Shown one piece after another: positions 1-64,000 of a stretch of 64,000 nt of DNA (its first letter is position 1; each line of letters begins with the position of its first letter). The notes beneath the pieces are model-generated. The model was not told where the DNA came from and did no database searches. It saw only the letters and a program-made list of their open reading frames with translations. Source of the stretch: an uncultured Pelagibacteraceae bacterium. Its GTDB lineage: Bacteria > Pseudomonadota > Alphaproteobacteria > Pelagibacterales > Pelagibacteraceae. Location of the stretch: positions 1 through 64,000 of the forward strand of contig CABYVK010000003.1 in the NCBI GenBank assembly GCA_902522385.1, given 5' to 3'. The position numbers were made by a program, and so were the translations under genes.

Positions 1-213
1 TCTAGCTTAATTAAATTTGCTAATATTGTGGGGGCAAAAAATTCCTTAAACTTTCTTAAATCTAATTTTAGTAAGGCATTAGATTTATTGAAACCTAAAG
101 ACCCTAATGATTTAATTGGGAAAGTTAAATCGCACACTGATAACTTCCACATTTATACATTCGGCGGCTTGAAGGAAACTAACAAGTGGTTGAAGGAGAA
201 TAGTTATGTCTAA
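1..213 (+). CDS. C-terminal end of a methylenetetrahydrofolate reductase-like protein (5' truncated by window)
   Basis: The reading frame is open from base 1, so the ORF-track start (a GTG at 28) is internal and the gene begins outside the window. About 70 C-terminal residues are visible. The FHIYTFGG segment followed by a short helix resembles the last strand and helix of the MetF TIM barrel (FHFYTLN in classical MetF). This is inferred from a short segment and could be wrong. The gene overlaps the next by 8 bases, so the two are probably translated together. An MTHFR-like enzyme beside a THF-dependent methyltransferase would make sense: it could oxidise the methyl-THF produced. Confidence 0.55.
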   Translation, partial: SSLIKFANIVGAKNSLNFLKSNFSKALDLLKPKDPNDLIGKVKSHTDNFHIYTFGGLKETNKWLKENSYV

Positions 214-1564
214 AGAATTTGACTATACTAAAGTACAACATGTTACTTCTGTTGATCAATCTGATAGAGAAGTACCATACAATTTAAGACAAAGTGGGCC
301 AACTAAAGTTGAATTATTAATTTCAACAAGGGTAAGAAAGTCACCTTATTGGCATTTATCAATGCAGGCAGGTTGTTGGAGAGCAACTGTATACAATCGT
401 ATTTATCACCCAAGAGGTTATGTAAAACCTGAAGATGGTGGAGCAATGGTTGAATATGATGCAATCGTTAACCATGTAACAATGTGGAACGTGGCTGTTG
501 AAAGACAAATAAGAGTTAAAGGTCCTGATGCAGAAAAATTTACTGACTACGTTATAACTAGAGATGCAACAAAAATTTCTCCCATGAGAGCTAGGTATGT
601 AATCTTATGTAATGCTTATGGAGGAGTTTTAAATGATCCTATTCTTTTAAGAATTTCAAAAGATGAATTTTGGTTTTCATTGTCAGACTCTGATATTGGA
701 ATGTATTTACAAGGTGTAAATGCAGATGGAAAATTTAATTGTACAATTGAAGAAATAGATGCATGTCCAGTACAAATTCAAGGTCCTAAATCAAAAGCTT
801 TAATGCAAGACCTTTGTGGTGACCAAGTTGATTTTGATAATATGCCTTTCTATGGATTAGCAGAAGCAACGGTTGGTGGAAGAAGTTGTGTAATTTCTCA
901 ATCTGGTTTTTCAGGAGAAGCTGGTTATGAGATATATTTAAGAAATGCAACTTTATATGCTGAAGATATGTGGAACGCAGTATTAGATGCAGGAAAAAAA
1001 CATAAATTGATGGTGATTGCACCTGCACACCATAGAAGAATACAAGCAGGTATTCTTTCTTGGGGGCAAGACATGGATCAACAACATAATCCGTTTCAAT
1101 GTAATTTAGGTTATCAAGTTTCATTATCTGGTAAAGGTGAATGGAATAAAAAAGCTGACTATGTTGGTAAGGCTGCTTTGGAGAAAATGGGAGCAGATAT
1201 AAAAGCTGGAAAAAAACCATATAAACTTCAATTAGTTGGAATGGAGTTAGGTGGTAAACCTATTGACGATTATGCACCTGACTTTTGGTTGGTATCACCA
1301 GAAAATGGTGGAGATCCAGTTGGATTTATTACTTCACCATGGTGGCATCCTGAGAAGAAAACCAATATTGCTATGGGATACGTTCCGTTTGATGGAACTT
1401 TAAACCCTAATGGATTTCCAAAAAATAAAGTTGGAACTAAGTTTAAAGTTCATCTTCCAGAAAAATACTCAGACACTCCAGGAAAACCTGTAGATGCTGT
1501 AGTTGTGGATATTCCATTCAAAGAGTCTTTCAACGCAAATACAAGAGAAGTTGTAAAAGGCTAA
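206..1564 (+). CDS. DmdA-like, GcvT-family tetrahydrofolate-dependent methyl/aminomethyltransferase
   Basis: This 452-aa GcvT-fold protein resembles DMSP demethylase DmdA: TVYNRIYHPRGY near residue 65, MWNVAVERQIRVKGPDA around 96-110, RDATKISPMRARY around 120, a QIQGPKS segment and a SGEAGYEIYLR segment typical of GcvT domains. Family members move a methyl or methylene group from a methylated substrate to tetrahydrofolate in the cytoplasm. It is longer than SAR11 DmdA (about 370 aa), with extra N-terminal residues and a C-terminal extension, so it is probably a paralogue with a different substrate rather than the canonical DMSP demethylase. It overlaps the upstream MTHFR-like gene by 8 bases and is followed by a strong terminator. 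The substrate cannot be read from sequence. Confidence 0.75.
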   Translation: MSKEFDYTKVQHVTSVDQSDREVPYNLRQSGPTKVELLISTRVRKSPYWHLSMQAGCWRATVYNRIYHPRGYVKPEDGGAMVEYDAIVNHVTMWNVAVERQIRVKGPDAEKFTDYVITRDATKISPMRARYVILCNAYGGVLNDPILLRISKDEFWFSLSDSDIGMYLQGVNADGKFNCTIEEIDACPVQIQGPKSKALMQDLCGDQVDFDNMPFYGLAEATVGGRSCVISQSGFSGEAGYEIYLRNATLYAEDMWNAVLDAGKKHKLMVIAPAHHRRIQAGILSWGQDMDQQHNPFQCNLGYQVSLSGKGEWNKKADYVGKAALEKMGADIKAGKKPYKLQLVGMELGGKPIDDYAPDFWLVSPENGGDPVGFITSPWWHPEKKTNIAMGYVPFDGTLNPNGFPKNKVGTKFKVHLPEKYSDTPGKPVDAVVVDIPFKESFNANTREVVKG

Positions 1565-1575
1565 AATTTACTAGG

Positions 1576-1603
1576 GGGGAGCTAATTTCAGCTCCCCTTT
1601 AAA
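1576..1603 (+). terminator. Intrinsic terminator after the dmdA-like gene
   Basis: A perfect 8-bp stem GGGGAGCT/AGCTCCCC encloses a 6-base AATTTC loop and is followed by TTT AAAATTTT. It lies 11 bases after the stop codon and ends the MTHFR-like/DmdA-like transcript. Confidence 0.8.
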
Positions 1604-1609
1604 ATTTTA

Positions 1610-1720
1610 ATGACCAAAAGTTTTCTAATAGCAGTTTGCATTATCATTGCTATTGCTTTAATAATATTTCCATTAATTGTTTCTTATAAGGCTCAAAAAA
1701 ATAAAAATAAAAAAAATTAA
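1610..1720 (+). CDS. 36-aa single-span membrane peptide, coupled to the Yip1-like gene
   Basis: This frame is too short for the ORF track. It encodes about 36 residues beginning MTKSFLIAVCIII, with one strongly hydrophobic helix (residues 5-25) and a lysine/asparagine-rich tail (KAQKNKNKKN). Its TAA stop overlaps the next ATG as TAATG, a classic coupling arrangement, which supports it being a real gene. The predicted topology is N-out, C-in by the positive-inside rule. I do not recognise a family. The start lies directly after the upstream terminator's T-rich tract, so its own promoter is unclear. Confidence 0.55.
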   Translation: MTKSFLIAVCIIIAIALIIFPLIVSYKAQKNKNKKN

Positions 1721-2265
1721 TGTTTGCTGAATTTTTAAATATAATTTTTAAGTCAATAAAATTAGACAAAACTCTTTATTCGGATAATAAAAATTTTGGA
1801 GAAGCATCAATATACTTTGCTGGTATTATAATGATCCTAGATGGTATCGCTGGAGCAGTAGCAGCTAATACCATTATTAAAACAGCTATTGCAATGTCTG
1901 GTCTAACTGCAATAGTTACTTGGCTAATATGGGCGATTTTTATCTTTGTAATTGGAGTTAAATTATTTCCTGATAAACAAACCAAAGTTTCGTTCAAAAA
2001 AGTTTTAACAGCTGTTGGATTTGCACATGCCCCTGGTTTATTAAGATTTTTTGCGGTCACACCAGATTTAATGATACCAATAATTTTTCTTACCCAATTT
2101 TGGATTTTTGCAGGTTTAATAATTTCAACTAAACAAATATTGAGTTTAAAATCTAATTTTAAATCTTTTGGGATTGTACTTTTATCTTTTTTAATAATTG
2201 CATTTTTATCTATCTCATTTGTGATGAGTAGAATGAATATGCTTCCAGTTAGTCAAATTAGTTAA
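1720..2265 (+). CDS. Yip1-domain-like integral membrane protein
   Basis: This 181-aa protein has about five hydrophobic segments (near 32-50, 60-80, 98-112, 118-138 and 148-170). A GFAHAPGLLRFF segment between helices is reminiscent of the bacterial Yip1 (PF04893) family, where a conserved Ala-Pro sits in the central membrane region. Bacterial members are of unknown function. It is coupled through TAATG to a 36-aa membrane peptide, and its stop overlaps the stop of the convergent 55-aa gene by 4 bases. The family call is by recognition of pattern; the membrane nature is clear. Confidence 0.65.
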   Translation: MFAEFLNIIFKSIKLDKTLYSDNKNFGEASIYFAGIIMILDGIAGAVAANTIIKTAIAMSGLTAIVTWLIWAIFIFVIGVKLFPDKQTKVSFKKVLTAVGFAHAPGLLRFFAVTPDLMIPIIFLTQFWIFAGLIISTKQILSLKSNFKSFGIVLLSFLIIAFLSISFVMSRMNMLPVSQIS

Positions 2266-2429
2266 AGCGGAAAAATAGTCTTAGATACTCTACAAGATTT
2301 ACATAATTTAAACCCAGTAAGAATTAAATTTTGAGTGACACTTTCGTCTTCATCTTTGCATTCATCGCAAATATTATTTAATTCTTCAGTATCTGTATCA
2401 ATATATTTTTCATCAATTTTATCAGTCAT
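2262..2429 (-). CDS. 55-aa CxxC...CxxC small protein (zinc-ribbon-like)
   Basis: This frame is missing from the ORF track because of its length. The minus strand from the ATG at 2429 gives 55 residues starting MTDKIDEKYIDTDTEEL, an acidic N-terminus followed by ICDECKDEDES and LCKSCRVSKTIFPL. The two CxxC pairs, 18 residues apart, suggest a small zinc ribbon. The start overlaps the end of the DUF3726 gene by 8 bases and the stop overlaps the convergent Yip1-like gene by 4 bases, so the open frame fills the only gap in this region exactly. It is likely the last gene of the M19-like/553-aa/DUF3726 operon. Function is unknown. Confidence 0.7.
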   Translation of the reverse strand: MTDKIDEKYIDTDTEELNNICDECKDEDESVTQNLILTGFKLCKSCRVSKTIFPL

Positions 2430-3033
2430 TATCAGTCAAACCAGCACCTGCCGCACCTTCTTTTAAACTGTCGCTTTCTTCGACAAAAGTTTCTTCAGAT
2501 AACTTGTATAAATTATTCCATTCATCGTCTGTAAAGTTGTCTTCATTTTCAAGTAGATTTACCTCAATTGTATTTGCTATCTTTGGAAATTCTTGATCAA
2601 TAAAATTTGAACTAATATTTACATTTAAATTTAGTAAAATTTTTTTTTCATCCATTTTTACATAAATTTTTTTTCCAATAATTTCTGATGAACGACTTAT
2701 AAAGGAAATAAAAATTATTGGATAAGCAACATTTTTGAATTCAATTTTTTTTAAATTTTCTAAAATATTTATTTGATCTAAAAAACTAACACCTAAAGTA
2801 ATTGGACAGTAAGGATTTTTTGATGAAGAGTTATTTTCACTAATTAAATTTAAATTTTCAAATTTACTTTTGTTTTTTTCATTAAAATATTCATTAAGGT
2901 ACTTAATACCCGGTAAACTAAATAGCTCTAACAACCTTATACTTTTTCCTGTTTCCTCAGAAACTCCCCAAGAATATCCTGCTGCCTTTGAAGCTCTTTT
3001 AACAGTAGTTTCAATTTCACTCAGTGATTTCAT
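2422..3033 (-). CDS. DUF3726 family protein
   Basis: This 203-aa soluble protein has the N-terminal signature of DUF3726 (SLSEIETTVKRASKAAGYSWG, then SEETGKSIRLLELF), a family seen in alphaproteobacteria with no known function. It has no signal peptide or membrane helix. It starts 2 bases after the stop of the 553-aa gene and its 3' end overlaps the start of the 55-aa CxxC gene by 8 bases, so the three are surely co-expressed. The C-terminus is acidic (EEDSLKEG-like). The family call rests on the N-terminal motif. Confidence 0.7.
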   Translation of the reverse strand: MKSLSEIETTVKRASKAAGYSWGVSEETGKSIRLLELFSLPGIKYLNEYFNEKNKSKFENLNLISENNSSSKNPYCPITLGVSFLDQINILENLKKIEFKNVAYPIIFISFISRSSEIIGKKIYVKMDEKKILLNLNVNISSNFIDQEFPKIANTIEVNLLENEDNFTDDEWNNLYKLSEETFVEESDSLKEGAAGAGLTDND

Positions 3034-3035
3034 TA

Positions 3036-4697
3036 TTAAATATTGGTTTTATATACCCACTGCTCGTCATAACTTTTTAACTCATTTGGAAGTGGAGCAC
3101 CTTGGAACATACAAATTCTTAACCATTTGTCAGATCGTGGATCAAATTTTAATGCCCCAAAAAAAGATAATTTTAGTCTTAGCATATCAATTGGCATTAA
3201 ATCTTTACCAATTGTATTATCTTGTATTTCTGAATAAGGAAATTTTTCTACAATGAACGCTCTTCTTACAACATGTCTTAACTCAGAATTCGATGTTAAA
3301 AACTCAGCAATAGTTAAACTATTTTTTGAAACTAATAATTTGTCATAAAGTTTTTTTATATCTCTTGCTATTGCTAGAGGTTGTTCTAATTCTGATCCAT
3401 GTTCTTCAAAACGATCCGCCAATCTAGGTTCTTCTTTATTTTTTGAAATAAACCAAAAGTTTTTATTATTTTCTTTTTCTTCAAAATTAATATCTAGAAT
3501 ATTAGGATACTTTGCTTTAATGATATTACGCAATTCTTCAACTTTTCTATGAGTTGGAATATTAAAATATTTTTCTTCGTCTGAACTCATTTCTTTTACC
3601 AAAGGATTTATAATATCGTTATAAGGTTCCATCATTATTGAGACTATGTATTCAATACATTCCTCGCAAGTATTATCCTCTAACCATTGATAGATTTTGT
3701 TAAAAGGATATTTGCTCTTAAAATTAAAATCTTTATCTATAAAATATAAGAATTTTTCAACATCCTTTAATAATGAAGAAATTTTTTTTTGCTGATATTC
3801 GCTATCAGTGTTCCAGCTTGTAATATTTTTTAATGATTTTTTTACACAATCTATAAACAAATCGCTATCTTGACTTTCTACATCTTTGATTTCTCTAATT
3901 TTCTTAAGTGCTTTTTCTCTACTTAAAATCCAATTATTTAATAGAGTTGGGTGATTGACTATAAATGGAGCCATACCCAAGCCTGTGGAATTACCTATTC
4001 CCAAGTTTTTACAAATATTATCATCTAGCTTAACAGCTATTTTTGGATTTTTATGATAAGCAACATGATTAACTTGATCAAAAGTAAATTGTCTTACCAA
4101 ATAAACCAGCATCATTTCTAATCTGAATGGACCATTAATTTCTTTACGATTTTTTATTCTAAATCGATCTGCAAGACCAAATTTGCCTGAGCCATATACT
4201 GCTGTAGTCCTATATAAATATCCAACTTTTGATAATAATTTTAAATCTGGCTGCTTACCTTTGCTCAAACTTTCAACTACATGATTATAAATTCTTACTG
4301 ATTTATTTGCTCTCGATAAAGTTAATTCTTTATAAGAAAGTCTGCCAACTTCTTGTTTTGGAACTTCATTTTTTAATCTTTCAATATCTTTTTTTGTAGG
4401 AACCCCATCATGTAATGTAAAAGCTGCATCCCATTTTGTGGCAATAACTCTATCCGATCTTTCTTCATCTTTGATTTCGTTTGCAAAACAAATTAAGGAA
4501 TAAACTCTTTTATTTTTTTTAAATGAATAAACAGCTTCTCCAAAACCATTTTCATTTAAATCAAATAAATCTCTTTTATATTCCCACTCCTTAAATTCAT
4601 TGAGAAAACTTCTTAAAAAAGATAATTTTGACTGATGAAAAGATCCTAGCCTCGATAATTTCATTATCTTATTTGGGTCTCTTAATTCAACTTTCAT
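3036..4697 (-). CDS. Conserved-looking 553-aa cytosolic protein of unknown function
   Basis: I do not recognise this protein. It is 553 aa, charged and soluble, with no signal peptide, no membrane helix and no nucleotide-binding loop. Visible landmarks are LRDPNKIMKLSRLGSFHQ at the N-terminus, a GNSTGLGMAPFIVNHP segment near residue 240, a CEEC pair near 347 and a tryptophan-rich end (SDKWLRICMFQGAPLP, DEQWVYK). The glycine-rich GNSTGLGMAPF loop followed by NHP is the part most like a ligand-binding site. It lies 2 bases from the M19-like gene upstream and 2 bases from DUF3726 downstream, which implies a shared pathway with a dipeptidase-like protein. Confidence 0.75.
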   Translation of the reverse strand: MKVELRDPNKIMKLSRLGSFHQSKLSFLRSFLNEFKEWEYKRDLFDLNENGFGEAVYSFKKNKRVYSLICFANEIKDEERSDRVIATKWDAAFTLHDGVPTKKDIERLKNEVPKQEVGRLSYKELTLSRANKSVRIYNHVVESLSKGKQPDLKLLSKVGYLYRTTAVYGSGKFGLADRFRIKNRKEINGPFRLEMMLVYLVRQFTFDQVNHVAYHKNPKIAVKLDDNICKNLGIGNSTGLGMAPFIVNHPTLLNNWILSREKALKKIREIKDVESQDSDLFIDCVKKSLKNITSWNTDSEYQQKKISSLLKDVEKFLYFIDKDFNFKSKYPFNKIYQWLEDNTCEECIEYIVSIMMEPYNDIINPLVKEMSSDEEKYFNIPTHRKVEELRNIIKAKYPNILDINFEEKENNKNFWFISKNKEEPRLADRFEEHGSELEQPLAIARDIKKLYDKLLVSKNSLTIAEFLTSNSELRHVVRRAFIVEKFPYSEIQDNTIGKDLMPIDMLRLKLSFFGALKFDPRSDKWLRICMFQGAPLPNELKSYDEQWVYKTNI

Positions 4698-4699
4698 AA

Positions 4700-5665
4700 T
4701 TAAATTGATTTATAAAAATTGTACCAGTTATTTCCAAGTATTCCATGTGTCTCGGTATCTGAAAAACCTGTTTTTTTCAGACCTTTTTCAATATTTGAGA
4801 AGCCTCTTGCGTCAAGAAACCAATCTGGTTGTTTTGGAAAGCCTGGTTTATTTTTTGAACCCTCACCAAAATTTTTACTTTTAGACCAAGAGCCATTTCT
4901 CATCCACTCTACAATAGTGTCTGGATGATCTAAGCAAAGATCTGATCCTATTCCTATTTTTGTTATATCCATTATTTCAGCAGTTTTTGCTACCATTTCA
5001 CAAAAACTATCTAGAGTACAATTTGTATTATCTTTTAAATGATGAGGGTATAATGACAAACCCAACATGCCACCACTATCACTTAAAATTTTCAATAAAT
5101 CTGAAGATTTGTTTCTTTTAGCCGGATGCCAAAAAGAAGGATTTGCATGAGTTATTGCAATTGGTTTTTCACTTAAGTCAATTGCATCTAGAGTGCTTTT
5201 TTCTGCAGAATGTGACATGTCAATGACAAGGCCAACTCTATTCATTTCTCTTATAACCTCACGTCCAAAATTTGTAACTCCACTATCTACTTTTTCATAA
5301 CAGCCTGTTGCTAGTAAAGATTGGTTATTATAAGTAAGTTGCATAAATCTACATCCTAATTGATGAACCTTTTCAACAAGCTTTATGTCATCTTCAATTG
5401 GAGAACAATTTTGAAAACCAAAGAATATTGCAGTTTTATTTTCTTTATTAGCTTTTTCAATATCTTGAAAATTATTACCAGGAAAAATTAAATCAGAATT
5501 TTCATGAAATAACTTTTCCCATTTCTTTATTTCAAGTTTTAATTCATCAAAATCTTCATGGTAAACAATGGTAACATGGACAGCATCCAAGCCAGCAGAT
5601 CTATTAATCTCGAAGATTTTTCTAGACCAATTACAATATTGAAGATTATCGATTTTATAATTCAT
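4700..5665 (-). CDS. Membrane-dipeptidase (M19) family homologue lacking parts of the metal site
   Basis: I place the start at the ATG at 5665 (AAGGAT lies 4 bases upstream) rather than the TTG at 5686 used by the ORF track, giving 321 aa. M19 hallmarks are visible: AIFFGFQN, RFMQLTYNNQS, VIDMSHSAEKS, AITHANPSFWHP, and GIGSDLCLDHP. The N-terminal HxD metal-binding motif of renal/bacterial dipeptidases (HNDLP) is not present (the protein starts near IDNLQYCNW), and the glutamate that usually follows the FFG strand (EGG) is replaced by FQN. The two later histidines (SHS, THA) remain. It may be a distinct subfamily with altered metal use or a different substrate. First gene of the cryptic operon. 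Confidence 0.8.
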   Translation of the reverse strand: MNYKIDNLQYCNWSRKIFEINRSAGLDAVHVTIVYHEDFDELKLEIKKWEKLFHENSDLIFPGNNFQDIEKANKENKTAIFFGFQNCSPIEDDIKLVEKVHQLGCRFMQLTYNNQSLLATGCYEKVDSGVTNFGREVIREMNRVGLVIDMSHSAEKSTLDAIDLSEKPIAITHANPSFWHPAKRNKSSDLLKILSDSGGMLGLSLYPHHLKDNTNCTLDSFCEMVAKTAEIMDITKIGIGSDLCLDHPDTIVEWMRNGSWSKSKNFGEGSKNKPGFPKQPDWFLDARGFSNIEKGLKKTGFSDTETHGILGNNWYNFYKSI

Positions 5666-5724
5666 AGTATCCTTAACTCTAATCAATATGTATTTTAAAT
5701 ACTATTAATTTTATTGAAATTTTA

Positions 5725-5744
5725 AGTTTATTTTGAAATAAACT
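5725..5744. promoter_or_regulatory. Dyad-symmetric site upstream of purE (possible operator)
   Basis: Two perfect 9-base arms, AGTTTATTT and AAATAAACT, are separated by TG. The site ends 15 bases before the purE ATG in the 70-base divergent gap between purE and the M19-like gene. The position suits an operator or a short hairpin; no regulator is identified. Confidence 0.4.
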
Positions 5745-5759
5745 AATTGATCAAATTTC

Positions 5760-6251
5760 ATGAAAAAAAATAGTAAATTAAAAGTTTCAATTATAATGGG
5801 AAGTCAATCTGACTATAGGGTGATGAAACTAGCTGAAATAACCCTAAAAAAAATTGGAGTTTTATTTGAAACAAAAATCATATCTGCTCACAGAACACCA
5901 CAAAGAATGTATGACTATGCTGCAAAAGTTGAGCAAAACAATATAGGAGTAATTATTGCAGGTGCTGGAGGATCTGCTCATCTTCCAGGTATGATATCAG
6001 CACTAACACACCTACCTGTGCTTGGCGTTCCTGTTGAAAGTAAAAAACTTAAAGGTTTAGATAGTTTGTTATCAATTGTACAAATGCCTAAAGGAATACC
6101 TGTTGGAACCCTTGCTATAGGAGAAGATGGTGCCATTAATGCAGCTTTACTGGCTTCAGCGATAATTTCTATTAGTAATCCAAATGTTCGAAAAAAACTT
6201 AAAAATTTTAAAACTTCTCAAACTAAATCTGTAAAGAAAACTCCAAAATAA
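5760..6251 (+). CDS. purE: N5-carboxyaminoimidazole ribonucleotide mutase, class I PurE
   Basis: PurE converts N5-CAIR to CAIR in de novo purine synthesis. The 163-aa sequence has the full class I signature: [10 protein letters not shown] near residue 13, [10 protein letters not shown] near 40, and [12 protein letters not shown] near 66-77. The length fits the family apart from a lysine-rich C-terminal tail (KSVKKTPK). It is followed one base later by purK, the enzyme that makes its substrate. A dyad lies just upstream. Confidence 0.95.
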
Positions 6252-6252
6252 A

Positions 6253-7299
6253 ATGTCTGAAATTACTCTTGGTATCATTGGGGGTGGTCAACTTGGAAGT
6301 ATGCTTGCAATAGCAGCAAAAAAATTAAATGTTAAAACTATTATTTTTTGTGATGATATGGATGCTCCAGCACAAAATTTTTGTAATCAATTTATAAATG
6401 GAAGTTATGATAATAAAGAAAAAATATCAGAATTTATAAATCAAGTTGATTTAGTCACTTATGAATTTGAAAATATTCCATTTGAAACATTAAATGAAAT
6501 AAATAAATTTAAACCTGTTTTGCCAAAGCCATCGGTTAACAGATTAATTCAACATCGATTGGCAGAAAAAGATTTTGTTAATAAATTAAATATTAGAACA
6601 ACCAGATATGTTTCAGTTGAAAAAAAATCTGACATAGATGCTTTGGAAGATTTTTTACCAGGAATATTAAAAACAACAACACTTGGTTATGATGGTAAAG
6701 GTCAATATCCAATTAAATCAAGTGAAGATCTTAATTCATTGAACATTGATTTTTCAAAAGGATATATTCTTGAAAAACTTGTTAAATTAAAAAAAGAGAT
6801 TTCAATTATAATTACAAGGTTTAGTAATAATAAATATGAAATTTATGAGCCAATAGAAAACTCTCATGAAGATCAAATTTTAAAATACTCAAAAATACCT
6901 GCTGAAATAAATGAAAAGATTTTTAATCAATCAAAAGATTGGGCAATGCTAATTGCTGAAGAGCTTAAATACATAGGAACTTTATGTGTAGAATTTTTTA
7001 TTGATAGAAATGATAATCTTTATGTTAATGAGATTGCACCGAGAGTACATAACTCAGGACATCTAACAATAAATGCATTTAATGTTAGTCAATTTGAAAA
7101 TCATGTAAGAGCTGTTTGTGGTTTAGAACAAATTCCTTTAAAAAAAATATCTAATGCTAAAATGATGAATTTGCTTGGTGATCAAATTACTCCTTACAGA
7201 AACATGCAAAAGTTTAATGATAACGAATTTTTCTTTGATTATTTAAAAAAAGATATAAAAGAAAAAAGAAAAATGGGTCATATCACAACTTTATTATAA
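6253..7299 (+). CDS. purK: N5-carboxyaminoimidazole ribonucleotide synthase PurK
   Basis: PurK is an ATP-grasp enzyme that carboxylates AIR with bicarbonate and ATP. The 348-aa protein shows the N-terminal GIIGGGQLGSMLA loop, VTYEFENIPFE near 73, HRLAEKDF near 103 and the EIAPRVHNSGHLT metal/ATP motif near 262-274. It starts one base after the purE stop and ends directly against the GNAT gene, so the three form one operon. Confidence 0.95.
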   Translation: MSEITLGIIGGGQLGSMLAIAAKKLNVKTIIFCDDMDAPAQNFCNQFINGSYDNKEKISEFINQVDLVTYEFENIPFETLNEINKFKPVLPKPSVNRLIQHRLAEKDFVNKLNIRTTRYVSVEKKSDIDALEDFLPGILKTTTLGYDGKGQYPIKSSEDLNSLNIDFSKGYILEKLVKLKKEISIIITRFSNNKYEIYEPIENSHEDQILKYSKIPAEINEKIFNQSKDWAMLIAEELKYIGTLCVEFFIDRNDNLYVNEIAPRVHNSGHLTINAFNVSQFENHVRAVCGLEQIPLKKISNAKMMNLLGDQITPYRNMQKFNDNEFFFDYLKKDIKEKRKMGHITTLL

Positions 7300-7767
7300 A
7301 TGTTAAAATCAATAGAAGGTAATTTTGACAATCCAGAAGTTAATGAGCTTTTAACAAAACATTTTGTCGAACTTAGAGCTGCATCTCCGGCGGGAAGTGC
7401 TCACGTCTTAGATATTCCTGGTTTAAAAGTACCATCAATTAAATTTTGGAGTTTATGGGATGATGAAAAACTGATCGGTTGTGGTGCTTTAAAATTTTTA
7501 GATAAAGAACATGGGGAATTTAAATCTATAAGAATTCATGATAGTTTTAGAAATCAAGGCCAAGGAATTTATGTAATCAATCATTTAATAAACGAAGCAA
7601 AAAAACTTAAAATAAAAAGATTAAGTATTGAAACAGGCGCAGGTGATTTTTTTCTTCCAGCAAGAAAGCTTTTCATAAAAACTGGTTTCACCATGTGCGA
7701 GCCTTTTGCGCACTACAAAGAGGACATCAATTCTGTTTATTTAACTATGCTAATTAAACATACTTAA
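7300..7767 (+). CDS. GNAT-family N-acetyltransferase
   Basis: This 155-aa protein is a cytosolic GNAT acetyltransferase. The acetyl-CoA pyrophosphate loop is visible as SFRNQGQGIYVINHL (R-x-x-G-x-G/A), followed by KRLSIETGAGDFFLPARKLFIKTGF, the usual C-terminal beta-bulge and helix. The start is directly adjacent to the purK stop (TAAATG). The substrate is unknown; the neighbourhood does not specify one. Confidence 0.85.
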   Translation: MLKSIEGNFDNPEVNELLTKHFVELRAASPAGSAHVLDIPGLKVPSIKFWSLWDDEKLIGCGALKFLDKEHGEFKSIRIHDSFRNQGQGIYVINHLINEAKKLKIKRLSIETGAGDFFLPARKLFIKTGFTMCEPFAHYKEDINSVYLTMLIKHT

Positions 7768-7797
7768 AAAATTACTTTTAATTGATGATCTATTTTG

Positions 7798-7853
7798 TTG
7801 ACAAAACCCAATAAAATCTAAACAAACCCGTTATTACTTAATTATAAGTAATA
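7798..7853 (+). promoter_or_regulatory. cspA-type leader: TTGACA box and 9-bp hairpin
   Basis: The 117-base gap before the cold-shock gene holds a consensus TTGACA at 7798-7803, though without a convincing -10 at normal spacing. A perfect hairpin follows at 7832-7853: TATTACTTA, ATTA loop, TAAGTAATA. The hairpin would lie in the 5' leader if transcription starts near the TTGACA box, a plausible cold-responsive structure. Confidence 0.35.
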
Positions 7854-7884
7854 TTTAAATATAACAAAAAGTAAGAAGATAAAT

Positions 7885-8091
7885 ATGAGTCTACAAGGTA
7901 AAGTAAAATGGTTCAATCCAACCAAAGGTTTTGGTTTTATTGAAAGAGAAGATAAAGAAAAAGATGTGTTTGTACATGTTTCAGCAGTAAGAGATGCTGG
8001 TATGAACGGTTTAGATGAGGGTCAAGCTTTGACTTTCGATGTTGAAGATGGTCCTAAAGGTCCTTCAGCAGTTAACTTAAAAACTGCATAA
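7885..8091 (+). CDS. Cold-shock domain protein (CspA family)
   Basis: This 68-aa single cold-shock domain is an RNA/ssDNA-binding chaperone. RNP1 is KGFGFIER (residues 14-21) and RNP2 is VFVHVSAV (about 29-36), with the usual [12 protein letters not shown] start. The length is typical. AAGAAGA lies a few bases upstream of the ATG. It is monocistronic, with structured sequence on both sides. Confidence 0.95.
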
Positions 8092-8104
8092 TTTCAAACT
8101 TCCT

Positions 8105-8154
8105 ATTGGCTGAAAAATTTAATTTAAATATAAAAAATTTATTATTCAGCCAAT
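8105..8154. repeat. 10-bp inverted repeat downstream of the cold-shock gene
   Basis: ATTGGCTGAA and TTCAGCCAAT are perfect inverted copies flanking a 30-base A+T-only spacer that is itself partly self-complementary (AAATTT twice). This gives a long hairpin starting 13 bases after the csp stop. There is no T-run after the stem, so it may be a 3' stabilising structure or a terminator of unusual form. Confidence 0.5.
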
Positions 8155-8224
8155 GCCTAATTTAATAACAACCTTTAAACACAATTATTAATTATATAAT
8201 TAAAGTAAGAAACTAATTCAAAAT

Positions 8225-8971
8225 ATGATTGGAATTTTAGGTGGAATGGGAACTCAAGCTGGTCTTGATTTTTGTAATAAACTTGCGATTCTAAATAGAG
8301 GAAAAATTGATCAAGAATATCCGTTATTTTTACTCTATAACAAATCAAATATTCCTGGCAGACCCGAATCTATTGGTGCTCAAACTAAAAATCTATCAAA
8401 CAAATCTACGAATAAAATAAGTAGAGAAAAATATAAGAAAGTTTTAAAAAGTTTATTCAAAGGTTGTAAGCTATTAGAAAAAAATAAATGTAAATTTATA
8501 GTTATACCTTGCAATACAGCGCATTACTGGTTTGATGATTTACAAAAAAAAACTAATATTCCAATAATTAATATGCCAAAAGAAGTTTTCAAATTTACAA
8601 AAAAAAAATGTAAGAAAAACTCTAAAGTTGGTCTGTTAGCAACTGAGGGTACTCTTAAAACTGGAGTTTATAAAAAATTTTTTGATAAAGATTATGAATT
8701 AATAGAGCCATCTCAAAAAATACAAAAATTGTCAGTCAATAAAGCTATTAAATTAGTAAAAATGGGAAATGTAAAGGCTGCTGCAAAAACAATTAAACCT
8801 GCGATTGATTCTTTAATTAAAATGAAATGTAAAAAAATTATTTTAGGTTGTACAGAGCTTCCAATTGCAATTTTTGCGTTTAAATCATTTAAAAATATAA
8901 AATCCTCAAAAGTCTTTTTAGATCCTAACTTAATTTTAGCTCATTCAGCTATGGTTAAGTATAAAAATTAA
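8225..8971 (+). CDS. Aspartate/glutamate racemase family protein
   Basis: This PLP-independent amino-acid racemase homologue is 248 aa. It has the N-terminal GILGGMGT loop, the first catalytic cysteine in VIPCNTAHYW (Cys96) and the second in ILGCTELPIA (Cys209). Both catalytic cysteines are present, so it should be active, probably on aspartate or glutamate. The middle is unusually lysine-rich (KNLSNKSTNKISREKYKK), in line with the genome's composition. It is followed 3 bases later by a 146-aa unknown, probably co-transcribed. Confidence 0.85.
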   Translation: MIGILGGMGTQAGLDFCNKLAILNRGKIDQEYPLFLLYNKSNIPGRPESIGAQTKNLSNKSTNKISREKYKKVLKSLFKGCKLLEKNKCKFIVIPCNTAHYWFDDLQKKTNIPIINMPKEVFKFTKKKCKKNSKVGLLATEGTLKTGVYKKFFDKDYELIEPSQKIQKLSVNKAIKLVKMGNVKAAAKTIKPAIDSLIKMKCKKIILGCTELPIAIFAFKSFKNIKSSKVFLDPNLILAHSAMVKYKN

Positions 8972-8974
8972 TCT

Positions 8975-9415
8975 ATGTTTAATAAGACTGAAAAGCCATA
9001 TGTGTTAAGAGCTGCTGAATTTGTTTATTCAAATATAATCGAAATTAAAAAAAAAAACCCTGAAATAAACAATATTCAAGCATTTGAGATTTTCATGACA
9101 ACTAGAGAATATGATATTTTAAGTTCTGGTGAATTTCACAATAATTGGTTTTTAGAACTTAAGAATAATAACTTCATTGACTCCGTTACCAAAAAAAAAA
9201 TTAATGATGAAACTTTAAGACTGTTAGAACTTCAAAAAGACTCCATGATAAAATTTTTAATGAAAATACCTAAGCTTTATTATACCAAAAGTCACTTTCC
9301 TTTGGAAATTTCACAGCGAGCTTTTGATCATTTATGGAGAGTTTGTGAGAGCTATGAGATGTGGTGTAAAGAAACTAAACAAGAAAACTTAATATATCTA
9401 AATATTATTGAGTAA
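8975..9415 (+). CDS. Unknown 146-aa cytosolic protein
   Basis: I do not recognise this gene. It is soluble, predicted mostly helical, and rich in charged residues. Landmarks are KPYVLRAAEFVYSNI at the N-terminus, FEIFMTTREYDILSSGEFHNNW in the middle and SQRAFDHLWRVCESYEMWC near the C-terminus. It starts 3 bases after the racemase stop and its 3' end overlaps the convergent 9405-9803 gene by 11 bases. No function is suggested beyond co-expression with the racemase. Confidence 0.7.
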   Translation: MFNKTEKPYVLRAAEFVYSNIIEIKKKNPEINNIQAFEIFMTTREYDILSSGEFHNNWFLELKNNNFIDSVTKKKINDETLRLLELQKDSMIKFLMKIPKLYYTKSHFPLEISQRAFDHLWRVCESYEMWCKETKQENLIYLNIIE

Positions 9416-9803
9416 GAATATTTAAATTAAGTTTTGATCTAGTGACATTAATTCTTTTTTTAATTAATTTTTGTAAATTTTGTTTGTCTAGTTTTTTTCT
9501 TGTCATCTTAATTCTTTTTTCAACTAATTGTCTTAGATCCTCATCAATCGAAACTATTTGATTTTTTTTATTTTTTTCTTCTTTGTAAAAAGTTTTGTCT
9601 ATTTCGTCTTTAATTAAAGTTAAAGAATTTTTTCCAGTTTCTCTTTCTATACGTTGATTAATAATGAATTGTGCTCCCGCTTTATATAGATTACCTGAAG
9701 TAAGTGCTGTAACACCTGGAACAATAATTGAAAAAATGGGAACAAATCCCGTTAAAAAGAAAAATGATAGAATAATTGTAAATATTTTTAGTAATCTTAA
9801 CAT
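9405..9803 (-). CDS. Unknown membrane-anchored basic protein
   Basis: I prefer the ATG at 9803 to the TTG at 9812 of the track (132 aa). The N-terminus holds one or two hydrophobic stretches (LLKIFTIILSFFFLTGFVPIFSIIVPG), then a basic region containing two related segments, LVEKRIKMTRKKLDKQNLQ and LIKKRINVTRSKLNLN, an internal repeat of about 20 residues. It may be an inner-membrane-anchored protein whose cytoplasmic tail binds nucleic acid or lipid. I know no family. It is convergent with and overlaps the 146-aa gene by 11 bases. Confidence 0.6.
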   Translation of the reverse strand: MLRLLKIFTIILSFFFLTGFVPIFSIIVPGVTALTSGNLYKAGAQFIINQRIERETGKNSLTLIKDEIDKTFYKEEKNKKNQIVSIDEDLRQLVEKRIKMTRKKLDKQNLQKLIKKRINVTRSKLNLNILTQ

Positions 9804-9909
9804 AATACTCAAAACTTATGTGATTTGATATTTTATTGCTACATCAAATTTGCTCATTATAGGTATTGATTTCTTTGATTTTATTTAATTTATTTGCTTA
9901 TTAAACATT

Positions 9910-10758
9910 ATGATAAGAATATTTCCTTTCATATTTATACTTCTATGGTCGTCCGCTTTCATAACTACAAAACCTATTATAGATAACAGTGACCCATTTG
10001 CTGCTCTTGCTTTCAGATTTGCTTTAGTTGCTTTTGGTTTTTTTTTATTTGCTATTTATTCAAAACAAAAAATTTTAATTAGTAAAAAAAACTTTTTTGA
10101 GTCATTTCTAAGTGGTGTTTTATTTCACGGTTTTTATCTTGGTGGTGTTTTTTACTCAATTTCAATAGGTATGCCTACTGCAATAGCAGCTTTAATTGTA
10201 ACCTTGCAACCAGTTCTGACAAATGCATTAAGTGGTCCAATCCTAAATGAAAAAGTAACAATTAAACAATGGAATGGAGTTTTATTAGGATTTGCGGGCG
10301 CAGCATTAGTATTGGGTTTTGATGTTGGCTCTAAAATACCGATAGCTGGTTTAATAGCAACGATAATTGCGTTATTGGCAATTACATTTTCAACTTTATG
10401 GCAAAAAAAATTGAGTAATAATTTGCCCTTGTCTGTAAGCAATATGAATCAAGCTCTTGGTGGCTGTTTATTCCACTTGATGATTATAATTTTATTTGTT
10501 GATCCATATATTAATTTCACACAAACTTTTGTTATTTCAATGAGTCATCAAATATTTTTAGTCTCGTTTGGTGCATTTACAATATTAATGTTTTTAATCA
10601 AAAATAATTCAGCAAGTAAAACTGTTTCTATATTTTTTTTAATTCCAGCAACATCTGCTTTTATGGCGTGGTTTTTTTTAAATGAGAGTTTAACTAGATT
10701 AGATATAATTGGATTTCTAATTACCTCTATAGGTGTTTATATTGCAACAAGAGATTGA
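9910..10758 (+). CDS. EamA/DMT-superfamily transporter
   Basis: This 282-aa inner-membrane protein has about ten hydrophobic helices in two EamA repeats (residues 5-130 and 145-280). It has the usual first-helix pattern FIFILLWSSAFITTKPI, the TAIAALIVTLQPVLTNALSGPILNE segment at the end of repeat one and the matching AFMAWFFLNESLTRLDIIGFLITSIGVY in repeat two. It is a drug/metabolite-type exporter or importer; the substrate cannot be inferred. It is followed by the convergent sarcosine-oxidase-type operon. Confidence 0.85.
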   Translation: MIRIFPFIFILLWSSAFITTKPIIDNSDPFAALAFRFALVAFGFFLFAIYSKQKILISKKNFFESFLSGVLFHGFYLGGVFYSISIGMPTAIAALIVTLQPVLTNALSGPILNEKVTIKQWNGVLLGFAGAALVLGFDVGSKIPIAGLIATIIALLAITFSTLWQKKLSNNLPLSVSNMNQALGGCLFHLMIIILFVDPYINFTQTFVISMSHQIFLVSFGAFTILMFLIKNNSASKTVSIFFLIPATSAFMAWFFLNESLTRLDIIGFLITSIGVYIATRD

Positions 10759-10768
10759 AAATTTAAAA

Positions 10769-11356
10769 TTATTTAGACTCAAAGCCAAACTCTAGAGATG
10801 CATCTGTGATAGAATGATATAAAGATTCTCCAAAACTTCTTAGCGCAAATAACCTTACTTTATTTGGATTTTTACCTAACCTATCTACAGTGAAAGCTAT
10901 TCCATTATAAGTTGAGTTAATTGAATTATTTTTATCTAGTGTATTAAAATTAAAAGGACATCCTTTTTTCAAAACTTCTATCGTATCATTTCCCTCGATT
11001 TCAATAATAGCTCTTGAATGAGATAAATCTGTTACAGCAAAGTCTGTATCTTTAAATTTATCTACTACATTTTTTATTAAATCTTTTTTTGTTGAAACTA
11101 AAAGCCAGTTTTTTGGTCCATTCCACATAATCCTTGTAGTTTCATTAAACACTACTGTCAGAGGTTCATTTTTAAAATTTAAACCATCAATATCAATACC
11201 GTCAAATGAAACTGAAGAATTTTTATACTGAACTATTTGAACAATTAATAAATTTTTGATTTCAGATATTTTTAGTAAATCATTTTCATTTTTACCTTCA
11301 TAATCTCCAAAGTAACCTTTTGTATGAACATTTAATAAAGCTGAAATCAATGTCAT
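10769..11356 (-). CDS. soxG: Sarcosine oxidase / N-methylglutamate dehydrogenase gamma-type subunit
   Basis: This 195-aa protein corresponds to SoxG, the small GcvT-like subunit of heterotetrameric sarcosine oxidase. It has the central [20 protein letters not shown] segment and the [28 protein letters not shown] block typical of the gamma subunit. It overlaps the end of soxA by 4 bases (ATGA). In methylated-amine pathways the homologous subunit is called MgdD; sequence alone does not decide the substrate. It is the last gene of a BDAG operon. Confidence 0.85.
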
Positions 11357-14349
11357 GATCTAACTCTTTCACCTTTTGGGTCTACGTAATGTGATGAAAC
11401 TATCTCAACTGGAATTACTTTATTTTTAAGTGGCGACATCGCAAAAAGCTTTTGACCTATCATTTTTTTTCCATCTTTTAAAATTGCTAGGGAAAAAGGA
11501 TTGTCATATTCAACACTCCAACAAGATGCAGAGATATGACCTAATTTTGGATTTGGTAATGGTGCTTTATCATCTTTTACTAAGTGAGAGCCCTCTGGTA
11601 TACTTGTTTGTTTATCTAACGGAACTACTCCTACTATTCTTTGTCTATCTTGAGCGGTAAAAGCAGATCGTTGTAATGATCTTTTTCCAATAAAATCTTT
11701 CTTTTTACTAACAAGACCTTCTAAGGCGTTATCAAATGGAATTGTTCTGCCATCAAGTTCTGATCCAGCAACATGTCCCATTTCAATTCTAAGAGTTGAT
11801 AATGCTTCAGTTCCATATGGTTGGATGTTAAATTCCTCGCCAACTTCCATGATTTTTTCCCACATAAAGTTTCCATAATCAGATTCAACATTTACTTCAT
11901 ATGCAAGCTCCCCTGAAAATGAAATTCTAAATATTCTTGCTTTTACTCCAAATAAATATCCTTCCATAAAGCCCATGAAAGGCAAACCTTCATTTGATAC
12001 ATCAGAATTTGGAAATAATTTTTGAAGTAAATCTCTAGATTTAGGTCCAGCGATAGCTGCTCCAGCCCATTGTTCAGTAGTTGAAACTACATTCACATTT
12101 AATTCTGGCCAAACTAATTGCAAATAATATTCTAAATGCGAAAGAACATTTGCTGCTTGAGCTGTAGTTGTAGTCATATGATAGTGATTTTCTGAAATTC
12201 TTGTAGTTGTTCCGTCATCCATAACAATTCCATCTTCTCTTAACATTACACCATATCTAGCTTTACCAACTGGTAGCTTTAACCATGCATTTGTATAGAC
12301 TCTATTTAATAATTCTGCTGCATCAGGACCTTTGACATCAATTTTTCCTAAAGTTGTTACATCACAAACCCCAACATTTGTTCTAACGTTTTTAGCTTCT
12401 CTTTTAGATGCCTCAAATAAATTTTCATTTCCCTTTTTATAATATCTAGGTCTTAACCAAATACCTGCATCAACAAAAACTGCATTATTTTTTTCATGCC
12501 ATTCATGCATTGGTGATTTTCTAGTTGGTTTTGAATGTTTTCCAACTTCCCTTCCAACAATTGCTCCAATTGAGACAGGCGTATAAGGTGGTCTAAAAGT
12601 TGTATGACCAACAGCTGGAACCACTTTATTTTCAATGTCAGAAACTAGCTGAAGACCATTTAAATTACTTGTTTTACCTTGGTCTGTTGCCATACCTAGA
12701 GTGGTATATCTTTTTACGTGTTCAATTGATCGATAACCTTCTCTTAAAGCTATTTCTACATCAGATACAGCTACATCGTTTTGAAAATCTAAAAATCTTT
12801 TATAATTTTTACCTTTTGGCAGTGGAACACACCAAAACTTATCGTGTTGAGAAGATTTTTTTTCAACAACATTTGGAATAACTACCTCATTATCTTTTTT
12901 TGTAATTTTTTTTGATAACTCACTTGCCGCTTTAAATGAAGTTTTTAATGTTTCATCAAGTGAAAATACTCCATTGGCTGCACCTAAAGTAATTTCATTT
13001 TGTTTTGATTGCCCTGGAACAAAAGCATCAATCTCTTCTTTAAACTTTGTTTTATTTCCTGATTGAGATGCTAAATGAATGGTTGGTGTCCAAAAACCAG
13101 AAACACAAATACAATCACATTTTAAATTTTCTATCTTACCAAGTTGTTTTTTGTCCCTTGAAATACTTGCAATATCTGCAGATTTTACTTTTTTATATCC
13201 TTGTGCTGCAACCACAACATAAGAATTTTTAATGTTAATTCCTAAATTTTTTGCTTCATCAATTATTTCTGACTCGGGATTTTTTCTTGTATCTAAAATA
13301 ATCGGATCTACTCCATGTTTCTTAAATTCAATTGCTGTTTCGTATCCACTATCATTATTTGTAAACACTAGTGGTTTTCTTCCAACTAAAACACCATATA
13401 CTTTTAAATATTCTTTAGCAGCTGAAGAAAGCATTACTCCTGGTGTATCATTATTTCCAAAGACTATTGGTCTTTCAATTGATCCTGAAGAAATTAAAAC
13501 TTCTTTTGCACGAATGTACCATAGTCTTTTATTAGGATGGTATTTTTTAGTTGATGGTAAATGATCACTAACTTTTTCTGACATCACAAGCATGTTGTGA
13601 TCATAGTATCCAAAAATTTGAGATCTATTTTTTACAACAACATTTGGCATTGTTTTAAGTTCTGCAATTATTCCCTCAGCCCAATCTTTTCCTGATTGAT
13701 TTCCAATATTGACATCACTAGTTAGTAAAGATCCACCAAATCTTGGTTTATCTTCAGCTAAAAATACTTTAGCTCCATTTTTTGCTGCAGCATACGCACC
13801 TGCTAATCCCGAAGGTCCTGAACCTGCAATTAATAAATCACAATATTCGTATTTATGTTCATACCTTTCTTTGTCATGTTTAGTTGAAGCTACACCTAAA
13901 CCAGCTGCTTTTCTTATGAAAGGCTCATAAATTCGATACCAAAAACTTTTTGGCCACATAAAAGTTTTGTAATAAAAACCTGCTGGTAAAAAAATTCTCA
14001 AAAAATTATTTATTGCACCAATATCAAAATTAACACTTGGCCAACAATTCACACTTTTTGCTTCTAAACCTTCAAATAGTTCCTGCTCTGTTGCTTTAAT
14101 GTTAGGTTCTGTTTCACCATTTCTATAAAGTTGAACAACTGCATAAGGTTCATCTACACCTGCCCCAAAGAAACCTCTAGGTCTGTGATATTTAAAACTT
14201 CTTCCTACTAAATGAACTCCATTTGCCAATAAAGCTGAGGCTAATGTGTCACCCTCATAACCTAAGTAAGTTTTACCATTAAATTTAAAGGAAAATTTTT
14301 TATCTCTATTTATTAATCCCCCATTTTCAATTCTAAAAGCTTGGGTCAT
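11353..14349 (-). CDS. soxA: Sarcosine oxidase / N-methylglutamate dehydrogenase alpha-type subunit
   Basis: This 998-aa protein has the SoxA domain order: N-terminal ferredoxin-like domain with [20 protein letters not shown] (25-45) and [10 protein letters not shown], a Rossmann domain [22 protein letters not shown] (about 172-193), a second nucleotide-binding region, and a C-terminal GcvT domain (about 610-990) that accepts the oxidised methyl as methylene-THF. The length matches the family. It sits between soxD (1-base overlap) and soxG (4-base overlap). It may act on sarcosine (glycine-betaine route) or N-methylglutamate (methylamine route). Confidence 0.93.
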
Positions 14350-14618
14350 TAAGCAACTTCCTCATCAGCTTTAAAAGTTCTAAAAATTTCATGAGTTGCA
14401 GTATCTCTTTCAACCTTTATCCATTGTCTACATCCAGAAATATGTTGCCATAGCTCTAAATGCTTTCCTCTTAAACTTTTTCTATTGTAAACAAAATTAT
14501 CCCATTCTTGATCAGAAATTTCTTTATTAAGTTCTGGTCTTTTAACGCTTGCATCACCACCGTATGAAAATTCATTCTGAGATCTCATTCCACAGTGCGG
14601 GCAATTTATGTAAAGCAT
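14349..14618 (-). CDS. soxD: Sarcosine oxidase / N-methylglutamate dehydrogenase delta-type subunit
   Basis: This 89-aa zinc-binding subunit begins MLYINCPHCGMRSQNEF. The expected metal ligands Cys6, Cys9, His59 and Cys63 are all present (CPHC and HISGCRQW). SoxD is a structural subunit of the heterotetramer. It starts directly after the soxB stop and overlaps soxA by one base. Confidence 0.92.
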   Translation of the reverse strand: MLYINCPHCGMRSQNEFSYGGDASVKRPELNKEISDQEWDNFVYNRKSLRGKHLELWQHISGCRQWIKVERDTATHEIFRTFKADEEVA

Positions 14619-15875
14619 TTATGATATCCAGGTTTTTGTTCCAAGTCCCTTTTCATCAATAAGGTGGCCAGTACTAAATCTATTTAAACTGTAACCAGCG
14701 TTTAATTCATGAACTCTATCTTGCGCAATAGTATGAGCAAATGTCCAACCCGATGCAGGTGTAGCTTTAAATCCTCCATAGCACCATCCACAATTTAAAT
14801 ACAAACCTTCAATATGAGTTTTATCAATAATTGGTGAACCGTCCATTGACATATCCATAATACCACCCCAAGTTCTAAGCATTTTTAATTTACTTAAAAA
14901 TGGCATCATCGCTATTCCTTCAGTTAAAACGTGTTGTAATGTTGGTAAGTTTCCTCTTTGAGCATAACTATTATAACCATCAAGATCTCCACCCATTACC
15001 ATCTCACCTTTGTCAGATTGACTTACATAAAAGTGTCCTGCACCAAACGTAACTACATTATCTAAAACTGGTTTAACTGGCTCAGAGACACATGCTTGAA
15101 GTAAATGAGTTTCAATTGGTAATGTCATATTTAATTTTTCTGCCAAAATATTTGTGCTACCAGCAACACATAAACCAACTTTTTTTGCTTTAATATTTCC
15201 TCTTGAAGTTCTAATGCCATTTATTTTTCCTGCTGAAACATCAAATCCAATTACTTCACAATTCTGAATAATATCTACCCCCATGGAGTCTGCCTGACGT
15301 GCATAACCCCATGCGACAGCATCATGTCTTGCTGTACCTGCACTTGGTTGCATCAAACCACCAAAAATTGGAAATCTTACGTTTTCAGAAAAATCAGCCA
15401 TTGGAATAATTTCTTTAACTTGCTCTCTATTTAAAAGAACAGCATCTATTCCATTTAATCTCATAGAATTTCCTCTTCTCGCGTATGCATTCATTTGTGC
15501 ATCAGAATGCGCAAGATTAATTATTCCTCTTGGAGAAAACATTACATTGTAGTTTAGATCCTGACTCATCTTTCTCCATAAATCCATTCCAAACTCACTG
15601 AACAAACCATTTTCGTCATGCATGTAATTGGATCTAATAATTGTAGTGTTCCGTCCTACATTTCCTCCACCAATCCATCCTTTCTCAATAATTGCAACTT
15701 TTGTAATGTTATGTTCTTTAGCAAGATAATACGCTGTAGCTAATCCATGGCCTCCACCACCAATAATTACAACATCGTATTCTTCCTTAGGTGTTGGATC
15801 TTTCCATGCTAAATCCCAATTCTCATGGTTTGAAAAAGCGTTTTTAACAAGGTTAAATATAGAATATTTTTGCAT
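14619..15875 (-). CDS. soxB: Sarcosine oxidase / N-methylglutamate dehydrogenase beta-type subunit
   Basis: This 418-aa FAD/FMN subunit carries out amine oxidation. The dinucleotide loop GGGGHG is at 39-44, followed by NVGRNTTIIRSNY near 72-84. A conserved histidine in TARHDAVAWGYA (His184) lies where these oxidases attach FMN covalently (family knowledge). It is the first gene of the BDAG operon, divergent from formate-THF ligase with a 129-base gap. It may be soxB or mgdA; the linked gmaS/mgsABC genes favour at least some role in methylamine oxidation. Confidence 0.9.
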   Translation of the reverse strand: MQKYSIFNLVKNAFSNHENWDLAWKDPTPKEEYDVVIIGGGGHGLATAYYLAKEHNITKVAIIEKGWIGGGNVGRNTTIIRSNYMHDENGLFSEFGMDLWRKMSQDLNYNVMFSPRGIINLAHSDAQMNAYARRGNSMRLNGIDAVLLNREQVKEIIPMADFSENVRFPIFGGLMQPSAGTARHDAVAWGYARQADSMGVDIIQNCEVIGFDVSAGKINGIRTSRGNIKAKKVGLCVAGSTNILAEKLNMTLPIETHLLQACVSEPVKPVLDNVVTFGAGHFYVSQSDKGEMVMGGDLDGYNSYAQRGNLPTLQHVLTEGIAMMPFLSKLKMLRTWGGIMDMSMDGSPIIDKTHIEGLYLNCGWCYGGFKATPASGWTFAHTIAQDRVHELNAGYSLNRFSTGHLIDEKGLGTKTWIS

Positions 15876-16004
15876 TTAATAATTTTATAACAATCAATTT
15901 AAATAGTGCTTATTTTTTTTATATATATTTTTTAGAAGTTTCCAAATATCTCAAAAAAGGATAAGAAGTCACAGATAAAAAACTTTAATTTATTTGGATT
16001 ATTT

Positions 16005-17687
16005 ATGGCCGAAGTAAAATCTGACATTCAAATAGCTCGAGAAGCTAAGATGCAACCTATAAAAGATATTCTTTCTAAGGTTGGAGTACCAGATGAAAAC
16101 TTTGCTTTTAGTCCAATGGGTAGACACATAGCCAAAATAAATTTGGAATATTTAAACACTCTTAAAAAAGAGAATGGCAAATTAATTTTAGTAACTGCAA
16201 TTACTCCCACTCCAGCTGGAGAAGGTAAAACTACAACTTCTGTTGGTTTAAATGACGGTTTAAATAAAATTGGAAAAAAATCTATTGTTTGTTTAAGGGA
16301 ACCAAGTCTTGGTCCATCATTCGGAATGAAGGGTGGAGCTGCTGGTGGTGGTTATGCCCAAGTAGTACCTATGGAACAAATCAATCTTCATTTTACAGGT
16401 GACTTTCATGCTATTACATCTGCACATAATTTATTATCTGCATTAATTGATAATCATATTTATTGGGGTAACAAACTTAACATTGATGTTAGAAGAGTTG
16501 TTTGGAGAAGAGTAATGGATATGAATGATAGATCTTTAAGATCTATTATTGTTGATCTTGGTGGAGTAGCCAATGGTTACCCTAGACAAGATAGTTTTGA
16601 TATTACAGTTGCTTCTGAGCTAATGGCTATTTTTTGTTTAGCAACAGACCTTAAAGATTTAGAAAATAGAATTGGTAATATCACAATTGGTTATACAAGA
16701 GATAAGCAATCAATTTATGCAAAAGATTTAAATGCACAAGGTCCAATGACCGTTTTACTAAAAGAAGCGATAAGACCCAATGTAACTCAAACTCTAGAAA
16801 ACAATCCTGCAATAATTCATGGTGGTCCTTTTGCGAATATTGCTCACGGATGTAATTCAGTTATTGCAACTAAAGCTGGACTTAAATTAGCTGACTACGT
16901 TGTAACAGAGGCGGGATTCGGAGCTGATTTAGGAGCAGAAAAATTTCTTGATATTAAATGTAGAAAATCTGATCTCAAACCAGATTGCGTTGTTATTGTA
17001 GCAACAATCAGAGCACTAAAAATGCATGGAGGAGTTGCTAAAGAAGATTTAAAAAAAGAAAATGTATCAGCACTTAAAGAGGGAATGGTAAATTTACGTA
17101 GACATATAAATAATATTAGAAAATTTGGGTTACCTGTTACTGTTGCAGTTAATCATTTTATTACTGATACAGAAGATGAAATGAAAACCTTGTTAGATTT
17201 TTGTGAAACACAAGGAGTAAAAGCTTCTAAATGCACTCATTGGTCAAATGGAAGTGAAGGAACTATTGAACTGGCTAAAAATGTTACAGAAATTTGTGAA
17301 GATAAAAAAGATACATTTAAATTTTTATATGAGGATGACCTTCCGTTATTCAAAAAAATAGAAAAAATTGCGCAAGAAATTTATAGCGCCTCTGAGGTGG
17401 TAGCAGATACAAAAGTTAGACAACAATTAAAAGATTTTGAGGAAAAAGGTTATGGCAAGTTACCTATTTGTATTGCAAAAACTCAATATAGTTTTTCAAC
17501 AGATCCAAATCTAAAAGGTGCACCCACAGGTCATGTTTTGCCTGTAAGAGAGGTAAGACTTTCTTCTGGTGCTGAGTTTATAGTTGTTGTATGTGGAGAA
17601 ATTATGACAATGCCAGGGCTTCCAAGAGTTCCTGCGGCCGACTCTATTAAATTAAATGACAAAGGTGAAATAGAAGGTTTATTCTAA
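16005..17687 (+). CDS. fhs: Formate--tetrahydrofolate ligase
   Basis: Fhs interconverts formate, ATP and THF with 10-formyl-THF. The 560-aa protein has the P-loop [10 protein letters not shown] (residues 69-78), the [23 protein letters not shown] block near 100, [15 protein letters not shown] near 128 and a typical end ([17 protein letters not shown]). It is divergent from soxBDAG, whose product generates methylene-THF, so it likely runs toward formate and ATP formation as well as assimilation. No FolD or PurU gene is nearby. Its 3' end overlaps the convergent amidotransferase gene by 9 bases. Confidence 0.96.
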
Positions 17688-18467
17688 ATTTAAGTAGTCT
17701 AACCAGTTCTCTAATTCTCTCATTCTAGAAACTTTATCTAATTTATTATTCTCAATTTCTATATGTTTAATGTGATTATCTATTTCTTTCTCATCTTTAA
17801 AAGCACCTTTTTCTAAAAGTCTCTTTTTTCTGAAAATAATCAAATTGATCATTTTGCTATAAGTAATTTCAGGGTGGTATTGAAGTCCCCAAATATTACA
17901 GTTACCAACTTTAAAATTTATTCCTTGCACATTATTTATTGAGTTTGATGCTAATAAAGTTGAATTTTCTGGCATTGTTACTACTTCATCAAAATTAAAT
18001 GCTGGAGTATTAAATTTTTGATCTTTATTTTTATAGAGTGGATGATTTAAGCCAATTTCATTAATTTCTATATTTAAGGCAATCCCTCTATGAGATCCTT
18101 TTGTCGCTTTTCTTACCTCCCCTCCTGCTGCAGTCACAGCTACTTGCATGCCCCAACAAATTGCTAGAATTTTTTTTATTTTTTTCTGACACTCTTTCAT
18201 GAAATCAATTTGTCTTTTTATTTCTGGAGTATTGTTATAAATGTTCAAGCTACTTCCTCCCCAAATAAGACCATCGTAGCTTTCAAGTGCATCAATATTT
18301 TTATCGATATTTTCATCTGAAGAAGGATTAACTACGTGGGCTTCTAATTTATCTGTAAAAAACGCTAAACTATCTTTAAGGCTTTCTGTATGTGTTTGAA
18401 TACCAGCTGCAGAAAAACTTTGATTTTCTTCTCTTAAGTTTCCTTCTACTATCAATATTTTTTTCAT
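17679..18467 (-). CDS. Class I glutamine amidotransferase-like protein
   Basis: This 262-aa standalone GATase1 domain has a GuaA-like fold. The nucleophile is Cys104 in LAICWGMQ, and the His/Glu partners are His198 and Glu200 in LQYHPE; all three catalytic residues are present. The oxyanion/substrate loop GGSS is at 70-73. It could hydrolyse glutamine or gamma-glutamyl compounds; since gamma-glutamylmethylamide is made by genes in the same window, a gamma-glutamyl substrate is conceivable but unproven. It overlaps the upstream alcohol dehydrogenase gene by one base, so the two form an operon. Confidence 0.85.
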
Positions 18468-19624
18468 TAAAATAATTCTCCAGAAATACTTTTTATATAC
18501 ATTTCTTTTAGATCATCTTGACTTAATTTTTTGGGATTTCCTCCTGTAGATGGATCTTTAAATGCCATTAAGGAAAGTTCATCTAAATCAATATTATTAC
18601 AATCCATTACATCTGACAATTTGTGTGGAATATTTAAATTATTTCTTAATTCTAAAATCCAATTTAAAAAACTATCAAATTTTTTATTTAAATTAAGATA
18701 ATCACAAATCGATATTATTTTATTTTCGATTGAAGTTTTATTAAATGTTAAAACATAAGGCATAAATATTGCATTAGATAAACCATGGTGAACATTAAAT
18801 TTACCGTTTACTGGGTGGCTCAATGAGTGGATTGCACCCAGTCCTTTCTGAAATGCAGTCGAGCCCATTGAAGCTGCTGAAAGCAAATCCATTCTAGCCT
18901 TAACATCTTTTCCATTTTTAAAGGCTTTAATTAATGAATTTTTAATTAATTTCATTCCTTCTATTGCCATACCATCAGCCATTGGATGATATCCTGGTGC
19001 ACAAAACGCTTCTAAATTATGTGCAAGTGCGTCCATTCCTGTTGCTGCTGTTAATCTTGGAGATAAATCTAATGTAAGTAAAGGATCTAAAATAACAATC
19101 GAAGGTAACATTTTTGGGTGAAAAATAATTTTTTTTGCACCTGTTTCTTTATTTATAATTGCAGATGCTCTACCTGTTTCAGATCCTGTTCCAGCAGTAG
19201 TTGGAACTGCAATAATTTTTGAAATTTTAGAACTGTCAGCTCTTGTCCAGTAATCACCAATATCTTCGAAATCCCATAACGGTCGAGATTGATTGCACAT
19301 AAATGCTATAGCTTTTCCAACATCTAAACCACTTCCGCCTCCTAAAGCTATTACACCATCACAGTCCGAGGTATTATAAACTTTAACACCTTCATCTACA
19401 TTTTCTCCAATTGGATTTCCCGTAAAATTAGAATAAATTGCTAAATTTTTAAAACTTTTTTTTAGTCTTAATATTATATTTTTTATTAAATCTAAGTTAA
19501 TTAAATCTTTGTCTGTTACGAATAATGGATTTGAAATATTTAACTCTTTACAGGCTAAGGATAAATCTTCAATTCTTTTTTCTCCTATCCACATAGTGGT
19601 TGGATAGTTCCAATTAATACCCAT
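18467..19624 (-). CDS. Iron-containing (group III) alcohol dehydrogenase
   Basis: This 385-aa NAD(P)-dependent dehydrogenase of the Fe-ADH family has the nucleotide loop GGGSGLDVGKA (95-105), PTTAGTGSETGR (141-152) and the metal ligands Asp198 (TGMDALAHNLEA), His202, His266 (GAIHSLSHP) and His280 (NVHHG). All four ligands are present. It is divergent from tmm with a 77-base gap and coupled to the amidotransferase gene. It may reduce or oxidise small aldehydes/alcohols, and formaldehyde from TMAO demethylation is one possible substrate by context only. Confidence 0.9.
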   Translation of the reverse strand: MGINWNYPTTMWIGEKRIEDLSLACKELNISNPLFVTDKDLINLDLIKNIILRLKKSFKNLAIYSNFTGNPIGENVDEGVKVYNTSDCDGVIALGGGSGLDVGKAIAFMCNQSRPLWDFEDIGDYWTRADSSKISKIIAVPTTAGTGSETGRASAIINKETGAKKIIFHPKMLPSIVILDPLLTLDLSPRLTAATGMDALAHNLEAFCAPGYHPMADGMAIEGMKLIKNSLIKAFKNGKDVKARMDLLSAASMGSTAFQKGLGAIHSLSHPVNGKFNVHHGLSNAIFMPYVLTFNKTSIENKIISICDYLNLNKKFDSFLNWILELRNNLNIPHKLSDVMDCNNIDLDELSLMAFKDPSTGGNPKKLSQDDLKEMYIKSISGELF

Positions 19625-19701
19625 AACAAAATATAATTTTATTTTTTTAAAAATTATTAGTAAGATATATATATAAATTTATTAATGATAGGAAAAATTC
19701 T

Positions 19702-21033
19702 ATGTTAAAAGTAGCAATCATTGGTGCTGGTCCATGTGGACTTTCAATTTTAAGAGCATTTGAGCATTTAGAAAATAAAGGAGAAAAAATTCCTGAATTA
19801 GTTTGCTTTGAAAAACAAGAAAGTTGGGGTGGTTTGTGGAACTACAACTGGAGAACTGGTTCAGATCAATATGGAGATCCTGTTCCTAACAGCATGTACA
19901 GATACTTATGGTCTAATGGACCTAAAGAGTGTTTAGAATTTGCTGATTATTCTTTTGATGAACATTTTGGTAAACCAATTCCCTCTTTCCCTCCAAGAGA
20001 AGTGCTGCAAGATTATATTTTAGGAAGAGTGAGCAAAGGTAATATAAAAAGTAAGATTAAATTTAATACAAGAGTTACAAATATTATTGATAAAAATCAT
20101 AAGTTTGAAATTAGCTACCAAGATAAAGTTAATAATAAAATTTTAAATGATACTTTCGATTATGTGGTAGTCTCTACAGGTCATTTTTCTGTACCTTTTA
20201 TTCCTGAGTACGAAGGAATGAATTCTTTTCCAGGAAGAATAATGCACTCACATGATTTTAGAGATGCTGAAGAATTCAGGGGAAAAGATGTAATTGTTTT
20301 AGGTAGTAGTTATTCTGCTGAAGATGTGGCTCTACAATGTAATAAGTATGGTGCTAAAAGTGTAACAATCGGTTACAGGCATAACCCTATGGGTTTCAAA
20401 TGGCCAAAAGGCATGAAAGAAGTTCATTATTTAGATAGGTTAGATGGAAAAAAAGCCGTATTTAAAGATGGAACAGAACAAAATGCTGATGTGGTTATTT
20501 TATGTACAGGATATCTGCATCATTTCCCATTTTTAGATGAAAGTTTAAAATTAAAAACACATAATAGATTATATCCACCAAAACTTTACAAAGGTGTTGT
20601 GTGGCAAGATAATCATAAACTTTTATACTTAGGTATGCAGGACCAGTTTCATACATTTAACATGTTTGACTGTCAGGGATGGTATGCAAGAGATGTGATC
20701 ATGGGAAAAATCAAAATGCCAACTGATGAAGAAATAGATAAAGACATTAATAAATGGGTTTCAATGGAAGAAAAATTGGAAAATCCTGATCAAATGATTG
20801 ATTTTCAAACAGAATATACCAAAGAGCTTCATGATATGTCCGATTATCCTAAAATTGATTTTGAATTAATTAGAAAACATTTCAAAGAATGGGAACATCA
20901 TAAAGTAGAAGATATTCTTACTTATAGAAACAAATCATTCTCATCTCCAGTAACTGGATCAGTTGCACCTGTGCACCATACTCCATGGGAAAAAGCGATG
21001 GATGACTCTATGAAAACTTTTTTAAATAAATAG
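19702..21033 (+). CDS. tmm: Trimethylamine monooxygenase (flavin-containing monooxygenase)
   Basis: Tmm oxidises trimethylamine to TMAO using NADPH and O2 in the cytoplasm. The 443-aa sequence fits bacterial Tmm closely: FAD loop GAGPCG (8-13), ESWGGLWNYNWRTG near 40-53, SMYRYLWSNGPKE near 64-76, the FMO motif FPGRIMHSHDF (176-186) and the NADP loop GSSYSAED (201-208). AGG lies 10-12 bases before the ATG. The linkage to tmo, tdm and gmaS genes strongly supports the assignment. An A+T tract (ATATATATATAAATTT) precedes the gene by about 20 bases. Confidence 0.92.
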   Translation: MLKVAIIGAGPCGLSILRAFEHLENKGEKIPELVCFEKQESWGGLWNYNWRTGSDQYGDPVPNSMYRYLWSNGPKECLEFADYSFDEHFGKPIPSFPPREVLQDYILGRVSKGNIKSKIKFNTRVTNIIDKNHKFEISYQDKVNNKILNDTFDYVVVSTGHFSVPFIPEYEGMNSFPGRIMHSHDFRDAEEFRGKDVIVLGSSYSAEDVALQCNKYGAKSVTIGYRHNPMGFKWPKGMKEVHYLDRLDGKKAVFKDGTEQNADVVILCTGYLHHFPFLDESLKLKTHNRLYPPKLYKGVVWQDNHKLLYLGMQDQFHTFNMFDCQGWYARDVIMGKIKMPTDEEIDKDINKWVSMEEKLENPDQMIDFQTEYTKELHDMSDYPKIDFELIRKHFKEWEHHKVEDILTYRNKSFSSPVTGSVAPVHHTPWEKAMDDSMKTFLNK

Positions 21034-21037
21034 AAAA

Positions 21038-21994
21038 TTAATATTTAATTTTTAATTTTTTGTTTTTAACAATTGCCTCTAATAAAGAGATCATTAAAGG
21101 AACTTTTCGTTTATTAATTTTTTTAAATACAAAAGGAGCAATTTCTATTGCTAAATCAGCACCTTCTACTGTATCATTTTTCATAAACTTTTTCTTTGCC
21201 TGGGTAAAAGTATAGCCTTTTCCAAGATATTCTCCCATTTTACTATTTCTTCCTCCCATTGCACTTACGTATAAATCTCCTAAACCTGCCAGACCATAAA
21301 CAGTTTCCTTTTTTCCTTTAAAATAATTTGCAAGATATTTCATTTCATCAATTGATTTTCTGAACAAAGCCGATGATGTATTATGCCATTGTCCAGATCC
21401 AATTATCATTGAATAAATATTTTTTATTGCAGATAAAAACTCAACTCCATTAACGTCTCTACTAAATTCGGTTTGGTAATAATTTGTTGAAATTAATTTT
21501 CCAATTTTTTTTGCAATTTTAATATTTTTGTTTGCAACAACTGTGAAGCTTTTAACCTTTCTAGCTAATTCTTTTGCCAAACATGGGCCTTTCAAAACTG
21601 AAATATTTAAATTTTTGTTATACTTTCTTAATAAACTAGACATTGAAATTAAACTTCTACCATCTAATTTAAGGCCTTTAGTTAATACTAAAATAGGTGA
21701 TTTAAGTCTAACTTTTGATAAATTTTTTCCAACCAATTCTATTCCAATAGAACTCACAGCAATTACAATCAAGTCCCATTTGCGATTTAAAATGTCACTT
21801 GAAAATTTATTTATTTTTAATTTTTTTGGTAAATTTATATTTAATGATGGGTGATTTTTTTTTTTTGAGTTTAATTTTTTTAATAATTTAAAATTATATG
21901 GCTCTGTTAATGTAACCGAGTGACCATTATCTAACAATGGTATCGAGAAAGCAGCTCCCATAGCTCCAGCACCAATAATTAATATTTTTTTCAT
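21038..21994 (-). CDS. gpsA: NAD(P)-dependent glycerol-3-phosphate dehydrogenase
   Basis: GpsA interconverts glycerol-3-phosphate and dihydroxyacetone phosphate. The 318-aa protein has the GAGAMG loop (8-13), LTKGLKL, SVLKGPCLAKELA, and the NGVEFLSAIKNIYSMIIG segment with the catalytic lysine, then YGLAGLGDLYVSAMGGRNSKMGE. It starts 7 bases after the glpK stop, so glycerol phosphorylation and oxidation are linked. It is the last gene of the tmoX-to-gpsA block. Confidence 0.9.
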   Translation of the reverse strand: MKKILIIGAGAMGAAFSIPLLDNGHSVTLTEPYNFKLLKKLNSKKKNHPSLNINLPKKLKINKFSSDILNRKWDLIVIAVSSIGIELVGKNLSKVRLKSPILVLTKGLKLDGRSLISMSSLLRKYNKNLNISVLKGPCLAKELARKVKSFTVVANKNIKIAKKIGKLISTNYYQTEFSRDVNGVEFLSAIKNIYSMIIGSGQWHNTSSALFRKSIDEMKYLANYFKGKKETVYGLAGLGDLYVSAMGGRNSKMGEYLGKGYTFTQAKKKFMKNDTVEGADLAIEIAPFVFKKINKRKVPLMISLLEAIVKNKKLKIKY

Positions 21995-22001
21995 TTTATC
22001 T

Positions 22002-23480
22002 TTATGCTAAGGTTTTTTTAATTGCTTGCTTCCAACCATGCAATATATGATTTCTTAGTTTTTTATTAATTTTCGGCTTAAAAGCTGTTTCTTTTTTCCA
22101 TATATTTTTAATTTGATTTAATGATTTGAATTCTCCTACTTGATAACCTGCAAACAAAGCTGCTCCTAAAGCAGTGGTTTCTAAGACTTTAGGTCGAATT
22201 ACTTTTAAATTAATTACATCTGCCAAAAATTGTGAGAACCAATTATTAGCTACCATACCCCCATCAATTTTAACTATTCTAGGCTTTAAACCATCTTTAT
22301 TCATTGAATAAAATAAGTCATAACTTTGATAAGCAACAGACTCGACGGTTGCTCTCACTAAAGTTTTCCAATCACTATCTCTTGTAAGTCCTGTTATTAA
22401 ACCTCTGGCGTCAGGTCTCCAATAAGGTGCGCCTATTCCACTAAAAGCTGGGACAACATAAACTTCATTATTGCTTTTTGTTGATTTAGCTATTTTTTCA
22501 GTTTCATAAGCATTGTTTATTAATTTAATTTTATCCCTTAACCATTGTACGCCTGCTCCTGCTATGAAAATAGATCCTTCAAGAGCATACGTAGTCTTAT
22601 TATTCAATCGATAACAAATTGTAGTTAATAACTTATTTTTTGAATTTATTTTTTTTGATCCAGTGTTCATTATTACAAAAGCACCAGTACCATAAGTACT
22701 TTTTATAGATCCTTTTTCAAAACAAGCTTGTCCTACAGCTGCTGCTTGTTGATCTCCTAAAACAGCTGAAATGGGTATTTCTTTTCCTGTAACTCTCTTA
22801 TCTGTTTTTCCAAAATTATCTGCAGAATTTTTTACCTCAGGCAAGATGCTCCTTGGAATTTTTAATTTCTTTAAAATTTCATTATCCCATTTATTGTTAT
22901 TGATATTAAACAACATGGTTCTACTTGCGTTGGTAGCTTCGGTTAAATGCTGCTTACCTTTAGTTAATTTCCAGATCAAGAAGGTATCTACCGTACCAAA
23001 CAATAAAGTATTAGTTTTTAGTAATTTTTTTGAAACTTTAACATTATCTAAAATCCATTTTATTTTAGTGGCAGAAAAATAAGGATCTATAAATAACCCT
23101 GTTTTTTTTCTAAAAGTATTTTCATAATTTTTATTCTTTAGAGATTTACAATATTCCTGGGTTCTTCTATCTTGCCAAACGATCGCATTATAAATAGGTT
23201 TTCCAGTTTTTTTATTCCACAAAATTGTAGTTTCCCTTTGATTTGTAATTCCAATAGTAAGTATATTACCTTTTAAACTTTTAGCTTTTTTAATTACTTG
23301 CTTTAATGCTTTAAGTGTTGTCGACCAAATTTCATTTGGATTATGTTCTACCCATCCATTTCTAGGAAAGTATTGTTTAAATTCATATTGAGAAATAAAT
23401 TTAATGTTCCCTTTAGTGTCAAACAAAACAACTCTTGATGAGGTCGTTCCTTGATCAATGGAGACAATAAATTTTTTCAA
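22002..23480 (-). CDS. glpK: Glycerol kinase
   Basis: This 492-aa FGGY-family kinase phosphorylates glycerol. GlpK-specific signatures are visible: SIDQGTTSSRVVLFD (7-21), ITNQRETTILWNKKTGKPIYNAIVWQDRR, LTEATNASRTMLF, LGDQQAAAVGQ and KIDGGMVANNWFSQFLAD. The length is typical. The start lies 4 bases after the tmoW stop, so it seems to be transcribed with the osmolyte transporter genes. No glycerol facilitator gene is nearby. Confidence 0.94.
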   Translation of the reverse strand: MKKFIVSIDQGTTSSRVVLFDTKGNIKFISQYEFKQYFPRNGWVEHNPNEIWSTTLKALKQVIKKAKSLKGNILTIGITNQRETTILWNKKTGKPIYNAIVWQDRRTQEYCKSLKNKNYENTFRKKTGLFIDPYFSATKIKWILDNVKVSKKLLKTNTLLFGTVDTFLIWKLTKGKQHLTEATNASRTMLFNINNNKWDNEILKKLKIPRSILPEVKNSADNFGKTDKRVTGKEIPISAVLGDQQAAAVGQACFEKGSIKSTYGTGAFVIMNTGSKKINSKNKLLTTICYRLNNKTTYALEGSIFIAGAGVQWLRDKIKLINNAYETEKIAKSTKSNNEVYVVPAFSGIGAPYWRPDARGLITGLTRDSDWKTLVRATVESVAYQSYDLFYSMNKDGLKPRIVKIDGGMVANNWFSQFLADVINLKVIRPKVLETTALGAALFAGYQVGEFKSLNQIKNIWKKETAFKPKINKKLRNHILHGWKQAIKKTLA

Positions 23481-23484
23481 AATA

Positions 23485-25638
23485 CTAATCTATGCCAAGA
23501 TGTTTTTTTCTTTTTCCAACCCAAGTTCTAATCAAATTATCAAAAATCAATCCTATAAACGCCACACAGATACCAAGAGTTAAACCAATTCCTGCTCCAT
23601 TTTTATCTGAAAGTGCTTTTAAAATGTATTGACCAAGATCTTCTGTTCCAATGAAAGCTCCAATTATCACCATAAATAAAGCAAAAACTATTGTTTGATT
23701 TAAACCAAGCATCATATGTGGAAATGCTAATGGAAACTCAATTTTTGTTAATCTTTGAAATTTATTTACACCAGACATTGTTGCAGCTTCATGTAAGCCA
23801 ACAGGAACACTTCTAAGTCCCTCTATTGTATATCTAGTTGCAGGAATTGTTGCATAGACAATTACAGCAATTAAAACAGATGTATCTGTTATTCCAAAAA
23901 GCATCATTACAGGAATTAAATATACAAATGATGGGAATGTTTGAAATATATCGCAAACACCTAGCATAAATGCTGCAGATTTTTTGTTTTGAAAACATAA
24001 TGTTCCAACTGTAAATCCTATTAAACAAGAAATAACTACACCAAAAGTTGCCATGTATAACGTTACTAGTGCTCTATCCCACCATGGACTTAATGCTATA
24101 AATAAAGTCAAAGCAGCTACAACTAATGCTGATCGAAATCCTCCAATTAAATATCCTGCACCAACTGCTAGTACCAATGTAGCCACTGCAGGCATTCTTA
24201 AATATAAAGCTCTCATCGGCTGAAGCACATCTTGAATTAACCATGTGTTAAATGCTTTAATATAAACGAAGAAAGTATCAAAAATCCAATCAACTCCTTT
24301 ATTCCAAAAATCTGCTGTTGATATTCCTTTATTATGAGGAATTTCAAACAAGTAATTAAAACTACCTTTGAAAATAAAAGTCCCAACATATGCAAGAATT
24401 ATTCCAATTACGAATGAAGCTGAAAAAAATATTACGTTTTTATTTCTTTGGAAAAATGTCAGATTTCCAAAATAATCTGTTTGTTTATTTGCCCATGCCA
24501 AAGACATTTTATCAAGTAAAATTGCAATTAAACTAATGCATAAACCAGCCTCTAGTGCCAACCCTATATTGAGTTGATTAAGTGCTAACAACAAATTAAA
24601 TCCTAATCCTTTCGCGCCAATGAACGCAGATATAACTGCCATTGAAAAACAAACCATAATAACTTGGTTAACTCCAATTAAAATATCTCTTCTTGCTGTT
24701 GGAATTAGTACCTTGAACATTAATTGCCAGTTGGTACAACCACTCATTCTTCCAGCTTCAATAACTTCTGGAGGTATGGCTCTTAAACCTAATATTGTTA
24801 ATAATATCATTGGTGGAACCGCAACAACCATAGTAATAATTACGGCAGCGTGATCACCTACTCCAAATAAAACAAGTGCAGGAACTAATACAGCGTATTG
24901 TGGCATAGTCTGCATTACTAGAAGAATTGGGTACAATGCTTTTTCAACACGTTTACTTTTGTAAGCTGCAATACCAAGGCCTAAACCAAAAATAAATGAA
25001 AGTGGAGCTGCAACAAGTATAAAAGAAAGTGTTTGCATTGATGGTTTCCATTGACCAAATATAGAAATATAGATCATTGTTAAACCTGCAAACAAAGCCA
25101 ATCCTTTTCCACTTAATTTATAAGATAGTATAGCTGCTCCAGCTGCAACAATGGTCCAAGGTAAACCTGGCAACTCTAACCATGGATAAGCATCAATAAA
25201 ATCCCAACTTGTAAATGCAACAATAGTTTCTAAACCTCCAAGTAAAATCTCCCTAATTAATTCAATTAAAAAAGTCATAAATGAAGTTAAATTTCTACTT
25301 ATCTCTAATAATAATGGTCGAGTTTTAAATTCTTGAGTATCTTCGTTCCAAAACTCCATTGGCATCCATTCATTCATTAAGAAAAATAAAGAGTCATTTA
25401 TCCAAATAGGCAGCCATCCTAGAAGTGGAGGCAATCTCCAAAATACATCAAAGGCATAATACCTAACCTCTTTACCTAGAAAAAAATAAACACTTTGGTT
25501 TGGATCTTTAACAAATTCGGCCTGGCCTCTTATAAATTTATAAGTTTCAGGAACATCAATTGCAAAACATAAAGCAAAAAATACAATTAATAAAAATAAC
25601 CACTGAAATAATTTTGGATATTTTTTTAAATACTCCAT
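23485..25638 (-). CDS. tmoW: Fused two-domain ABC permease, TMAO/glycine-betaine type
   Basis: This 717-aa inner-membrane protein has two ProW-type permease domains in one chain: N-terminal (about 180-385) and C-terminal (about 490-705). Each carries an EAA loop, GLRAIPPEVIEAGRMSG and GLRSVPVGLHEAATMSG. An unusually long N-terminal segment (1-160) includes a periplasmic part. A double-length permease means one chain forms the whole membrane channel. Adjacent genes (ATPase 3 bases upstream, TMAO demethylase divergent from the binding-protein gene) favour TMAO as substrate, with glycine betaine or proline betaine as the alternative. Confidence 0.85.
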   Translation of the reverse strand: MEYLKKYPKLFQWLFLLIVFFALCFAIDVPETYKFIRGQAEFVKDPNQSVYFFLGKEVRYYAFDVFWRLPPLLGWLPIWINDSLFFLMNEWMPMEFWNEDTQEFKTRPLLLEISRNLTSFMTFLIELIREILLGGLETIVAFTSWDFIDAYPWLELPGLPWTIVAAGAAILSYKLSGKGLALFAGLTMIYISIFGQWKPSMQTLSFILVAAPLSFIFGLGLGIAAYKSKRVEKALYPILLVMQTMPQYAVLVPALVLFGVGDHAAVIITMVVAVPPMILLTILGLRAIPPEVIEAGRMSGCTNWQLMFKVLIPTARRDILIGVNQVIMVCFSMAVISAFIGAKGLGFNLLLALNQLNIGLALEAGLCISLIAILLDKMSLAWANKQTDYFGNLTFFQRNKNVIFFSASFVIGIILAYVGTFIFKGSFNYLFEIPHNKGISTADFWNKGVDWIFDTFFVYIKAFNTWLIQDVLQPMRALYLRMPAVATLVLAVGAGYLIGGFRSALVVAALTLFIALSPWWDRALVTLYMATFGVVISCLIGFTVGTLCFQNKKSAAFMLGVCDIFQTFPSFVYLIPVMMLFGITDTSVLIAVIVYATIPATRYTIEGLRSVPVGLHEAATMSGVNKFQRLTKIEFPLAFPHMMLGLNQTIVFALFMVIIGAFIGTEDLGQYILKALSDKNGAGIGLTLGICVAFIGLIFDNLIRTWVGKRKKHLGID

Positions 25639-25641
25639 ATT

Positions 25642-26673
25642 TTAACTACCGTTTTTTCTTCCTCCAAAAACTGTATCTATTATTTTTGAAGGTTTAATTG
25701 ATCCTACAATATTATTATTTGAGTCAACTACTCCTACTAATTTTTCTTGAGTAAGTATTTTCTCTGCAACATTTTCTATAATTTCATCTTTTGATACTTT
25801 TAAATCTCCTAAATTATCTTTACTTGAAGCATCCATTACATCCTCAATAATCAAAACCTTCTCTCTTGGTACTTCTTCAGTAAACTTTCTTACATATTCA
25901 GTTGCTGGATTTAGTACGATATTTGCAGGTGTATCTAATTGTTCAATTATACCATCTTTCATGATTGCTATTCGATCAGCTAACTTTAATGCCTCATCAA
26001 AATCATGAGTGATGAACATGATGGTTTTCTGTAATTTTTCCTGAAGTCTTAAAAACTCATCTTGCATTTCTTTTCTAATCAATGGATCTAATGCAGAAAA
26101 AGGTTCATCTAAAAACCATATATCAGGCTCTACTGCTAATGACCTTGCGATTCCTACCCTCTGTTGTTGTCCACCTGAAAGTTCTCTTGGAAAATAATTC
26201 TCTCTTCCATCTAGTCCAACTAGTTTTACCATTTCCATTGCTCTACTAATACTCTCTTCAGTATTAGTGCCTTTTATTTGAAGCGGAAAAGCAATATTTT
26301 CAACAACTGTTTTATGAGGTAACAAAGCAAAGCTTTGAAAAACCATTCCCATTTTATTTCTTCTAAGCTCAATAAGCTCTTTATTATTTAATTCTAATAA
26401 ATCTTGACCTTCGATAAAAATTTTTCCACCGGTAGCATCCGTTAATCTTGAAATACACCTAAGAAGTGTTGATTTACCTGAACCAGATAAACCCATTACT
26501 ACTAACATTTCTCCTTTTGCAACTTCAAAAGAAGCATTATTTACTCCAACAATGCATCCTCTTTCCTGAAAGGTTTTTGCATCTACATTGCCATTAGACT
26601 CTTCAAGCATCTTTTTGGAATTTTCTCCAAAAATTTTATAAACCGACTCGCATTTGATTACCGTCTCAGACAT
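25642..26673 (-). CDS. tmoV: ABC transporter ATPase, TMAO/glycine-betaine type
   Basis: This 343-aa ProV-like ATPase has Walker A GLSGSGKST (61-69), signature LSGGQQQR (165-172), Walker B WFLDE (186-190) and a His switch in FITHDFDEAL. The C-terminus (about 265-335) looks like a single CBS-like regulatory region; OpuA-type ATPases sense ionic strength through CBS domains. It starts 65 bases after the upstream 183-aa gene and ends 3 bases before tmoW. The symbol rests on context with tdm and tmoX. Confidence 0.88.
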   Translation of the reverse strand: MSETVIKCESVYKIFGENSKKMLEESNGNVDAKTFQERGCIVGVNNASFEVAKGEMLVVMGLSGSGKSTLLRCISRLTDATGGKIFIEGQDLLELNNKELIELRRNKMGMVFQSFALLPHKTVVENIAFPLQIKGTNTEESISRAMEMVKLVGLDGRENYFPRELSGGQQQRVGIARSLAVEPDIWFLDEPFSALDPLIRKEMQDEFLRLQEKLQKTIMFITHDFDEALKLADRIAIMKDGIIEQLDTPANIVLNPATEYVRKFTEEVPREKVLIIEDVMDASSKDNLGDLKVSKDEIIENVAEKILTQEKLVGVVDSNNNIVGSIKPSKIIDTVFGGRKNGS

Positions 26674-26738
26674 AAATTGTTTTAAAGTTATATTAAATTC
26701 TATAAAATTAAAATGTTAATAATTGTTGCCTTTCCTAA

Positions 26739-27290
26739 TTAAAAATTTTTAATAAAATAAACTCTAGTATCAATTCCAGTACTTAAAAAACTTAAAGCTT
26801 CTCCACTTATAGTAATACTTTCATCAACACCTACATTGTTTCCACTAACTGTAAAACCCGCAAAACATTTGTTTTTTTCTTCATCCCATTTGACAAAAGT
26901 CTCATCAATTTTATTTCCATTAATGGTATATAGCTCATGTGCTCTAAAATTTAAGAAATTAGCACCCATTATTGCTCTTTGAGGAATTAGTTTTGTAGCT
27001 TTACACACTTGCTCATATACATCATCCGTTAATTTGTAATGATCAGTTCCATCAAATGAAACTAATATTCCAGAGGGTAGTTTAGATATTAACTCACTTA
27101 GTTTTTTTTCTTCAGCAATTCTCTCTTCCTCTAACTTCATTCTTTTTACTAAATCATCACCTTGTCCAAAAATTCCATTTAAAATACTAAAAGATAGAAT
27201 TACTAATAGAGTAATAAATATAAGACCAATAAATTGTCTCAAAGAATAGGGTAAATCTTTTATTTTATTAATATAATTTTCTTTAGACAT
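26739..27290 (-). CDS. Unknown single-span membrane protein in the tmo operon
   Basis: I do not recognise this 183-aa protein. It has a short cytoplasmic N-terminus, one transmembrane helix (about 20-40, FIGLIFITLLVILSFSILNG), a charged helical stretch (KRMKLEEERIAEEKKLSELISK), then a mixed domain with two cysteines (QVCKATKL and KNKCFAGFTVSG) that would lie in the periplasm. It is coupled by a one-base overlap to the MORN gene upstream and lies before tmoV. It may be a periplasmic partner of the transporter, but this is speculation from position. Confidence 0.7.
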   Translation of the reverse strand: MSKENYINKIKDLPYSLRQFIGLIFITLLVILSFSILNGIFGQGDDLVKRMKLEEERIAEEKKLSELISKLPSGILVSFDGTDHYKLTDDVYEQVCKATKLIPQRAIMGANFLNFRAHELYTINGNKIDETFVKWDEEKNKCFAGFTVSGNNVGVDESITISGEALSFLSTGIDTRVYFIKNF

Positions 27291-27667
27291 TATTCTTTTA
27301 ACTTACCGTTCTTCCAAATACCTGTTTTTTGTTTTCCATCAGCCCAAGTAAATGTTCCTTGACCATTCATAAAACCATTAGCCCACTCCCCTTCATAAGT
27401 AGAGCCATCAGGAAATGTTAATGTTCCAATTCCGCTCCAAACACTATTTTTAAATTCTCCTTTATAAATATATCCATTTGGCCAAGTCTCTATACCTTGT
27501 CCCTCTTTTTTTGTAGAAACCCACTCCCCTTCATAAGTGGTTTTATCAGTGTAAACCCACTTACCATAACCATTATCACAATTACCCTCTTTACAACCAG
27601 TGCTTCGGGCAAATACAGAAGTACTTATTAAAAAGCTTAATAATATAAAAAGTAGAAATTTTTTCAT
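27290..27667 (-). CDS. Secreted MORN-repeat protein
   Basis: This 125-aa protein has a signal peptide (MKKFLLFILLSFLISTSVFA, cleavage after about residue 20) and then about four MORN repeats with the YEGEW/YKGEF pattern: TTYEGEWVSTKKEGQG, YIYKGEFKNSVWSGIG, STYEGEWANGFMNGQG and KTGIWKNGKL. MORN repeats form extended beta-sheets that can contact lipids or proteins. It is periplasmic or outer-membrane associated by signal peptide. It sits between tmoX and the ATPase gene, downstream of a stem-loop, and overlaps the next gene by one base. Confidence 0.88.
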   Translation of the reverse strand: MKKFLLFILLSFLISTSVFARSTGCKEGNCDNGYGKWVYTDKTTYEGEWVSTKKEGQGIETWPNGYIYKGEFKNSVWSGIGTLTFPDGSTYEGEWANGFMNGQGTFTWADGKQKTGIWKNGKLKE

Positions 27668-27691
27668 GAATTTATTTTACACAAAATCATA

Positions 27692-27724
27692 TAAAAAAAA
27701 ATCCCCCCCAACAAGTTGGGGGAG
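27692..27724 (-). terminator. Stem-loop after tmoX (terminator/attenuator)
   Basis: Read on the minus strand, CCCCCAA, CTTG, TTGGGGG forms a 7-bp GC-rich stem followed closely by a run of about nine T residues. It lies between the binding-protein gene and the rest of the operon. Partial termination here would give a large excess of binding-protein mRNA over transporter mRNA. Confidence 0.8.
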
Positions 27725-27748
27725 ATTTTAAATTTTTAACTTTAATCC

Positions 27749-28693
27749 TTATTTAGTAAATGCTTTCCAAACTGACTCGTTATCAGCTAACCATTTTTTA
27801 GCTGCATCTTCGTGAGTCATTTTGTCAACGTCAACTAAAGCTGCCATTGCTCCAATTTGACTTGTAGAGAATGACATTTTCTTAAACGTTGCTGCTGCAT
27901 CAGGATGAGTTTTTGGGAAATCCTCATGAACTGCTTTTTTCAAGTATCCATCAGGAGAACCACATTTACCATCTCCACCATCTTCTGGTCTGCAACCAGC
28001 TGTATATGGAGGGAAGTCAATAAATGTAAAACCAGCACCATCTGTAAAGTTAGGCGTCCAGTTGAAAATAATTGTTCCTCTTCCTTCTTTTTCAGCTGCA
28101 GCTAATTCTGCCCAAAGTGCATCAGCACTTCCAGCAAATTTAACCCACCATAAATCACCTAAACCTAGTGCATCAACCCTTTGCGGAATTAAGTCACCAT
28201 GCCAAGTTTGTGGACCTTCCAACATTCTTCCTTTTCCATCTGGAGAGTCAGGTGTTGTAAAGTTTTTAGCACAATCTGGATTTTTTAAAGCAGTCCAGTC
28301 TGGTAAACCTGGGCATAATCCTTTTTCAGCAACCCAGTTTGGATATCCCATATCCTCAAGAGTTCTTGCTTCATGATCACCCCAATCTAATAAACCACCT
28401 TTATCTAAAGCAGTAGTAAAAGATTTACCAAATGCAGATTCCCATACCTCGTGAGATATAGTTACATCTCCAATTCTAATTGACTCATAAACTGCTTGTG
28501 AGTCAGCGTTAACGTATTTAACGTTATTGCCCATACTTTCAAAAATCCCACCAATAACATAAGCCATTACAATTTGACTTGACCAGTTATGAGTTGGGAT
28601 AACGATAGGCTTCTTGCTATCAGCATTAGAAATTCCCGCAAAACTTACAACAGAAATCACTAGAGCAGATAGTAATGATATTATTTTTTTCAT
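27749..28693 (-). CDS. tmoX: Periplasmic binding protein, TMAO/glycine-betaine type
   Basis: This 314-aa OpuAC-family binding protein has a signal peptide (1-24, ending GISNA). PTHNWSSQIVMAYVIGGIFE near residue 33, SHEVWESAFGK near 78, a tryptophan-rich middle (DLWWVKFAG, IIFNWTPNF) and four cysteines (CPGL, DCAKN, GCRPE, KCGSP) are visible. Aromatic cages in this family bind quaternary or N-oxide amines. The gene is divergent from tdm, the TMAO demethylase gene, which favours TmoX over a glycine-betaine-only protein. A strong AGAGGGG Shine-Dalgarno precedes the ATG, in keeping with high expression. Confidence 0.78.
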   Translation of the reverse strand: MKKIISLLSALVISVVSFAGISNADSKKPIVIPTHNWSSQIVMAYVIGGIFESMGNNVKYVNADSQAVYESIRIGDVTISHEVWESAFGKSFTTALDKGGLLDWGDHEARTLEDMGYPNWVAEKGLCPGLPDWTALKNPDCAKNFTTPDSPDGKGRMLEGPQTWHGDLIPQRVDALGLGDLWWVKFAGSADALWAELAAAEKEGRGTIIFNWTPNFTDGAGFTFIDFPPYTAGCRPEDGGDGKCGSPDGYLKKAVHEDFPKTHPDAAATFKKMSFSTSQIGAMAALVDVDKMTHEDAAKKWLADNESVWKAFTK

Positions 28694-28703
28694 GTATACC
28701 CCT

Positions 28704-28726
28704 CTATTAATATTAATATTTAATAG
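28704..28726. promoter_or_regulatory. Near-palindrome in the tmoX leader
   Basis: CTATTAA and TTAATAG flank a 9-base TATTAATAT core, giving a near-perfect 23-base palindrome ending just upstream of the tmoX Shine-Dalgarno in the divergent tmoX-tdm gap. A possible operator; A+T richness makes chance likely. Confidence 0.3.
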
Positions 28727-28835
28727 TCTATGACAAAAAGAATAGTTAGGTAAAGAATAATTAGTTCTAAAAAATATATATATATTTAAACAATAAAAAT
28801 GGTGATAATAATTATAACATTAAAAAAATTTTAAA

Positions 28836-31175
28836 ATGTTAGGGACAAGTATAGATATTAAATATCCTGGTTTAAATATATTACCACCTGGAGTTGAAAG
28901 ACATGTTGTTAATGGTGGTGGTCTAACTGCTTTTCAAATTTTTCCTGATGATGAATTAGAAATTATTAATAATGAGGGTAATCAAATTTGTGAAATAATT
29001 TGTTTTAACAAAGATGGTAAATCTGATGTTGGAATTTTAAATTTAAAATCAAATAATGAAAAAAATTACATTAGAAATATTCTTAGTGGGAATGATGAAA
29101 CAATTTTAGCAACCAACTATCAATTAAAAAAAAGAAATTTAAAAATTTCTAATTCAAAATCATCAATTATATTTGATTTGGACACAGAGCCTGGTGAAAA
29201 AATTAAATTAAAATCAAAAGATAAATGTTACGCAATATTTTCAGCACCTGGCGAAGATATGGATGTTACAAAACAAAATCCACCAACTGATTTAACTATA
29301 TTTGTTAAAAGAGCTAAAATTGTTAATGATAAGGAATTAAATGTAATTCCTGATCCTGTTTTCGAACCTGTTTACGAAGAAAATATAAATAAAGAAACTT
29401 CAATATCTTATGAGGTTAAAGAAGGAGATTATATTCAGGTGATAAGTCCAACTGGCAGACAATGTTCTGACTTTGTGGCTTTCGATACAAGAAAATTAGA
29501 AAAAGGAATTGAAAAAGGATTAGACTGGCAAACCACGAGAACATTCATGGGTAATACTTTCCCAGGACCAGGTTTGTTTTCTAAATTTTATGATACAGAT
29601 CATGAGCCACTTGTTGAAGTAATAAGGGATACTGTTGGTAAACATGATACTTTTAATCTTGCATGTACTTCAAAATATTATGAAGATGCGGGGTATTTTG
29701 GTCACCCAAACTGTTCGGATAATTTAACTGAAAGTATGTCGAAATATGGTGTTCAGAAACAAAAAGGTTGGCATGCAATTAATTTATTTTTTAATACCTC
29801 AGCTGGAGGATTGAATTCTGTTATTTCTGATGAATCTTATTCAAGGCCTGGAGATTATGTAATGTTTAAGGCTTTAAAAGATTTAACAATAGGAACAACT
29901 GCGTGTCCAAGTGATATAGATCCTTGTAATTCATGGAATCCTACAAATATATTTGTTAGAACTTACGATAAAAATAAAGAATTTAATAAGTCATTTGGTT
30001 TTAGAATGAAAACAGACTCTGAAAATAAACTTACTAGAAATTCTGGCTTTTATGAAAGAACTTCAAAATTAACTAGAAACTTTGTTGATGCTAGAGGGTT
30101 TTGGCTTCCAAACGATTACACCAAACATGGTTTGGTTAATGAGTACAATGCTTGCAGAAATGATGCTGTATTAATTGACCTATCATCACTAAGAAAATTT
30201 GAAATAATTGGTCCTGACGCTGAAGAGTTAATGAACTACACTCTTACAAGAAATATAAAAAAACTTTCTGTTGGGCAGGTTGTATATTCTGCAATGTGTT
30301 ACGAAAATGGAATGATGTTCGATGATGGAACTCTTTTAAGATTAAGCGAAACAGGTTTTAGATGGATATGTGGAGATGAGTATGGTGGAGAATGGCTAAA
30401 AGAAATTGCAAAAAAAAAGAATTTTAATGCTATTGTTAAAAACTCTACTGATCAAATTAGCAATGTATCTTTGCAAGGTCCAAAAAGTAGAGAAATTTTA
30501 AAAAAAATTATCTTTACACCACCTACACAGCCTTCGATAGATGAGTTGGGCTGGTTTAGATTTACAATTTGTAGAATAGAAGAGCTTCAAGGTATTCCGT
30601 TAATTGTTTCTAGAACAGGTTATACTGGTGAGTTAGGTTATGAAGTTTGGTGTCATCCAAAACATGCTCCTGAAGTTTGGGATAAATTAATGGAAGCAGG
30701 TAAAGATGATGGATTGATACCAGCAGGGTTCGCTGCCTTAGACAAACTAAGAATTGAGGCAGGTTTAATTTTATTTGGCGCAGAGTTTGATGGAGAGCAA
30801 GATCCTTTTGAAGCTGGTATTGGTTTTGCCGTTCCACTAAAAACAAAAGAAGAGGATTTTATTGGTAAAGAGGAATTGATTAAAAGAAAAGCTAACCCAC
30901 AAAAGAAATTGGTAGGCCTAGAACTTAATGGAAAAGAAATAGCAGGCCACGGAGACTGTGTTCATATTGGAAGATCACAGGTTGGTATAGTTACCAGTGG
31001 ATGCTTGTCCTCTACTTTGAATAAAAATATTGCTCTTTGCAGAATAGATGTTCAATACTCAGAAATTGGTACTGAGGTTGAAATAGGTAAAATCGATGGT
31101 CATCAAAAAAGGATTGGTGCTAAAGTTGTTGGTTTTCCATTCTACGATCCAACCAAATCAAGAGTCAGATCTTAA
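28836..31175 (+). CDS. tdm: Trimethylamine N-oxide demethylase (DUF1989-GcvT fusion)
   Basis: This 779-aa protein has an N-terminal region (1-180), a DUF1989 domain (about 185-385) and a C-terminal GcvT domain (about 395-775). This is the architecture of Tdm, which splits TMAO to dimethylamine and formaldehyde and passes the carbon to THF. Candidate zinc-site cysteines in DUF1989 are Cys277 (LACTSK), Cys293 (HPNCSD) and Cys357 (TTACPSD), all present. GcvT motifs include SLQGPKSRE and SRTGYTGELGYEVW. It is divergent from the tmoX-type gene and 5 bases before the winged-helix gene. Confidence 0.88.
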   Translation: MLGTSIDIKYPGLNILPPGVERHVVNGGGLTAFQIFPDDELEIINNEGNQICEIICFNKDGKSDVGILNLKSNNEKNYIRNILSGNDETILATNYQLKKRNLKISNSKSSIIFDLDTEPGEKIKLKSKDKCYAIFSAPGEDMDVTKQNPPTDLTIFVKRAKIVNDKELNVIPDPVFEPVYEENINKETSISYEVKEGDYIQVISPTGRQCSDFVAFDTRKLEKGIEKGLDWQTTRTFMGNTFPGPGLFSKFYDTDHEPLVEVIRDTVGKHDTFNLACTSKYYEDAGYFGHPNCSDNLTESMSKYGVQKQKGWHAINLFFNTSAGGLNSVISDESYSRPGDYVMFKALKDLTIGTTACPSDIDPCNSWNPTNIFVRTYDKNKEFNKSFGFRMKTDSENKLTRNSGFYERTSKLTRNFVDARGFWLPNDYTKHGLVNEYNACRNDAVLIDLSSLRKFEIIGPDAEELMNYTLTRNIKKLSVGQVVYSAMCYENGMMFDDGTLLRLSETGFRWICGDEYGGEWLKEIAKKKNFNAIVKNSTDQISNVSLQGPKSREILKKIIFTPPTQPSIDELGWFRFTICRIEELQGIPLIVSRTGYTGELGYEVWCHPKHAPEVWDKLMEAGKDDGLIPAGFAALDKLRIEAGLILFGAEFDGEQDPFEAGIGFAVPLKTKEEDFIGKEELIKRKANPQKKLVGLELNGKEIAGHGDCVHIGRSQVGIVTSGCLSSTLNKNIALCRIDVQYSEIGTEVEIGKIDGHQKRIGAKVVGFPFYDPTKSRVRS

Positions 31176-31180
31176 AAAAA

Positions 31181-31531
31181 ATGCCAAAAGAAAAAAAGAC
31201 GTTATTAGATTTTTGGGAAGATCAAATGAGACAGTCGCATACAGCTAGTAACTATTTTTTTAGAAAATCTCCTTCTCACTATCATATGATGTTATTAGTA
31301 ATGTCTGCACATAAAGAAAATAAAAAACTATCTGTTGAGGAGCTTAAAACTAAATTATTTAAAACATCTAGACCTAAATCTGCATTAATTATTACTGAAG
31401 CTTGTGAAAAAGGATTCTTTCGTCTTGAAAAAACATCAACAGACCAAAGGGTAAAAAATATAATACCTAGTGATTCTTTTATTAAAGAATTTAATGAATA
31501 CCTGGATACCTTAAAAAATATAAGTTATTAG
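31181..31531 (+). CDS. MarR-like winged-helix protein
   Basis: This 116-aa soluble protein reads like a MarR-type winged helix: KKLSVEELKTKLFKTSRPKSALIITEACEKGFFRLEKTS is a helix-turn-helix with the following wing, and TSTDQRVKNIIPSDSFIKEFNEYL matches the Asp-x-Arg wing tip and final helix. It lacks the long N-terminal dimer helix of full MarR proteins, though MDFWEDQMRQSHTASNYF-like residues may substitute. It lies 5 bases after tdm, so it could regulate the methylated-amine genes. Not a named family to me. Confidence 0.6.
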   Translation: MPKEKKTLLDFWEDQMRQSHTASNYFFRKSPSHYHMMLLVMSAHKENKKLSVEELKTKLFKTSRPKSALIITEACEKGFFRLEKTSTDQRVKNIIPSDSFIKEFNEYLDTLKNISY

Positions 31532-31560
31532 CGACAAATTTCACAAAAATTGAAATATCT

Positions 31561-31582
31561 AAATTATATATATAATTTTTAG
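31561..31582. promoter_or_regulatory. A+T palindrome and TTTTTAG tract upstream of the FAD oxidoreductase gene
   Basis: AAATTATATATATAATTT is a perfect 18-base palindrome, followed by TTAG TTCTA. Similar TATATATA tracts precede tdm, tmm and fhs, and TTAGTTCTA recurs upstream of tdm at 28761. This may be a shared promoter element, but A+T-rich composition makes it weak. Confidence 0.3.
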
Positions 31583-31632
31583 TTCTATAAAAAATTATAT
31601 TAATTACTATTTGCAAAAAATAATATTTTTAT

Positions 31633-32961
31633 ATGACGACATTACCTTCTAAAGCTAAAGTAGTTATCATTGGTGGTGGAATTCATGGACTAAGTACTGC
31701 TTGGAAACTTTCAGAAACATATAAAAATCCTGGTGACATAATTGTATTAGAAAAAAAAGATACTGCAGCTGGTGCAAGCGGAATTGCATGTGGTGTTGTA
31801 AGAAATAATTATTTTCAACCAGCAATGAGGGAGCTTATGGCTCACTCAGTTTCAGTTTGGGAGAGCGATCCTAAAGCATTTAAATACAATCCAGTTGGTT
31901 ATATGCAAATATCACCCGAGGTAATGCATGAAGATGTTGCAACTATTTATGAACAACAAAAAGCTATTGGATACGAGTCTGTCTTCATAGAGGGTGAAAA
32001 AGATTGTTCAAATTATATGAAGGGTATTTTTGATGATTGGCAGGCACAAGGTATCACTTCTGTACTTCATGAAAAAAAAGGTGGATACGCATTTAACAAA
32101 GATTCAATTAAAGCACTTGAGAGTAAATCTACATCAAATGGTGTTCAAGTGATGAAAGGTGTAAAGGTAACAGGATTTAAAAAAGGAAGTAACAGTCAAG
32201 CTGTTACAGGAGTAGAAACAGATAAAGGTACAATTGAGTGCGAACAGGTTGTTATCGGTGCAGGTCCTTGGGCAAGAGATTTTTGGAATATGTTAGAGTT
32301 ACCTAAAACAGCTAACATAAAAGGTAAAGATGGAAAAATGCATGAAACTGATATGTGGACATACTGGATGTTACAAGAAGGTGTTATTGGTGTTGAACCA
32401 GATTTTTTGAAAACAAATGATGGAAAACAACCACCTGTAGTTCATGTTGACTCTACAGCTCCATTATATTCAGACAAAACTAAAAAATTATTAACAGATA
32501 AAATTTGGGGAATTTATTATAAACCTGATATTGATGGATTAGGTGTTCAAGGTGGTACTTCACCTTACATAGTCAAAAAACATTTTGATCAAGTTAATGT
32601 TGATCCTTATGGAATTGAGTCTCCTGAGTATCAAACTACTGATGCATTCAGTGAAATGTGGTGTTCAGCTTTAGCGCATTGTCAAAAAAGATTTGAGGGT
32701 AAATCTGATTTATATAGAAAAGGACCATCGGGTGGTCTTGGATGCATGACGCCAGACTCTTTTCCAATCTTTGATAGGTTTTTTGAAAACGTTTACATGA
32801 TTGCAGATGCAAACCATGGATACAAGATGATCGGTGTTGGTGAGCTTGTTGCAAAAGAAATTCTTGGTACTGAAAGTGATTTGTTAAAACCATTTAGATT
32901 CAACCGTTACGAGAAGGGAGAACTTCACCCTACTTCGAACAGTCCGTTTCCTTGGAGCTAG
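31633..32961 (+). CDS. FAD-dependent amine oxidoreductase (DAO/SoxB-like), first gene of the gmaS-mgs operon
   Basis: This 442-aa protein has the FAD loop VVIIGGGIHGLSTAWKL (10-26), then AAGASGIACGVVRNNYFQPAMRELM and a C-terminal GPSGGLGCMTPDSFPIFDRFFENVYMIADANHGYKM block of the DAO/SoxB family. It differs from the SoxB subunit elsewhere in the window: it lacks SoxD/A/G partners and the TARHDAVAWG segment. It precedes gmaS by 69 bases. By position it could oxidise a methylated amine such as N-methylglutamate or dimethylamine. The substrate is unproven. Confidence 0.75.
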   Translation: MTTLPSKAKVVIIGGGIHGLSTAWKLSETYKNPGDIIVLEKKDTAAGASGIACGVVRNNYFQPAMRELMAHSVSVWESDPKAFKYNPVGYMQISPEVMHEDVATIYEQQKAIGYESVFIEGEKDCSNYMKGIFDDWQAQGITSVLHEKKGGYAFNKDSIKALESKSTSNGVQVMKGVKVTGFKKGSNSQAVTGVETDKGTIECEQVVIGAGPWARDFWNMLELPKTANIKGKDGKMHETDMWTYWMLQEGVIGVEPDFLKTNDGKQPPVVHVDSTAPLYSDKTKKLLTDKIWGIYYKPDIDGLGVQGGTSPYIVKKHFDQVNVDPYGIESPEYQTTDAFSEMWCSALAHCQKRFEGKSDLYRKGPSGGLGCMTPDSFPIFDRFFENVYMIADANHGYKMIGVGELVAKEILGTESDLLKPFRFNRYEKGELHPTSNSPFPWS

Positions 32962-33030
32962 ACTCTAAGCCTAGACACAAATAAATTTTTCAGCTACGTT
33001 TGAATAAATTAAATTCATTAAGAGGTGAAA

Positions 33031-34500
33031 ATGACAGATCTAGAGAAACATGTTAACCAGCCAGGAAGAGCAAAATTAGTTAAAAAAGTTAGACAAAAAA
33101 TTAATGAACTTGGCATCACTTATATTTATTATCAATTCATTTCTGTAACAGGTAGAGTTGTTGGTAAAGGTATACCTGCAGATCACTGGGAAAGAACAGC
33201 AGAAAAAGGATTTCAATTAGTTTACGGTGCTACAGCAAACTTATTCTTAGATCGTCATAATAATTATATCGGATATGGACCAGAAGCTATGGAGCTTGTT
33301 GGAATACCTGATCCAGAAACTTTTGTTCAATTACCATGGGATAAAAGAGTTGGAAGAGTATTTGTAACTTGTTTTAGAAACAGAGAAGAAAGAAAAAATC
33401 CAGGCGGTCATTTAACTTCAGACTGCAGAGGAAATCTGAGAATTTTCATGGATGAATTTAAGAAAAAACATGGTCTAGAATTAAGAGTTGGTACTGAGCC
33501 TGAAATGATGTGGTTAACAAAAAATGAGGATGGAACTCCTACAGGTAAAGGTTTTTCTAAACCATTCTGTTATCACATAGATCAGTTTGAGTCATTGAGA
33601 CCAGTATTTATGAAGGTTATTGAGTACGCTAAAGCAATGGGTCTTGATATGATTCAAGGAGACCATGAAGATGCGCCAGGTCAATTAGAATTAAATTGGA
33701 CCTATGATAACGTTTTAAGGAACGCAGATAGATTATCAACCTACAGACAAATTTGCGCTCAAGTTGCAAGAGAACATAATTTAATTGCTTGCTTTATGAC
33801 AAAACCATTTATGGGTGTTTCTGCAAGTGGTTGTCATACAAACATGTCTTTATGGAAAGGTGGAAAAATTAAACTAAACAAACTTGGAAACAAAACACTT
33901 CCAGGTGTTGAAGAAGTATTTAGTTATGTTGAAGGTGGAACTAATACTTTCATGCCAGATACAAAAGATATGCAATTACCAGGTAAAATTGGTTTACAAT
34001 CAATTGCAGGTATCATGAAGCACTTGCCAGCATTAACTGCTCTTGGATCTTCAACCGTAAATTCTTACAGAAGATTATGGGATCAAGGTTTTTGGGCTCC
34101 TGTTTACGCTGACTGGGGATATCAAAATAGAACATGTGGTTTAAGAGTTTCTGCTCCGGGAAGATTTGAATATAGATCAGTAGACTCGATGCATAATCCT
34201 TATCTACTAGGTGCTGCTTTATTAAAAGCTTGCGATGAAGGTATAAGTAAGAAGATGAAACCAGCAGCTCCTGAGTCTAGAAATATTTATGAAGCTCAAA
34301 AAGCTGGTAAAGATGTTAAAAAACTTCCATTAAGTTTAGGTGAAGCTTTAGATAGATTGGCAGAGGATGAAGTCATCAAATCTGCAATGCCAGATGAAAT
34401 GTATAAAGTTTTCCATTGGTATAAAAACGATGAGTGGGAAAGATTTCTTGGTGCAACTACACAATGGGATCTGGATACTTATCTTGATTGTCTACCGTAG
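33031..34500 (+). CDS. gmaS: Gamma-glutamylmethylamide synthetase
   Basis: GmaS joins methylamine to glutamate with ATP. I place the start at the ATG at 33031 (preceded by AAGAGGTG), not the GTG at 33025, giving 489 aa. It is a glutamine-synthetase fold: GTEPEMMWL, QGDHEDAPGQLELNWTYD, SASGCHTNMSLW, NSYRRLWDQGFWAPVY and APGRFEYRSVDSMHNPYLLGAALL. The cluster with mgsABC, and the presence of a separate GlnT-like gene, supports GmaS over an ordinary glutamine synthetase. Confidence 0.88.
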   Translation: MTDLEKHVNQPGRAKLVKKVRQKINELGITYIYYQFISVTGRVVGKGIPADHWERTAEKGFQLVYGATANLFLDRHNNYIGYGPEAMELVGIPDPETFVQLPWDKRVGRVFVTCFRNREERKNPGGHLTSDCRGNLRIFMDEFKKKHGLELRVGTEPEMMWLTKNEDGTPTGKGFSKPFCYHIDQFESLRPVFMKVIEYAKAMGLDMIQGDHEDAPGQLELNWTYDNVLRNADRLSTYRQICAQVAREHNLIACFMTKPFMGVSASGCHTNMSLWKGGKIKLNKLGNKTLPGVEEVFSYVEGGTNTFMPDTKDMQLPGKIGLQSIAGIMKHLPALTALGSSTVNSYRRLWDQGFWAPVYADWGYQNRTCGLRVSAPGRFEYRSVDSMHNPYLLGAALLKACDEGISKKMKPAAPESRNIYEAQKAGKDVKKLPLSLGEALDRLAEDEVIKSAMPDEMYKVFHWYKNDEWERFLGATTQWDLDTYLDCLP

Positions 34501-34532
34501 GTCACAGAAATAGATAGAAAGGGTATAAATAT

Positions 34533-35477
34533 ATGTGTGGAATAGCAGGTTTAATTCATAGAGGAAAATCCTCAAATGTAGGGAGCGAATTACAAGGTAT
34601 GCTTCAAGCATTAAAACATAGAGGAGAAGATTCTACAGGATACGCATTATATGGAGATACAGATGGAAAAAACTTCATTATGCGTTTTAAAGTTGGAGAA
34701 AACGTAGGAGAAGGAAGTTCATCAGTTATGGAAGATGTGTCTGTATACGATGAAAGAAAAAAAATTGTAGATCAAACTCTAGCCGAAATGGGAGCTAAAA
34801 TAGTTAAAGAAGAAAGAACTCTTCCTTACTCACTAAGATATGAGATTGATTATGATACAAAAGATTTGTTAGACTTTTCACAAAGAATTGAAAGTATTCC
34901 AGGTGTAGAAATTCTATCTATGGGAAAATCTTTAGAAGTAATTAAAGATCTTGGAAATGCTAAAATGGTCTGTGACAGATATAGTTTAGATAAAGTAGTT
35001 GGAACACATGCAATCGGTCATGCTAGAATGGCAACTGAATCAGGTGTGGATATTAAGTCTGCTCACCCTTTCTGGGGTTATCCATTTAGTGATGTATCTG
35101 TAGTTCATAATGGACAATTAACTAATTATTGGAATAACAGAAGAGTTTTGGAAAACAAGGGAATGAGATTTATGTCTGAATGTGACTCAGAATTAATTGC
35201 AGTTTATATTGCAGAAAAAATGAGACATGGAGCAACTTTAGAGGAAGGAATGAAAGAGTCATTAACTGGTCTTGATGGGGTTTTCACATACTTTGTTGCA
35301 ACTAAAGACTCATTAGGTATGGCTAAAGATACAATGGCTGCAAAACCTTTGGTTTTGTATGAATCTGATGATTTAGTAGCAATGGGATCAGAGGAAATTG
35401 CAATTAGGTCTGTGTTACCACAAGAAATTGATACATATGATCCGTTTGATGGGGAGGTGAAAGTATGGCAAATCTAA
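34533..35477 (+). CDS. mgsA: N-methylglutamate synthase, Ntn glutamine-amidotransferase subunit
   Basis: This 314-aa class II glutaminase starts MCGIAGLIHRG, so Cys2 becomes the nucleophile after Met removal. HGRMATES-like HARMATESGVD and VVHNGQLTNYWNNRR are the glutamate-synthase GATase loops. It corresponds to the amidotransferase domain of GltB, split into its own chain. In MgsABC it would take gamma-glutamylmethylamide and release methylamine for transfer to 2-oxoglutarate. Its end overlaps mgsB by 13 bases. Confidence 0.87.
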   Translation: MCGIAGLIHRGKSSNVGSELQGMLQALKHRGEDSTGYALYGDTDGKNFIMRFKVGENVGEGSSSVMEDVSVYDERKKIVDQTLAEMGAKIVKEERTLPYSLRYEIDYDTKDLLDFSQRIESIPGVEILSMGKSLEVIKDLGNAKMVCDRYSLDKVVGTHAIGHARMATESGVDIKSAHPFWGYPFSDVSVVHNGQLTNYWNNRRVLENKGMRFMSECDSELIAVYIAEKMRHGATLEEGMKESLTGLDGVFTYFVATKDSLGMAKDTMAAKPLVLYESDDLVAMGSEEIAIRSVLPQEIDTYDPFDGEVKVWQI

Positions 35478-36319
35478 AAACTGTGTCGAAAAAATCAAAA
35501 GCCCAATCGATGGGTATGCACACTGAGGTATTAACAGGAAGAACTCAACAAAAATTCTTTAACCCTGATGAAGCAGAAAATTTTTACTACTTTGGTACGT
35601 ATGATGTAGATTTTAATAAAAGAACAGAGCTTGATGTTAAAGACATGACTGCACCAGAAGCTAATAAAGAAATTGATAACTTAATGAGCCAAGGGTATGG
35701 AACAATAGTTATAAAAAACCCACAAGGTAAACACAGTCTTGGAGTTGGTATTTTAAATAAACTGAATTTAATTTTTGAGGGAAGTTTAGGATACTTTGGA
35801 ATGGGTTCTTGTGATGGTCCAATAGTCAGAATTAACGGAAGAGTTGGATGGTCATGTGCAGAAAACTTAATGGCTGGTAAAGTGGTAATTGAAAAAAATG
35901 CTGGATCATGTTTTGGTGCGGCAATTAGAGGTGGAGATTTAATTTGTAAAGGCAGTGTTGGTGCCAGAACCGGAATTGACATGAAAGGTGGAACTATCAT
36001 AATTGGTGGAGATGCGGGTGCATTTACAGGTTTTATGATGCAAAGAGGAAGAATAATTATACTTGGAGACGTTGGAATTAACTTGGGTGACTCTATGTAT
36101 GATGGGACAATTTTCGTAGGTGGAGAAATTGGTTCATATGGTAGTGATGCTGTAGATTCAGAATTAACATCAAATGATCAAGATTGGCTAAAAAGAAAAT
36201 TAAAAGTAGCTGAGATTGGTGAAAATTTTGATGTAAGTAAAATGAAAAAAATTGTAGCAGGTAAAAAACTTTGGAATTATGATAATTTGGAACCTACAGA
36301 GAAGAAGGGAGCAATTTAA
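35465..36319 (+). CDS. mgsB: N-methylglutamate synthase, GXGXG-domain subunit
   Basis: This 284-aa protein is the C-terminal beta-helix domain of GltB made as a separate chain. It has the repetitive glycine pattern (SLGYFGMGSCDGP, GSCFGAAIRGGDL, KGSVGARTGIDMKGGT, IIGGDAGAFTGFMMQRG, GDVGINLGDSMYDGTIFVGGEIGSYG). It is a structural/channel subunit rather than catalytic. It overlaps mgsA by 13 bases and mgsC by one base (TAATG), so translation is coupled. Confidence 0.88.
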   Translation: MANLKTVSKKSKAQSMGMHTEVLTGRTQQKFFNPDEAENFYYFGTYDVDFNKRTELDVKDMTAPEANKEIDNLMSQGYGTIVIKNPQGKHSLGVGILNKLNLIFEGSLGYFGMGSCDGPIVRINGRVGWSCAENLMAGKVVIEKNAGSCFGAAIRGGDLICKGSVGARTGIDMKGGTIIIGGDAGAFTGFMMQRGRIIILGDVGINLGDSMYDGTIFVGGEIGSYGSDAVDSELTSNDQDWLKRKLKVAEIGENFDVSKMKKIVAGKKLWNYDNLEPTEKKGAI

Positions 36320-37731
36320 TGCCTAAGAAAAAAAGTAAAAAAGTTAAAAAGAATGGAAAAGGTGTTGGTGGAAAAGCAGATGTCCATGCACACGAAGAAG
36401 GTAAAAGAAATAAAAGTTTATTAGGACATAATGCTATCTTCACTCCTGAAGTAATAGACGACATTCATATAAAAGCTCAATTAGGAAGATACAGAATGCG
36501 TGGAATGGCATTAATGAAAAAAATTCCTACTTTTGATGATTTAGTGTTCTTGCCTGGAACCCTAACTAGATTTGTAATCGAAGGTTACAGAGAAAAATGT
36601 GAAACAAAGACTGTAATAGGTCCAAGATGTGAAAATCCGATTGAGTTAGATATCCCGGTTTATATTACAGGAATGAGTTTTGGTGCGCTATCTTATGAAG
36701 CAAAAACTGCTTTAGCAAGAGGAGCAACTATGGCCGGCAGTGCTACATGTTCAGGTGAAGGTGGAATGATACCTGACGAAAGAAGATATTCTGAAAAATG
36801 GTATTACCAATGTATTCAATCAAGATATGGATTTAACCCACATCATGCCCAATTAGCAGATGGTATTGAGGTATTTATTGGACAAGGTCAAAAAGTTGGA
36901 ATGGGTGGACACTTAATGGGTCAAAAAGTTACTGATCAAGTTGCTGAGATGAGATCATTGCCATCAGGTATTGACCAAAGATCTCCGGCGAGACACCCTG
37001 ACTGGTTAGGACCAGATGATTTAGCTTTAAAAGTAGAAGAGTTAAGACAATTAACAAAAAATAAAGTGCCAATTCAATTAAAATTAGGTGCGTCTAAAGT
37101 TTATGATGATGTACGTATGGCTGCAAAATGTGATCCTGATTCAATTTACTTAGATGGGATGGAAGGTTCTACTGGAGCTGGCCCACATATTGCTGCTGCA
37201 AATACTGGTATTCCTGGTATTGCTGCAATTCGAGAAGCTAGAAGAGCGATCGATGATGTTGGTAAAACTGGAAAAGTAACATTAATTTATGCTGGTGGAG
37301 TAAGAGATGGTGCAGACATGGCTAAAGCTTTAGCTCTTGGAGCTGATGCAATCGCTATTGGTACTGGTTCAATGATTGCATTAAACTGCAACAAAGATAT
37401 CCCAGAAGCTGACTTTGAAAAAGAGATGGGAGTAAAAGCAGGTGAATGTTATCACTGCCATACAGGACGTTGCCCAGTTGGTGTTGCAACTCAAGATCCT
37501 AAATTAAGAGCAAGATTAAACCCTGATGATGCAGCATTAAGAGTTTACAATTATCTTCACTCAATGACTTTAGAGGCTCAGCTGCTAGCTAGAGCATGTG
37601 GTAAAACTAATATCCACTCTTTAGAGCCAGAAGATTTAGCTGCTTTAACATCAGAGGCATCAGCATTAGCTAAAGTTCCACTGGCTGGAACTAACTACAC
37701 TGTTGGTGTTGATAATTATCACAAAATATAG
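36319..37731 (+). CDS. mgsC: N-methylglutamate synthase, FMN-binding glutamate-synthase-like subunit
   Basis: This 470-aa protein is the FMN/iron-sulfur domain of GltB. It has YITGMSFGALSYEAKTALARGA (FMN barrel), GGHLMGQKVTDQVAEMR, QLKLGASKVYDDV, YLDGMEGSTGAGPHIAA, LIYAGGVRDGADMAKALALGADAIAIGTG and the cluster motif CYHCHTGRCPVGVATQDP, with three cysteines expected for a 3Fe-4S centre. The N-terminus is lysine-rich (MPKKKSKKVKKNGKG), like the downstream 136-aa protein. It forms N-methylglutamate with MgsA and MgsB. Confidence 0.9.
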   Translation: MPKKKSKKVKKNGKGVGGKADVHAHEEGKRNKSLLGHNAIFTPEVIDDIHIKAQLGRYRMRGMALMKKIPTFDDLVFLPGTLTRFVIEGYREKCETKTVIGPRCENPIELDIPVYITGMSFGALSYEAKTALARGATMAGSATCSGEGGMIPDERRYSEKWYYQCIQSRYGFNPHHAQLADGIEVFIGQGQKVGMGGHLMGQKVTDQVAEMRSLPSGIDQRSPARHPDWLGPDDLALKVEELRQLTKNKVPIQLKLGASKVYDDVRMAAKCDPDSIYLDGMEGSTGAGPHIAAANTGIPGIAAIREARRAIDDVGKTGKVTLIYAGGVRDGADMAKALALGADAIAIGTGSMIALNCNKDIPEADFEKEMGVKAGECYHCHTGRCPVGVATQDPKLRARLNPDDAALRVYNYLHSMTLEAQLLARACGKTNIHSLEPEDLAALTSEASALAKVPLAGTNYTVGVDNYHKI

Positions 37732-37739
37732 AAATAGTT

Positions 37740-38150
37740 ATGCCAAAGAAAAAAAATAAAAAGTTATCAAAAGCTAAAGAGATCAAGGGTCAATTAGGTA
37801 AAAAAAAAGAGACGGCTAGAGAAAAAATGATTGGTCAGTCTATTGGTTACAGATATGATGTTAATCTTTTACCTGACTATTCAAAAATAACTCCATTTCT
37901 TAAGAAATATATAGAAGCAATGGGATGGGATGATTTAAATTGGTTGGAAGATGTCCATATGGGCTATGAAGAAGATAGACCTGCGGTATTCTGCAGAAAT
38001 GCAAACGGTTGGGTTACTATTCCAAGTTCAATTAAGCTTCCAAATAATCAACAAGATAGAGACATGATTGCTAGAGAACTTTTAGTTAAGTTTCAAATGT
38101 CTCCTAAACATCCCCTTGTTGATTTGAAAAAAGCATACTTAAAATTTTAG
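37740..38150 (+). CDS. Unknown 136-aa protein at the end of the gmaS-mgs operon
   Basis: I do not recognise this gene. It is soluble, with a lysine-rich start (MPKKKNKKLSKAKEI) very like that of MgsC (MPKKKSKKVKKNGKG). Then come NLLPDYSKITPFLKKYIEAMGWDDLNWLEDVHMGYEEDRP and FCRNANGWVTIPSSIKLPNNQQD, with several tryptophans. It starts 8 bases after the mgsC stop and is followed by the operon terminator. It may be an accessory factor for N-methylglutamate synthase; that is a guess from position only. Confidence 0.7.
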   Translation: MPKKKNKKLSKAKEIKGQLGKKKETAREKMIGQSIGYRYDVNLLPDYSKITPFLKKYIEAMGWDDLNWLEDVHMGYEEDRPAVFCRNANGWVTIPSSIKLPNNQQDRDMIARELLVKFQMSPKHPLVDLKKAYLKF

Positions 38151-38177
38151 ACTTACAATCAAGAGTTGATTATTTCT

Positions 38178-38205
38178 AAAAACCTATTGTGCATAATAGG
38201 TTTTT
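38178..38205 (+). terminator. Terminator after the gmaS-mgs operon
   Basis: An 11-bp stem AAAAACCTATT/AATAGGTTTTT with a GTGCAT loop sits 27 bases after the stop of the 136-aa gene. The A/T ends make it look bidirectional; the plus-strand T run suits termination before amt. Confidence 0.75.
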
Positions 38206-38274
38206 AACAACTTTTATATTTGTATCGAATCATAAAATTTAATAGGGTTTCAAAAACTAATATGGAGAGAGAAT

Positions 38275-39675
38275 ATGACTGATCAGTTAGGCGCTCTTAC
38301 AACCATATTTACAGAATTTTACTACTGGGTAACAGTAGTGCTGATGTTTTTAATTCACGTCGGTTTCTGTATGTATGAAGTTGGAGCTTCTCGATACAAA
38401 CACCATCAACATACTCTTATGAAAAACACGATGCTGATACCGCTGGTTACAGTAACATGGTTTTTATTTGGTTGGTGGATTTACTGGGCTTTTCCAACAG
38501 GACCTGGATTAGCACCATCAATAATGAATGAAAGCGCTGCACTTGTGACAGATGAATCTGCATTCAGTGCTACGTGGTATACAGCAACAAGTGAATTAAT
38601 GGCTGTCAATTTAGGAGACCATATATCTGGTGTCTTCTGGGCTGCCTTTTTACTTTTCTCTTGGACAGCTGCTTCTATCGTTTCTGGAGCAATCATTGAA
38701 AGAATTACGACTTTTGCATTTGGTATTTTAGCAATTGCAATTGGTTCTGTGTTTTGGACAATTGATGCTGCATGGGGATGGCACTTCGATGGTTGGATGT
38801 TAAAACTTTTAGGGTATCATGATGCATACGCATCAGGGGTAATTCACGCAATTGCTGGCGGATTTGCCTTAGGTGTTCTGATGGTTTTAGGACCACGAAT
38901 TGGTAAGTTCTCATCAAGCGGTGAACCAAGAAACATTGGGCCAAGAAATCCTTGGTTAGTAACAGTAGGATTATTTTTAATTTATACTGGTTTCTGGGGA
39001 TTTTACGCAGCGTGTAACATACCTATTTTCGATCTAGGACCTGAGTATGGTATGGAAGGTATATCTTACTGGACAGCAACTAATATTTACGTAACGCCTA
39101 CTACACTTAGTGGTATTACATTTAACTTCTTGATGTCATTATCAGGAGGGTTATTAGCTGGATACTGGATTGCTAAAGGAGATCCTTTCTGGACTTATTC
39201 AAGTGGTCTAGCAGGTATTATCTGTGCTTCTGCAGGTAACGATTTATATCATCCAATACAAGCAATGATAATTGGTATGATCGGTGTTGTTATTTCGTAC
39301 AAACTACATTATTGGGTTGAGCGTAAGTTCAAAATTGATGATGCAGTAGGTGCCGTAGCTGTGCATGGTTATGCTGGATTTATAGGTCTAGTAATATGTG
39401 GTTTTGTTTTAAATGGTTATCCATCATCTGGTTACAGTGTTGGGGCTATGTGGGACGGAACAACTTATGCAACAATTAATCCATTAGGACAGTTCATCGG
39501 AGCATTAATAATGTTCGTTGTTCTTGGACTAATACCAGGCTACATCATAGCTAAAGTTCTTAACGGCATGGGCAAATTAAGAATCCCTCGTGAAGTTGAG
39601 ATAGCTGGATTAGACTATGAAATGATGGAAACTGCTAAGGAAGATGAAAAAGCAGTTGCATCTGCAACCAGGTAA
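38275..39675 (+). CDS. amt: Ammonium/methylammonium transporter (Amt family, divergent)
   Basis: This 466-aa inner-membrane channel has about eleven helices. The twin pore histidines appear in GYHDAYASGVIHAIAGG and AVAVHGYAGFIGL. The usual DxAGGxVVH signature is altered to DAYASGVIH, and the first helix region (TEFYYWVTVVLMFLIHVGFCMYEVGASRYKH) is also divergent, so it belongs to a distant Amt branch. GGAGAGAG lies 7 bases before the ATG. It sits between gmaS/mgs and glnT, which suits uptake of ammonium or methylammonium. No GlnK gene is nearby. It is followed 11 bases later by a 76-aa membrane gene. Confidence 0.85.
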   Translation: MTDQLGALTTIFTEFYYWVTVVLMFLIHVGFCMYEVGASRYKHHQHTLMKNTMLIPLVTVTWFLFGWWIYWAFPTGPGLAPSIMNESAALVTDESAFSATWYTATSELMAVNLGDHISGVFWAAFLLFSWTAASIVSGAIIERITTFAFGILAIAIGSVFWTIDAAWGWHFDGWMLKLLGYHDAYASGVIHAIAGGFALGVLMVLGPRIGKFSSSGEPRNIGPRNPWLVTVGLFLIYTGFWGFYAACNIPIFDLGPEYGMEGISYWTATNIYVTPTTLSGITFNFLMSLSGGLLAGYWIAKGDPFWTYSSGLAGIICASAGNDLYHPIQAMIIGMIGVVISYKLHYWVERKFKIDDAVGAVAVHGYAGFIGLVICGFVLNGYPSSGYSVGAMWDGTTYATINPLGQFIGALIMFVVLGLIPGYIIAKVLNGMGKLRIPREVEIAGLDYEMMETAKEDEKAVASATR

Positions 39676-39686
39676 AGGAGAAAAAT

Positions 39687-39917
39687 ATGGCTACAGTTAC
39701 AAACTGGATAGATCATCTTAATAAGCCAGCAGAAGAAGTTGTTGGTGCAATTTACCCTGGAGCTGGATCTGTTGAAGGCATACTGGTAATCATTGCATTG
39801 ATCTTATGGGTTGGTTGGCACATTCTAACAGCAAAATCAGAAAGCGATGAACTTTCAAGACTTGCTAGGAAAAAACATAGTGCTAACGATCACAAAAGCA
39901 ATATTACCGATTGGTAA
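39687..39917 (+). CDS. 76-aa single-span membrane protein co-transcribed with amt
   Basis: This 76-aa protein has one transmembrane helix (about 27-46, VEGILVIIALILWVGWHILTA) and a charged C-terminal tail (SESDELSRLARKKHSANDHKS). AAAGGAGA lies just upstream of the ATG and a strong terminator follows. It starts 11 bases after the amt stop. I know no family; its location invites the idea of a small Amt regulator or assembly partner. The function is not shown by sequence. Confidence 0.7.
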   Translation: MATVTNWIDHLNKPAEEVVGAIYPGAGSVEGILVIIALILWVGWHILTAKSESDELSRLARKKHSANDHKSNITDW

Positions 39918-39933
39918 TTTAAAATAAAAATTT

Positions 39934-39964
39934 GGGCGCTACTTGAATGTGGCGCCCTTTTTTT
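39934..39964 (+). terminator. Intrinsic terminator after the amt operon
   Basis: GGGCGCTAC and GTGGCGCCC form a 9-bp stem (one T-G wobble) with a 6-base TTGAAT loop and a run of seven T residues. It is the strongest terminator in the window. It lies across the start of the ORF-track frame 39943, so that start is not real. Confidence 0.92.
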
Positions 39965-39975
39965 ACACTAATCTT

Positions 39976-40125
39976 ATGGAAGATAATAAAGAAGAATTAA
40001 GACCCTCAAAAATGAGAGGTGTTGCTTTTCCTAAGGCTAAGTATGGCGTAATACTAGCTGTGATTGTAATTATTGTTGTTAATTTAATTTATTATAAAGA
40101 AACAATTTTATCTTTTTTTAAATAA
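39976..40125 (+). CDS. 49-aa single-span membrane peptide
   Basis: The ORF track starts this frame at a TTG at 39943 inside the terminator stem. I take the ATG at 39976, giving 49 aa: MEDNKEELRPSKMRG, a lysine patch, then one helix (about 24-40, YGVILAVIVIIVVNLIYY) and a KETILSFFK tail. It precedes the GlnT-like gene by 17 bases. Only 11 bases separate the terminator's T run from this ATG, so it may be translated from a leaderless or readthrough transcript. Function unknown. Confidence 0.5.
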   Translation: MEDNKEELRPSKMRGVAFPKAKYGVILAVIVIIVVNLIYYKETILSFFK

Positions 40126-40142
40126 TTGTGTTAACTTAGATC

Positions 40143-41468
40143 GTGTCTAAAGATTTATTTAAAATAGCTAAACAAAAAGAAATTAAATATTTTTTAATTA
40201 GTTTCGTAGATTTGTTTGGCGTATTAAGATCAAAACTAGTCCCTGCACATGCTATTAAAGAGATGCAAGTTGCAGGAGCAGGTTTTGCAGGTTTTGCTGC
40301 TTGGTTAGATATGACACCTGCTGACTCTGATATGTTTGGAATTCCTGATCCAGATAGCTTAATCCAGCTTCCTTGGAACAAAGAGGTAGGATGGTTAGCT
40401 TCTGATCTATGGATGAATGGTAAACCAGTAGATGCGTCGCCTAGGGTAATGTTAAAAAATCAAATAAAAAAACTTAAAAAACAAAATTTAACAATGAAAT
40501 CAGGTGTTGAGTGTGAATATTTTTTGATTTCACCTGATGGCGGCTCAATTGCAGATCCAAGAGATACACAATCCAAGCCTTGTTATGATCAATCAGCATT
40601 AATGAGAAGGTATGATCTAATTAAGGAAATTTGTGACTGTATGATTGAAATGGGATGGGGCCCATATCAAAATGATCATGAAGATGCTAATGGACAATTT
40701 GAAATGAATTGGGATTATTCAGATTGCTTAAAAACAGCAGATAGACATACTTTTTTTAAATTTATGGTAAAAACAATTGCTGAAAAGCACGGATTGAGAG
40801 CAACATTTATGCCTAAACCATTCGAAAATCTGACAGGTAACGGTTGTCATGCCCATGTATCTGTTTGGCAAGGTAGTAAAAATAAATTCTTAGACAATAA
40901 AGATAAACTAGGTTTAAGTAAAATGGCGTATAATTTTTTAGGTGGAGTAATTAAAAATGCTTCATCTTTATCTGCATTTTTTAACCCAACAATAAATAGC
41001 TATCGGAGAATTAACGCACCACCAACTAAGTCTGGAGCATCGTGGTCACCAAGTAGTATATCCTACACGGGTAATAATAGAACACATATGATTAGAATAC
41101 CTGATCCAGGAAGGTTTGAATTAAGATTGATGGATGGTTCTGCTAATCCTTACTTGTTACAAGCAAGCGTTTTAGCAGCAGGTCTATATGGTTTAAAAAA
41201 TAAAGTTAATCCAGGTGAACCTTTGGATTGTAATATGTATGAAGACCATGCAAAGTATCCTGACTTACCAAAACTGCCTGATAAACTTACACATTCTTTG
41301 AATTTATTACAAAATAATAAAGAAATGAATGAAGCTTTTGGAAAAGAAACAATCAATAGTTATATAAAACTCAGAAAATCTGAAATTGAGGAATTTGATA
41401 ATAAAGAAAACTTCGATAAGTCCAAACCTGTAACTCAATGGGAAAGACAAAATACTTTAGACTGTTAA
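40143..41468 (+). CDS. glnT: Glutamine synthetase-like protein (type III/GlnT, GmaS paralogue)
   Basis: This 441-aa GS-fold protein uses a GTG start at 40143, the only start in the frame after the upstream gene. Motifs: KSGVECEYFLISPDGG (ATP/metal), QNDHEDANGQFEMNWDYSD, TGNGCHAHVSVWQGS, TINSYRRIN, and IPDPGRFELRLMDGSANPYLLQAS. It resembles GmaS strongly but is shorter. Its own substrate could be ammonium (glutamine synthesis) or an amine. It is one base upstream of the ammonia-lyase-like gene and downstream of amt. Confidence 0.8.
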   Translation: MSKDLFKIAKQKEIKYFLISFVDLFGVLRSKLVPAHAIKEMQVAGAGFAGFAAWLDMTPADSDMFGIPDPDSLIQLPWNKEVGWLASDLWMNGKPVDASPRVMLKNQIKKLKKQNLTMKSGVECEYFLISPDGGSIADPRDTQSKPCYDQSALMRRYDLIKEICDCMIEMGWGPYQNDHEDANGQFEMNWDYSDCLKTADRHTFFKFMVKTIAEKHGLRATFMPKPFENLTGNGCHAHVSVWQGSKNKFLDNKDKLGLSKMAYNFLGGVIKNASSLSAFFNPTINSYRRINAPPTKSGASWSPSSISYTGNNRTHMIRIPDPGRFELRLMDGSANPYLLQASVLAAGLYGLKNKVNPGEPLDCNMYEDHAKYPDLPKLPDKLTHSLNLLQNNKEMNEAFGKETINSYIKLRKSEIEEFDNKENFDKSKPVTQWERQNTLDC

Positions 41469-41469
41469 A

Positions 41470-42603
41470 GTGAAGAGTTTAAAAAGTATTAAGAACTGGA
41501 CACTTACAAAATCTTTAAAAAATAATAATTTTGGTTTTAAAAGAAATTATGTTTTAAGATTTGTCCCTTCATTACTATTAACAAACGCTTTTAAATCAAT
41601 TTCCAGTTGGAAAAATTATAAAGCAACCCCACTATTAAAGCTTGAGAAATTACAAAAAAATTTAAAACTTAATAGTGTTTTTTATAAAGATGAATCTAAA
41701 AGATTTCATTTAAAATCATTTAAAGCTTTAGGTGGAGCTTATGCTGTTGAAAAAATATCTAAAGGAAAAAAAAATATAATCATTTCCTCAGCAACCGCTG
41801 GGAACCATGGAAGATCTGTAGCATGGGGTGCTAAAAGGTTGGGTTTAAAATGTAAAATATTTGTTAGTCAATACGTTAGTGACACAAGAGTTAAAGAAAT
41901 TAAAAAATTCGGTGCCGAAGTAATAAGAGTTAAGGGTGATTATGAAAATTCACTTAACGAATGTAAAAAGTTATCAAAAAAAAATAATTGGAAAATTGTT
42001 CAAGATGTTTCAACAAAAGAATATAAATTAGTTCCTCAACTTACCATGGCAGGATATTCCATAATGATTAAAGAAATTTCTAAACAAACAAATCAATATA
42101 TAACCCATATTTTCTTACAAGCTGGTGTTGGTGGTATGGCTGCTGGTGTAGTTGCTGGTGTTGCAAAATATTTTAAAAGAATTCCAAAGATCATAATTGT
42201 TGAGCCTGATAGAGCTGATTGTGTTCTTCAAAGCATAAAACACAATAAATTAAAAAAAATTAAAATTAAAAAGGAGAGCATCATGGGTGGTATGTCATGT
42301 AATGAAATGTCATATATTCCTTGGCAAATATTGAAAAAAACGAGCAATTGTTGTGTGTCTGTAAGTGATCGAAATATTGCTAAAACTGTAGCGATGTTGA
42401 AAGACAAAAAGCTTAGTAAAAATTCAATAATTGGTGGAGAGTGCTCTGCACCTGGTATTATAAGCCTGGTAGGCGTTTGTAATAATACTAAAACTAAAAA
42501 ACTTTTAGAGCTTAACGAAAATTCTAATGTTTTGGTAATAGGATGCGAAGGTAATGCAGATGTAAAACTTTACAAACAACTGTTATCTAAAGGCAGAAAA
42601 TAA
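41470..42603 (+). CDS. Diaminopropionate ammonia-lyase-like PLP enzyme
   Basis: This 377-aa fold type II PLP enzyme starts at GTG. The FHLKSFKALGGAYA segment (PLP lysine Lys85) and ATAGNHGRSVAWGAKRLG, QDVSTKEYKLVPQLTMAGYS and EPDRADCVLQS with GGMSCNEMSYIPWQIL follow diaminopropionate ammonia-lyase rather than threonine synthase. The enzyme would release ammonia and pyruvate from 2,3-diaminopropionate or a similar amino acid. It is one base from glnT, so its ammonia may be re-assimilated by that enzyme. Serine/threonine dehydratase activity is an alternative. Confidence 0.7.
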   Translation: MKSLKSIKNWTLTKSLKNNNFGFKRNYVLRFVPSLLLTNAFKSISSWKNYKATPLLKLEKLQKNLKLNSVFYKDESKRFHLKSFKALGGAYAVEKISKGKKNIIISSATAGNHGRSVAWGAKRLGLKCKIFVSQYVSDTRVKEIKKFGAEVIRVKGDYENSLNECKKLSKKNNWKIVQDVSTKEYKLVPQLTMAGYSIMIKEISKQTNQYITHIFLQAGVGGMAAGVVAGVAKYFKRIPKIIIVEPDRADCVLQSIKHNKLKKIKIKKESIMGGMSCNEMSYIPWQILKKTSNCCVSVSDRNIAKTVAMLKDKKLSKNSIIGGECSAPGIISLVGVCNNTKTKKLLELNENSNVLVIGCEGNADVKLYKQLLSKGRK

Positions 42604-42609
42604 ATTCAC

Positions 42610-44031
42610 ATGAAAAAAAATGCAATATTTTGGATTAGAGAAGATTTTAGAATTGAACATAATCCTGCATTATCTTTTGCGAGTCAAAATCACGATAACG
42701 TTGTAGCACTGTTTATTTATAATAAAACTGATTTTGATAAAAAAAGGGAAGCACAAAAATGGTGGCTATATAAGTCTCTAGAGGAATTTAAATCAGAATT
42801 ATTTAAATATAAAATCAATCTTCAAATATTAGAGGGGGACGAGCTAGATGTATTATCAAAAATTAAAAAAAAAGATAATATTTCTGTATATTGGAATAAA
42901 ATATATGAACCAGATGTAATTGCTAAAGGAAAAAAAATAAGAGATGCTTTTCTAAAAAACGAAGTTGAGTTCAAATATTTTAAAGGAAATATTCTTAATG
43001 AGTTTCAAGAAGTAACTAAAAATGACGGTACACCTTTTAAAGTATTTAGTCCATTCTGGAGAAATGCTGAAGAGAAATATCTTAGTTTGCCCCCAAGCAA
43101 AAATTATGTTGTAAAAAAAAAAGTTAAATTAATTTCTTTTTTTAAAAACAGTATTGAACCTAAAAAAATTTTACCAAAAAAAAATTGGTATAAAAAATTT
43201 GAGAAATACTGGAAAGTTTCTGAAAATGATTCGAAAAAAGTTCTTAATAATTTAATTGAAAAAAAAATTAAAGATTATGGAACAGCTAGAGATTATCCAT
43301 CAATCGAAGGTACATCAAAATTGTCTCCATACATTAAACATGGTCAAATTCACGTAAGTACTATTTGGCAAAAATGTAATGAAATAAAATCTAAAGGAAT
43401 TGGCTATAGGAAATATATCAATGAATTAGGGTGGCGTGAATTTTCACATAGTTTAATTAATTATTTTCCCGAATTTTTAAAAGGTAATTATAGAAAAGAA
43501 TTTGATAAATTTCCTTGGGTAAAAAATGATAAATTTTTGAAGGCATGGAAATCAGGAATGACAGGCTATCCTATTGTGGATGCTGGAATGAGAGAATTAT
43601 ATGAAACTGGATGGATGCATAACAGAATTCGAATGGTTGTTGGTTCCTTTCTTGTAAAACATTTAAGAATTAATTGGACTGAAGGTGAGAAACATTTCAG
43701 AAATTGTTTATTAGATTTCAATAAAGCAAATAATGTAGCTCAATGGCAATGGGTTGCTGGTTGTGGCGCTGATGCTGCACCTTACTTTAGAATATTTAAT
43801 CCGATTTTGCAGGGAGAAAAATTTGATAAGGAAGGTTTGTATGTAAAAAAATGGGTTCCTGAATTAAGCAAAGTGCCAAAAAAATACATTCATAAACCAT
43901 GGGAAATGGAATTAAAGTATCAAGAAGCTATAAAAACAATTATTGGCAAAGATTACCCAGGCCCTATTGTTGTTCATGAAAAAGCTAGAGCTGCAGCTCT
44001 TGAAGCGTTTCAATCTTTGAAGAAAAAATAA
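42610..44031 (+). CDS. phrB: Deoxyribodipyrimidine photolyase
   Basis: This 473-aa class I photolyase/cryptochrome repairs UV-induced cyclobutane pyrimidine dimers with blue light. N-terminal IFWIREDFRIEHNPAL begins the antenna domain. GTARDYPSIEGTSKLSPYIKHGQIH, NELGWREFSHSLINYFP, TGYPIVDAGMRELYETGWMHNRIRMVVGSFLVKHLRINW and NNVAQWQWVAGCGADAAPYFRIFNP form the FAD domain. The tryptophan electron path (GWREF, TGWMHNR, QWQWVAG) looks intact. Downstream it converges with yjbQ across an 8-base gap. Confidence 0.94.
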   Translation: MKKNAIFWIREDFRIEHNPALSFASQNHDNVVALFIYNKTDFDKKREAQKWWLYKSLEEFKSELFKYKINLQILEGDELDVLSKIKKKDNISVYWNKIYEPDVIAKGKKIRDAFLKNEVEFKYFKGNILNEFQEVTKNDGTPFKVFSPFWRNAEEKYLSLPPSKNYVVKKKVKLISFFKNSIEPKKILPKKNWYKKFEKYWKVSENDSKKVLNNLIEKKIKDYGTARDYPSIEGTSKLSPYIKHGQIHVSTIWQKCNEIKSKGIGYRKYINELGWREFSHSLINYFPEFLKGNYRKEFDKFPWVKNDKFLKAWKSGMTGYPIVDAGMRELYETGWMHNRIRMVVGSFLVKHLRINWTEGEKHFRNCLLDFNKANNVAQWQWVAGCGADAAPYFRIFNPILQGEKFDKEGLYVKKWVPELSKVPKKYIHKPWEMELKYQEAIKTIIGKDYPGPIVVHEKARAAALEAFQSLKKK

Positions 44032-44039
44032 ATTTAATT

Positions 44040-44462
44040 TTATTCTCCAATAAAATGATGAATAATAGTTCTTTTTTGAGCCTCTAATCTGTGTTCAAAT
44101 AAATATATGCCCTGCCAAGTTCCGAGCAACAATTCACTATCTTTCACACTTAGAGAAATTTGATTATTTGTTAATGTCGATTTAATATGTGCAGGCATAT
44201 CATCTTTTCCCTCCGTAGTATGAACATATAGTTTTTTGTCCATAGGAGCTAATTTATCAAAATAATTTATCAAATCTGTTTGTACATCTGGATCTGCATT
44301 TTCTTGAACAATTAATGAGGCGCTTGTGTGTTGAACACTTAAATTAAGAATACCATTTTTAAAGTTATTTTGACCAATCCAATGAATTGTATCATTAGTA
44401 AACTCATATAACTTTTGACCATTAGTCTTAATTTGAAGATTATAAAATTCTTGTTTAATCAA
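44040..44462 (-). CDS. YjbQ/UPF0047 family protein
   Basis: This 140-aa protein belongs to the YjbQ family (UPF0047), reported to have weak thiamine-phosphate synthase activity. Signature SVQHTSASLIVQENADPDVQTDL and GTWQGIYLFEHR are both present. The start is a TTG at 44462 that overlaps the zapE stop as TTGA; no alternative ATG exists in the first 90 residues. It is the last gene of the csaA-to-yjbQ block. Confidence 0.9.
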   Translation of the reverse strand: MIKQEFYNLQIKTNGQKLYEFTNDTIHWIGQNNFKNGILNLSVQHTSASLIVQENADPDVQTDLINYFDKLAPMDKKLYVHTTEGKDDMPAHIKSTLTNNQISLSVKDSELLLGTWQGIYLFEHRLEAQKRTIIHHFIGE

Positions 44463-45514
44463 TTATACTCCTTCGATGTAAGCTCATACAAACGACTAAT
44501 GGTTCGTTTAAATGGTTTTTCTAACAATCTTGAAGAGGTAAATTGATCTAAATTTAGATCAGCTGTAACTGCTAATGAAATATTTTTATCATAAATTACA
44601 TCTAACAAAGTGATAAAACGTTGCTGTTGATTTGAATTCACATCATTAAATTGAGGTATTTGGTCTATTACCATAAATTTACAGTTTTTAATTATTTCCA
44701 AATAATCTTCCGCTCCTAAATTTTGATCGCAAAGTTGATTAAAGTCACATCTAACAATTCCCTCATAAAAGTTTTCTATTTTAAATTCTCTTCCCTTTAC
44801 ATTAATTTTTATTGAAGATTGTTTTTTATCCTTTGTTATAGTTCTAAAAAATTTATTAATCTTAAAATTGGTTTCTTGATTAAGTGGAAAAAAATATCTT
44901 TGTTTTTGATTATCATTAGATTTTCTATAATCATCCTCAATTTTTAATTCATACTGGATGGATTGATCTTCCATTATTTTTATAAAAGGTATAAATTGTT
45001 CACGTTGAAGACCTTCTTTATAAAGTTCTGAAATTTTAGTATTTGAAGTAATAATTATTTTAATATCTTCTTTAAATATTTGTTCAAATAGTTTTCCTAA
45101 AATCATTGCATCAACAATGTTTGTTACTTGGAACTCATCGAAATAAACTAATGAAGCTTTTGATTTTAAATTTTTGACAAATTGATTGATTACATTTTCT
45201 TCATTTTTTTCTTTTTGCTCATGGACAAAATCATGAAAACCTAACATAAATTCATTAAAATGCTTTTTTAATTTTTTTTCTTCAAGATGATCATAAAAAA
45301 AGTTTAAAATCATTGTTTTACCAACCCCTACACCACCATATAAATAAAATCCTCTTTTAGATATTTGTTTAGAAAACAATTTAGAAAAGAATAATTTGTT
45401 ATTAGTATTATAGTAATCTTCTAATTTTTTAATTACAGCAATTTGATTAGGATTTGCCTCTAGATCTTGATTTTCACAATAAGATATGAATTCTTTTTCA
45501 AGATTTTTTGGCAT
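44459..45514 (-). CDS. zapE: ZapE/AFG1-type AAA+ ATPase
   Basis: This AAA+ family ATPase is linked to cell division (ZapE) or mitochondrial-type proteostasis (AFG1). I use the ATG at 45514 (TGATG overlap with the cupin stop) instead of the TTG three bases upstream, giving 351 aa. Walker A is GGVGVGKT (60-67), Walker B is LVYFDEF, and IIITSNTKISELYKEGLQREQFIPFI is the family-specific segment. It overlaps the yjbQ start by 4 bases. Confidence 0.88.
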   Translation of the reverse strand: MPKNLEKEFISYCENQDLEANPNQIAVIKKLEDYYNTNNKLFFSKLFSKQISKRGFYLYGGVGVGKTMILNFFYDHLEEKKLKKHFNEFMLGFHDFVHEQKEKNEENVINQFVKNLKSKASLVYFDEFQVTNIVDAMILGKLFEQIFKEDIKIIITSNTKISELYKEGLQREQFIPFIKIMEDQSIQYELKIEDDYRKSNDNQKQRYFFPLNQETNFKINKFFRTITKDKKQSSIKINVKGREFKIENFYEGIVRCDFNQLCDQNLGAEDYLEIIKNCKFMVIDQIPQFNDVNSNQQQRFITLLDVIYDKNISLAVTADLNLDQFTSSRLLEKPFKRTISRLYELTSKEYN

Positions 45515-45945
45515 CAATTTTTTTTAGTTTTAAAATCAATACCATACTCTGACCTTGGCCCTTTCCTAAGCCCAAATGGACCTGATATAAACAATGTTAA
45601 TGGTTTAGTTCCTGGTTCCAAATCTACTCTATGTAAATTATTCGCTGATCTGAAACCAATATAACCTGGTGGTCGCCAAAACTTACCTTTACTTATTGTT
45701 TCCCAATAACCCCCTCTTAAAATTATGGTCATATATGGAAATGTATGATTATGAACTCCCTCTCCATGATCATCTGCCAACATCTCATGAATTAATATAT
45801 TAAATGGAAACCATCTGGGTCTATTTCTTAATAAAACATAGTATCTGTTCATCCATGGTTTTGCCTCATGGAATTTTGGGTGTGAAGGACCTCTATCTAG
45901 TACAACTTTTTTTCTTCCGATCTTTTCTAAAAATTTTAAGATCAT
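45514..45945 (-). CDS. Cupin-fold protein of unknown function
   Basis: This 143-aa small cupin has ILIHEMLADDHGEGVHNHTFPYMTIILRGGYWET with likely metal ligands His61/HNH, then FWRPPGYIGFRSANNLHRVDLEPGTKPLTLFISGPF. It resembles small cupins of unknown role seen in bacteria and phages, probably a metal-dependent oxygenase or isomerase. It starts 2 bases after the bamB-like stop and is joined to zapE by a TGATG overlap. The exact substrate is unknown. Confidence 0.7.
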   Translation of the reverse strand: MILKFLEKIGRKKVVLDRGPSHPKFHEAKPWMNRYYVLLRNRPRWFPFNILIHEMLADDHGEGVHNHTFPYMTIILRGGYWETISKGKFWRPPGYIGFRSANNLHRVDLEPGTKPLTLFISGPFGLRKGPRSEYGIDFKTKKN

Positions 45946-45947
45946 AA

Positions 45948-47243
45948 TTAATTATACTTATCAATTTTTCCATTTGTAATTAAATATAAATTATTTTTAA
46001 AAATTAAAGGTTTGGATACAAGGTTTCCAGAGACTTTTTCTACTTTTATAATGTCTCCCAGACTTAAATCAACAATGATAATCTTTCCATCTGAATTTGT
46101 TAAATATAAGTTTTTATTTCCTATCGAAAAACCAATTGGTTTTATTTTTGATCTTTTCTTTTTTTCATATTGGTTATATAAATCAGTTATCCTAATTATA
46201 TTTCCATTATTTTTTTCAATTACAAATAAAAAACCCTCTTTTGAAATTGTAAAAATTAAATTTTTAATAATTATTGGTAAAATATTAGAATTAATTTTAT
46301 TTATCCAGTTTATTGCTCCTGAATTTACATCAATTGAATAAAATTCATTTTTATTATTTGAAAAATAGATTGATTTTCCATCGGAAACTAATTCTGATGT
46401 TTGGAAATTATATGCCTCATAAATTATATTACTACTCTGTGTAGGTAACTGCCAAAGAAGCATGCCTGTTTCTATATTAACTGCAGTTATTTCACCTACA
46501 GAGTTATTAAATATAACTTTATCATCAACCAAAACCAAAGAAGTTTTGGTATTTGATAAAGTAAATGATCCTTCAGTTTTGACATTCCAGCATTGTGATC
46601 CATCGTTGATATAATAGCATCTTAAAGTGTTTTTATAATCAACAACAAAAAATCTGTTATTATATTTTTTAATTTCGGAATTAAATGGATATGAATTATT
46701 TTTTGACCAATTTAAATTTCCTGTATTAACATTAATTGAATAAAACTTTGAGATTGTGTCTGCAACTATTAGATTTTGATTATCTTTAATAAAATAAATT
46801 TTAGGGAATAATTTCTTTTCAGCTTTTGAATAAAAATTACTTTTCCATAAAACTTTATTATTTTCATCATATCTGATTATAGATCCTTTGTTTTCAAAAA
46901 AAATAATTCCATCATTCAAGAAGATTGGATTGTAATTTAAGTGATCAATATTCTTTAATTTTTTGAATTTAATTGTTTCAATTTTTTTAAAATCTCCATT
47001 ATAGCCTTGTGCTCCATAATTGTTTTTATCATCTTTGATTTTATTGTTAATTTTAATATTATCTAATACTATTCTGAGCTCACTATTGAATTCTTTTATT
47101 ATTTTTTTATCATCTTTAAAAACTTTTTTTAGATTTTCTTGCTTCTTCTTTTCTATCTGATCCTTAGTCCATATTTTAGAATTCTCGTTTAGTGAACAAT
47201 TAGTTAAAAAAGTTAAAATTAATAAAAATATTAATCTATTCAC
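45948..47243 (-). CDS. bamB: BamB-like outer-membrane assembly lipoprotein
   Basis: This 431-aa beta-propeller lipoprotein starts with GTG (overlapping yfgM by 8 bases). The N-terminus MNRLIFLLILTFLTNCSLNEN has a lipobox with acylated Cys16. PQQ-like blade repeats recur: SINVNTGNLNWSKN, AVNIETGMLLWQLP, YSIDVNSGAINWINK and IIVDLSLGDIIKV. BamB is an accessory of the BAM complex that inserts outer-membrane proteins. Coupling to a YfgM-like gene matches its usual context; der (engA), often next, is absent. Confidence 0.85.
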   Translation of the reverse strand: MNRLIFLLILTFLTNCSLNENSKIWTKDQIEKKKQENLKKVFKDDKKIIKEFNSELRIVLDNIKINNKIKDDKNNYGAQGYNGDFKKIETIKFKKLKNIDHLNYNPIFLNDGIIFFENKGSIIRYDENNKVLWKSNFYSKAEKKLFPKIYFIKDNQNLIVADTISKFYSINVNTGNLNWSKNNSYPFNSEIKKYNNRFFVVDYKNTLRCYYINDGSQCWNVKTEGSFTLSNTKTSLVLVDDKVIFNNSVGEITAVNIETGMLLWQLPTQSSNIIYEAYNFQTSELVSDGKSIYFSNNKNEFYSIDVNSGAINWINKINSNILPIIIKNLIFTISKEGFLFVIEKNNGNIIRITDLYNQYEKKKRSKIKPIGFSIGNKNLYLTNSDGKIIIVDLSLGDIIKVEKVSGNLVSKPLIFKNNLYLITNGKIDKYN

Positions 47244-47880
47244 TCAAATCTCTACTTAATATTTTTTCAGCTTGAATTCTCAGTTCAGGATTTGAATTTT
47301 CTAAACCAATTATTTGATTATAAAACTCTTTAGCTTTTTGCTTTTGGTTATTAGAATAAAAATATTCTGCCATTAAATATAATGCATGAGATTTCCAAAC
47401 ACTTTTAGAATTAATCAATGGATTTAATATATTTAAAAGATCACTTTCTTGAGCATTATCTGCATTGTATAGTGCCTTCTTGTATATAATTAAGTTGTTA
47501 ATCTCACTGTCTAATGAAGTATCCTTTATCAATATATCAAACAACGAATTAATTTTAGACTGATCGCTTACAAGATTATTATCAATTATAAAATACAGTG
47601 ATAGAGGTGAATAAGTTGGATCTTTCTTGTTAATAATTTCAATCAGGCTGCTAGCTGTTTTTTCTTTTGTTTTTTCTGAATAATCAATGATTATTGAATT
47701 ATAACTATCTGAGATATCTTTTTTTTTATTTATTAAATATTTATCGTAACTAAAAACACCAACTATAATAACTATTAGAATTATTATACCCAAAATTATT
47801 TTATTTTTATTATTTACAAAAAAATTTTTAATTTTTTCATTTCTAGTATTGGTATTTATAATTGATAAATCTTCATCCAT
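47236..47880 (-). CDS. YfgM-like membrane-anchored TPR protein
   Basis: This 214-aa protein has a short cytoplasmic N-terminus, one transmembrane helix (about 27-45, NKIILGIIILIVIIVGVFSY) and a periplasmic helical region with a TPR-like end (SHALYLMAEYFYSNNQKQKAKEFYNQII). This pattern matches YfgM, the periplasmic chaperone partner of the SecYEG/BamB system. It overlaps bamB by 8 bases and lies 2 bases after acnA. Confidence 0.78.
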   Translation of the reverse strand: MDEDLSIINTNTRNEKIKNFFVNNKNKIILGIIILIVIIVGVFSYDKYLINKKKDISDSYNSIIIDYSEKTKEKTASSLIEIINKKDPTYSPLSLYFIIDNNLVSDQSKINSLFDILIKDTSLDSEINNLIIYKKALYNADNAQESDLLNILNPLINSKSVWKSHALYLMAEYFYSNNQKQKAKEFYNQIIGLENSNPELRIQAEKILSRDLSE

Positions 47881-47882
47881 AA

Positions 47883-50552
47883 CTAAATCATATTCCTTAA
47901 AACGTACTGAAGAATACCTCCATTTTTATAATACTCTAATTCATTTTTCGTATCAATTCTGCATAAAGTTTTAATTTTCTTTATTTCGCCTGAAGCATAT
48001 TTAATTTCGACTGTCACTTGATCTGAGGGTTTAACGCCCTTTTCTATATTTAGAATACTAATTAATTCAGAACCAATTAATTTTAAATTTTTTCTGTTTA
48101 CATCATTAATAAATTGTAATGGCAATATTCCCATTCCAATCAAATTAGATCGATGAATTCTTTCAAAACTTTCAGCAATTACTGCTTTTATTCCAAGTAA
48201 TTTTGTTCCTTTAGCTGCCCAATCCCTGGACGATCCAGTTCCATACTCTTTTCCACCAATTACAACTAAATCTGTTCCTCTTTTTTTATATTCAACAACT
48301 GCATCATAGACAGGAAGAACTTTTTCCTCTGGATATAACTTTGTAAAACCTCCCTCTGTACCAGGAGCCATTTCATTTCTAATTCTTATATTTGCAAAAG
48401 TTCCTCGCATCATAACTTCATGGTTACCTCTTCTTGAACCATATGAGTTGTAATCTCTAGGTAAAATTTGGTGTTCCATGAAATATTCACCGGTTGGACT
48501 ATCTTTTTGAATGCTGCCAGCTGGCGATATATGGTCAGTAGTAACCATATCACCTAAAATTAATAATGGTCTTGCATCCTTAATTTCTTTAAATCCTTCT
48601 GGTTTATCTGATAACGAGTCAAAAAACGGAGGTTTTTTTACATATGTTGATCCCTCATCCCAATTATAAATACTGCTTTTATCAGTCTTAATTTTTTGCC
48701 ATTGAGTTGGGCCCTCAGAAACATTTGAGTATCTTTGTATAAACATCTCAGCATTAAGTGAATCTTTTAAAGTATCTTCTATCTCTTTATTTGAGGGCCA
48801 AATATCTTTTAAAAAAACATCTTTTCCTTCTTTATCTTTTCCTAATGGATCTTTGTACATATCAACTTCCATATGCCCAGCTATTGCATATGCAACAACA
48901 AGTGGAGGTGAAGCCAAATAGTTAGCTTTTATATGTGGTGAAATTCTTCCCTCAAAATTTCTATTTCCTGACAAAACTGAAACTGCATAAATATTCTCTT
49001 TTTGGATAGCTTCTACAATATTTTCTGGAAGTGGGCCTGAATTTCCAATGCAAGTTGTACAGCCATAACCAACTAAATTAAAGCCAAGCTGATCTAAATA
49101 AGTGTTTAATCCAGCTTTTGCCAAATAGTCTGTAACCACTTGAGATCCAGGTGCTAAAGAAGTTTTTACCCAGGGTTTAACTTGCAAACCTTTTTCAATA
49201 GCTTTTTTTGCTAACAGTCCAGCCCCAATTAGCACATTTGGATTAGAAGTGTTTGTACAAGAAGTTATTGCTGCAATTAATATTGAGCCATCTTTAATTT
49301 CATAATCTGTATTTGTTACTTTTGAAATTGATTTTTGATTTTTATTTGTAGCTTCCTGCAATACTTTTTGAAACGAAACAGGTGCATCTGTTAAAAGAAC
49401 TTTATCTTGAGGTCTTTTAGGTCCTGAAATAGTTGGTACAACTGTAGACATATCTAAAGATATAATGTCAGTAAATTCTATTTCGTTGCTCGCCCATAAA
49501 CCTTGTTCCTTGGCATAATTTTCTACGATATCAACAGTTTGTTGATCTCTTCCAGAAAATTTTAAATACTTTAATGTTTCCTCATCAATTGGAAAAAAAC
49601 CACAAGTAGCACCATATTCTGGTGCCATGTTTGCAATTGTTGCTCTATCCGCAAGAGTTAAATTTTTTAAACCTTCTCCATAAAACTCAACAAATTTACC
49701 AACCACTCCTTTATCTCTTAACATTTTAACAACAGTTAATACCAAATCAGTTGCCGTAGTTCCTTCTGGCATTTTGTTTTTCATTTCAAAACCGATGACT
49801 TCTGGTATTAACATAGAAATTGGTTGACCTAACATTCCTGCTTCAGCTTCAATTCCTCCAACACCCCATCCTAAAACAGATAAACCATTAACCATTGTTG
49901 TATGACTATCTGTTCCAACTAAAGTATCTGGAAAAAGATATTTTTCACCTTTAAATTCTTCTGACCAAACAACTTTTGACAAATATTCAAGATTTACTTG
50001 GTGACAAATTCCTGTTCCTGGTGGAACTATTCTAAAATTATCAAATGCCTGTTGTCCCCATTTTAAAAAAGAATATCTTTCTCCATTTCTTTCAAATTCT
50101 ATATCGACATTTTTTTCAAAAGAATCTGCTTTTGCAGACTGGTCAACTTGTACAGAGTGATCAATTACAAGATCAACTGCAGATAATGGATTGATTGTAT
50201 TTGGATCTTTATTTTTTTCTTTGACTGCTTCTCTCATTGCAGCTAAATCTGCAACCGCAGGTATTCCTGTATAATCTTGAAGCAAAACTCTTGCTGGCCT
50301 ATATGCAATTTCAGTTTTAGATTTTTTTGTCTTTAGCCAGTTTTTAATCGCCTCTATTTGAGATTTCGTTACACTTAAGTCGTCTTCGTATCTCAATAAA
50401 TTTTCTAGTAAAATTTTAATAGATTTTGGAAGTTTATTTATTCCTTCAAGTCCATTTTTTTCTGCTTCATTTAATGAGTAATAATTATACTCTTTGTCAT
50501 TAATTGTGATTTTTTTTTTTGATTTATAAGAATTTTTATTTCCTGGGGTCAT
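47883..50552 (-). CDS. acnA: Aconitate hydratase A
   Basis: This 889-aa TCA-cycle enzyme converts citrate to isocitrate. The 4Fe-4S cysteines are in ITSCTNTSNPNV (about 433) and GYGCTTCIGNSGPLP (about 498-501). QDYTGIPAVADLAAMR, PDTLVGTDSHTTMVNGLSVLGWGVGGIEAEA and the C-terminal swivel domain GKEYGTGSSRDWAAKGTKLLG are all present. The length fits AcnA. It lies between lysE and yfgM with gaps of 1 and 2 bases, with no room for its own promoter unless it lies inside lysE. Confidence 0.96.
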   Translation of the reverse strand: MTPGNKNSYKSKKKITINDKEYNYYSLNEAEKNGLEGINKLPKSIKILLENLLRYEDDLSVTKSQIEAIKNWLKTKKSKTEIAYRPARVLLQDYTGIPAVADLAAMREAVKEKNKDPNTINPLSAVDLVIDHSVQVDQSAKADSFEKNVDIEFERNGERYSFLKWGQQAFDNFRIVPPGTGICHQVNLEYLSKVVWSEEFKGEKYLFPDTLVGTDSHTTMVNGLSVLGWGVGGIEAEAGMLGQPISMLIPEVIGFEMKNKMPEGTTATDLVLTVVKMLRDKGVVGKFVEFYGEGLKNLTLADRATIANMAPEYGATCGFFPIDEETLKYLKFSGRDQQTVDIVENYAKEQGLWASNEIEFTDIISLDMSTVVPTISGPKRPQDKVLLTDAPVSFQKVLQEATNKNQKSISKVTNTDYEIKDGSILIAAITSCTNTSNPNVLIGAGLLAKKAIEKGLQVKPWVKTSLAPGSQVVTDYLAKAGLNTYLDQLGFNLVGYGCTTCIGNSGPLPENIVEAIQKENIYAVSVLSGNRNFEGRISPHIKANYLASPPLVVAYAIAGHMEVDMYKDPLGKDKEGKDVFLKDIWPSNKEIEDTLKDSLNAEMFIQRYSNVSEGPTQWQKIKTDKSSIYNWDEGSTYVKKPPFFDSLSDKPEGFKEIKDARPLLILGDMVTTDHISPAGSIQKDSPTGEYFMEHQILPRDYNSYGSRRGNHEVMMRGTFANIRIRNEMAPGTEGGFTKLYPEEKVLPVYDAVVEYKKRGTDLVVIGGKEYGTGSSRDWAAKGTKLLGIKAVIAESFERIHRSNLIGMGILPLQFINDVNRKNLKLIGSELISILNIEKGVKPSDQVTVEIKYASGEIKKIKTLCRIDTKNELEYYKNGGILQYVLRNMI

Positions 50553-50553
50553 A

Positions 50554-51147
50554 TTATAAATAAAAAGTTATTATGCTTGTTAAAAGCAGCAGTGACATAG
50601 CATAATTAAAGTAATTAATAAATTTCTGATTTGTCGCAAATTTCCTGAAAAATTTACCTAAAAAAGTCCACAGAGTTATACTAGTTACTGAAACAATTAA
50701 AGCCATAATGATAATTTGAGTCGTATAACTTACAAAGGTTTCTCCTGGATTAATATAAGTTGAAACAAGAATAATTGATGCAATAACTCCTTTAGGATTT
50801 AAAAATTGAAAAATAAAAGTTTCATGAAACTTGATTGGATTTTTATTTTTATTTTCCTGATCAGAAGATCCTGAAAAAGAAATTTTGTATGCTAAATAAA
50901 TTAAAAATAGAGTTCCTAAATATTTTAAAACCTCTTGGATTAAAGGATAAAGCTTAAAAATATTTATCAGCCCTAGGGTTAAACATAATAATAAAAATGG
51001 AAATCCAAAAGTTACACCAAGTATATGTGGTAGTGTTCTAAGAATGCCAAAATTGAAACCAGAATAGAAAGCAACAAAATTATTTGGTCCAGGGGTAAAT
51101 GCAGCAACTATTCCAAATAAAGTTATAGAGAGAATTTCAGGATGCAT
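50554..51147 (-). CDS. LysE-family amino-acid exporter
   Basis: This 197-aa inner-membrane protein of the LysE/RhtB family has about five to six hydrophobic helices. The family signature FTPGPNNFVAFYSGFNFG lies at the N-terminus (18-35), followed by the characteristic RTLPHILGVTFGFPFLLL. It exports amino acids or related small molecules. It ends one base before acnA begins and starts 2 bases after csaA. Confidence 0.85.
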   Translation of the reverse strand: MHPEILSITLFGIVAAFTPGPNNFVAFYSGFNFGILRTLPHILGVTFGFPFLLLCLTLGLINIFKLYPLIQEVLKYLGTLFLIYLAYKISFSGSSDQENKNKNPIKFHETFIFQFLNPKGVIASIILVSTYINPGETFVSYTTQIIIMALIVSVTSITLWTFLGKFFRKFATNQKFINYFNYAMSLLLLTSIITFYL

Positions 51148-51149
51148 TA

Positions 51150-51494
51150 CTAAGCGATCGGTAATCCATTTTCTGCTTTTTGAGAGGGATGAACAAGTGT
51201 AACCTTACCATCGGCATCAATCGCTCCTAAAACCAATACTTGAGAAACTATTCCAGCAATATTTTTTTCAGGAAAATTACAAACAGCAATAACTTGTTTT
51301 CCTTTTAAATTCTCCTCATTATAATAATGAGTAATTTGAGCTGAAGATTGTTTAATGCCAATTTCGCTTCCAAAATCAACTTTAATAACTAATGAAGGTT
51401 TCCTGGCTTTTTCATTTTTTTTTACAGAAATTACAGTACCAATTCTAATATCTACTTTATCAAAATCATTATAGGTAATTTGCTCTTTAATCAT
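51150..51494 (-). CDS. CsaA-like tRNA-binding-domain protein
   Basis: This 114-aa single OB-fold protein resembles CsaA, a secretion-related chaperone. DIRIGTVISVKKNEKARKPSLVIKVDFGSEIGIKQSSAQIT is the tRNA-binding-domain signature, followed by KQVIAVCNFPEKNIAGIVSQVLVLGAID. It is the first gene of the eight-gene block. It is separated from the divergent argE by only 24 bases. Confidence 0.9.
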   Translation of the reverse strand: MIKEQITYNDFDKVDIRIGTVISVKKNEKARKPSLVIKVDFGSEIGIKQSSAQITHYYNEENLKGKQVIAVCNFPEKNIAGIVSQVLVLGAIDADGKVTLVHPSQKAENGLPIA

Positions 51495-51518
51495 AATATA
51501 ATATAGTGTTTTAATTTT
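51495..51518. promoter_or_regulatory. 24-base divergent intergenic region csaA/argE
   Basis: The entire gap between the two divergent start codons is 24 bases. It includes a perfect TATAAT at 51497-51502 on the plus strand, about 17 bases before the argE ATG, so argE may have a very short leader. The csaA block must start within argE or from an overlapping site. Confidence 0.5.
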
Positions 51519-52697
51519 ATGAGTATAGATAACAATTTATATGAAAAATCAATCAAGATTTTAACTGACTTAATCGCATTTAAAACTATCTCAGGTCAAG
51601 ATAACAGTAATTTAATTGATTATTGTGAAAAAATTTTAAAGAGCATCGATATAGATACTTTCAAAATTTATGATGCTGATAAAAAAAGAGTTAATCTTTT
51701 TGGAACCTTAAAAGCAAAAAATCAAAGCACAAAAAAACCCATCATATTATCTGGACACACTGATGTGGTTCCAGTGTCTAAAGGTTGGAGCAGTGATCCA
51801 TTCGTAGCAACTATTAAAGATGATAAATTATATGGAAGAGGCTCATGTGATATGAAAGGTTTTATTGCATGTACACTTGCTTATGCACCTATATTCAAAG
51901 AAAGTAATTTAGATAGAGACTTACATTTCTGTTATACATTTGATGAAGAGACTGCATGTATTGGAGCTCCTTTATTAATAGAGGAACTGAAAAAAAGAGA
52001 TATCAAAAATGGGATTTGTATAATTGGTGAACCAACTAAAATGAAAATTATTGATGCCCACAAAGGTATGAATGAATACACAGTTCACTTTGGAGGACTT
52101 GCAGGACATAGTTCTAAACCACATTTAGGAGTAAATGCAGCTGAATATGCTACTAGATATGTTGGAAAACTTTTAGAGATTAGAGAAGAATTAAAAAAAA
52201 GAGTTCAAAAAGATAGTATTTTTGATCCTCCACATTCAACTTTATCAATTGGTGGAATTAACGGTGGTATTGCTCATAATGTAATTGCAGATAAATGTAG
52301 TGTTGAATGGGAAACAAGACCAGTTGTTAAAGATGATGGAGAATTTGTTACGAAAGAAATTGATAAATATGCGAATGAGGTGCTTCTGCCAGAAATGAAA
52401 AAAGTATTTCCAGATTCTTATATTAAAAAAGAAGTGATAGGTGAAGTAGTTGGTTTTAACAGATTAGATGAGTCTGAAGCATGTGAATTTGTATCAAACA
52501 TAACTGGTGATAATTCTAGAGAAGTGGTTTCTTTTGGAACAGAAGCTGGTTTATTTCAAGAACTAGGCATCAGTACTGTTGTTTGTGGACCTGGATCGAT
52601 AGAACAGGCTCACAAAATTGACGAGTTCATAGAATTAAATGAAATGAAAAAGTGCCTAAAGTTTTTAGAAGGTGTAAAAGATAAATCAGTAAATTAA
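51519..52697 (+). CDS. argE: Acetylornithine deacetylase/M20 peptidase family
   Basis: This 392-aa M20 zinc hydrolase has metal motifs LSGHTDVVPVSKGWSSDPF, GRGSCDMKGFIACTL, DEETACIGA and GEPTKMKIIDAHKG, and a C-terminal GTEAGLFQELGIS/CGPGSIEQAHKIDEF. ArgE releases ornithine from N-acetylornithine. The neighbouring agmatinase and aldehyde dehydrogenase genes allow a role in other amide or polyamine-derived substrates. The 3' end overlaps the convergent aldehyde dehydrogenase gene by 4 bases. Confidence 0.85.
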   Translation: MSIDNNLYEKSIKILTDLIAFKTISGQDNSNLIDYCEKILKSIDIDTFKIYDADKKRVNLFGTLKAKNQSTKKPIILSGHTDVVPVSKGWSSDPFVATIKDDKLYGRGSCDMKGFIACTLAYAPIFKESNLDRDLHFCYTFDEETACIGAPLLIEELKKRDIKNGICIIGEPTKMKIIDAHKGMNEYTVHFGGLAGHSSKPHLGVNAAEYATRYVGKLLEIREELKKRVQKDSIFDPPHSTLSIGGINGGIAHNVIADKCSVEWETRPVVKDDGEFVTKEIDKYANEVLLPEMKKVFPDSYIKKEVIGEVVGFNRLDESEACEFVSNITGDNSREVVSFGTEAGLFQELGISTVVCGPGSIEQAHKIDEFIELNEMKKCLKFLEGVKDKSVN

Positions 52698-54127
52698 CTC
52701 CAGCCACCTACAGCTTTTACTTCTAAAAACTCTTCTAAACCATGTTCACCTGCTTCTCGACCTATTCCAGAATGTTTAAAACCACCGAAGGGTGCGTCAA
52801 CTGCAATACCAGCTCCATTAACATCTACCATTCCAGATCTTAATTTTCTTGCAACTCTTTGTACTTTTTCAGAGTCTTGGGTTTGGATGTAGTTCGTTAA
52901 TCCATAAGAAGTATCATTTGCAATTTTTATTGCCTCTTCTTCAGTTTCAAATGGGATAACGGATAAGACAGGTCCAAAAATTTCTGTTCTTGCAACATCC
53001 ATATTATTATTTACATCTGCAAAAACAGTTGGTTTAACAAAGTAACCTTTGTCTAATCCATCAGGTTTGCCTGTTCCTCCAGCAACTAATTTTGCACCTT
53101 CATCTATTCCTTTTTGTATTAGAGTTTGTATTTTATTATATTGAGTTTTTGAAATAACTGGACCTATATGTTCTCCTTCTTTTTTAGGATCACCAACTTT
53201 AAAGTTTTCAGTATATTTTTTTAATCTCTCAAGAGCCTCTTCATACATTGATTTTTCAACTAACATTCTTGTTGGTGCATTACAAGATTGTCCAGAATTT
53301 CTAAAACATCTAAAAGCACCTCTTTCAATAGCTTCTGGATCAGCATCTTTAAAAATTATATTTGCTCCCTTGCCACCTAATTCTAAGCTTACTCTTTTAA
53401 AATCTTTAGCAGCATTTTGTGAAATCAAAGCTCCTGCTCTTGTTGATCCAGTAAATGAAATCATATTAATATCTGGATGACTTGTAAGAGCATCACCTGT
53501 TGTTGCTCCATCACCATTGATTAAATTGAACACACCTTTTGGAAATTTTACTTCATCAATAATTTCAGCAAGTATTATTGATGAGAGTGGTGCTAATTCT
53601 GATGGCTTTAAAACCATTGTACAACCTGCAGCAATTGCTGGCATTACTTTTAAACAAACTTGGTTCATCGGCCAATTCCATGGTGTTATTAATGCACAAA
53701 CACCTTTTGGTTCATAAATTAATCTTTGGTTAGGAGCGTGATCTCCTAAAGATTTTTCAAATTCAAAATTTTTTAAATATCTGATGAATGATTTGATATG
53801 ACTTGCTCCTGTGCCTGCTTGTAATTTTGTTGCAAAATCTTTTGGAGCGCCCATTTCAAGAGTTATAGCTTCTGCAATATCTGCCCATCTTTTCTTATAA
53901 TTTTCATAAAGTTTCTCTAATAATCCGATTCTTTCTTCTTTAGAAGTGAAAGACCAAGACTCGTAGGCATTTTTTGCAGCATTAACAGCAATATCAACAT
54001 CGGTTTTGTTCCCCAAAGTAATTACTGCACAATTTTCTTCAGTAGCAGGATCAATTACTTTAATTTCCTCAGAGCTATTTGGCTTAACCCACGCTCCATT
54101 AATGTAAAAATTTTTTTTGTCTAGCAT
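52694..54127 (-). CDS. NAD(P)-dependent aldehyde dehydrogenase
   Basis: This 477-aa ALDH superfamily member shows LITPWNWPMNQVCLK (Asn catalytic loop), VSLELGGKGANIIFKDAD (general-base Glu) and FRNSGQSCNAPTRMLV (nucleophile Cys), plus EIFGPVLSVIPFETEEEAI. All catalytic residues are intact. It lies 20 bases after the agmatinase-family gene on the same strand. It could oxidise an aminoaldehyde from polyamine or guanidino catabolism; the substrate is unproven. Confidence 0.92.
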   Translation of the reverse strand: MLDKKNFYINGAWVKPNSSEEIKVIDPATEENCAVITLGNKTDVDIAVNAAKNAYESWSFTSKEERIGLLEKLYENYKKRWADIAEAITLEMGAPKDFATKLQAGTGASHIKSFIRYLKNFEFEKSLGDHAPNQRLIYEPKGVCALITPWNWPMNQVCLKVMPAIAAGCTMVLKPSELAPLSSIILAEIIDEVKFPKGVFNLINGDGATTGDALTSHPDINMISFTGSTRAGALISQNAAKDFKRVSLELGGKGANIIFKDADPEAIERGAFRCFRNSGQSCNAPTRMLVEKSMYEEALERLKKYTENFKVGDPKKEGEHIGPVISKTQYNKIQTLIQKGIDEGAKLVAGGTGKPDGLDKGYFVKPTVFADVNNNMDVARTEIFGPVLSVIPFETEEEAIKIANDTSYGLTNYIQTQDSEKVQRVARKLRSGMVDVNGAGIAVDAPFGGFKHSGIGREAGEHGLEEFLEVKAVGGWS

Positions 54128-54147
54128 GTTATAACGTTATCCTTTCT

Positions 54148-55107
54148 CTATGTTTTTGCAAATAAATTAGTTAATTCATAAACAATAGTAGCCGCCGCCA
54201 AAGAAGTTACCTCTGCATGATCATATGCTGGAGAAACCTCAACAACATCAGCTGAAACTAAATTTAATCCAGACAAACCTCTTAAAACATTTACCATCTC
54301 TCTTGTAGTCATCCCTGCAATTTCTGGTGTACCAGTTCCTGGAGCAAATGCAGGATCTAAAACATCAATATCAATTGATAAGTATAGAGGATTGTCTCCC
54401 ACTCTTTTTCTAATTCTTTCTGCTATTTTATCAGTTCCTTCTGTTTGAAATTCATCACAATGAATTATTTTAAATCCGAAACTTTCATCATTTTTAATAT
54501 CATCTCTGCTGTAAAGAGGGCCTCGAATTCCAACATGCATAGAAGCATCATCTAAAAATAATCCTTCTTCTCTAGCCCTTCTAAATGGAGTTCCATGAGT
54601 ATACGGTGCACCAAAATATGTGTCCCAAGTATCTAAGTGAGCATCAAAATGAACTAAAGATACAGGGCCCTTATTTTTTTTATTGATTGCTCTTAACAAT
54701 GGTACTGCAATAGTATGATCTCCACCTAAACTTATAATTCCTCCAACCTTATTTAATAAATCTGATGCACCCACTTCTATTTGTTTAATTGCTTCATCAA
54801 TACTAAATGGATTGCATGCAATATCACCAGCATCAGCAACTTGCTGAATTTTAAATGGCTCTACATCATAACTTGGATGATAATTTGTTCTCAAATGTCT
54901 TGATGCTTGTCTTATACTTTGTGGACCAAATCTTGCACCTGGTCTATAACTCGTACCGGCATCAAAAGGAATTCCAACAATTGCAACGTCACAACTTTCA
55001 ACATCTCTTAACTCTGGCAATCTTGCAAATGTTGACGGACCAGCAAATCTTGGAACTTTAGTCCCACTTACAGGTTGGATTGGATTTTTATTTCGTTCTT
55101 TTTTCAT
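54148..55107 (-). CDS. speB: Agmatinase/ureohydrolase family protein
   Basis: This 319-aa manganese ureohydrolase has the metal motifs LGGDHTIAV, HFDAHLDTWD and SIDIDVLDPAFAPGTGTPE. FDAGTSYRPGARFGPQSIR near residue 50 and SADVVEVSPAYDHAEVTS at the C-terminus follow the agmatinase/guanidinobutyrase group rather than arginase. It releases urea from agmatine or a similar guanidine. It precedes the aldehyde dehydrogenase, a pairing expected for guanidino or polyamine catabolism. SpeB is the best label, but guanidinobutyrase is possible. Confidence 0.85.
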   Translation of the reverse strand: MKKERNKNPIQPVSGTKVPRFAGPSTFARLPELRDVESCDVAIVGIPFDAGTSYRPGARFGPQSIRQASRHLRTNYHPSYDVEPFKIQQVADAGDIACNPFSIDEAIKQIEVGASDLLNKVGGIISLGGDHTIAVPLLRAINKKNKGPVSLVHFDAHLDTWDTYFGAPYTHGTPFRRAREEGLFLDDASMHVGIRGPLYSRDDIKNDESFGFKIIHCDEFQTEGTDKIAERIRKRVGDNPLYLSIDIDVLDPAFAPGTGTPEIAGMTTREMVNVLRGLSGLNLVSADVVEVSPAYDHAEVTSLAAATIVYELTNLFAKT

Positions 55108-55157
55108 TTTTAAACAAAATGTATCACATTCTTTTTAAATCGAATATCATCTAAATT

Positions 55158-55886
55158 ATGTTTATGAAAATTTTTAAGCTGGTTTTAATATCATTTTTTT
55201 TAATAACACCAGCAAATTCAAATTCTATTTATAATCTCATTAAAATACCAAATTTAGAAATTTATCAATTAAAAACTCACAATAAACTTAAATATTTTTA
55301 TGCAACTAAGCCCTTTAGACTTGGGGTTCAAAAAAACATTTCTTGCATTAATTCAGACAAAGAAACATATGATAAAAAATATCAAATTTTATCTAAAAAT
55401 TTAAGGCGATATTCAAAAGAATTTTTAAAAAAAATTAATCTTAAATATATTGTAATGTGTGAAAACTTATCTATTTCAGGAATTAACACAGCTGGAATTC
55501 CTGATCATGTGATGAAAACGTTAATTATAGATTTAAAATTTAATGAAAAATATTTTGAAAGAGTAATTCACCATGAATTATTTCATATTATAAATGACGG
55601 TTTTAAAGAATTATTTGATGAAAATGAATGGAAAAAGTTTAATAAGCCAAGTTTTAAATATGCTGATTGTTCTACTTGCTCAAAAAAATTAGGATTAGAT
55701 ACTTACGCTAATACTAATGGTTTTTTTACAGAATATTCAATGACAATTCCATCCGAAGACATGGCAGAGGTATATTCTCATTTAATAACTGGGAATTACA
55801 AAATTTCAGACGATGAAATTCTCAATAAAAAAATTAAGTTTATAAAAGATAAATTAAAAGAAATTGATAATACTTTTGTATTTTAG
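55158..55886 (+). CDS. Putative exported zinc metallopeptidase
   Basis: This 242-aa protein has a signal peptide (1-20 of MFMKIFKLVLISFFLITPANS) and an HExxH motif, HHELFHIINDGF (His139, Glu140, His143), typical of zinc metallopeptidases. EDMAEVYSHL near residue 205 may give the third ligand. A CSTCSKK pair suggests disulphide or metal binding. I know no named family. The start could be the ATG at 55158 or the ATG at 55164. It is 2 bases upstream of the cyclophilin gene. Confidence 0.65.
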   Translation: MFMKIFKLVLISFFLITPANSNSIYNLIKIPNLEIYQLKTHNKLKYFYATKPFRLGVQKNISCINSDKETYDKKYQILSKNLRRYSKEFLKKINLKYIVMCENLSISGINTAGIPDHVMKTLIIDLKFNEKYFERVIHHELFHIINDGFKELFDENEWKKFNKPSFKYADCSTCSKKLGLDTYANTNGFFTEYSMTIPSEDMAEVYSHLITGNYKISDDEILNKKIKFIKDKLKEIDNTFVF

Positions 55887-55888
55887 AT

Positions 55889-56539
55889 ATGATAAAAAAA
55901 GTTAAAGCCTCCCTACATGAAAAATTAATATTTTTTTTTTTAATTTTACTTGGAGTTTTTGCTTTAAGTTTTGCAATTGTAGTAAAAAATAAGTGCTTGT
56001 TTGTGAAAAATTTTGATCCACAAAAAATTAATTTTGAAAAACCAAATAATATTGTTGTGCTTAATGCTGAATGTGGCAATGTCATAATTGAACTCTATCC
56101 TGAGATTTCTCCAAATGGAGTAGAAAGATTTAAAAAATTAATCAATCTAAAAGCATATGACAATGTTGCTTTTCATAGAGTGATTAAAGATAAACTAGTT
56201 CAGGCAGGTGATCTTGAGTTTGGAAAAAAAGATAAATTAGATTATGAAAAAATTGGAACTGGTAAATCAGGTCTAGGTAATATTAAATCAGAGGTTGACG
56301 CTGAGTTTAATTTTGAGAGAGGTTCAGTTGGTTTAGCGAGAACTTTAAAATATGATACTGAAGATAGTCAGTTTTTTATTATTCTTGATAATGAGCCACT
56401 ATTTGAGGGCGAGTATACTCCTTTAGGTAAAGTGATTTACGGTATCAATGTGTTAGAAAAAATTAGATACTCTCATAGATCTGAATATGTTCTTAGACCC
56501 GATTTTATATATACAGTCAGGATGTTAAGTAAAAATTAA
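55889..56539 (+). CDS. Membrane-anchored cyclophilin-type peptidyl-prolyl isomerase
   Basis: This 216-aa protein has an N-terminal transmembrane anchor (about 13-33) and a cyclophilin domain: NVIIELYPEISPNGVERFKKLI, VAFHRVIKDKLVQAGD, GSVGLARTLKYDTEDSQFFIILD and YTPLGKVIYGINVLEKI. It catalyses proline isomerisation, probably on the periplasmic face. It directly follows the exported metallopeptidase gene and overlaps the convergent fadJ-like gene by 4 bases. Confidence 0.85.
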   Translation: MIKKVKASLHEKLIFFFLILLGVFALSFAIVVKNKCLFVKNFDPQKINFEKPNNIVVLNAECGNVIIELYPEISPNGVERFKKLINLKAYDNVAFHRVIKDKLVQAGDLEFGKKDKLDYEKIGTGKSGLGNIKSEVDAEFNFERGSVGLARTLKYDTEDSQFFIILDNEPLFEGEYTPLGKVIYGINVLEKIRYSHRSEYVLRPDFIYTVRMLSKN

Positions 56540-58758
56540 TTAACTAGTGGCTTACCAGTTGCGAGTGTATGTTTGATTCTATCTTGAGTTTCCATAGTTT
56601 CAATCAGTCTCATAAAAGCATCCAATTCTAATTTGTATAAATCATCTTCTGATAATGTTTTTTCAATTGAGGTATCGCCACCACTCAATACATGAGCTAG
56701 TTCTTGTGCTACTTTTAAACCATGATCTAGTATAACTTTATCATTATATAATTTTTCTAAAATTTTATTCATTTCTGGAAGAACTGTTTTGCCTGGAAGA
56801 TTAAATTTTAATTCTGACGAAGCTTTAAAGTCTTTATTGTTATTCAAAATTTCCATTGAAACTTCTAATAAGCTATTTCTATTCATAATTTTTTTATCTT
56901 GAGGTTTTAGATATTTCATAGGTTCTGCCTCAACTGGTGATGTGGCTGTTTTACCGTAACCGATTATATCAAATACTTTAAGAGGTGCGTAATGGGGATC
57001 TTTTTTAGCTTCATCTGTATCAAGCCATCTTGCTAGCATTTCCTTACAGCCACCACCTGCTGGAATTAAGCCAACAATAGTTTCTACTAAACCAACAACT
57101 ATGTTTGTATGAGAAGCTACAAAATTACTTTGCACCATCACCTCAAATCCTCCACCAAGAGTTAAACCTGAGGGAGCTGAAATCACAGGATATTCAGAAT
57201 ATTTTAAATGCTTACATGTTTCTTGAAAATATTTAATAAATTTTTCAATAGATTTAAAATCACCTTTATTAGCAAAATCCATTGTATAAGTTAAATTTAC
57301 TCCAGCAGAAAATTGCATACTCTCATTGATGATAATTAAAGGTTTGTCGGTTGCTTTTTTAAGTGCATCCATTGAGTCATAGTCAAGTGCATTAGCTTTA
57401 GTAGTAAACTCAACAATATTATAATCTTGAAAACGATAAACTTGAGCCGAATTATTTCCATCAATGCTCATAGCTTTTTTCTTAACTTTTCCTAGGGTTT
57501 CAATATCAGTATATTTTTGTCTAGAACCGTAAAAATTTTGATCTTTACTTTTAGATAATTTTTCTAAAAACTCATTTCCTTTAATTTCATCAACTTTACT
57601 AAAAAAGTTTTCAACACCTATCTCTTCTAACATTTCAAACGGACCTTTTGCCCAGTTAAAACCCAGTCTCATTGCCTCATCTATATCATTAAATTCCTTG
57701 GTAATACCTGGTACTAAAGATGATGAATATTTTATAATCTTTGAAATAACAGACCAAGCATACTCTCCAAATTTATCATCTCTTGAGATCAAAGATTTTA
57801 AATCAACTTTATCAGTACCAATTTTAATTTTTTGACTAACAGAATACTCGCCCGTTTCTAAATTAATTGCCTCCATAATCTTAGTTTCACCAATTTTATT
57901 CATTCGGTAAAAACCACCTTTTCCTTTTCGGCCAGTGTAACCTGTTTCAATTAATTTTTTTACTAGGGGAATTTCTTTAGCAACTTCCTGGAAAGGGTCA
58001 TTTTCAGGTAGCTCTTTAATAAAACTTTTCAAAACATCAGCCATTAAATCAATTCCGATTAAATCATAAAGACCAAAAACTCCTGTTTTTGGAATACCCA
58101 TTGGTCTTCCGAATATTGCATCAGCTTCTTCAATGCTAAGTTTCATTTTAAAAGCTTCTGTCATTGCAATTTGCATTGCAAAAACACCTATTCTGTTACC
58201 TAGAAATCCTGGAGTGTCATTACAAACAATTGCGCCTTTACCTAATTCTATTTCGCAAAACTTCTTAAGTGAATTAATCTTCTCTAAATCATTATTTTCA
58301 TTTTTAACTATCTCTAATAATCCCATGTATCTAACTGGGTTAAAAAAATGAGTAATACAAAAATCTTTTTTTTCTTCTGAGGTTAATTTTTCTGATAAAA
58401 CTTTAATTGGTATTGAAGATGTATTTGATGAAACAATTGCTCCATCTTTTCTATTTTTAAATATTTTTTCATATATATTATGTTTAATATCAATTCTCTC
58501 AACAACTGCTTCAACAACCCAATCTGCATCTTTAACAACATCAAAGTTATCATTAATATTGCCAACTTTAATATTATCTATTTTAGATTTATCCAATAGT
58601 AATGGTGGTTTTGAGTTGAATATTCGATCTCTTGCCTTTTCAGAAATCTCGGTTGTTAAATCTAAAAGAGTTACTGGAATTTTTGCGTTACATAAATGTG
58701 CTGCTATTCCGCTACCCATTGTTCCTGATCCGATAACAACAACTTTTTTAATATCCAT
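56536..58758 (-). CDS. 3-hydroxyacyl-CoA dehydrogenase/enoyl-CoA hydratase fusion (beta-oxidation)
   Basis: This 740-aa fusion has the dehydrogenase first (GSGTMGSGIAAHL loop at 10-22, THFFNPVRYMGLLEI with the catalytic His, then FLGNRIGVFAM) and the enoyl-CoA hydratase second (about 440-620). The hydratase catalytic glutamates are both present, 20 residues apart: GGGFEVM and VGLVETIVG. Order is reversed relative to E. coli FadB. It likely works in fatty-acyl-CoA or side-chain degradation. It lies 42 bases after potC, apparently in the same transcript. Confidence 0.9.
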   Translation of the reverse strand: MDIKKVVVIGSGTMGSGIAAHLCNAKIPVTLLDLTTEISEKARDRIFNSKPPLLLDKSKIDNIKVGNINDNFDVVKDADWVVEAVVERIDIKHNIYEKIFKNRKDGAIVSSNTSSIPIKVLSEKLTSEEKKDFCITHFFNPVRYMGLLEIVKNENNDLEKINSLKKFCEIELGKGAIVCNDTPGFLGNRIGVFAMQIAMTEAFKMKLSIEEADAIFGRPMGIPKTGVFGLYDLIGIDLMADVLKSFIKELPENDPFQEVAKEIPLVKKLIETGYTGRKGKGGFYRMNKIGETKIMEAINLETGEYSVSQKIKIGTDKVDLKSLISRDDKFGEYAWSVISKIIKYSSSLVPGITKEFNDIDEAMRLGFNWAKGPFEMLEEIGVENFFSKVDEIKGNEFLEKLSKSKDQNFYGSRQKYTDIETLGKVKKKAMSIDGNNSAQVYRFQDYNIVEFTTKANALDYDSMDALKKATDKPLIIINESMQFSAGVNLTYTMDFANKGDFKSIEKFIKYFQETCKHLKYSEYPVISAPSGLTLGGGFEVMVQSNFVASHTNIVVGLVETIVGLIPAGGGCKEMLARWLDTDEAKKDPHYAPLKVFDIIGYGKTATSPVEAEPMKYLKPQDKKIMNRNSLLEVSMEILNNNKDFKASSELKFNLPGKTVLPEMNKILEKLYNDKVILDHGLKVAQELAHVLSGGDTSIEKTLSEDDLYKLELDAFMRLIETMETQDRIKHTLATGKPLVN

Positions 58759-58800
58759 AATTATAATATCCTTAATGAAAAAAATAATTAATTAAAATGA

Positions 58801-59655
58801 TTATCTATTAATCCCTCTAAGTCTCTCAGATCTTCTTCTTAATAATTCTGCAGTTACTAAAATTAAAGTAGACATAACAATTAAACATGTTGCCACAGCC
58901 ATAATAGTTGGACTTAACTGTTCTCTTAAACCAACCCACATTTGAATTGGAATAGTTGTGTTTTCTAACCCAGCTAAGAATAGCACTACTACAACTTCAT
59001 CAAATGAAGTAACAAATGCGAATAAAGCTCCAGATATTACTCCTGGCATAATTAAAGGTAATGTAATTTTCATAAATGTATTAACTGGATTACTTCCTAA
59101 GCTTGCTGCTGCTCTAGTTACACTATGATCAAAGCCTGACAATGTTGCTGTAACTGTGATTACTACAAATGGCGTACCTAAGATTATATGAGCCAGTACA
59201 ATTCCTGTATGAGTAGCTGCTAAGCCAACTTTTGCCATAAAAAAGAAAATTGCTGTACCAGATATAATTAGAGGTACAATCATTGGTGAAATTAATAACG
59301 CCATAAAAGCTGCTTTATATGGCATGTGCCTACTACTTAAACCTAGAGCCGCAACTGTTCCTAAAATTGTAGCACCGATTGTTGCAAAGAAAGCAATAAT
59401 TAAACTATTTTTAGTTGCCAAACCCCATGGATTTTTAGTTCCATAAATCATATCTTCATACCATCTTAAAGAGAAACCTTCAGGATCAAGTGCAAGCATC
59501 TTAGCTGAAAAATGGATATATTGTTCTGCGTTGAATGAAAGTGGCAAAATTACAAACAGTGGAGCTATCAAAAAGAAGAACACTAAAAAACAAAAAGTTA
59601 AATATGTGTAATGCCATATTCTATAATTTAATGGTGTATGGTTTGGTAATGCCAT
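58801..59655 (-). CDS. potC: ABC permease, PotC-type
   Basis: This 284-aa inner-membrane permease has about six helices. The EAA loop reads TRAAASLGSNPVNTFMKITLPLIMPG near 190-210. It is the second permease of a spermidine/putrescine-type importer. The start lies 2 bases after the potB stop. Polyamine specificity is the family annotation, not a proven substrate. Confidence 0.88.
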   Translation of the reverse strand: MALPNHTPLNYRIWHYTYLTFCFLVFFFLIAPLFVILPLSFNAEQYIHFSAKMLALDPEGFSLRWYEDMIYGTKNPWGLATKNSLIIAFFATIGATILGTVAALGLSSRHMPYKAAFMALLISPMIVPLIISGTAIFFFMAKVGLAATHTGIVLAHIILGTPFVVITVTATLSGFDHSVTRAAASLGSNPVNTFMKITLPLIMPGVISGALFAFVTSFDEVVVVLFLAGLENTTIPIQMWVGLREQLSPTIMAVATCLIVMSTLILVTAELLRRRSERLRGINR

Positions 59656-59657
59656 AA

Positions 59658-60905
59658 TTATCCTAATTTAATATTATCAATTCCAACTAATTTATTATAA
59701 ACCCAGTATATAGCCAACACTCCTACTAATAGCATTGTTCCAAGAGCAGATGCAAAAGCCCAGTCTAGTGAACTTTTCATGTGATAAGCTATATTGTTAC
59801 TAATCAAAGATCCACTTGCTCCACCCACTAAAGCTGGGGTGATATAGTAACCAATTGCTAAAATAAATACCAGTAAACTTCCTGCGCCAATTCCTGGGAT
59901 TGTTAATGGAAAATAAATTTTAAAAAATGAAACTAATGGAGTTCCACCTAATGATTTTCCAGCTCTCATTAAACTTGGAGAGATTGTTTTCATGACACTA
60001 TAAAGTGGAAGAACCATAAATGGGAGTAAAATTTGTGTCATTGCAACAAATGTACCAATTACATTATACATTAATTCTGGCCTGTTATCGTCCGCAGCCC
60101 AACCCAACCAAACAATTAAATCATTAATTGGTCCTTGCTGTTGTAGCAATACCATCCAACTTGATGTTCTAACTAACAGTGAAGTCCAAAAAGGAAGCAG
60201 AACACAAATCATCAACAAATTGCTATATTTCATTGGTAAAGTAGCCAATAAGTGTGCAATTGGATAAGCGAGAATAAAACAGAAAATTGTAACCCAAAAA
60301 GCTACATTTATTGTTCTCAGCCAAAGTGTTTTATAAATACGTCTATCTTCATCTTGTTGAATAATATTTCTTTTTTCATCAAATTTTAAATCTACCCCCT
60401 TTAAATATTTAGCATAAGACCAATTGGGAGCAGTATTTTTTAAAGCAACCAAATATTCAGATTGGCCCCATCTTTTGTGAATTTTAATAAACTGTTCTTT
60501 ATAATTACCCTCTTCAAGTTTATCTATTTTTCTTATTGTTTTTTTTATTAAGCTACTGAAACCTGATTTTTCATAATTTAATCTTGCTATGATTTTTCCA
60601 AAGGTTTTATTCTTTTTTAATAAACTCAGGTCTTCATAAAGTCCTTCATATACAGGTTCATCTGGCAAGTCTTGTCCGTCCCATTTTTCCATTGCAACAA
60701 ATGTTTTAGGTAGCATCTTGGTGATCATTCGATCATCAACACTTCTAAATAACATGTCACCAATTGGAAATATGTAAATAATTAAAATAAATAAAAATAA
60801 TGGAGCAACAAGTAAAAGTGCTTTTAATTTATTTTTACGTTCAGCCTTTTTAAGACTTTCCTCTAAGGGTATTCCGTCTGATGATAAAATTTGTTCTTTG
60901 CTCAT
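59658..60905 (-). CDS. potB: ABC permease, PotB-type with a long inserted loop
   Basis: This 415-aa permease is longer than usual (about 280-300 aa). After the first helix (about 29-50) comes an insert of about 150 residues (55-195), charged and tryptophan-containing (EKWDGQDLPDEPVYEGL; RWGQSEYLVALKNTAPNW), before the second helix. The EAA loop MRAGKSLGGTPLVSFFKIYFPLTIPG sits near 315. The ATG at 60905 is directly downstream of a terminator T run, with no Shine-Dalgarno between them. Confidence 0.85.
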   Translation of the reverse strand: MSKEQILSSDGIPLEESLKKAERKNKLKALLLVAPLFLFILIIYIFPIGDMLFRSVDDRMITKMLPKTFVAMEKWDGQDLPDEPVYEGLYEDLSLLKKNKTFGKIIARLNYEKSGFSSLIKKTIRKIDKLEEGNYKEQFIKIHKRWGQSEYLVALKNTAPNWSYAKYLKGVDLKFDEKRNIIQQDEDRRIYKTLWLRTINVAFWVTIFCFILAYPIAHLLATLPMKYSNLLMICVLLPFWTSLLVRTSSWMVLLQQQGPINDLIVWLGWAADDNRPELMYNVIGTFVAMTQILLPFMVLPLYSVMKTISPSLMRAGKSLGGTPLVSFFKIYFPLTIPGIGAGSLLVFILAIGYYITPALVGGASGSLISNNIAYHMKSSLDWAFASALGTMLLVGVLAIYWVYNKLVGIDNIKLG

Positions 60906-60938
60906 AAAAAAAAGGGCAGTTAAATCTAACTGCCCTTT
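60906..60938 (-). terminator. Stem-loop between potD and potB, abutting the potB start
   Basis: On the minus strand a 9-bp stem (GGGCAGTTA/TAACTGCCC, extendable by AAA/TTT) is followed by eight T residues that end at the potB ATG. It looks like an attenuator lowering permease expression relative to the binding protein. Confidence 0.85.
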
Positions 60939-60972
60939 AATATATTATAAAAAACTATTCTATAAAACTAAA

Positions 60973-62100
60973 TTATAGACCAGCTTTCATTGCTTCCCAT
61001 TTCTCATTAATCTCATCCTGGTTATCTGCCCAGTAGTCCGGATTCATAAGAATGTGACTTTTTAAGTTAGCTGGAGCTGTTGGCATATGTGGTACCATGT
61101 TTGTTTTACCATCTTTATACCATGGCTCTCCTGCTTCCATAACTGCAATTGAAGACTTTCTCCAAGGTGCGTAAGCAATGTATTTAGCACTTCCAGCTAG
61201 ACCTTCTGAACTTGTCATTTCTCTAAGTACTTTCATAGCATCACCATTGGAATAATTTGGACCATCTTTTACTAAAGCAAAATATTCATAGTCTAAGATT
61301 TGTGCATCCCAAACTTGAACAAGTGGAGTTCCTTCCATTTGCGCGTTAAAGAATCTGCCATTCCAACCGGTAGCCATAACTACTTCACCATTAGCTAATA
61401 GTTCTGGTGGTTGAGCACCAGCATTCCAAAATACACATCCACCATTTGGATCTGTACATAATGCTTTAATTTTATTTAAAGCTCTGTCAATACCAGCACC
61501 TTCCATTTTTCTATAAAGTAAGTCTCCACCAGCTTGTGATCCGCTAGCTTTTACTCCATCAGCAACTAATGCGATCTCTAAATTAGACATAGCACCTTTA
61601 TAGATTGCTCTTTTTCCTGGAAATTTTTTAGTATCAAAGAAGTCTTTAATTTTTGTTGGCTTCTTAGAACCAATTGTTGCATCGTTATAAGCAAAGTTCC
61701 AAGAGTACAGAATGTTTCCTACTGCACATTTAGAAGGCATGCTTGTAAAGAAGTCCTGACTTGCAGGTGTTCCATCTGGAGCAGGTGCAAAGTCTTTGTC
61801 AAAATCAAATTCATGGAAAATCCCTTCGTCACATCCAATGATTGTATCTTTTGCATATACATCCATGATGTCCCAAGTAATTTTTCCAGCTTCTTTTTGA
61901 GCTTTAATTTCTGATAATCCACCAGTGTAGTCTACCCAATTAACAGGTATACCTAACTTTTTAGCAGTTGGATCACCATAACCCAATTTTTGTGACTCTG
62001 TGTAAGCACCACCCCATGACACTACAGTTACTGCGAATGCTGAAGTTGTTACAGAAAGTACAAAAGAAAGAGCAAGTAATAATTTACTTAATTTTTTCAT
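60973..62100 (-). CDS. potD: Periplasmic polyamine-type binding protein, PotD
   Basis: This 375-aa family 1 extracellular binding protein has a signal peptide (1-23, ending TTSAFA). VVSWGGAYTESQKLGYGDPTAKKLG near 25-50, a WDIMDVYAKDT segment near 77-90 and SNLEIALVADGVKAS near 165 follow the PotD/PotF type. AGGAGA lies 5-10 bases before the ATG. It has its own strong promoter candidate and is followed by a terminator, which fits high expression. The likely substrates are spermidine or putrescine, but this family also includes binders of other compounds. Confidence 0.85.
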   Translation of the reverse strand: MKKLSKLLLALSFVLSVTTSAFAVTVVSWGGAYTESQKLGYGDPTAKKLGIPVNWVDYTGGLSEIKAQKEAGKITWDIMDVYAKDTIIGCDEGIFHEFDFDKDFAPAPDGTPASQDFFTSMPSKCAVGNILYSWNFAYNDATIGSKKPTKIKDFFDTKKFPGKRAIYKGAMSNLEIALVADGVKASGSQAGGDLLYRKMEGAGIDRALNKIKALCTDPNGGCVFWNAGAQPPELLANGEVVMATGWNGRFFNAQMEGTPLVQVWDAQILDYEYFALVKDGPNYSNGDAMKVLREMTSSEGLAGSAKYIAYAPWRKSSIAVMEAGEPWYKDGKTNMVPHMPTAPANLKSHILMNPDYWADNQDEINEKWEAMKAGL

Positions 62101-62114
62101 TTATTCTCCTATTT

Positions 62115-62126
62115 AACGTTAACGTT
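62115..62126. promoter_or_regulatory. 12-base palindrome AACGTTAACGTT in the potD leader
   Basis: A perfect palindrome lies between the predicted potD start site and its Shine-Dalgarno, adjoining a run of ten T (A on the transcribed strand). It is well placed for an operator controlling potD. Confidence 0.5.
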
Positions 62127-62144
62127 TTTTTTTTATAAAATGAA

Positions 62145-62173
62145 ATTAAAACAAGATAGGAAAGCTTAGTCAA
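62145..62173 (-). promoter_or_regulatory. Predicted potD promoter (TTGACT-N17-TTTAAT)
   Basis: On the minus strand, -35 TTGACT (62168-62173) and extended -10 TGTTTTAAT (TTTAAT at 62145-62150) have 17-base spacing. Transcription would start near 62138, upstream of the palindrome. The 125-base gap between potA and potD lets potD be transcribed independently. Confidence 0.6.
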
Positions 62174-62225
62174 CAGCTGATTCATGCCATTTTGGGTTGT
62201 TTATTTTGGTGTAATTTTTGATTAT

Positions 62226-63311
62226 TTATTTTGGATCTAGAGCGCGACAATCAATACTATTCCAGCCAATATTTATTTCTTTTCCTTCTTTGATATCCAT
62301 TCTATTAGAGCTGTTTGGCACTTTAAGAATAAAGTCTTTATTACCCAATAAATTTACTCTTAATCTAGTATGATCGCCATGATAAATGACTTCTTCGATT
62401 TTACCTTTATGATTATTGTCCATTGCAGCTTCAGGATCAATAATTGCTCTTTCTGGTCTTAAAGAAACAGTGGTTTTTTGTCCAATAGTTTTAGCTACAA
62501 TTGGATTTGCAATTATTTCTATGTTTGAATTTAACTTTACTTTACATTTATCCCCCGAAACATCAGTTACCTCTCCTGCAAAAGTATTATTCTCACCGAT
62601 AAACTCAGCAACAAATGAATTTACTGGTCTTTCATATAACTCGTCGGGACTTGAAAGCTGTTGAACTTTACCATCATTGAAAACAGCAATTCTATTCGAC
62701 ATTGTTAAAGCTTCAGTTTGATCATGTGTAACGTAAACAACTGTAACACCAATATTTTCATGAATATGTTTAATTTCGTATTGCATGCTTTCTCTTAAAT
62801 TTTTATCTAAAGCTCCTAAAGGCTCATCCATAAGAACTAGTTTTGGATCAAATACTAGTGATCTTGCAACAGCGACTCTTTGTTGTTGTCCCCCTGATAG
62901 CTGCATAGGCATCCTAGCTTCAAAACCTTGTAAAGAGACCATTGATAAAGCTTTATCAACTTTTTTATCAGCTTCATCTTTTGATATTTTCCTTACTCTT
63001 AAAGGAAAAGCCAAATTTTCATAAACAGTCATGTGAGGAAACAACGCATAATTTTGAAAAACCATTCCTATTCCTCTTTTATGAGGAGGTATGTCAGAAA
63101 TAACTCTATTATCTAGATATATTTGTCCATTAGTTGGTGTTTCAAAACCAGCCAACATCATCAAACATGTTGTTTTACCAGAACCAGATGGTCCAAGCAT
63201 TGTAACAAACTCTCCTTCTTCTATATCAAGATTAAGTCCTTTTACTACTAGTTGTTTGCCATCATAACTCTTGTCAACATTTTCAAATCTTACAAAGTGA
63301 TCATTACCCAT
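62226..63311 (-). CDS. potA: ABC ATPase, PotA-type
   Basis: This 361-aa ATPase has Walker A GPSGSGKTT (40-48), the Q loop MVFQNYALFPHMTV, signature LSGGQQQRVAVARSL, Walker B LVLMDEPLGALD and the TVVYVTHDQTEALTM switch. A C-terminal TOBE domain (about 245-355) fits the polyamine/iron/sulfate class. It lies 39 bases after the M24-like gene upstream and 125 bases before potD. Confidence 0.92.
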   Translation of the reverse strand: MGNDHFVRFENVDKSYDGKQLVVKGLNLDIEEGEFVTMLGPSGSGKTTCLMMLAGFETPTNGQIYLDNRVISDIPPHKRGIGMVFQNYALFPHMTVYENLAFPLRVRKISKDEADKKVDKALSMVSLQGFEARMPMQLSGGQQQRVAVARSLVFDPKLVLMDEPLGALDKNLRESMQYEIKHIHENIGVTVVYVTHDQTEALTMSNRIAVFNDGKVQQLSSPDELYERPVNSFVAEFIGENNTFAGEVTDVSGDKCKVKLNSNIEIIANPIVAKTIGQKTTVSLRPERAIIDPEAAMDNNHKGKIEEVIYHGDHTRLRVNLLGNKDFILKVPNSSNRMDIKEGKEINIGWNSIDCRALDPK

Positions 63312-63350
63312 ACTACTTTAAAACATTAGTTAGATTGATAATCAAGTAAT

Positions 63351-64000
63351 TTATTTGATATGTAATTCCTTACTCATATTACAAAATAATTCACTTCCAT
63401 TTTCAGTTACTCTTATAGCCTCTGAGGCCTCTACTCCCCAGTCACCAAATTGCATAACAGCAATCATATGAAAACAAACGTTTGGTTCTAATATTGTCAT
63501 ATCACCTTTATATATATTTAAAGTATGTTCTCCCCAATCTGGAGGATATCCAATTCCAATTGAATAACCTGTTCTTGATTTTTTCTCTATTCCATATTTA
63601 TCTAATATTTTCCAAAAAGCTTGAGCTACATCATCTGCTGTATTTCCAGGTTTGATCGCTCTAATACCTGAGTTTAAAGCTTCAATAGTTTTATTCATTG
63701 TATCTATTTTCAATTGGTCAGGCTTTCCTAGCAGAACTGTTCTAGCCATTGGAGCATGATATCTCTTGTAAACACCAGATAATTCAATAATTGTAGCCTC
63801 TCCTTCTACAAATTTGTCTTGCGTTGCTGTTAAATGCGATGCCGAGGTTCCTTTTCCAGTTGGGAGTAAAGTTGCAATGCTAGAATATTCTCCTCCAAAT
63901 TCCTCTGTACCATAAAATAAAGTCTTTTGAATTTCACCTACTGCATCGCATTGTCTAACTCCTGGATTAATAACTTCCATAGCAGTCTTCATTCCTTTTT
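63351..64000 (-). CDS. M24-family creatinase/ectoine-hydrolase-like protein (5' truncated by window)
   Basis: The frame is open to the end of the window; only the C-terminal pita-bread domain is seen. GMKTAMEVINPGVRQCDAVGEI, EFGGEYSSIATLLPTGKGTSASHL, IIELSGVYKRYHAPMARTVLLGKP and GYSIGIGYPPDWGEHTL follow the creatinase/DoeA group. The usual M24 metal ligands (Asp-x-Gly...Asp, His, Glu) are mostly replaced, so a metal-free hydrolase like creatinase is likely. Being upstream of potA, it may process the compound imported by the PotABCD transporter. Confidence 0.75.
   Translation of the reverse strand, partial: KGMKTAMEVINPGVRQCDAVGEIQKTLFYGTEEFGGEYSSIATLLPTGKGTSASHLTATQDKFVEGEATIIELSGVYKRYHAPMARTVLLGKPDQLKIDTMNKTIEALNSGIRAIKPGNTADDVAQAFWKILDKYGIEKKSRTGYSIGIGYPPDWGEHTLNIYKGDMTILEPNVCFHMIAVMQFGDWGVEASEAIRVTENGSELFCNMSKELHIK

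Follow-up and report, generated by a model that had tools for sequence, protein, structure and literature searches.

A divergent homologue of ectoine hydrolase beside a Pot-type transporter operon in SAR11 bacteria

SAR11 bacteria are among the most abundant bacteria of the ocean. In most sampled Pelagibacteraceae, an M24-family gene and a eutA homologue are located next to an ABC transporter operon, an arrangement that suggests an unreported breakdown route for an ectoine-like compound. Assignment of the M24 protein as a metal-free, amidohydrolase-type relative of ectoine hydrolase (DoeA/EutD branch) is well supported at the family level. The overall explanation offered here, which we regard as evenly balanced between right and wrong, is that this divergent SAR11 homologue of EutD/DoeA has ectoine or a closely related cyclic amidine as its substrate, and that an ArgE-like step follows. 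No report of an ectoine hydrolase in SAR11 was found in the literature searched, the coverage of which was incomplete, and the main text of a 2026 survey of ectoine catabolism mentions neither Pelagibacter nor ArgE.

The window, i.e. the whole stretch of DNA analysed, corresponds to the first 64,000 bases of contig C3, which has a length of 97,671 bases and belongs to a 1.09-Mb Pelagibacteraceae genome with a completeness of 78%. The features of relevance here are the following:

63351..64000 (-): EutD/DoeA-like M24 gene, C-terminal part; the full gene (C3:63351-64517, 388 aa) extends beyond the window end
C3:64517-65263: eutA homologue, 248 aa, next after the M24 gene and outside the window
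62226..63311 (-): potA, ATPase of the ABC transporter, following the M24 gene after 39 bases
60973..62100 (-): potD, solute-binding protein of the SBP_bac_8 type, with 94.3% identity to PDB 8jv1
59658..60905 (-): potB, permease
58801..59655 (-): potC, permease
51519..52697 (+): M20 deacetylase of the ArgE type, proposed to take the role of the N-alpha-acetyl-diaminobutyrate deacetylase EutE

Family and ancestry of the M24 protein

Within the window, the M24 gene is seen as an open minus-strand frame (63351-63998) that is cut by the window end. The first-pass annotation had placed it 39 bases upstream of potA, exactly the intergenic distance measured here, and had taken its product for a metal-free M24 enzyme of the creatinase/ectoine-hydrolase type. 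The full-length protein features Creatinase_N and Peptidase_M24 domains (Pfam), and its nearest named relatives (92-96% identical) all belong to Pelagibacteraceae or Ca. Pelagibacter, with the exception of one MAG; the host is accordingly a SAR11 bacterium. Its top curated family is TIGR02993 (ectoine hydrolase DoeA), with a score of 454 bits that lies under the equivalog cut-off of 613 bits. Ectoine hydrolase DoeA is also the best solved match (PDB 6twj, 6twk, 6yo9; E=9e-102), followed at a great distance by prolidases (~1e-19) and creatinase 1chm (2e-11); the match to DoeA settles the fold. The positions of the prolidase metal ligands D, D, H, E and E are occupied by E245, P256, Y318, H350 and S365, so that none of the five is kept. 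At these same positions DoeA and its relatives feature E, P, Y, H and T, from which the SAR11 protein differs by a single T to S change, and H228 is also common to DoeA.

Two other identities were considered and rejected. The Peptidase_M24 domain and weak matches to PepQ and PepP could be reconciled with a metal-dependent aminopeptidase P or prolidase whose active site has degenerated, but no canonical metal ligand is kept, and the DoeA-type replacements at these positions are conserved across SAR11 M24 proteins. The full-length protein did not cluster with metal-dependent aminopeptidase P, and we give this possibility practically no chance. Creatinase shares both the fold and the metal-free M24 class with the SAR11 protein, but the similarity to this amidinohydrolase (1chm) is only distant and far below that to DoeA, and the M24 tree places the two on widely separated branches. 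Moreover, the only other M24 match in the same genome, on contig C21, retrieves solved creatinases (1chm) at E=1.5e-152. Because a true creatinase is thus encoded elsewhere in the genome, the M24 gene next to potA is very improbable as a second candidate for this function. The initial assignment therefore stands with respect to the metal-free ectoine-hydrolase type, DoeA/EutD branch with ligands replaced, and has to be given up with respect to creatinase.

The presence of creatinase in SAR11 had been noted earlier (PMC3686209). On contig C21 (genome G000, L002:251-2490), the true creatinase gene adjoins a gene for arginine:glycine amidinotransferase (E=8e-88). At a further locus (L053:5591-10392), creatinase and amidinotransferase genes are followed by a threonine-aldolase-like gene, recognised by eye, and by a third M24 paralogue (~28% identical). 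The genes in these creatinase rows could all feed glycine.

When 83 M24 proteins were placed in a tree, with SH-aLRT as the sole measure of support, the SAR11-type proteins and a protein from another alphaproteobacterial family (L197) form one clade with a support of 100. Its sister, at an SH-aLRT of only 83, is a clade of 30 sequences (support 100) that includes DoeA and also holds most of the EutDs linked to EutE, EutB or EutC. Two proteins encoded next to EutE (L191 and L192) are found outside both of these clades and inside a wider EutD group supported at 96, the outer members of which sit with EutE or with EutB/C/E. This bracketing favours an ectoine-type ancestor for the SAR11 protein, the exact branching being weak. 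In three genomes of one alphaproteobacterial family (G157, G245 and G320), six DoeA-like M24 paralogues were detected in each. The occurrence of up to six such paralogues per genome in other Alphaproteobacteria indicates that the family has diversified beyond the known ectoine hydrolases.

The SAR11 M24 protein is thus like DoeA/EutD in length, in its Creatinase_N domain, in its replaced ligands, in H228 and E245, and in its eutA neighbour. It differs in its lower score, in the lack of EutE and EutC, and in sequence: the SAR11 type keeps 62 of the positions that are near-invariant among 29 bona fide EutD proteins and departs from them at 28, the changes including two tryptophans (W241 to A231 and W367 to Q356, DoeA numbering first).

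A conserved gene block in SAR11

A single base is shared by the end of the eutA homologue and the beginning of the M24 gene. The best family for the 248-aa product of the eutA homologue is EutA (TIGR02990), with 203 bits against a cut-off of 318. The match extends over nearly the full length, and C87 and C197 are found in CTSG and CTAL motifs. The SAR11 homologue nevertheless differs from EutA, a member of the arylmalonate decarboxylase / Asp-Glu racemase superfamily, in its score below cut-off and in the lack of a eutC partner in Pelagibacteraceae.

The genes eutA-eutD-potA-D-B-C make up a conserved SAR11 block. Among 97 loci with a close M24 homologue, order-level relatives of SAR11 included, EutA is encoded upstream in 91/97 and potA is found downstream in 88/97, both on the same strand. 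EutD-like M24 genes were detected in 28 of 37 Pelagibacteraceae genomes, most of which are incomplete; for a second family of the order, the figure is 23 of 24. Since this gene order recurs across SAR11, the neighbourhood of the M24 and pot genes is not a matter of chance. Gene order in SAR11 is conserved in general, however, and synteny is for this reason weak evidence of function. No match to a riboswitch or other Rfam control element was obtained near the block. Known ectoine systems use UehPQM or EhuABCD transporters, whereas the transporter of the SAR11 block is of the Pot type (PMC13188858).

In the loci of the second family that were read, the transporter does not adjoin the M24 gene. 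In one genus of this family (L046), the M24 gene is paired with a gene for a DoeB2-like deacetylase, with a one-base overlap, and in a second genus (L050) genes for a diaminopropionate-ammonia-lyase-like, a DoeB2-like, an EutA-like and the M24 protein stand in a row. In a third genus (L043:9667-11948), an amidinotransferase 73% identical to the SAR11 one is encoded directly upstream of the EutD-like M24 gene.

The SAR11 block is flanked (window 56536-58758; L003:6567-10063) by a FadB-like dehydrogenase/crotonase fusion, a gamma-butyrobetaine-hydroxylase-like dioxygenase, a thioesterase-like gene and an ABC ATPase, which may belong to a carnitine-type route. Elsewhere in the window (40143-42603), a glutamine-synthetase-like gene adjoins a gene for diaminopropionate ammonia-lyase (375 bits, cut-off 276), a possible candidate pair for diamino-acid degradation.

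An ArgE-type deacetylase as candidate replacement for EutE

EutE (TIGR02994), EutC and DoeB2 (NF038260) were detected in 0/37 Pelagibacteraceae genomes, and no close orthologue of Atf was found in this family either, the best aminotransferase reaching 34%. The main new proposal that we draw from sequence comparison is that an ArgE-type enzyme may replace EutE, and that SAR11 carries a close relative of this enzyme. The ArgE-type gene of the window lies ~11 kb from the M24 gene, on the opposite strand and in a separate operon. Its product passes the cut-off of the acetylornithine-deacetylase family TIGR01892 (352 vs 297.7 bits), a score which cannot separate substrates because ArgE proteins encoded next to eutD pass it too. 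ArgE-type M20 proteins are found in 31/37 Pelagibacteraceae genomes (one fragment counted) and in 0/24 genomes of the other family of the order, in which DoeB2-like proteins are present in 23/24. ArgJ is present in both families (54/61 genomes), so that arginine synthesis should not need ArgE.

The six closest relatives of the SAR11 ArgE from outside SAR11 are all found in genomes with a EutD homologue (6/6, among 289 alphaproteobacterial genomes; P=3e-4), and four of these six directly adjoin it. The SAR11 ArgE clade and the eutD-adjacent ArgEs join at bootstrap 99 and SH-aLRT 95, apart from 21 other ArgEs. At one locus (L175:3812-9832), the gene order is eutD-argE-asnC-ssd-atf, the last three genes being named by family resemblance; EutD scores over the cut-off here, and the ArgE relative occupies the usual EutE slot. 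At another (L184:4338-10873), eutD-argE has eutB and eutC as neighbours, and the scores of both exceed the cut-off. The ArgE of L184 falls inside a clade of 11 sequences, and that of L175 branches outside it. Around L311 and L312, the closest argE genes without such a link, no ectoine gene was found within range. Next to eutD, EutE is encoded at 20 loci and ArgE at 8, with zero overlap (P=0.04 only, on an approximate count for the denominator). The same substitution may have occurred in other Alphaproteobacteria, in eutD clusters that lack EutE.

The SAR11 M24 protein could also be a neofunctionalised EutD homologue for another amidine, guanidino or N-acyl compound, without any role in ectoine breakdown, the substrate being possibly related to polyamines or GABA and brought in by the adjacent transporter. 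We take this as a serious possibility, yet lean against it. It would account for the missed equivalog cut-off, for the 28 changes at near-invariant positions and for the lack of EutE, EutC and Atf, and it fits with the multiple DoeA-like paralogues of other Alphaproteobacteria and with the tie of the adjacent transporter to polyamine uptake in SAR11 (PMC8437039). It does not sit easily, however, with a tree in which the SAR11 protein is bracketed by EutDs linked to EutE, EutB or EutC, with active-site positions that match those of DoeA, with the retention of EutA alongside, or with a SAR11 ArgE clade that is shared with eutD clusters.

The Pot-type transporter and the proposed route

The order of the ABC operon is potA-potD-potB-potC, 'Pot' being a family-level name only. 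That this transporter may bring in a substrate other than, or besides, polyamines had been suggested in the first-pass annotation, and the evidence on this point is divided. Window PotD is 94.3% identical to the SAR11-type proteins 8jv1-4, which were deposited as spermidine/putrescine-binding, and hence resembles the SAR11 PotABCD polyamine transporter (PMC8437039; PDB 8jv1). SAR11 strains take up five polyamines, although the attribution of this uptake to PotABCD was made without direct proof and is called unvalidated by its source (PMC8437039). The transporter could accordingly be a plain polyamine importer, with the adjacency of eutA and eutD a relic of gene order and the M24 substrate entering the cell otherwise, a reading that we judge to be almost, if not quite, evenly poised. 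An aminotransferase gene adjoins 10/40 Pot loci, which also agrees with it.

Several observations point away from polyamines as the sole ligands. After 8jv1-4, the solved structures closest to window PotD are those of GABA sensors and of proteins that bind GABA or opines, and PotD and PotF of E. coli are not among its PDB matches even at E<=10. The GABA site of Pf622 (PDB 9d57) includes, among others, W9, R205, D228 and Y264 (PMC12999171), and these residues are kept in window PotD as W29, R249, E272 and Y310. The arginine (R249) is invariant in 48/48 orthologues, and the D-to-E change at the acid is common only to SAR11 and the EutD-linked L257. SAR11 PotD is thereby related to this GABA binder in sequence and in the W, R, acid and Y of its site, but differs from it in the acid being E and not D, and in the pocket changes of T13 to Y and F100 to I. 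In P. aeruginosa, GABA or 5-aminovalerate is the preferred ligand of SBP_bac_8 proteins for which polyamine binding had been predicted (PMC11113362). Outside SAR11, eutD occurs no more than 10 kb from a Pot operon in 7 genomes from 5 genera, compared to an expectation of 0.33, and creatinase adjoins 6/40 Pot loci in other Alphaproteobacteria. The GABA-site residues and the links to eutD and creatinase make a carboxylate-bearing cation, such as ectoine, creatine or GABA, a plausible ligand of PotD, either in place of polyamines or together with them. The PotD tree did not separate polyamine-linked from amidine-linked transporters, and placed SAR11 PotD on a long branch with L257 (support 86).

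The creatinases encoded next to PotABCD operons (L246, L247, L252, L261, L268 and L270) are 53-64% identical to the SAR11 creatinase, hinting at a creatine importer in these cases. Two allele types of PotABCD occur at the same SAR11 site (window 55889-63311 compared to L097 and L121), with PotD mostly 73-75% identical to that of the window in one and 89-96% in the other, and with the adjoining M24 protein constant at 94-95%. Divergence of the PotD alleles while M24 stays alike suggests a recombination breakpoint between the M24 gene and potA.

In the ectoine route proposed here, the M24 gene would be co-transcribed with the eutA homologue and the SBP_bac_8-type 'Pot' ABC transporter, and the transporter would import the M24 substrate. 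The EutD-like M24 enzyme would most likely hydrolyse a C-N bond of ectoine or a similar cyclic amidine to yield an N-alpha-acetyl-diamino acid. The M20 enzyme of the ArgE type, for which the window also has the gene, would take over the role of EutE and deacetylate this product. Diaminobutyrate or an analogue would then enter amino-acid metabolism. This explanation draws on DoeA as top match, the DoeA-like ligand positions, the EutD bracketing in the tree, the conserved, overlapping or closely spaced junction with eutA, the DoeB2-like pairing in the second family, the distribution and clade of ArgE, and loci L175 and L184. It has to contend with M24 and EutA scores below cut-off, the 28 changes, the lack of EutE, EutC, DoeB2 and a close Atf, a sister support of 83, a distant argE gene whose product passes the acetylornithine-deacetylase cut-off, and synteny of little weight. 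The most specific form of the proposal, a streamlined SAR11 route for ectoine or other zwitterions in which PotABCD imports the compound, the EutD-like M24 enzyme opens it and deacetylation of the product falls to the ArgE-type enzyme instead of EutE or DoeB2, is unlikely to be correct in all its parts.

If the block does degrade ectoines, it would represent a major sink for a common compatible solute, and the substrate list of an abundant transporter would need to be drawn up anew. Replacement of EutE by ArgE, if true, would also explain the existence of eutD clusters without eutE.
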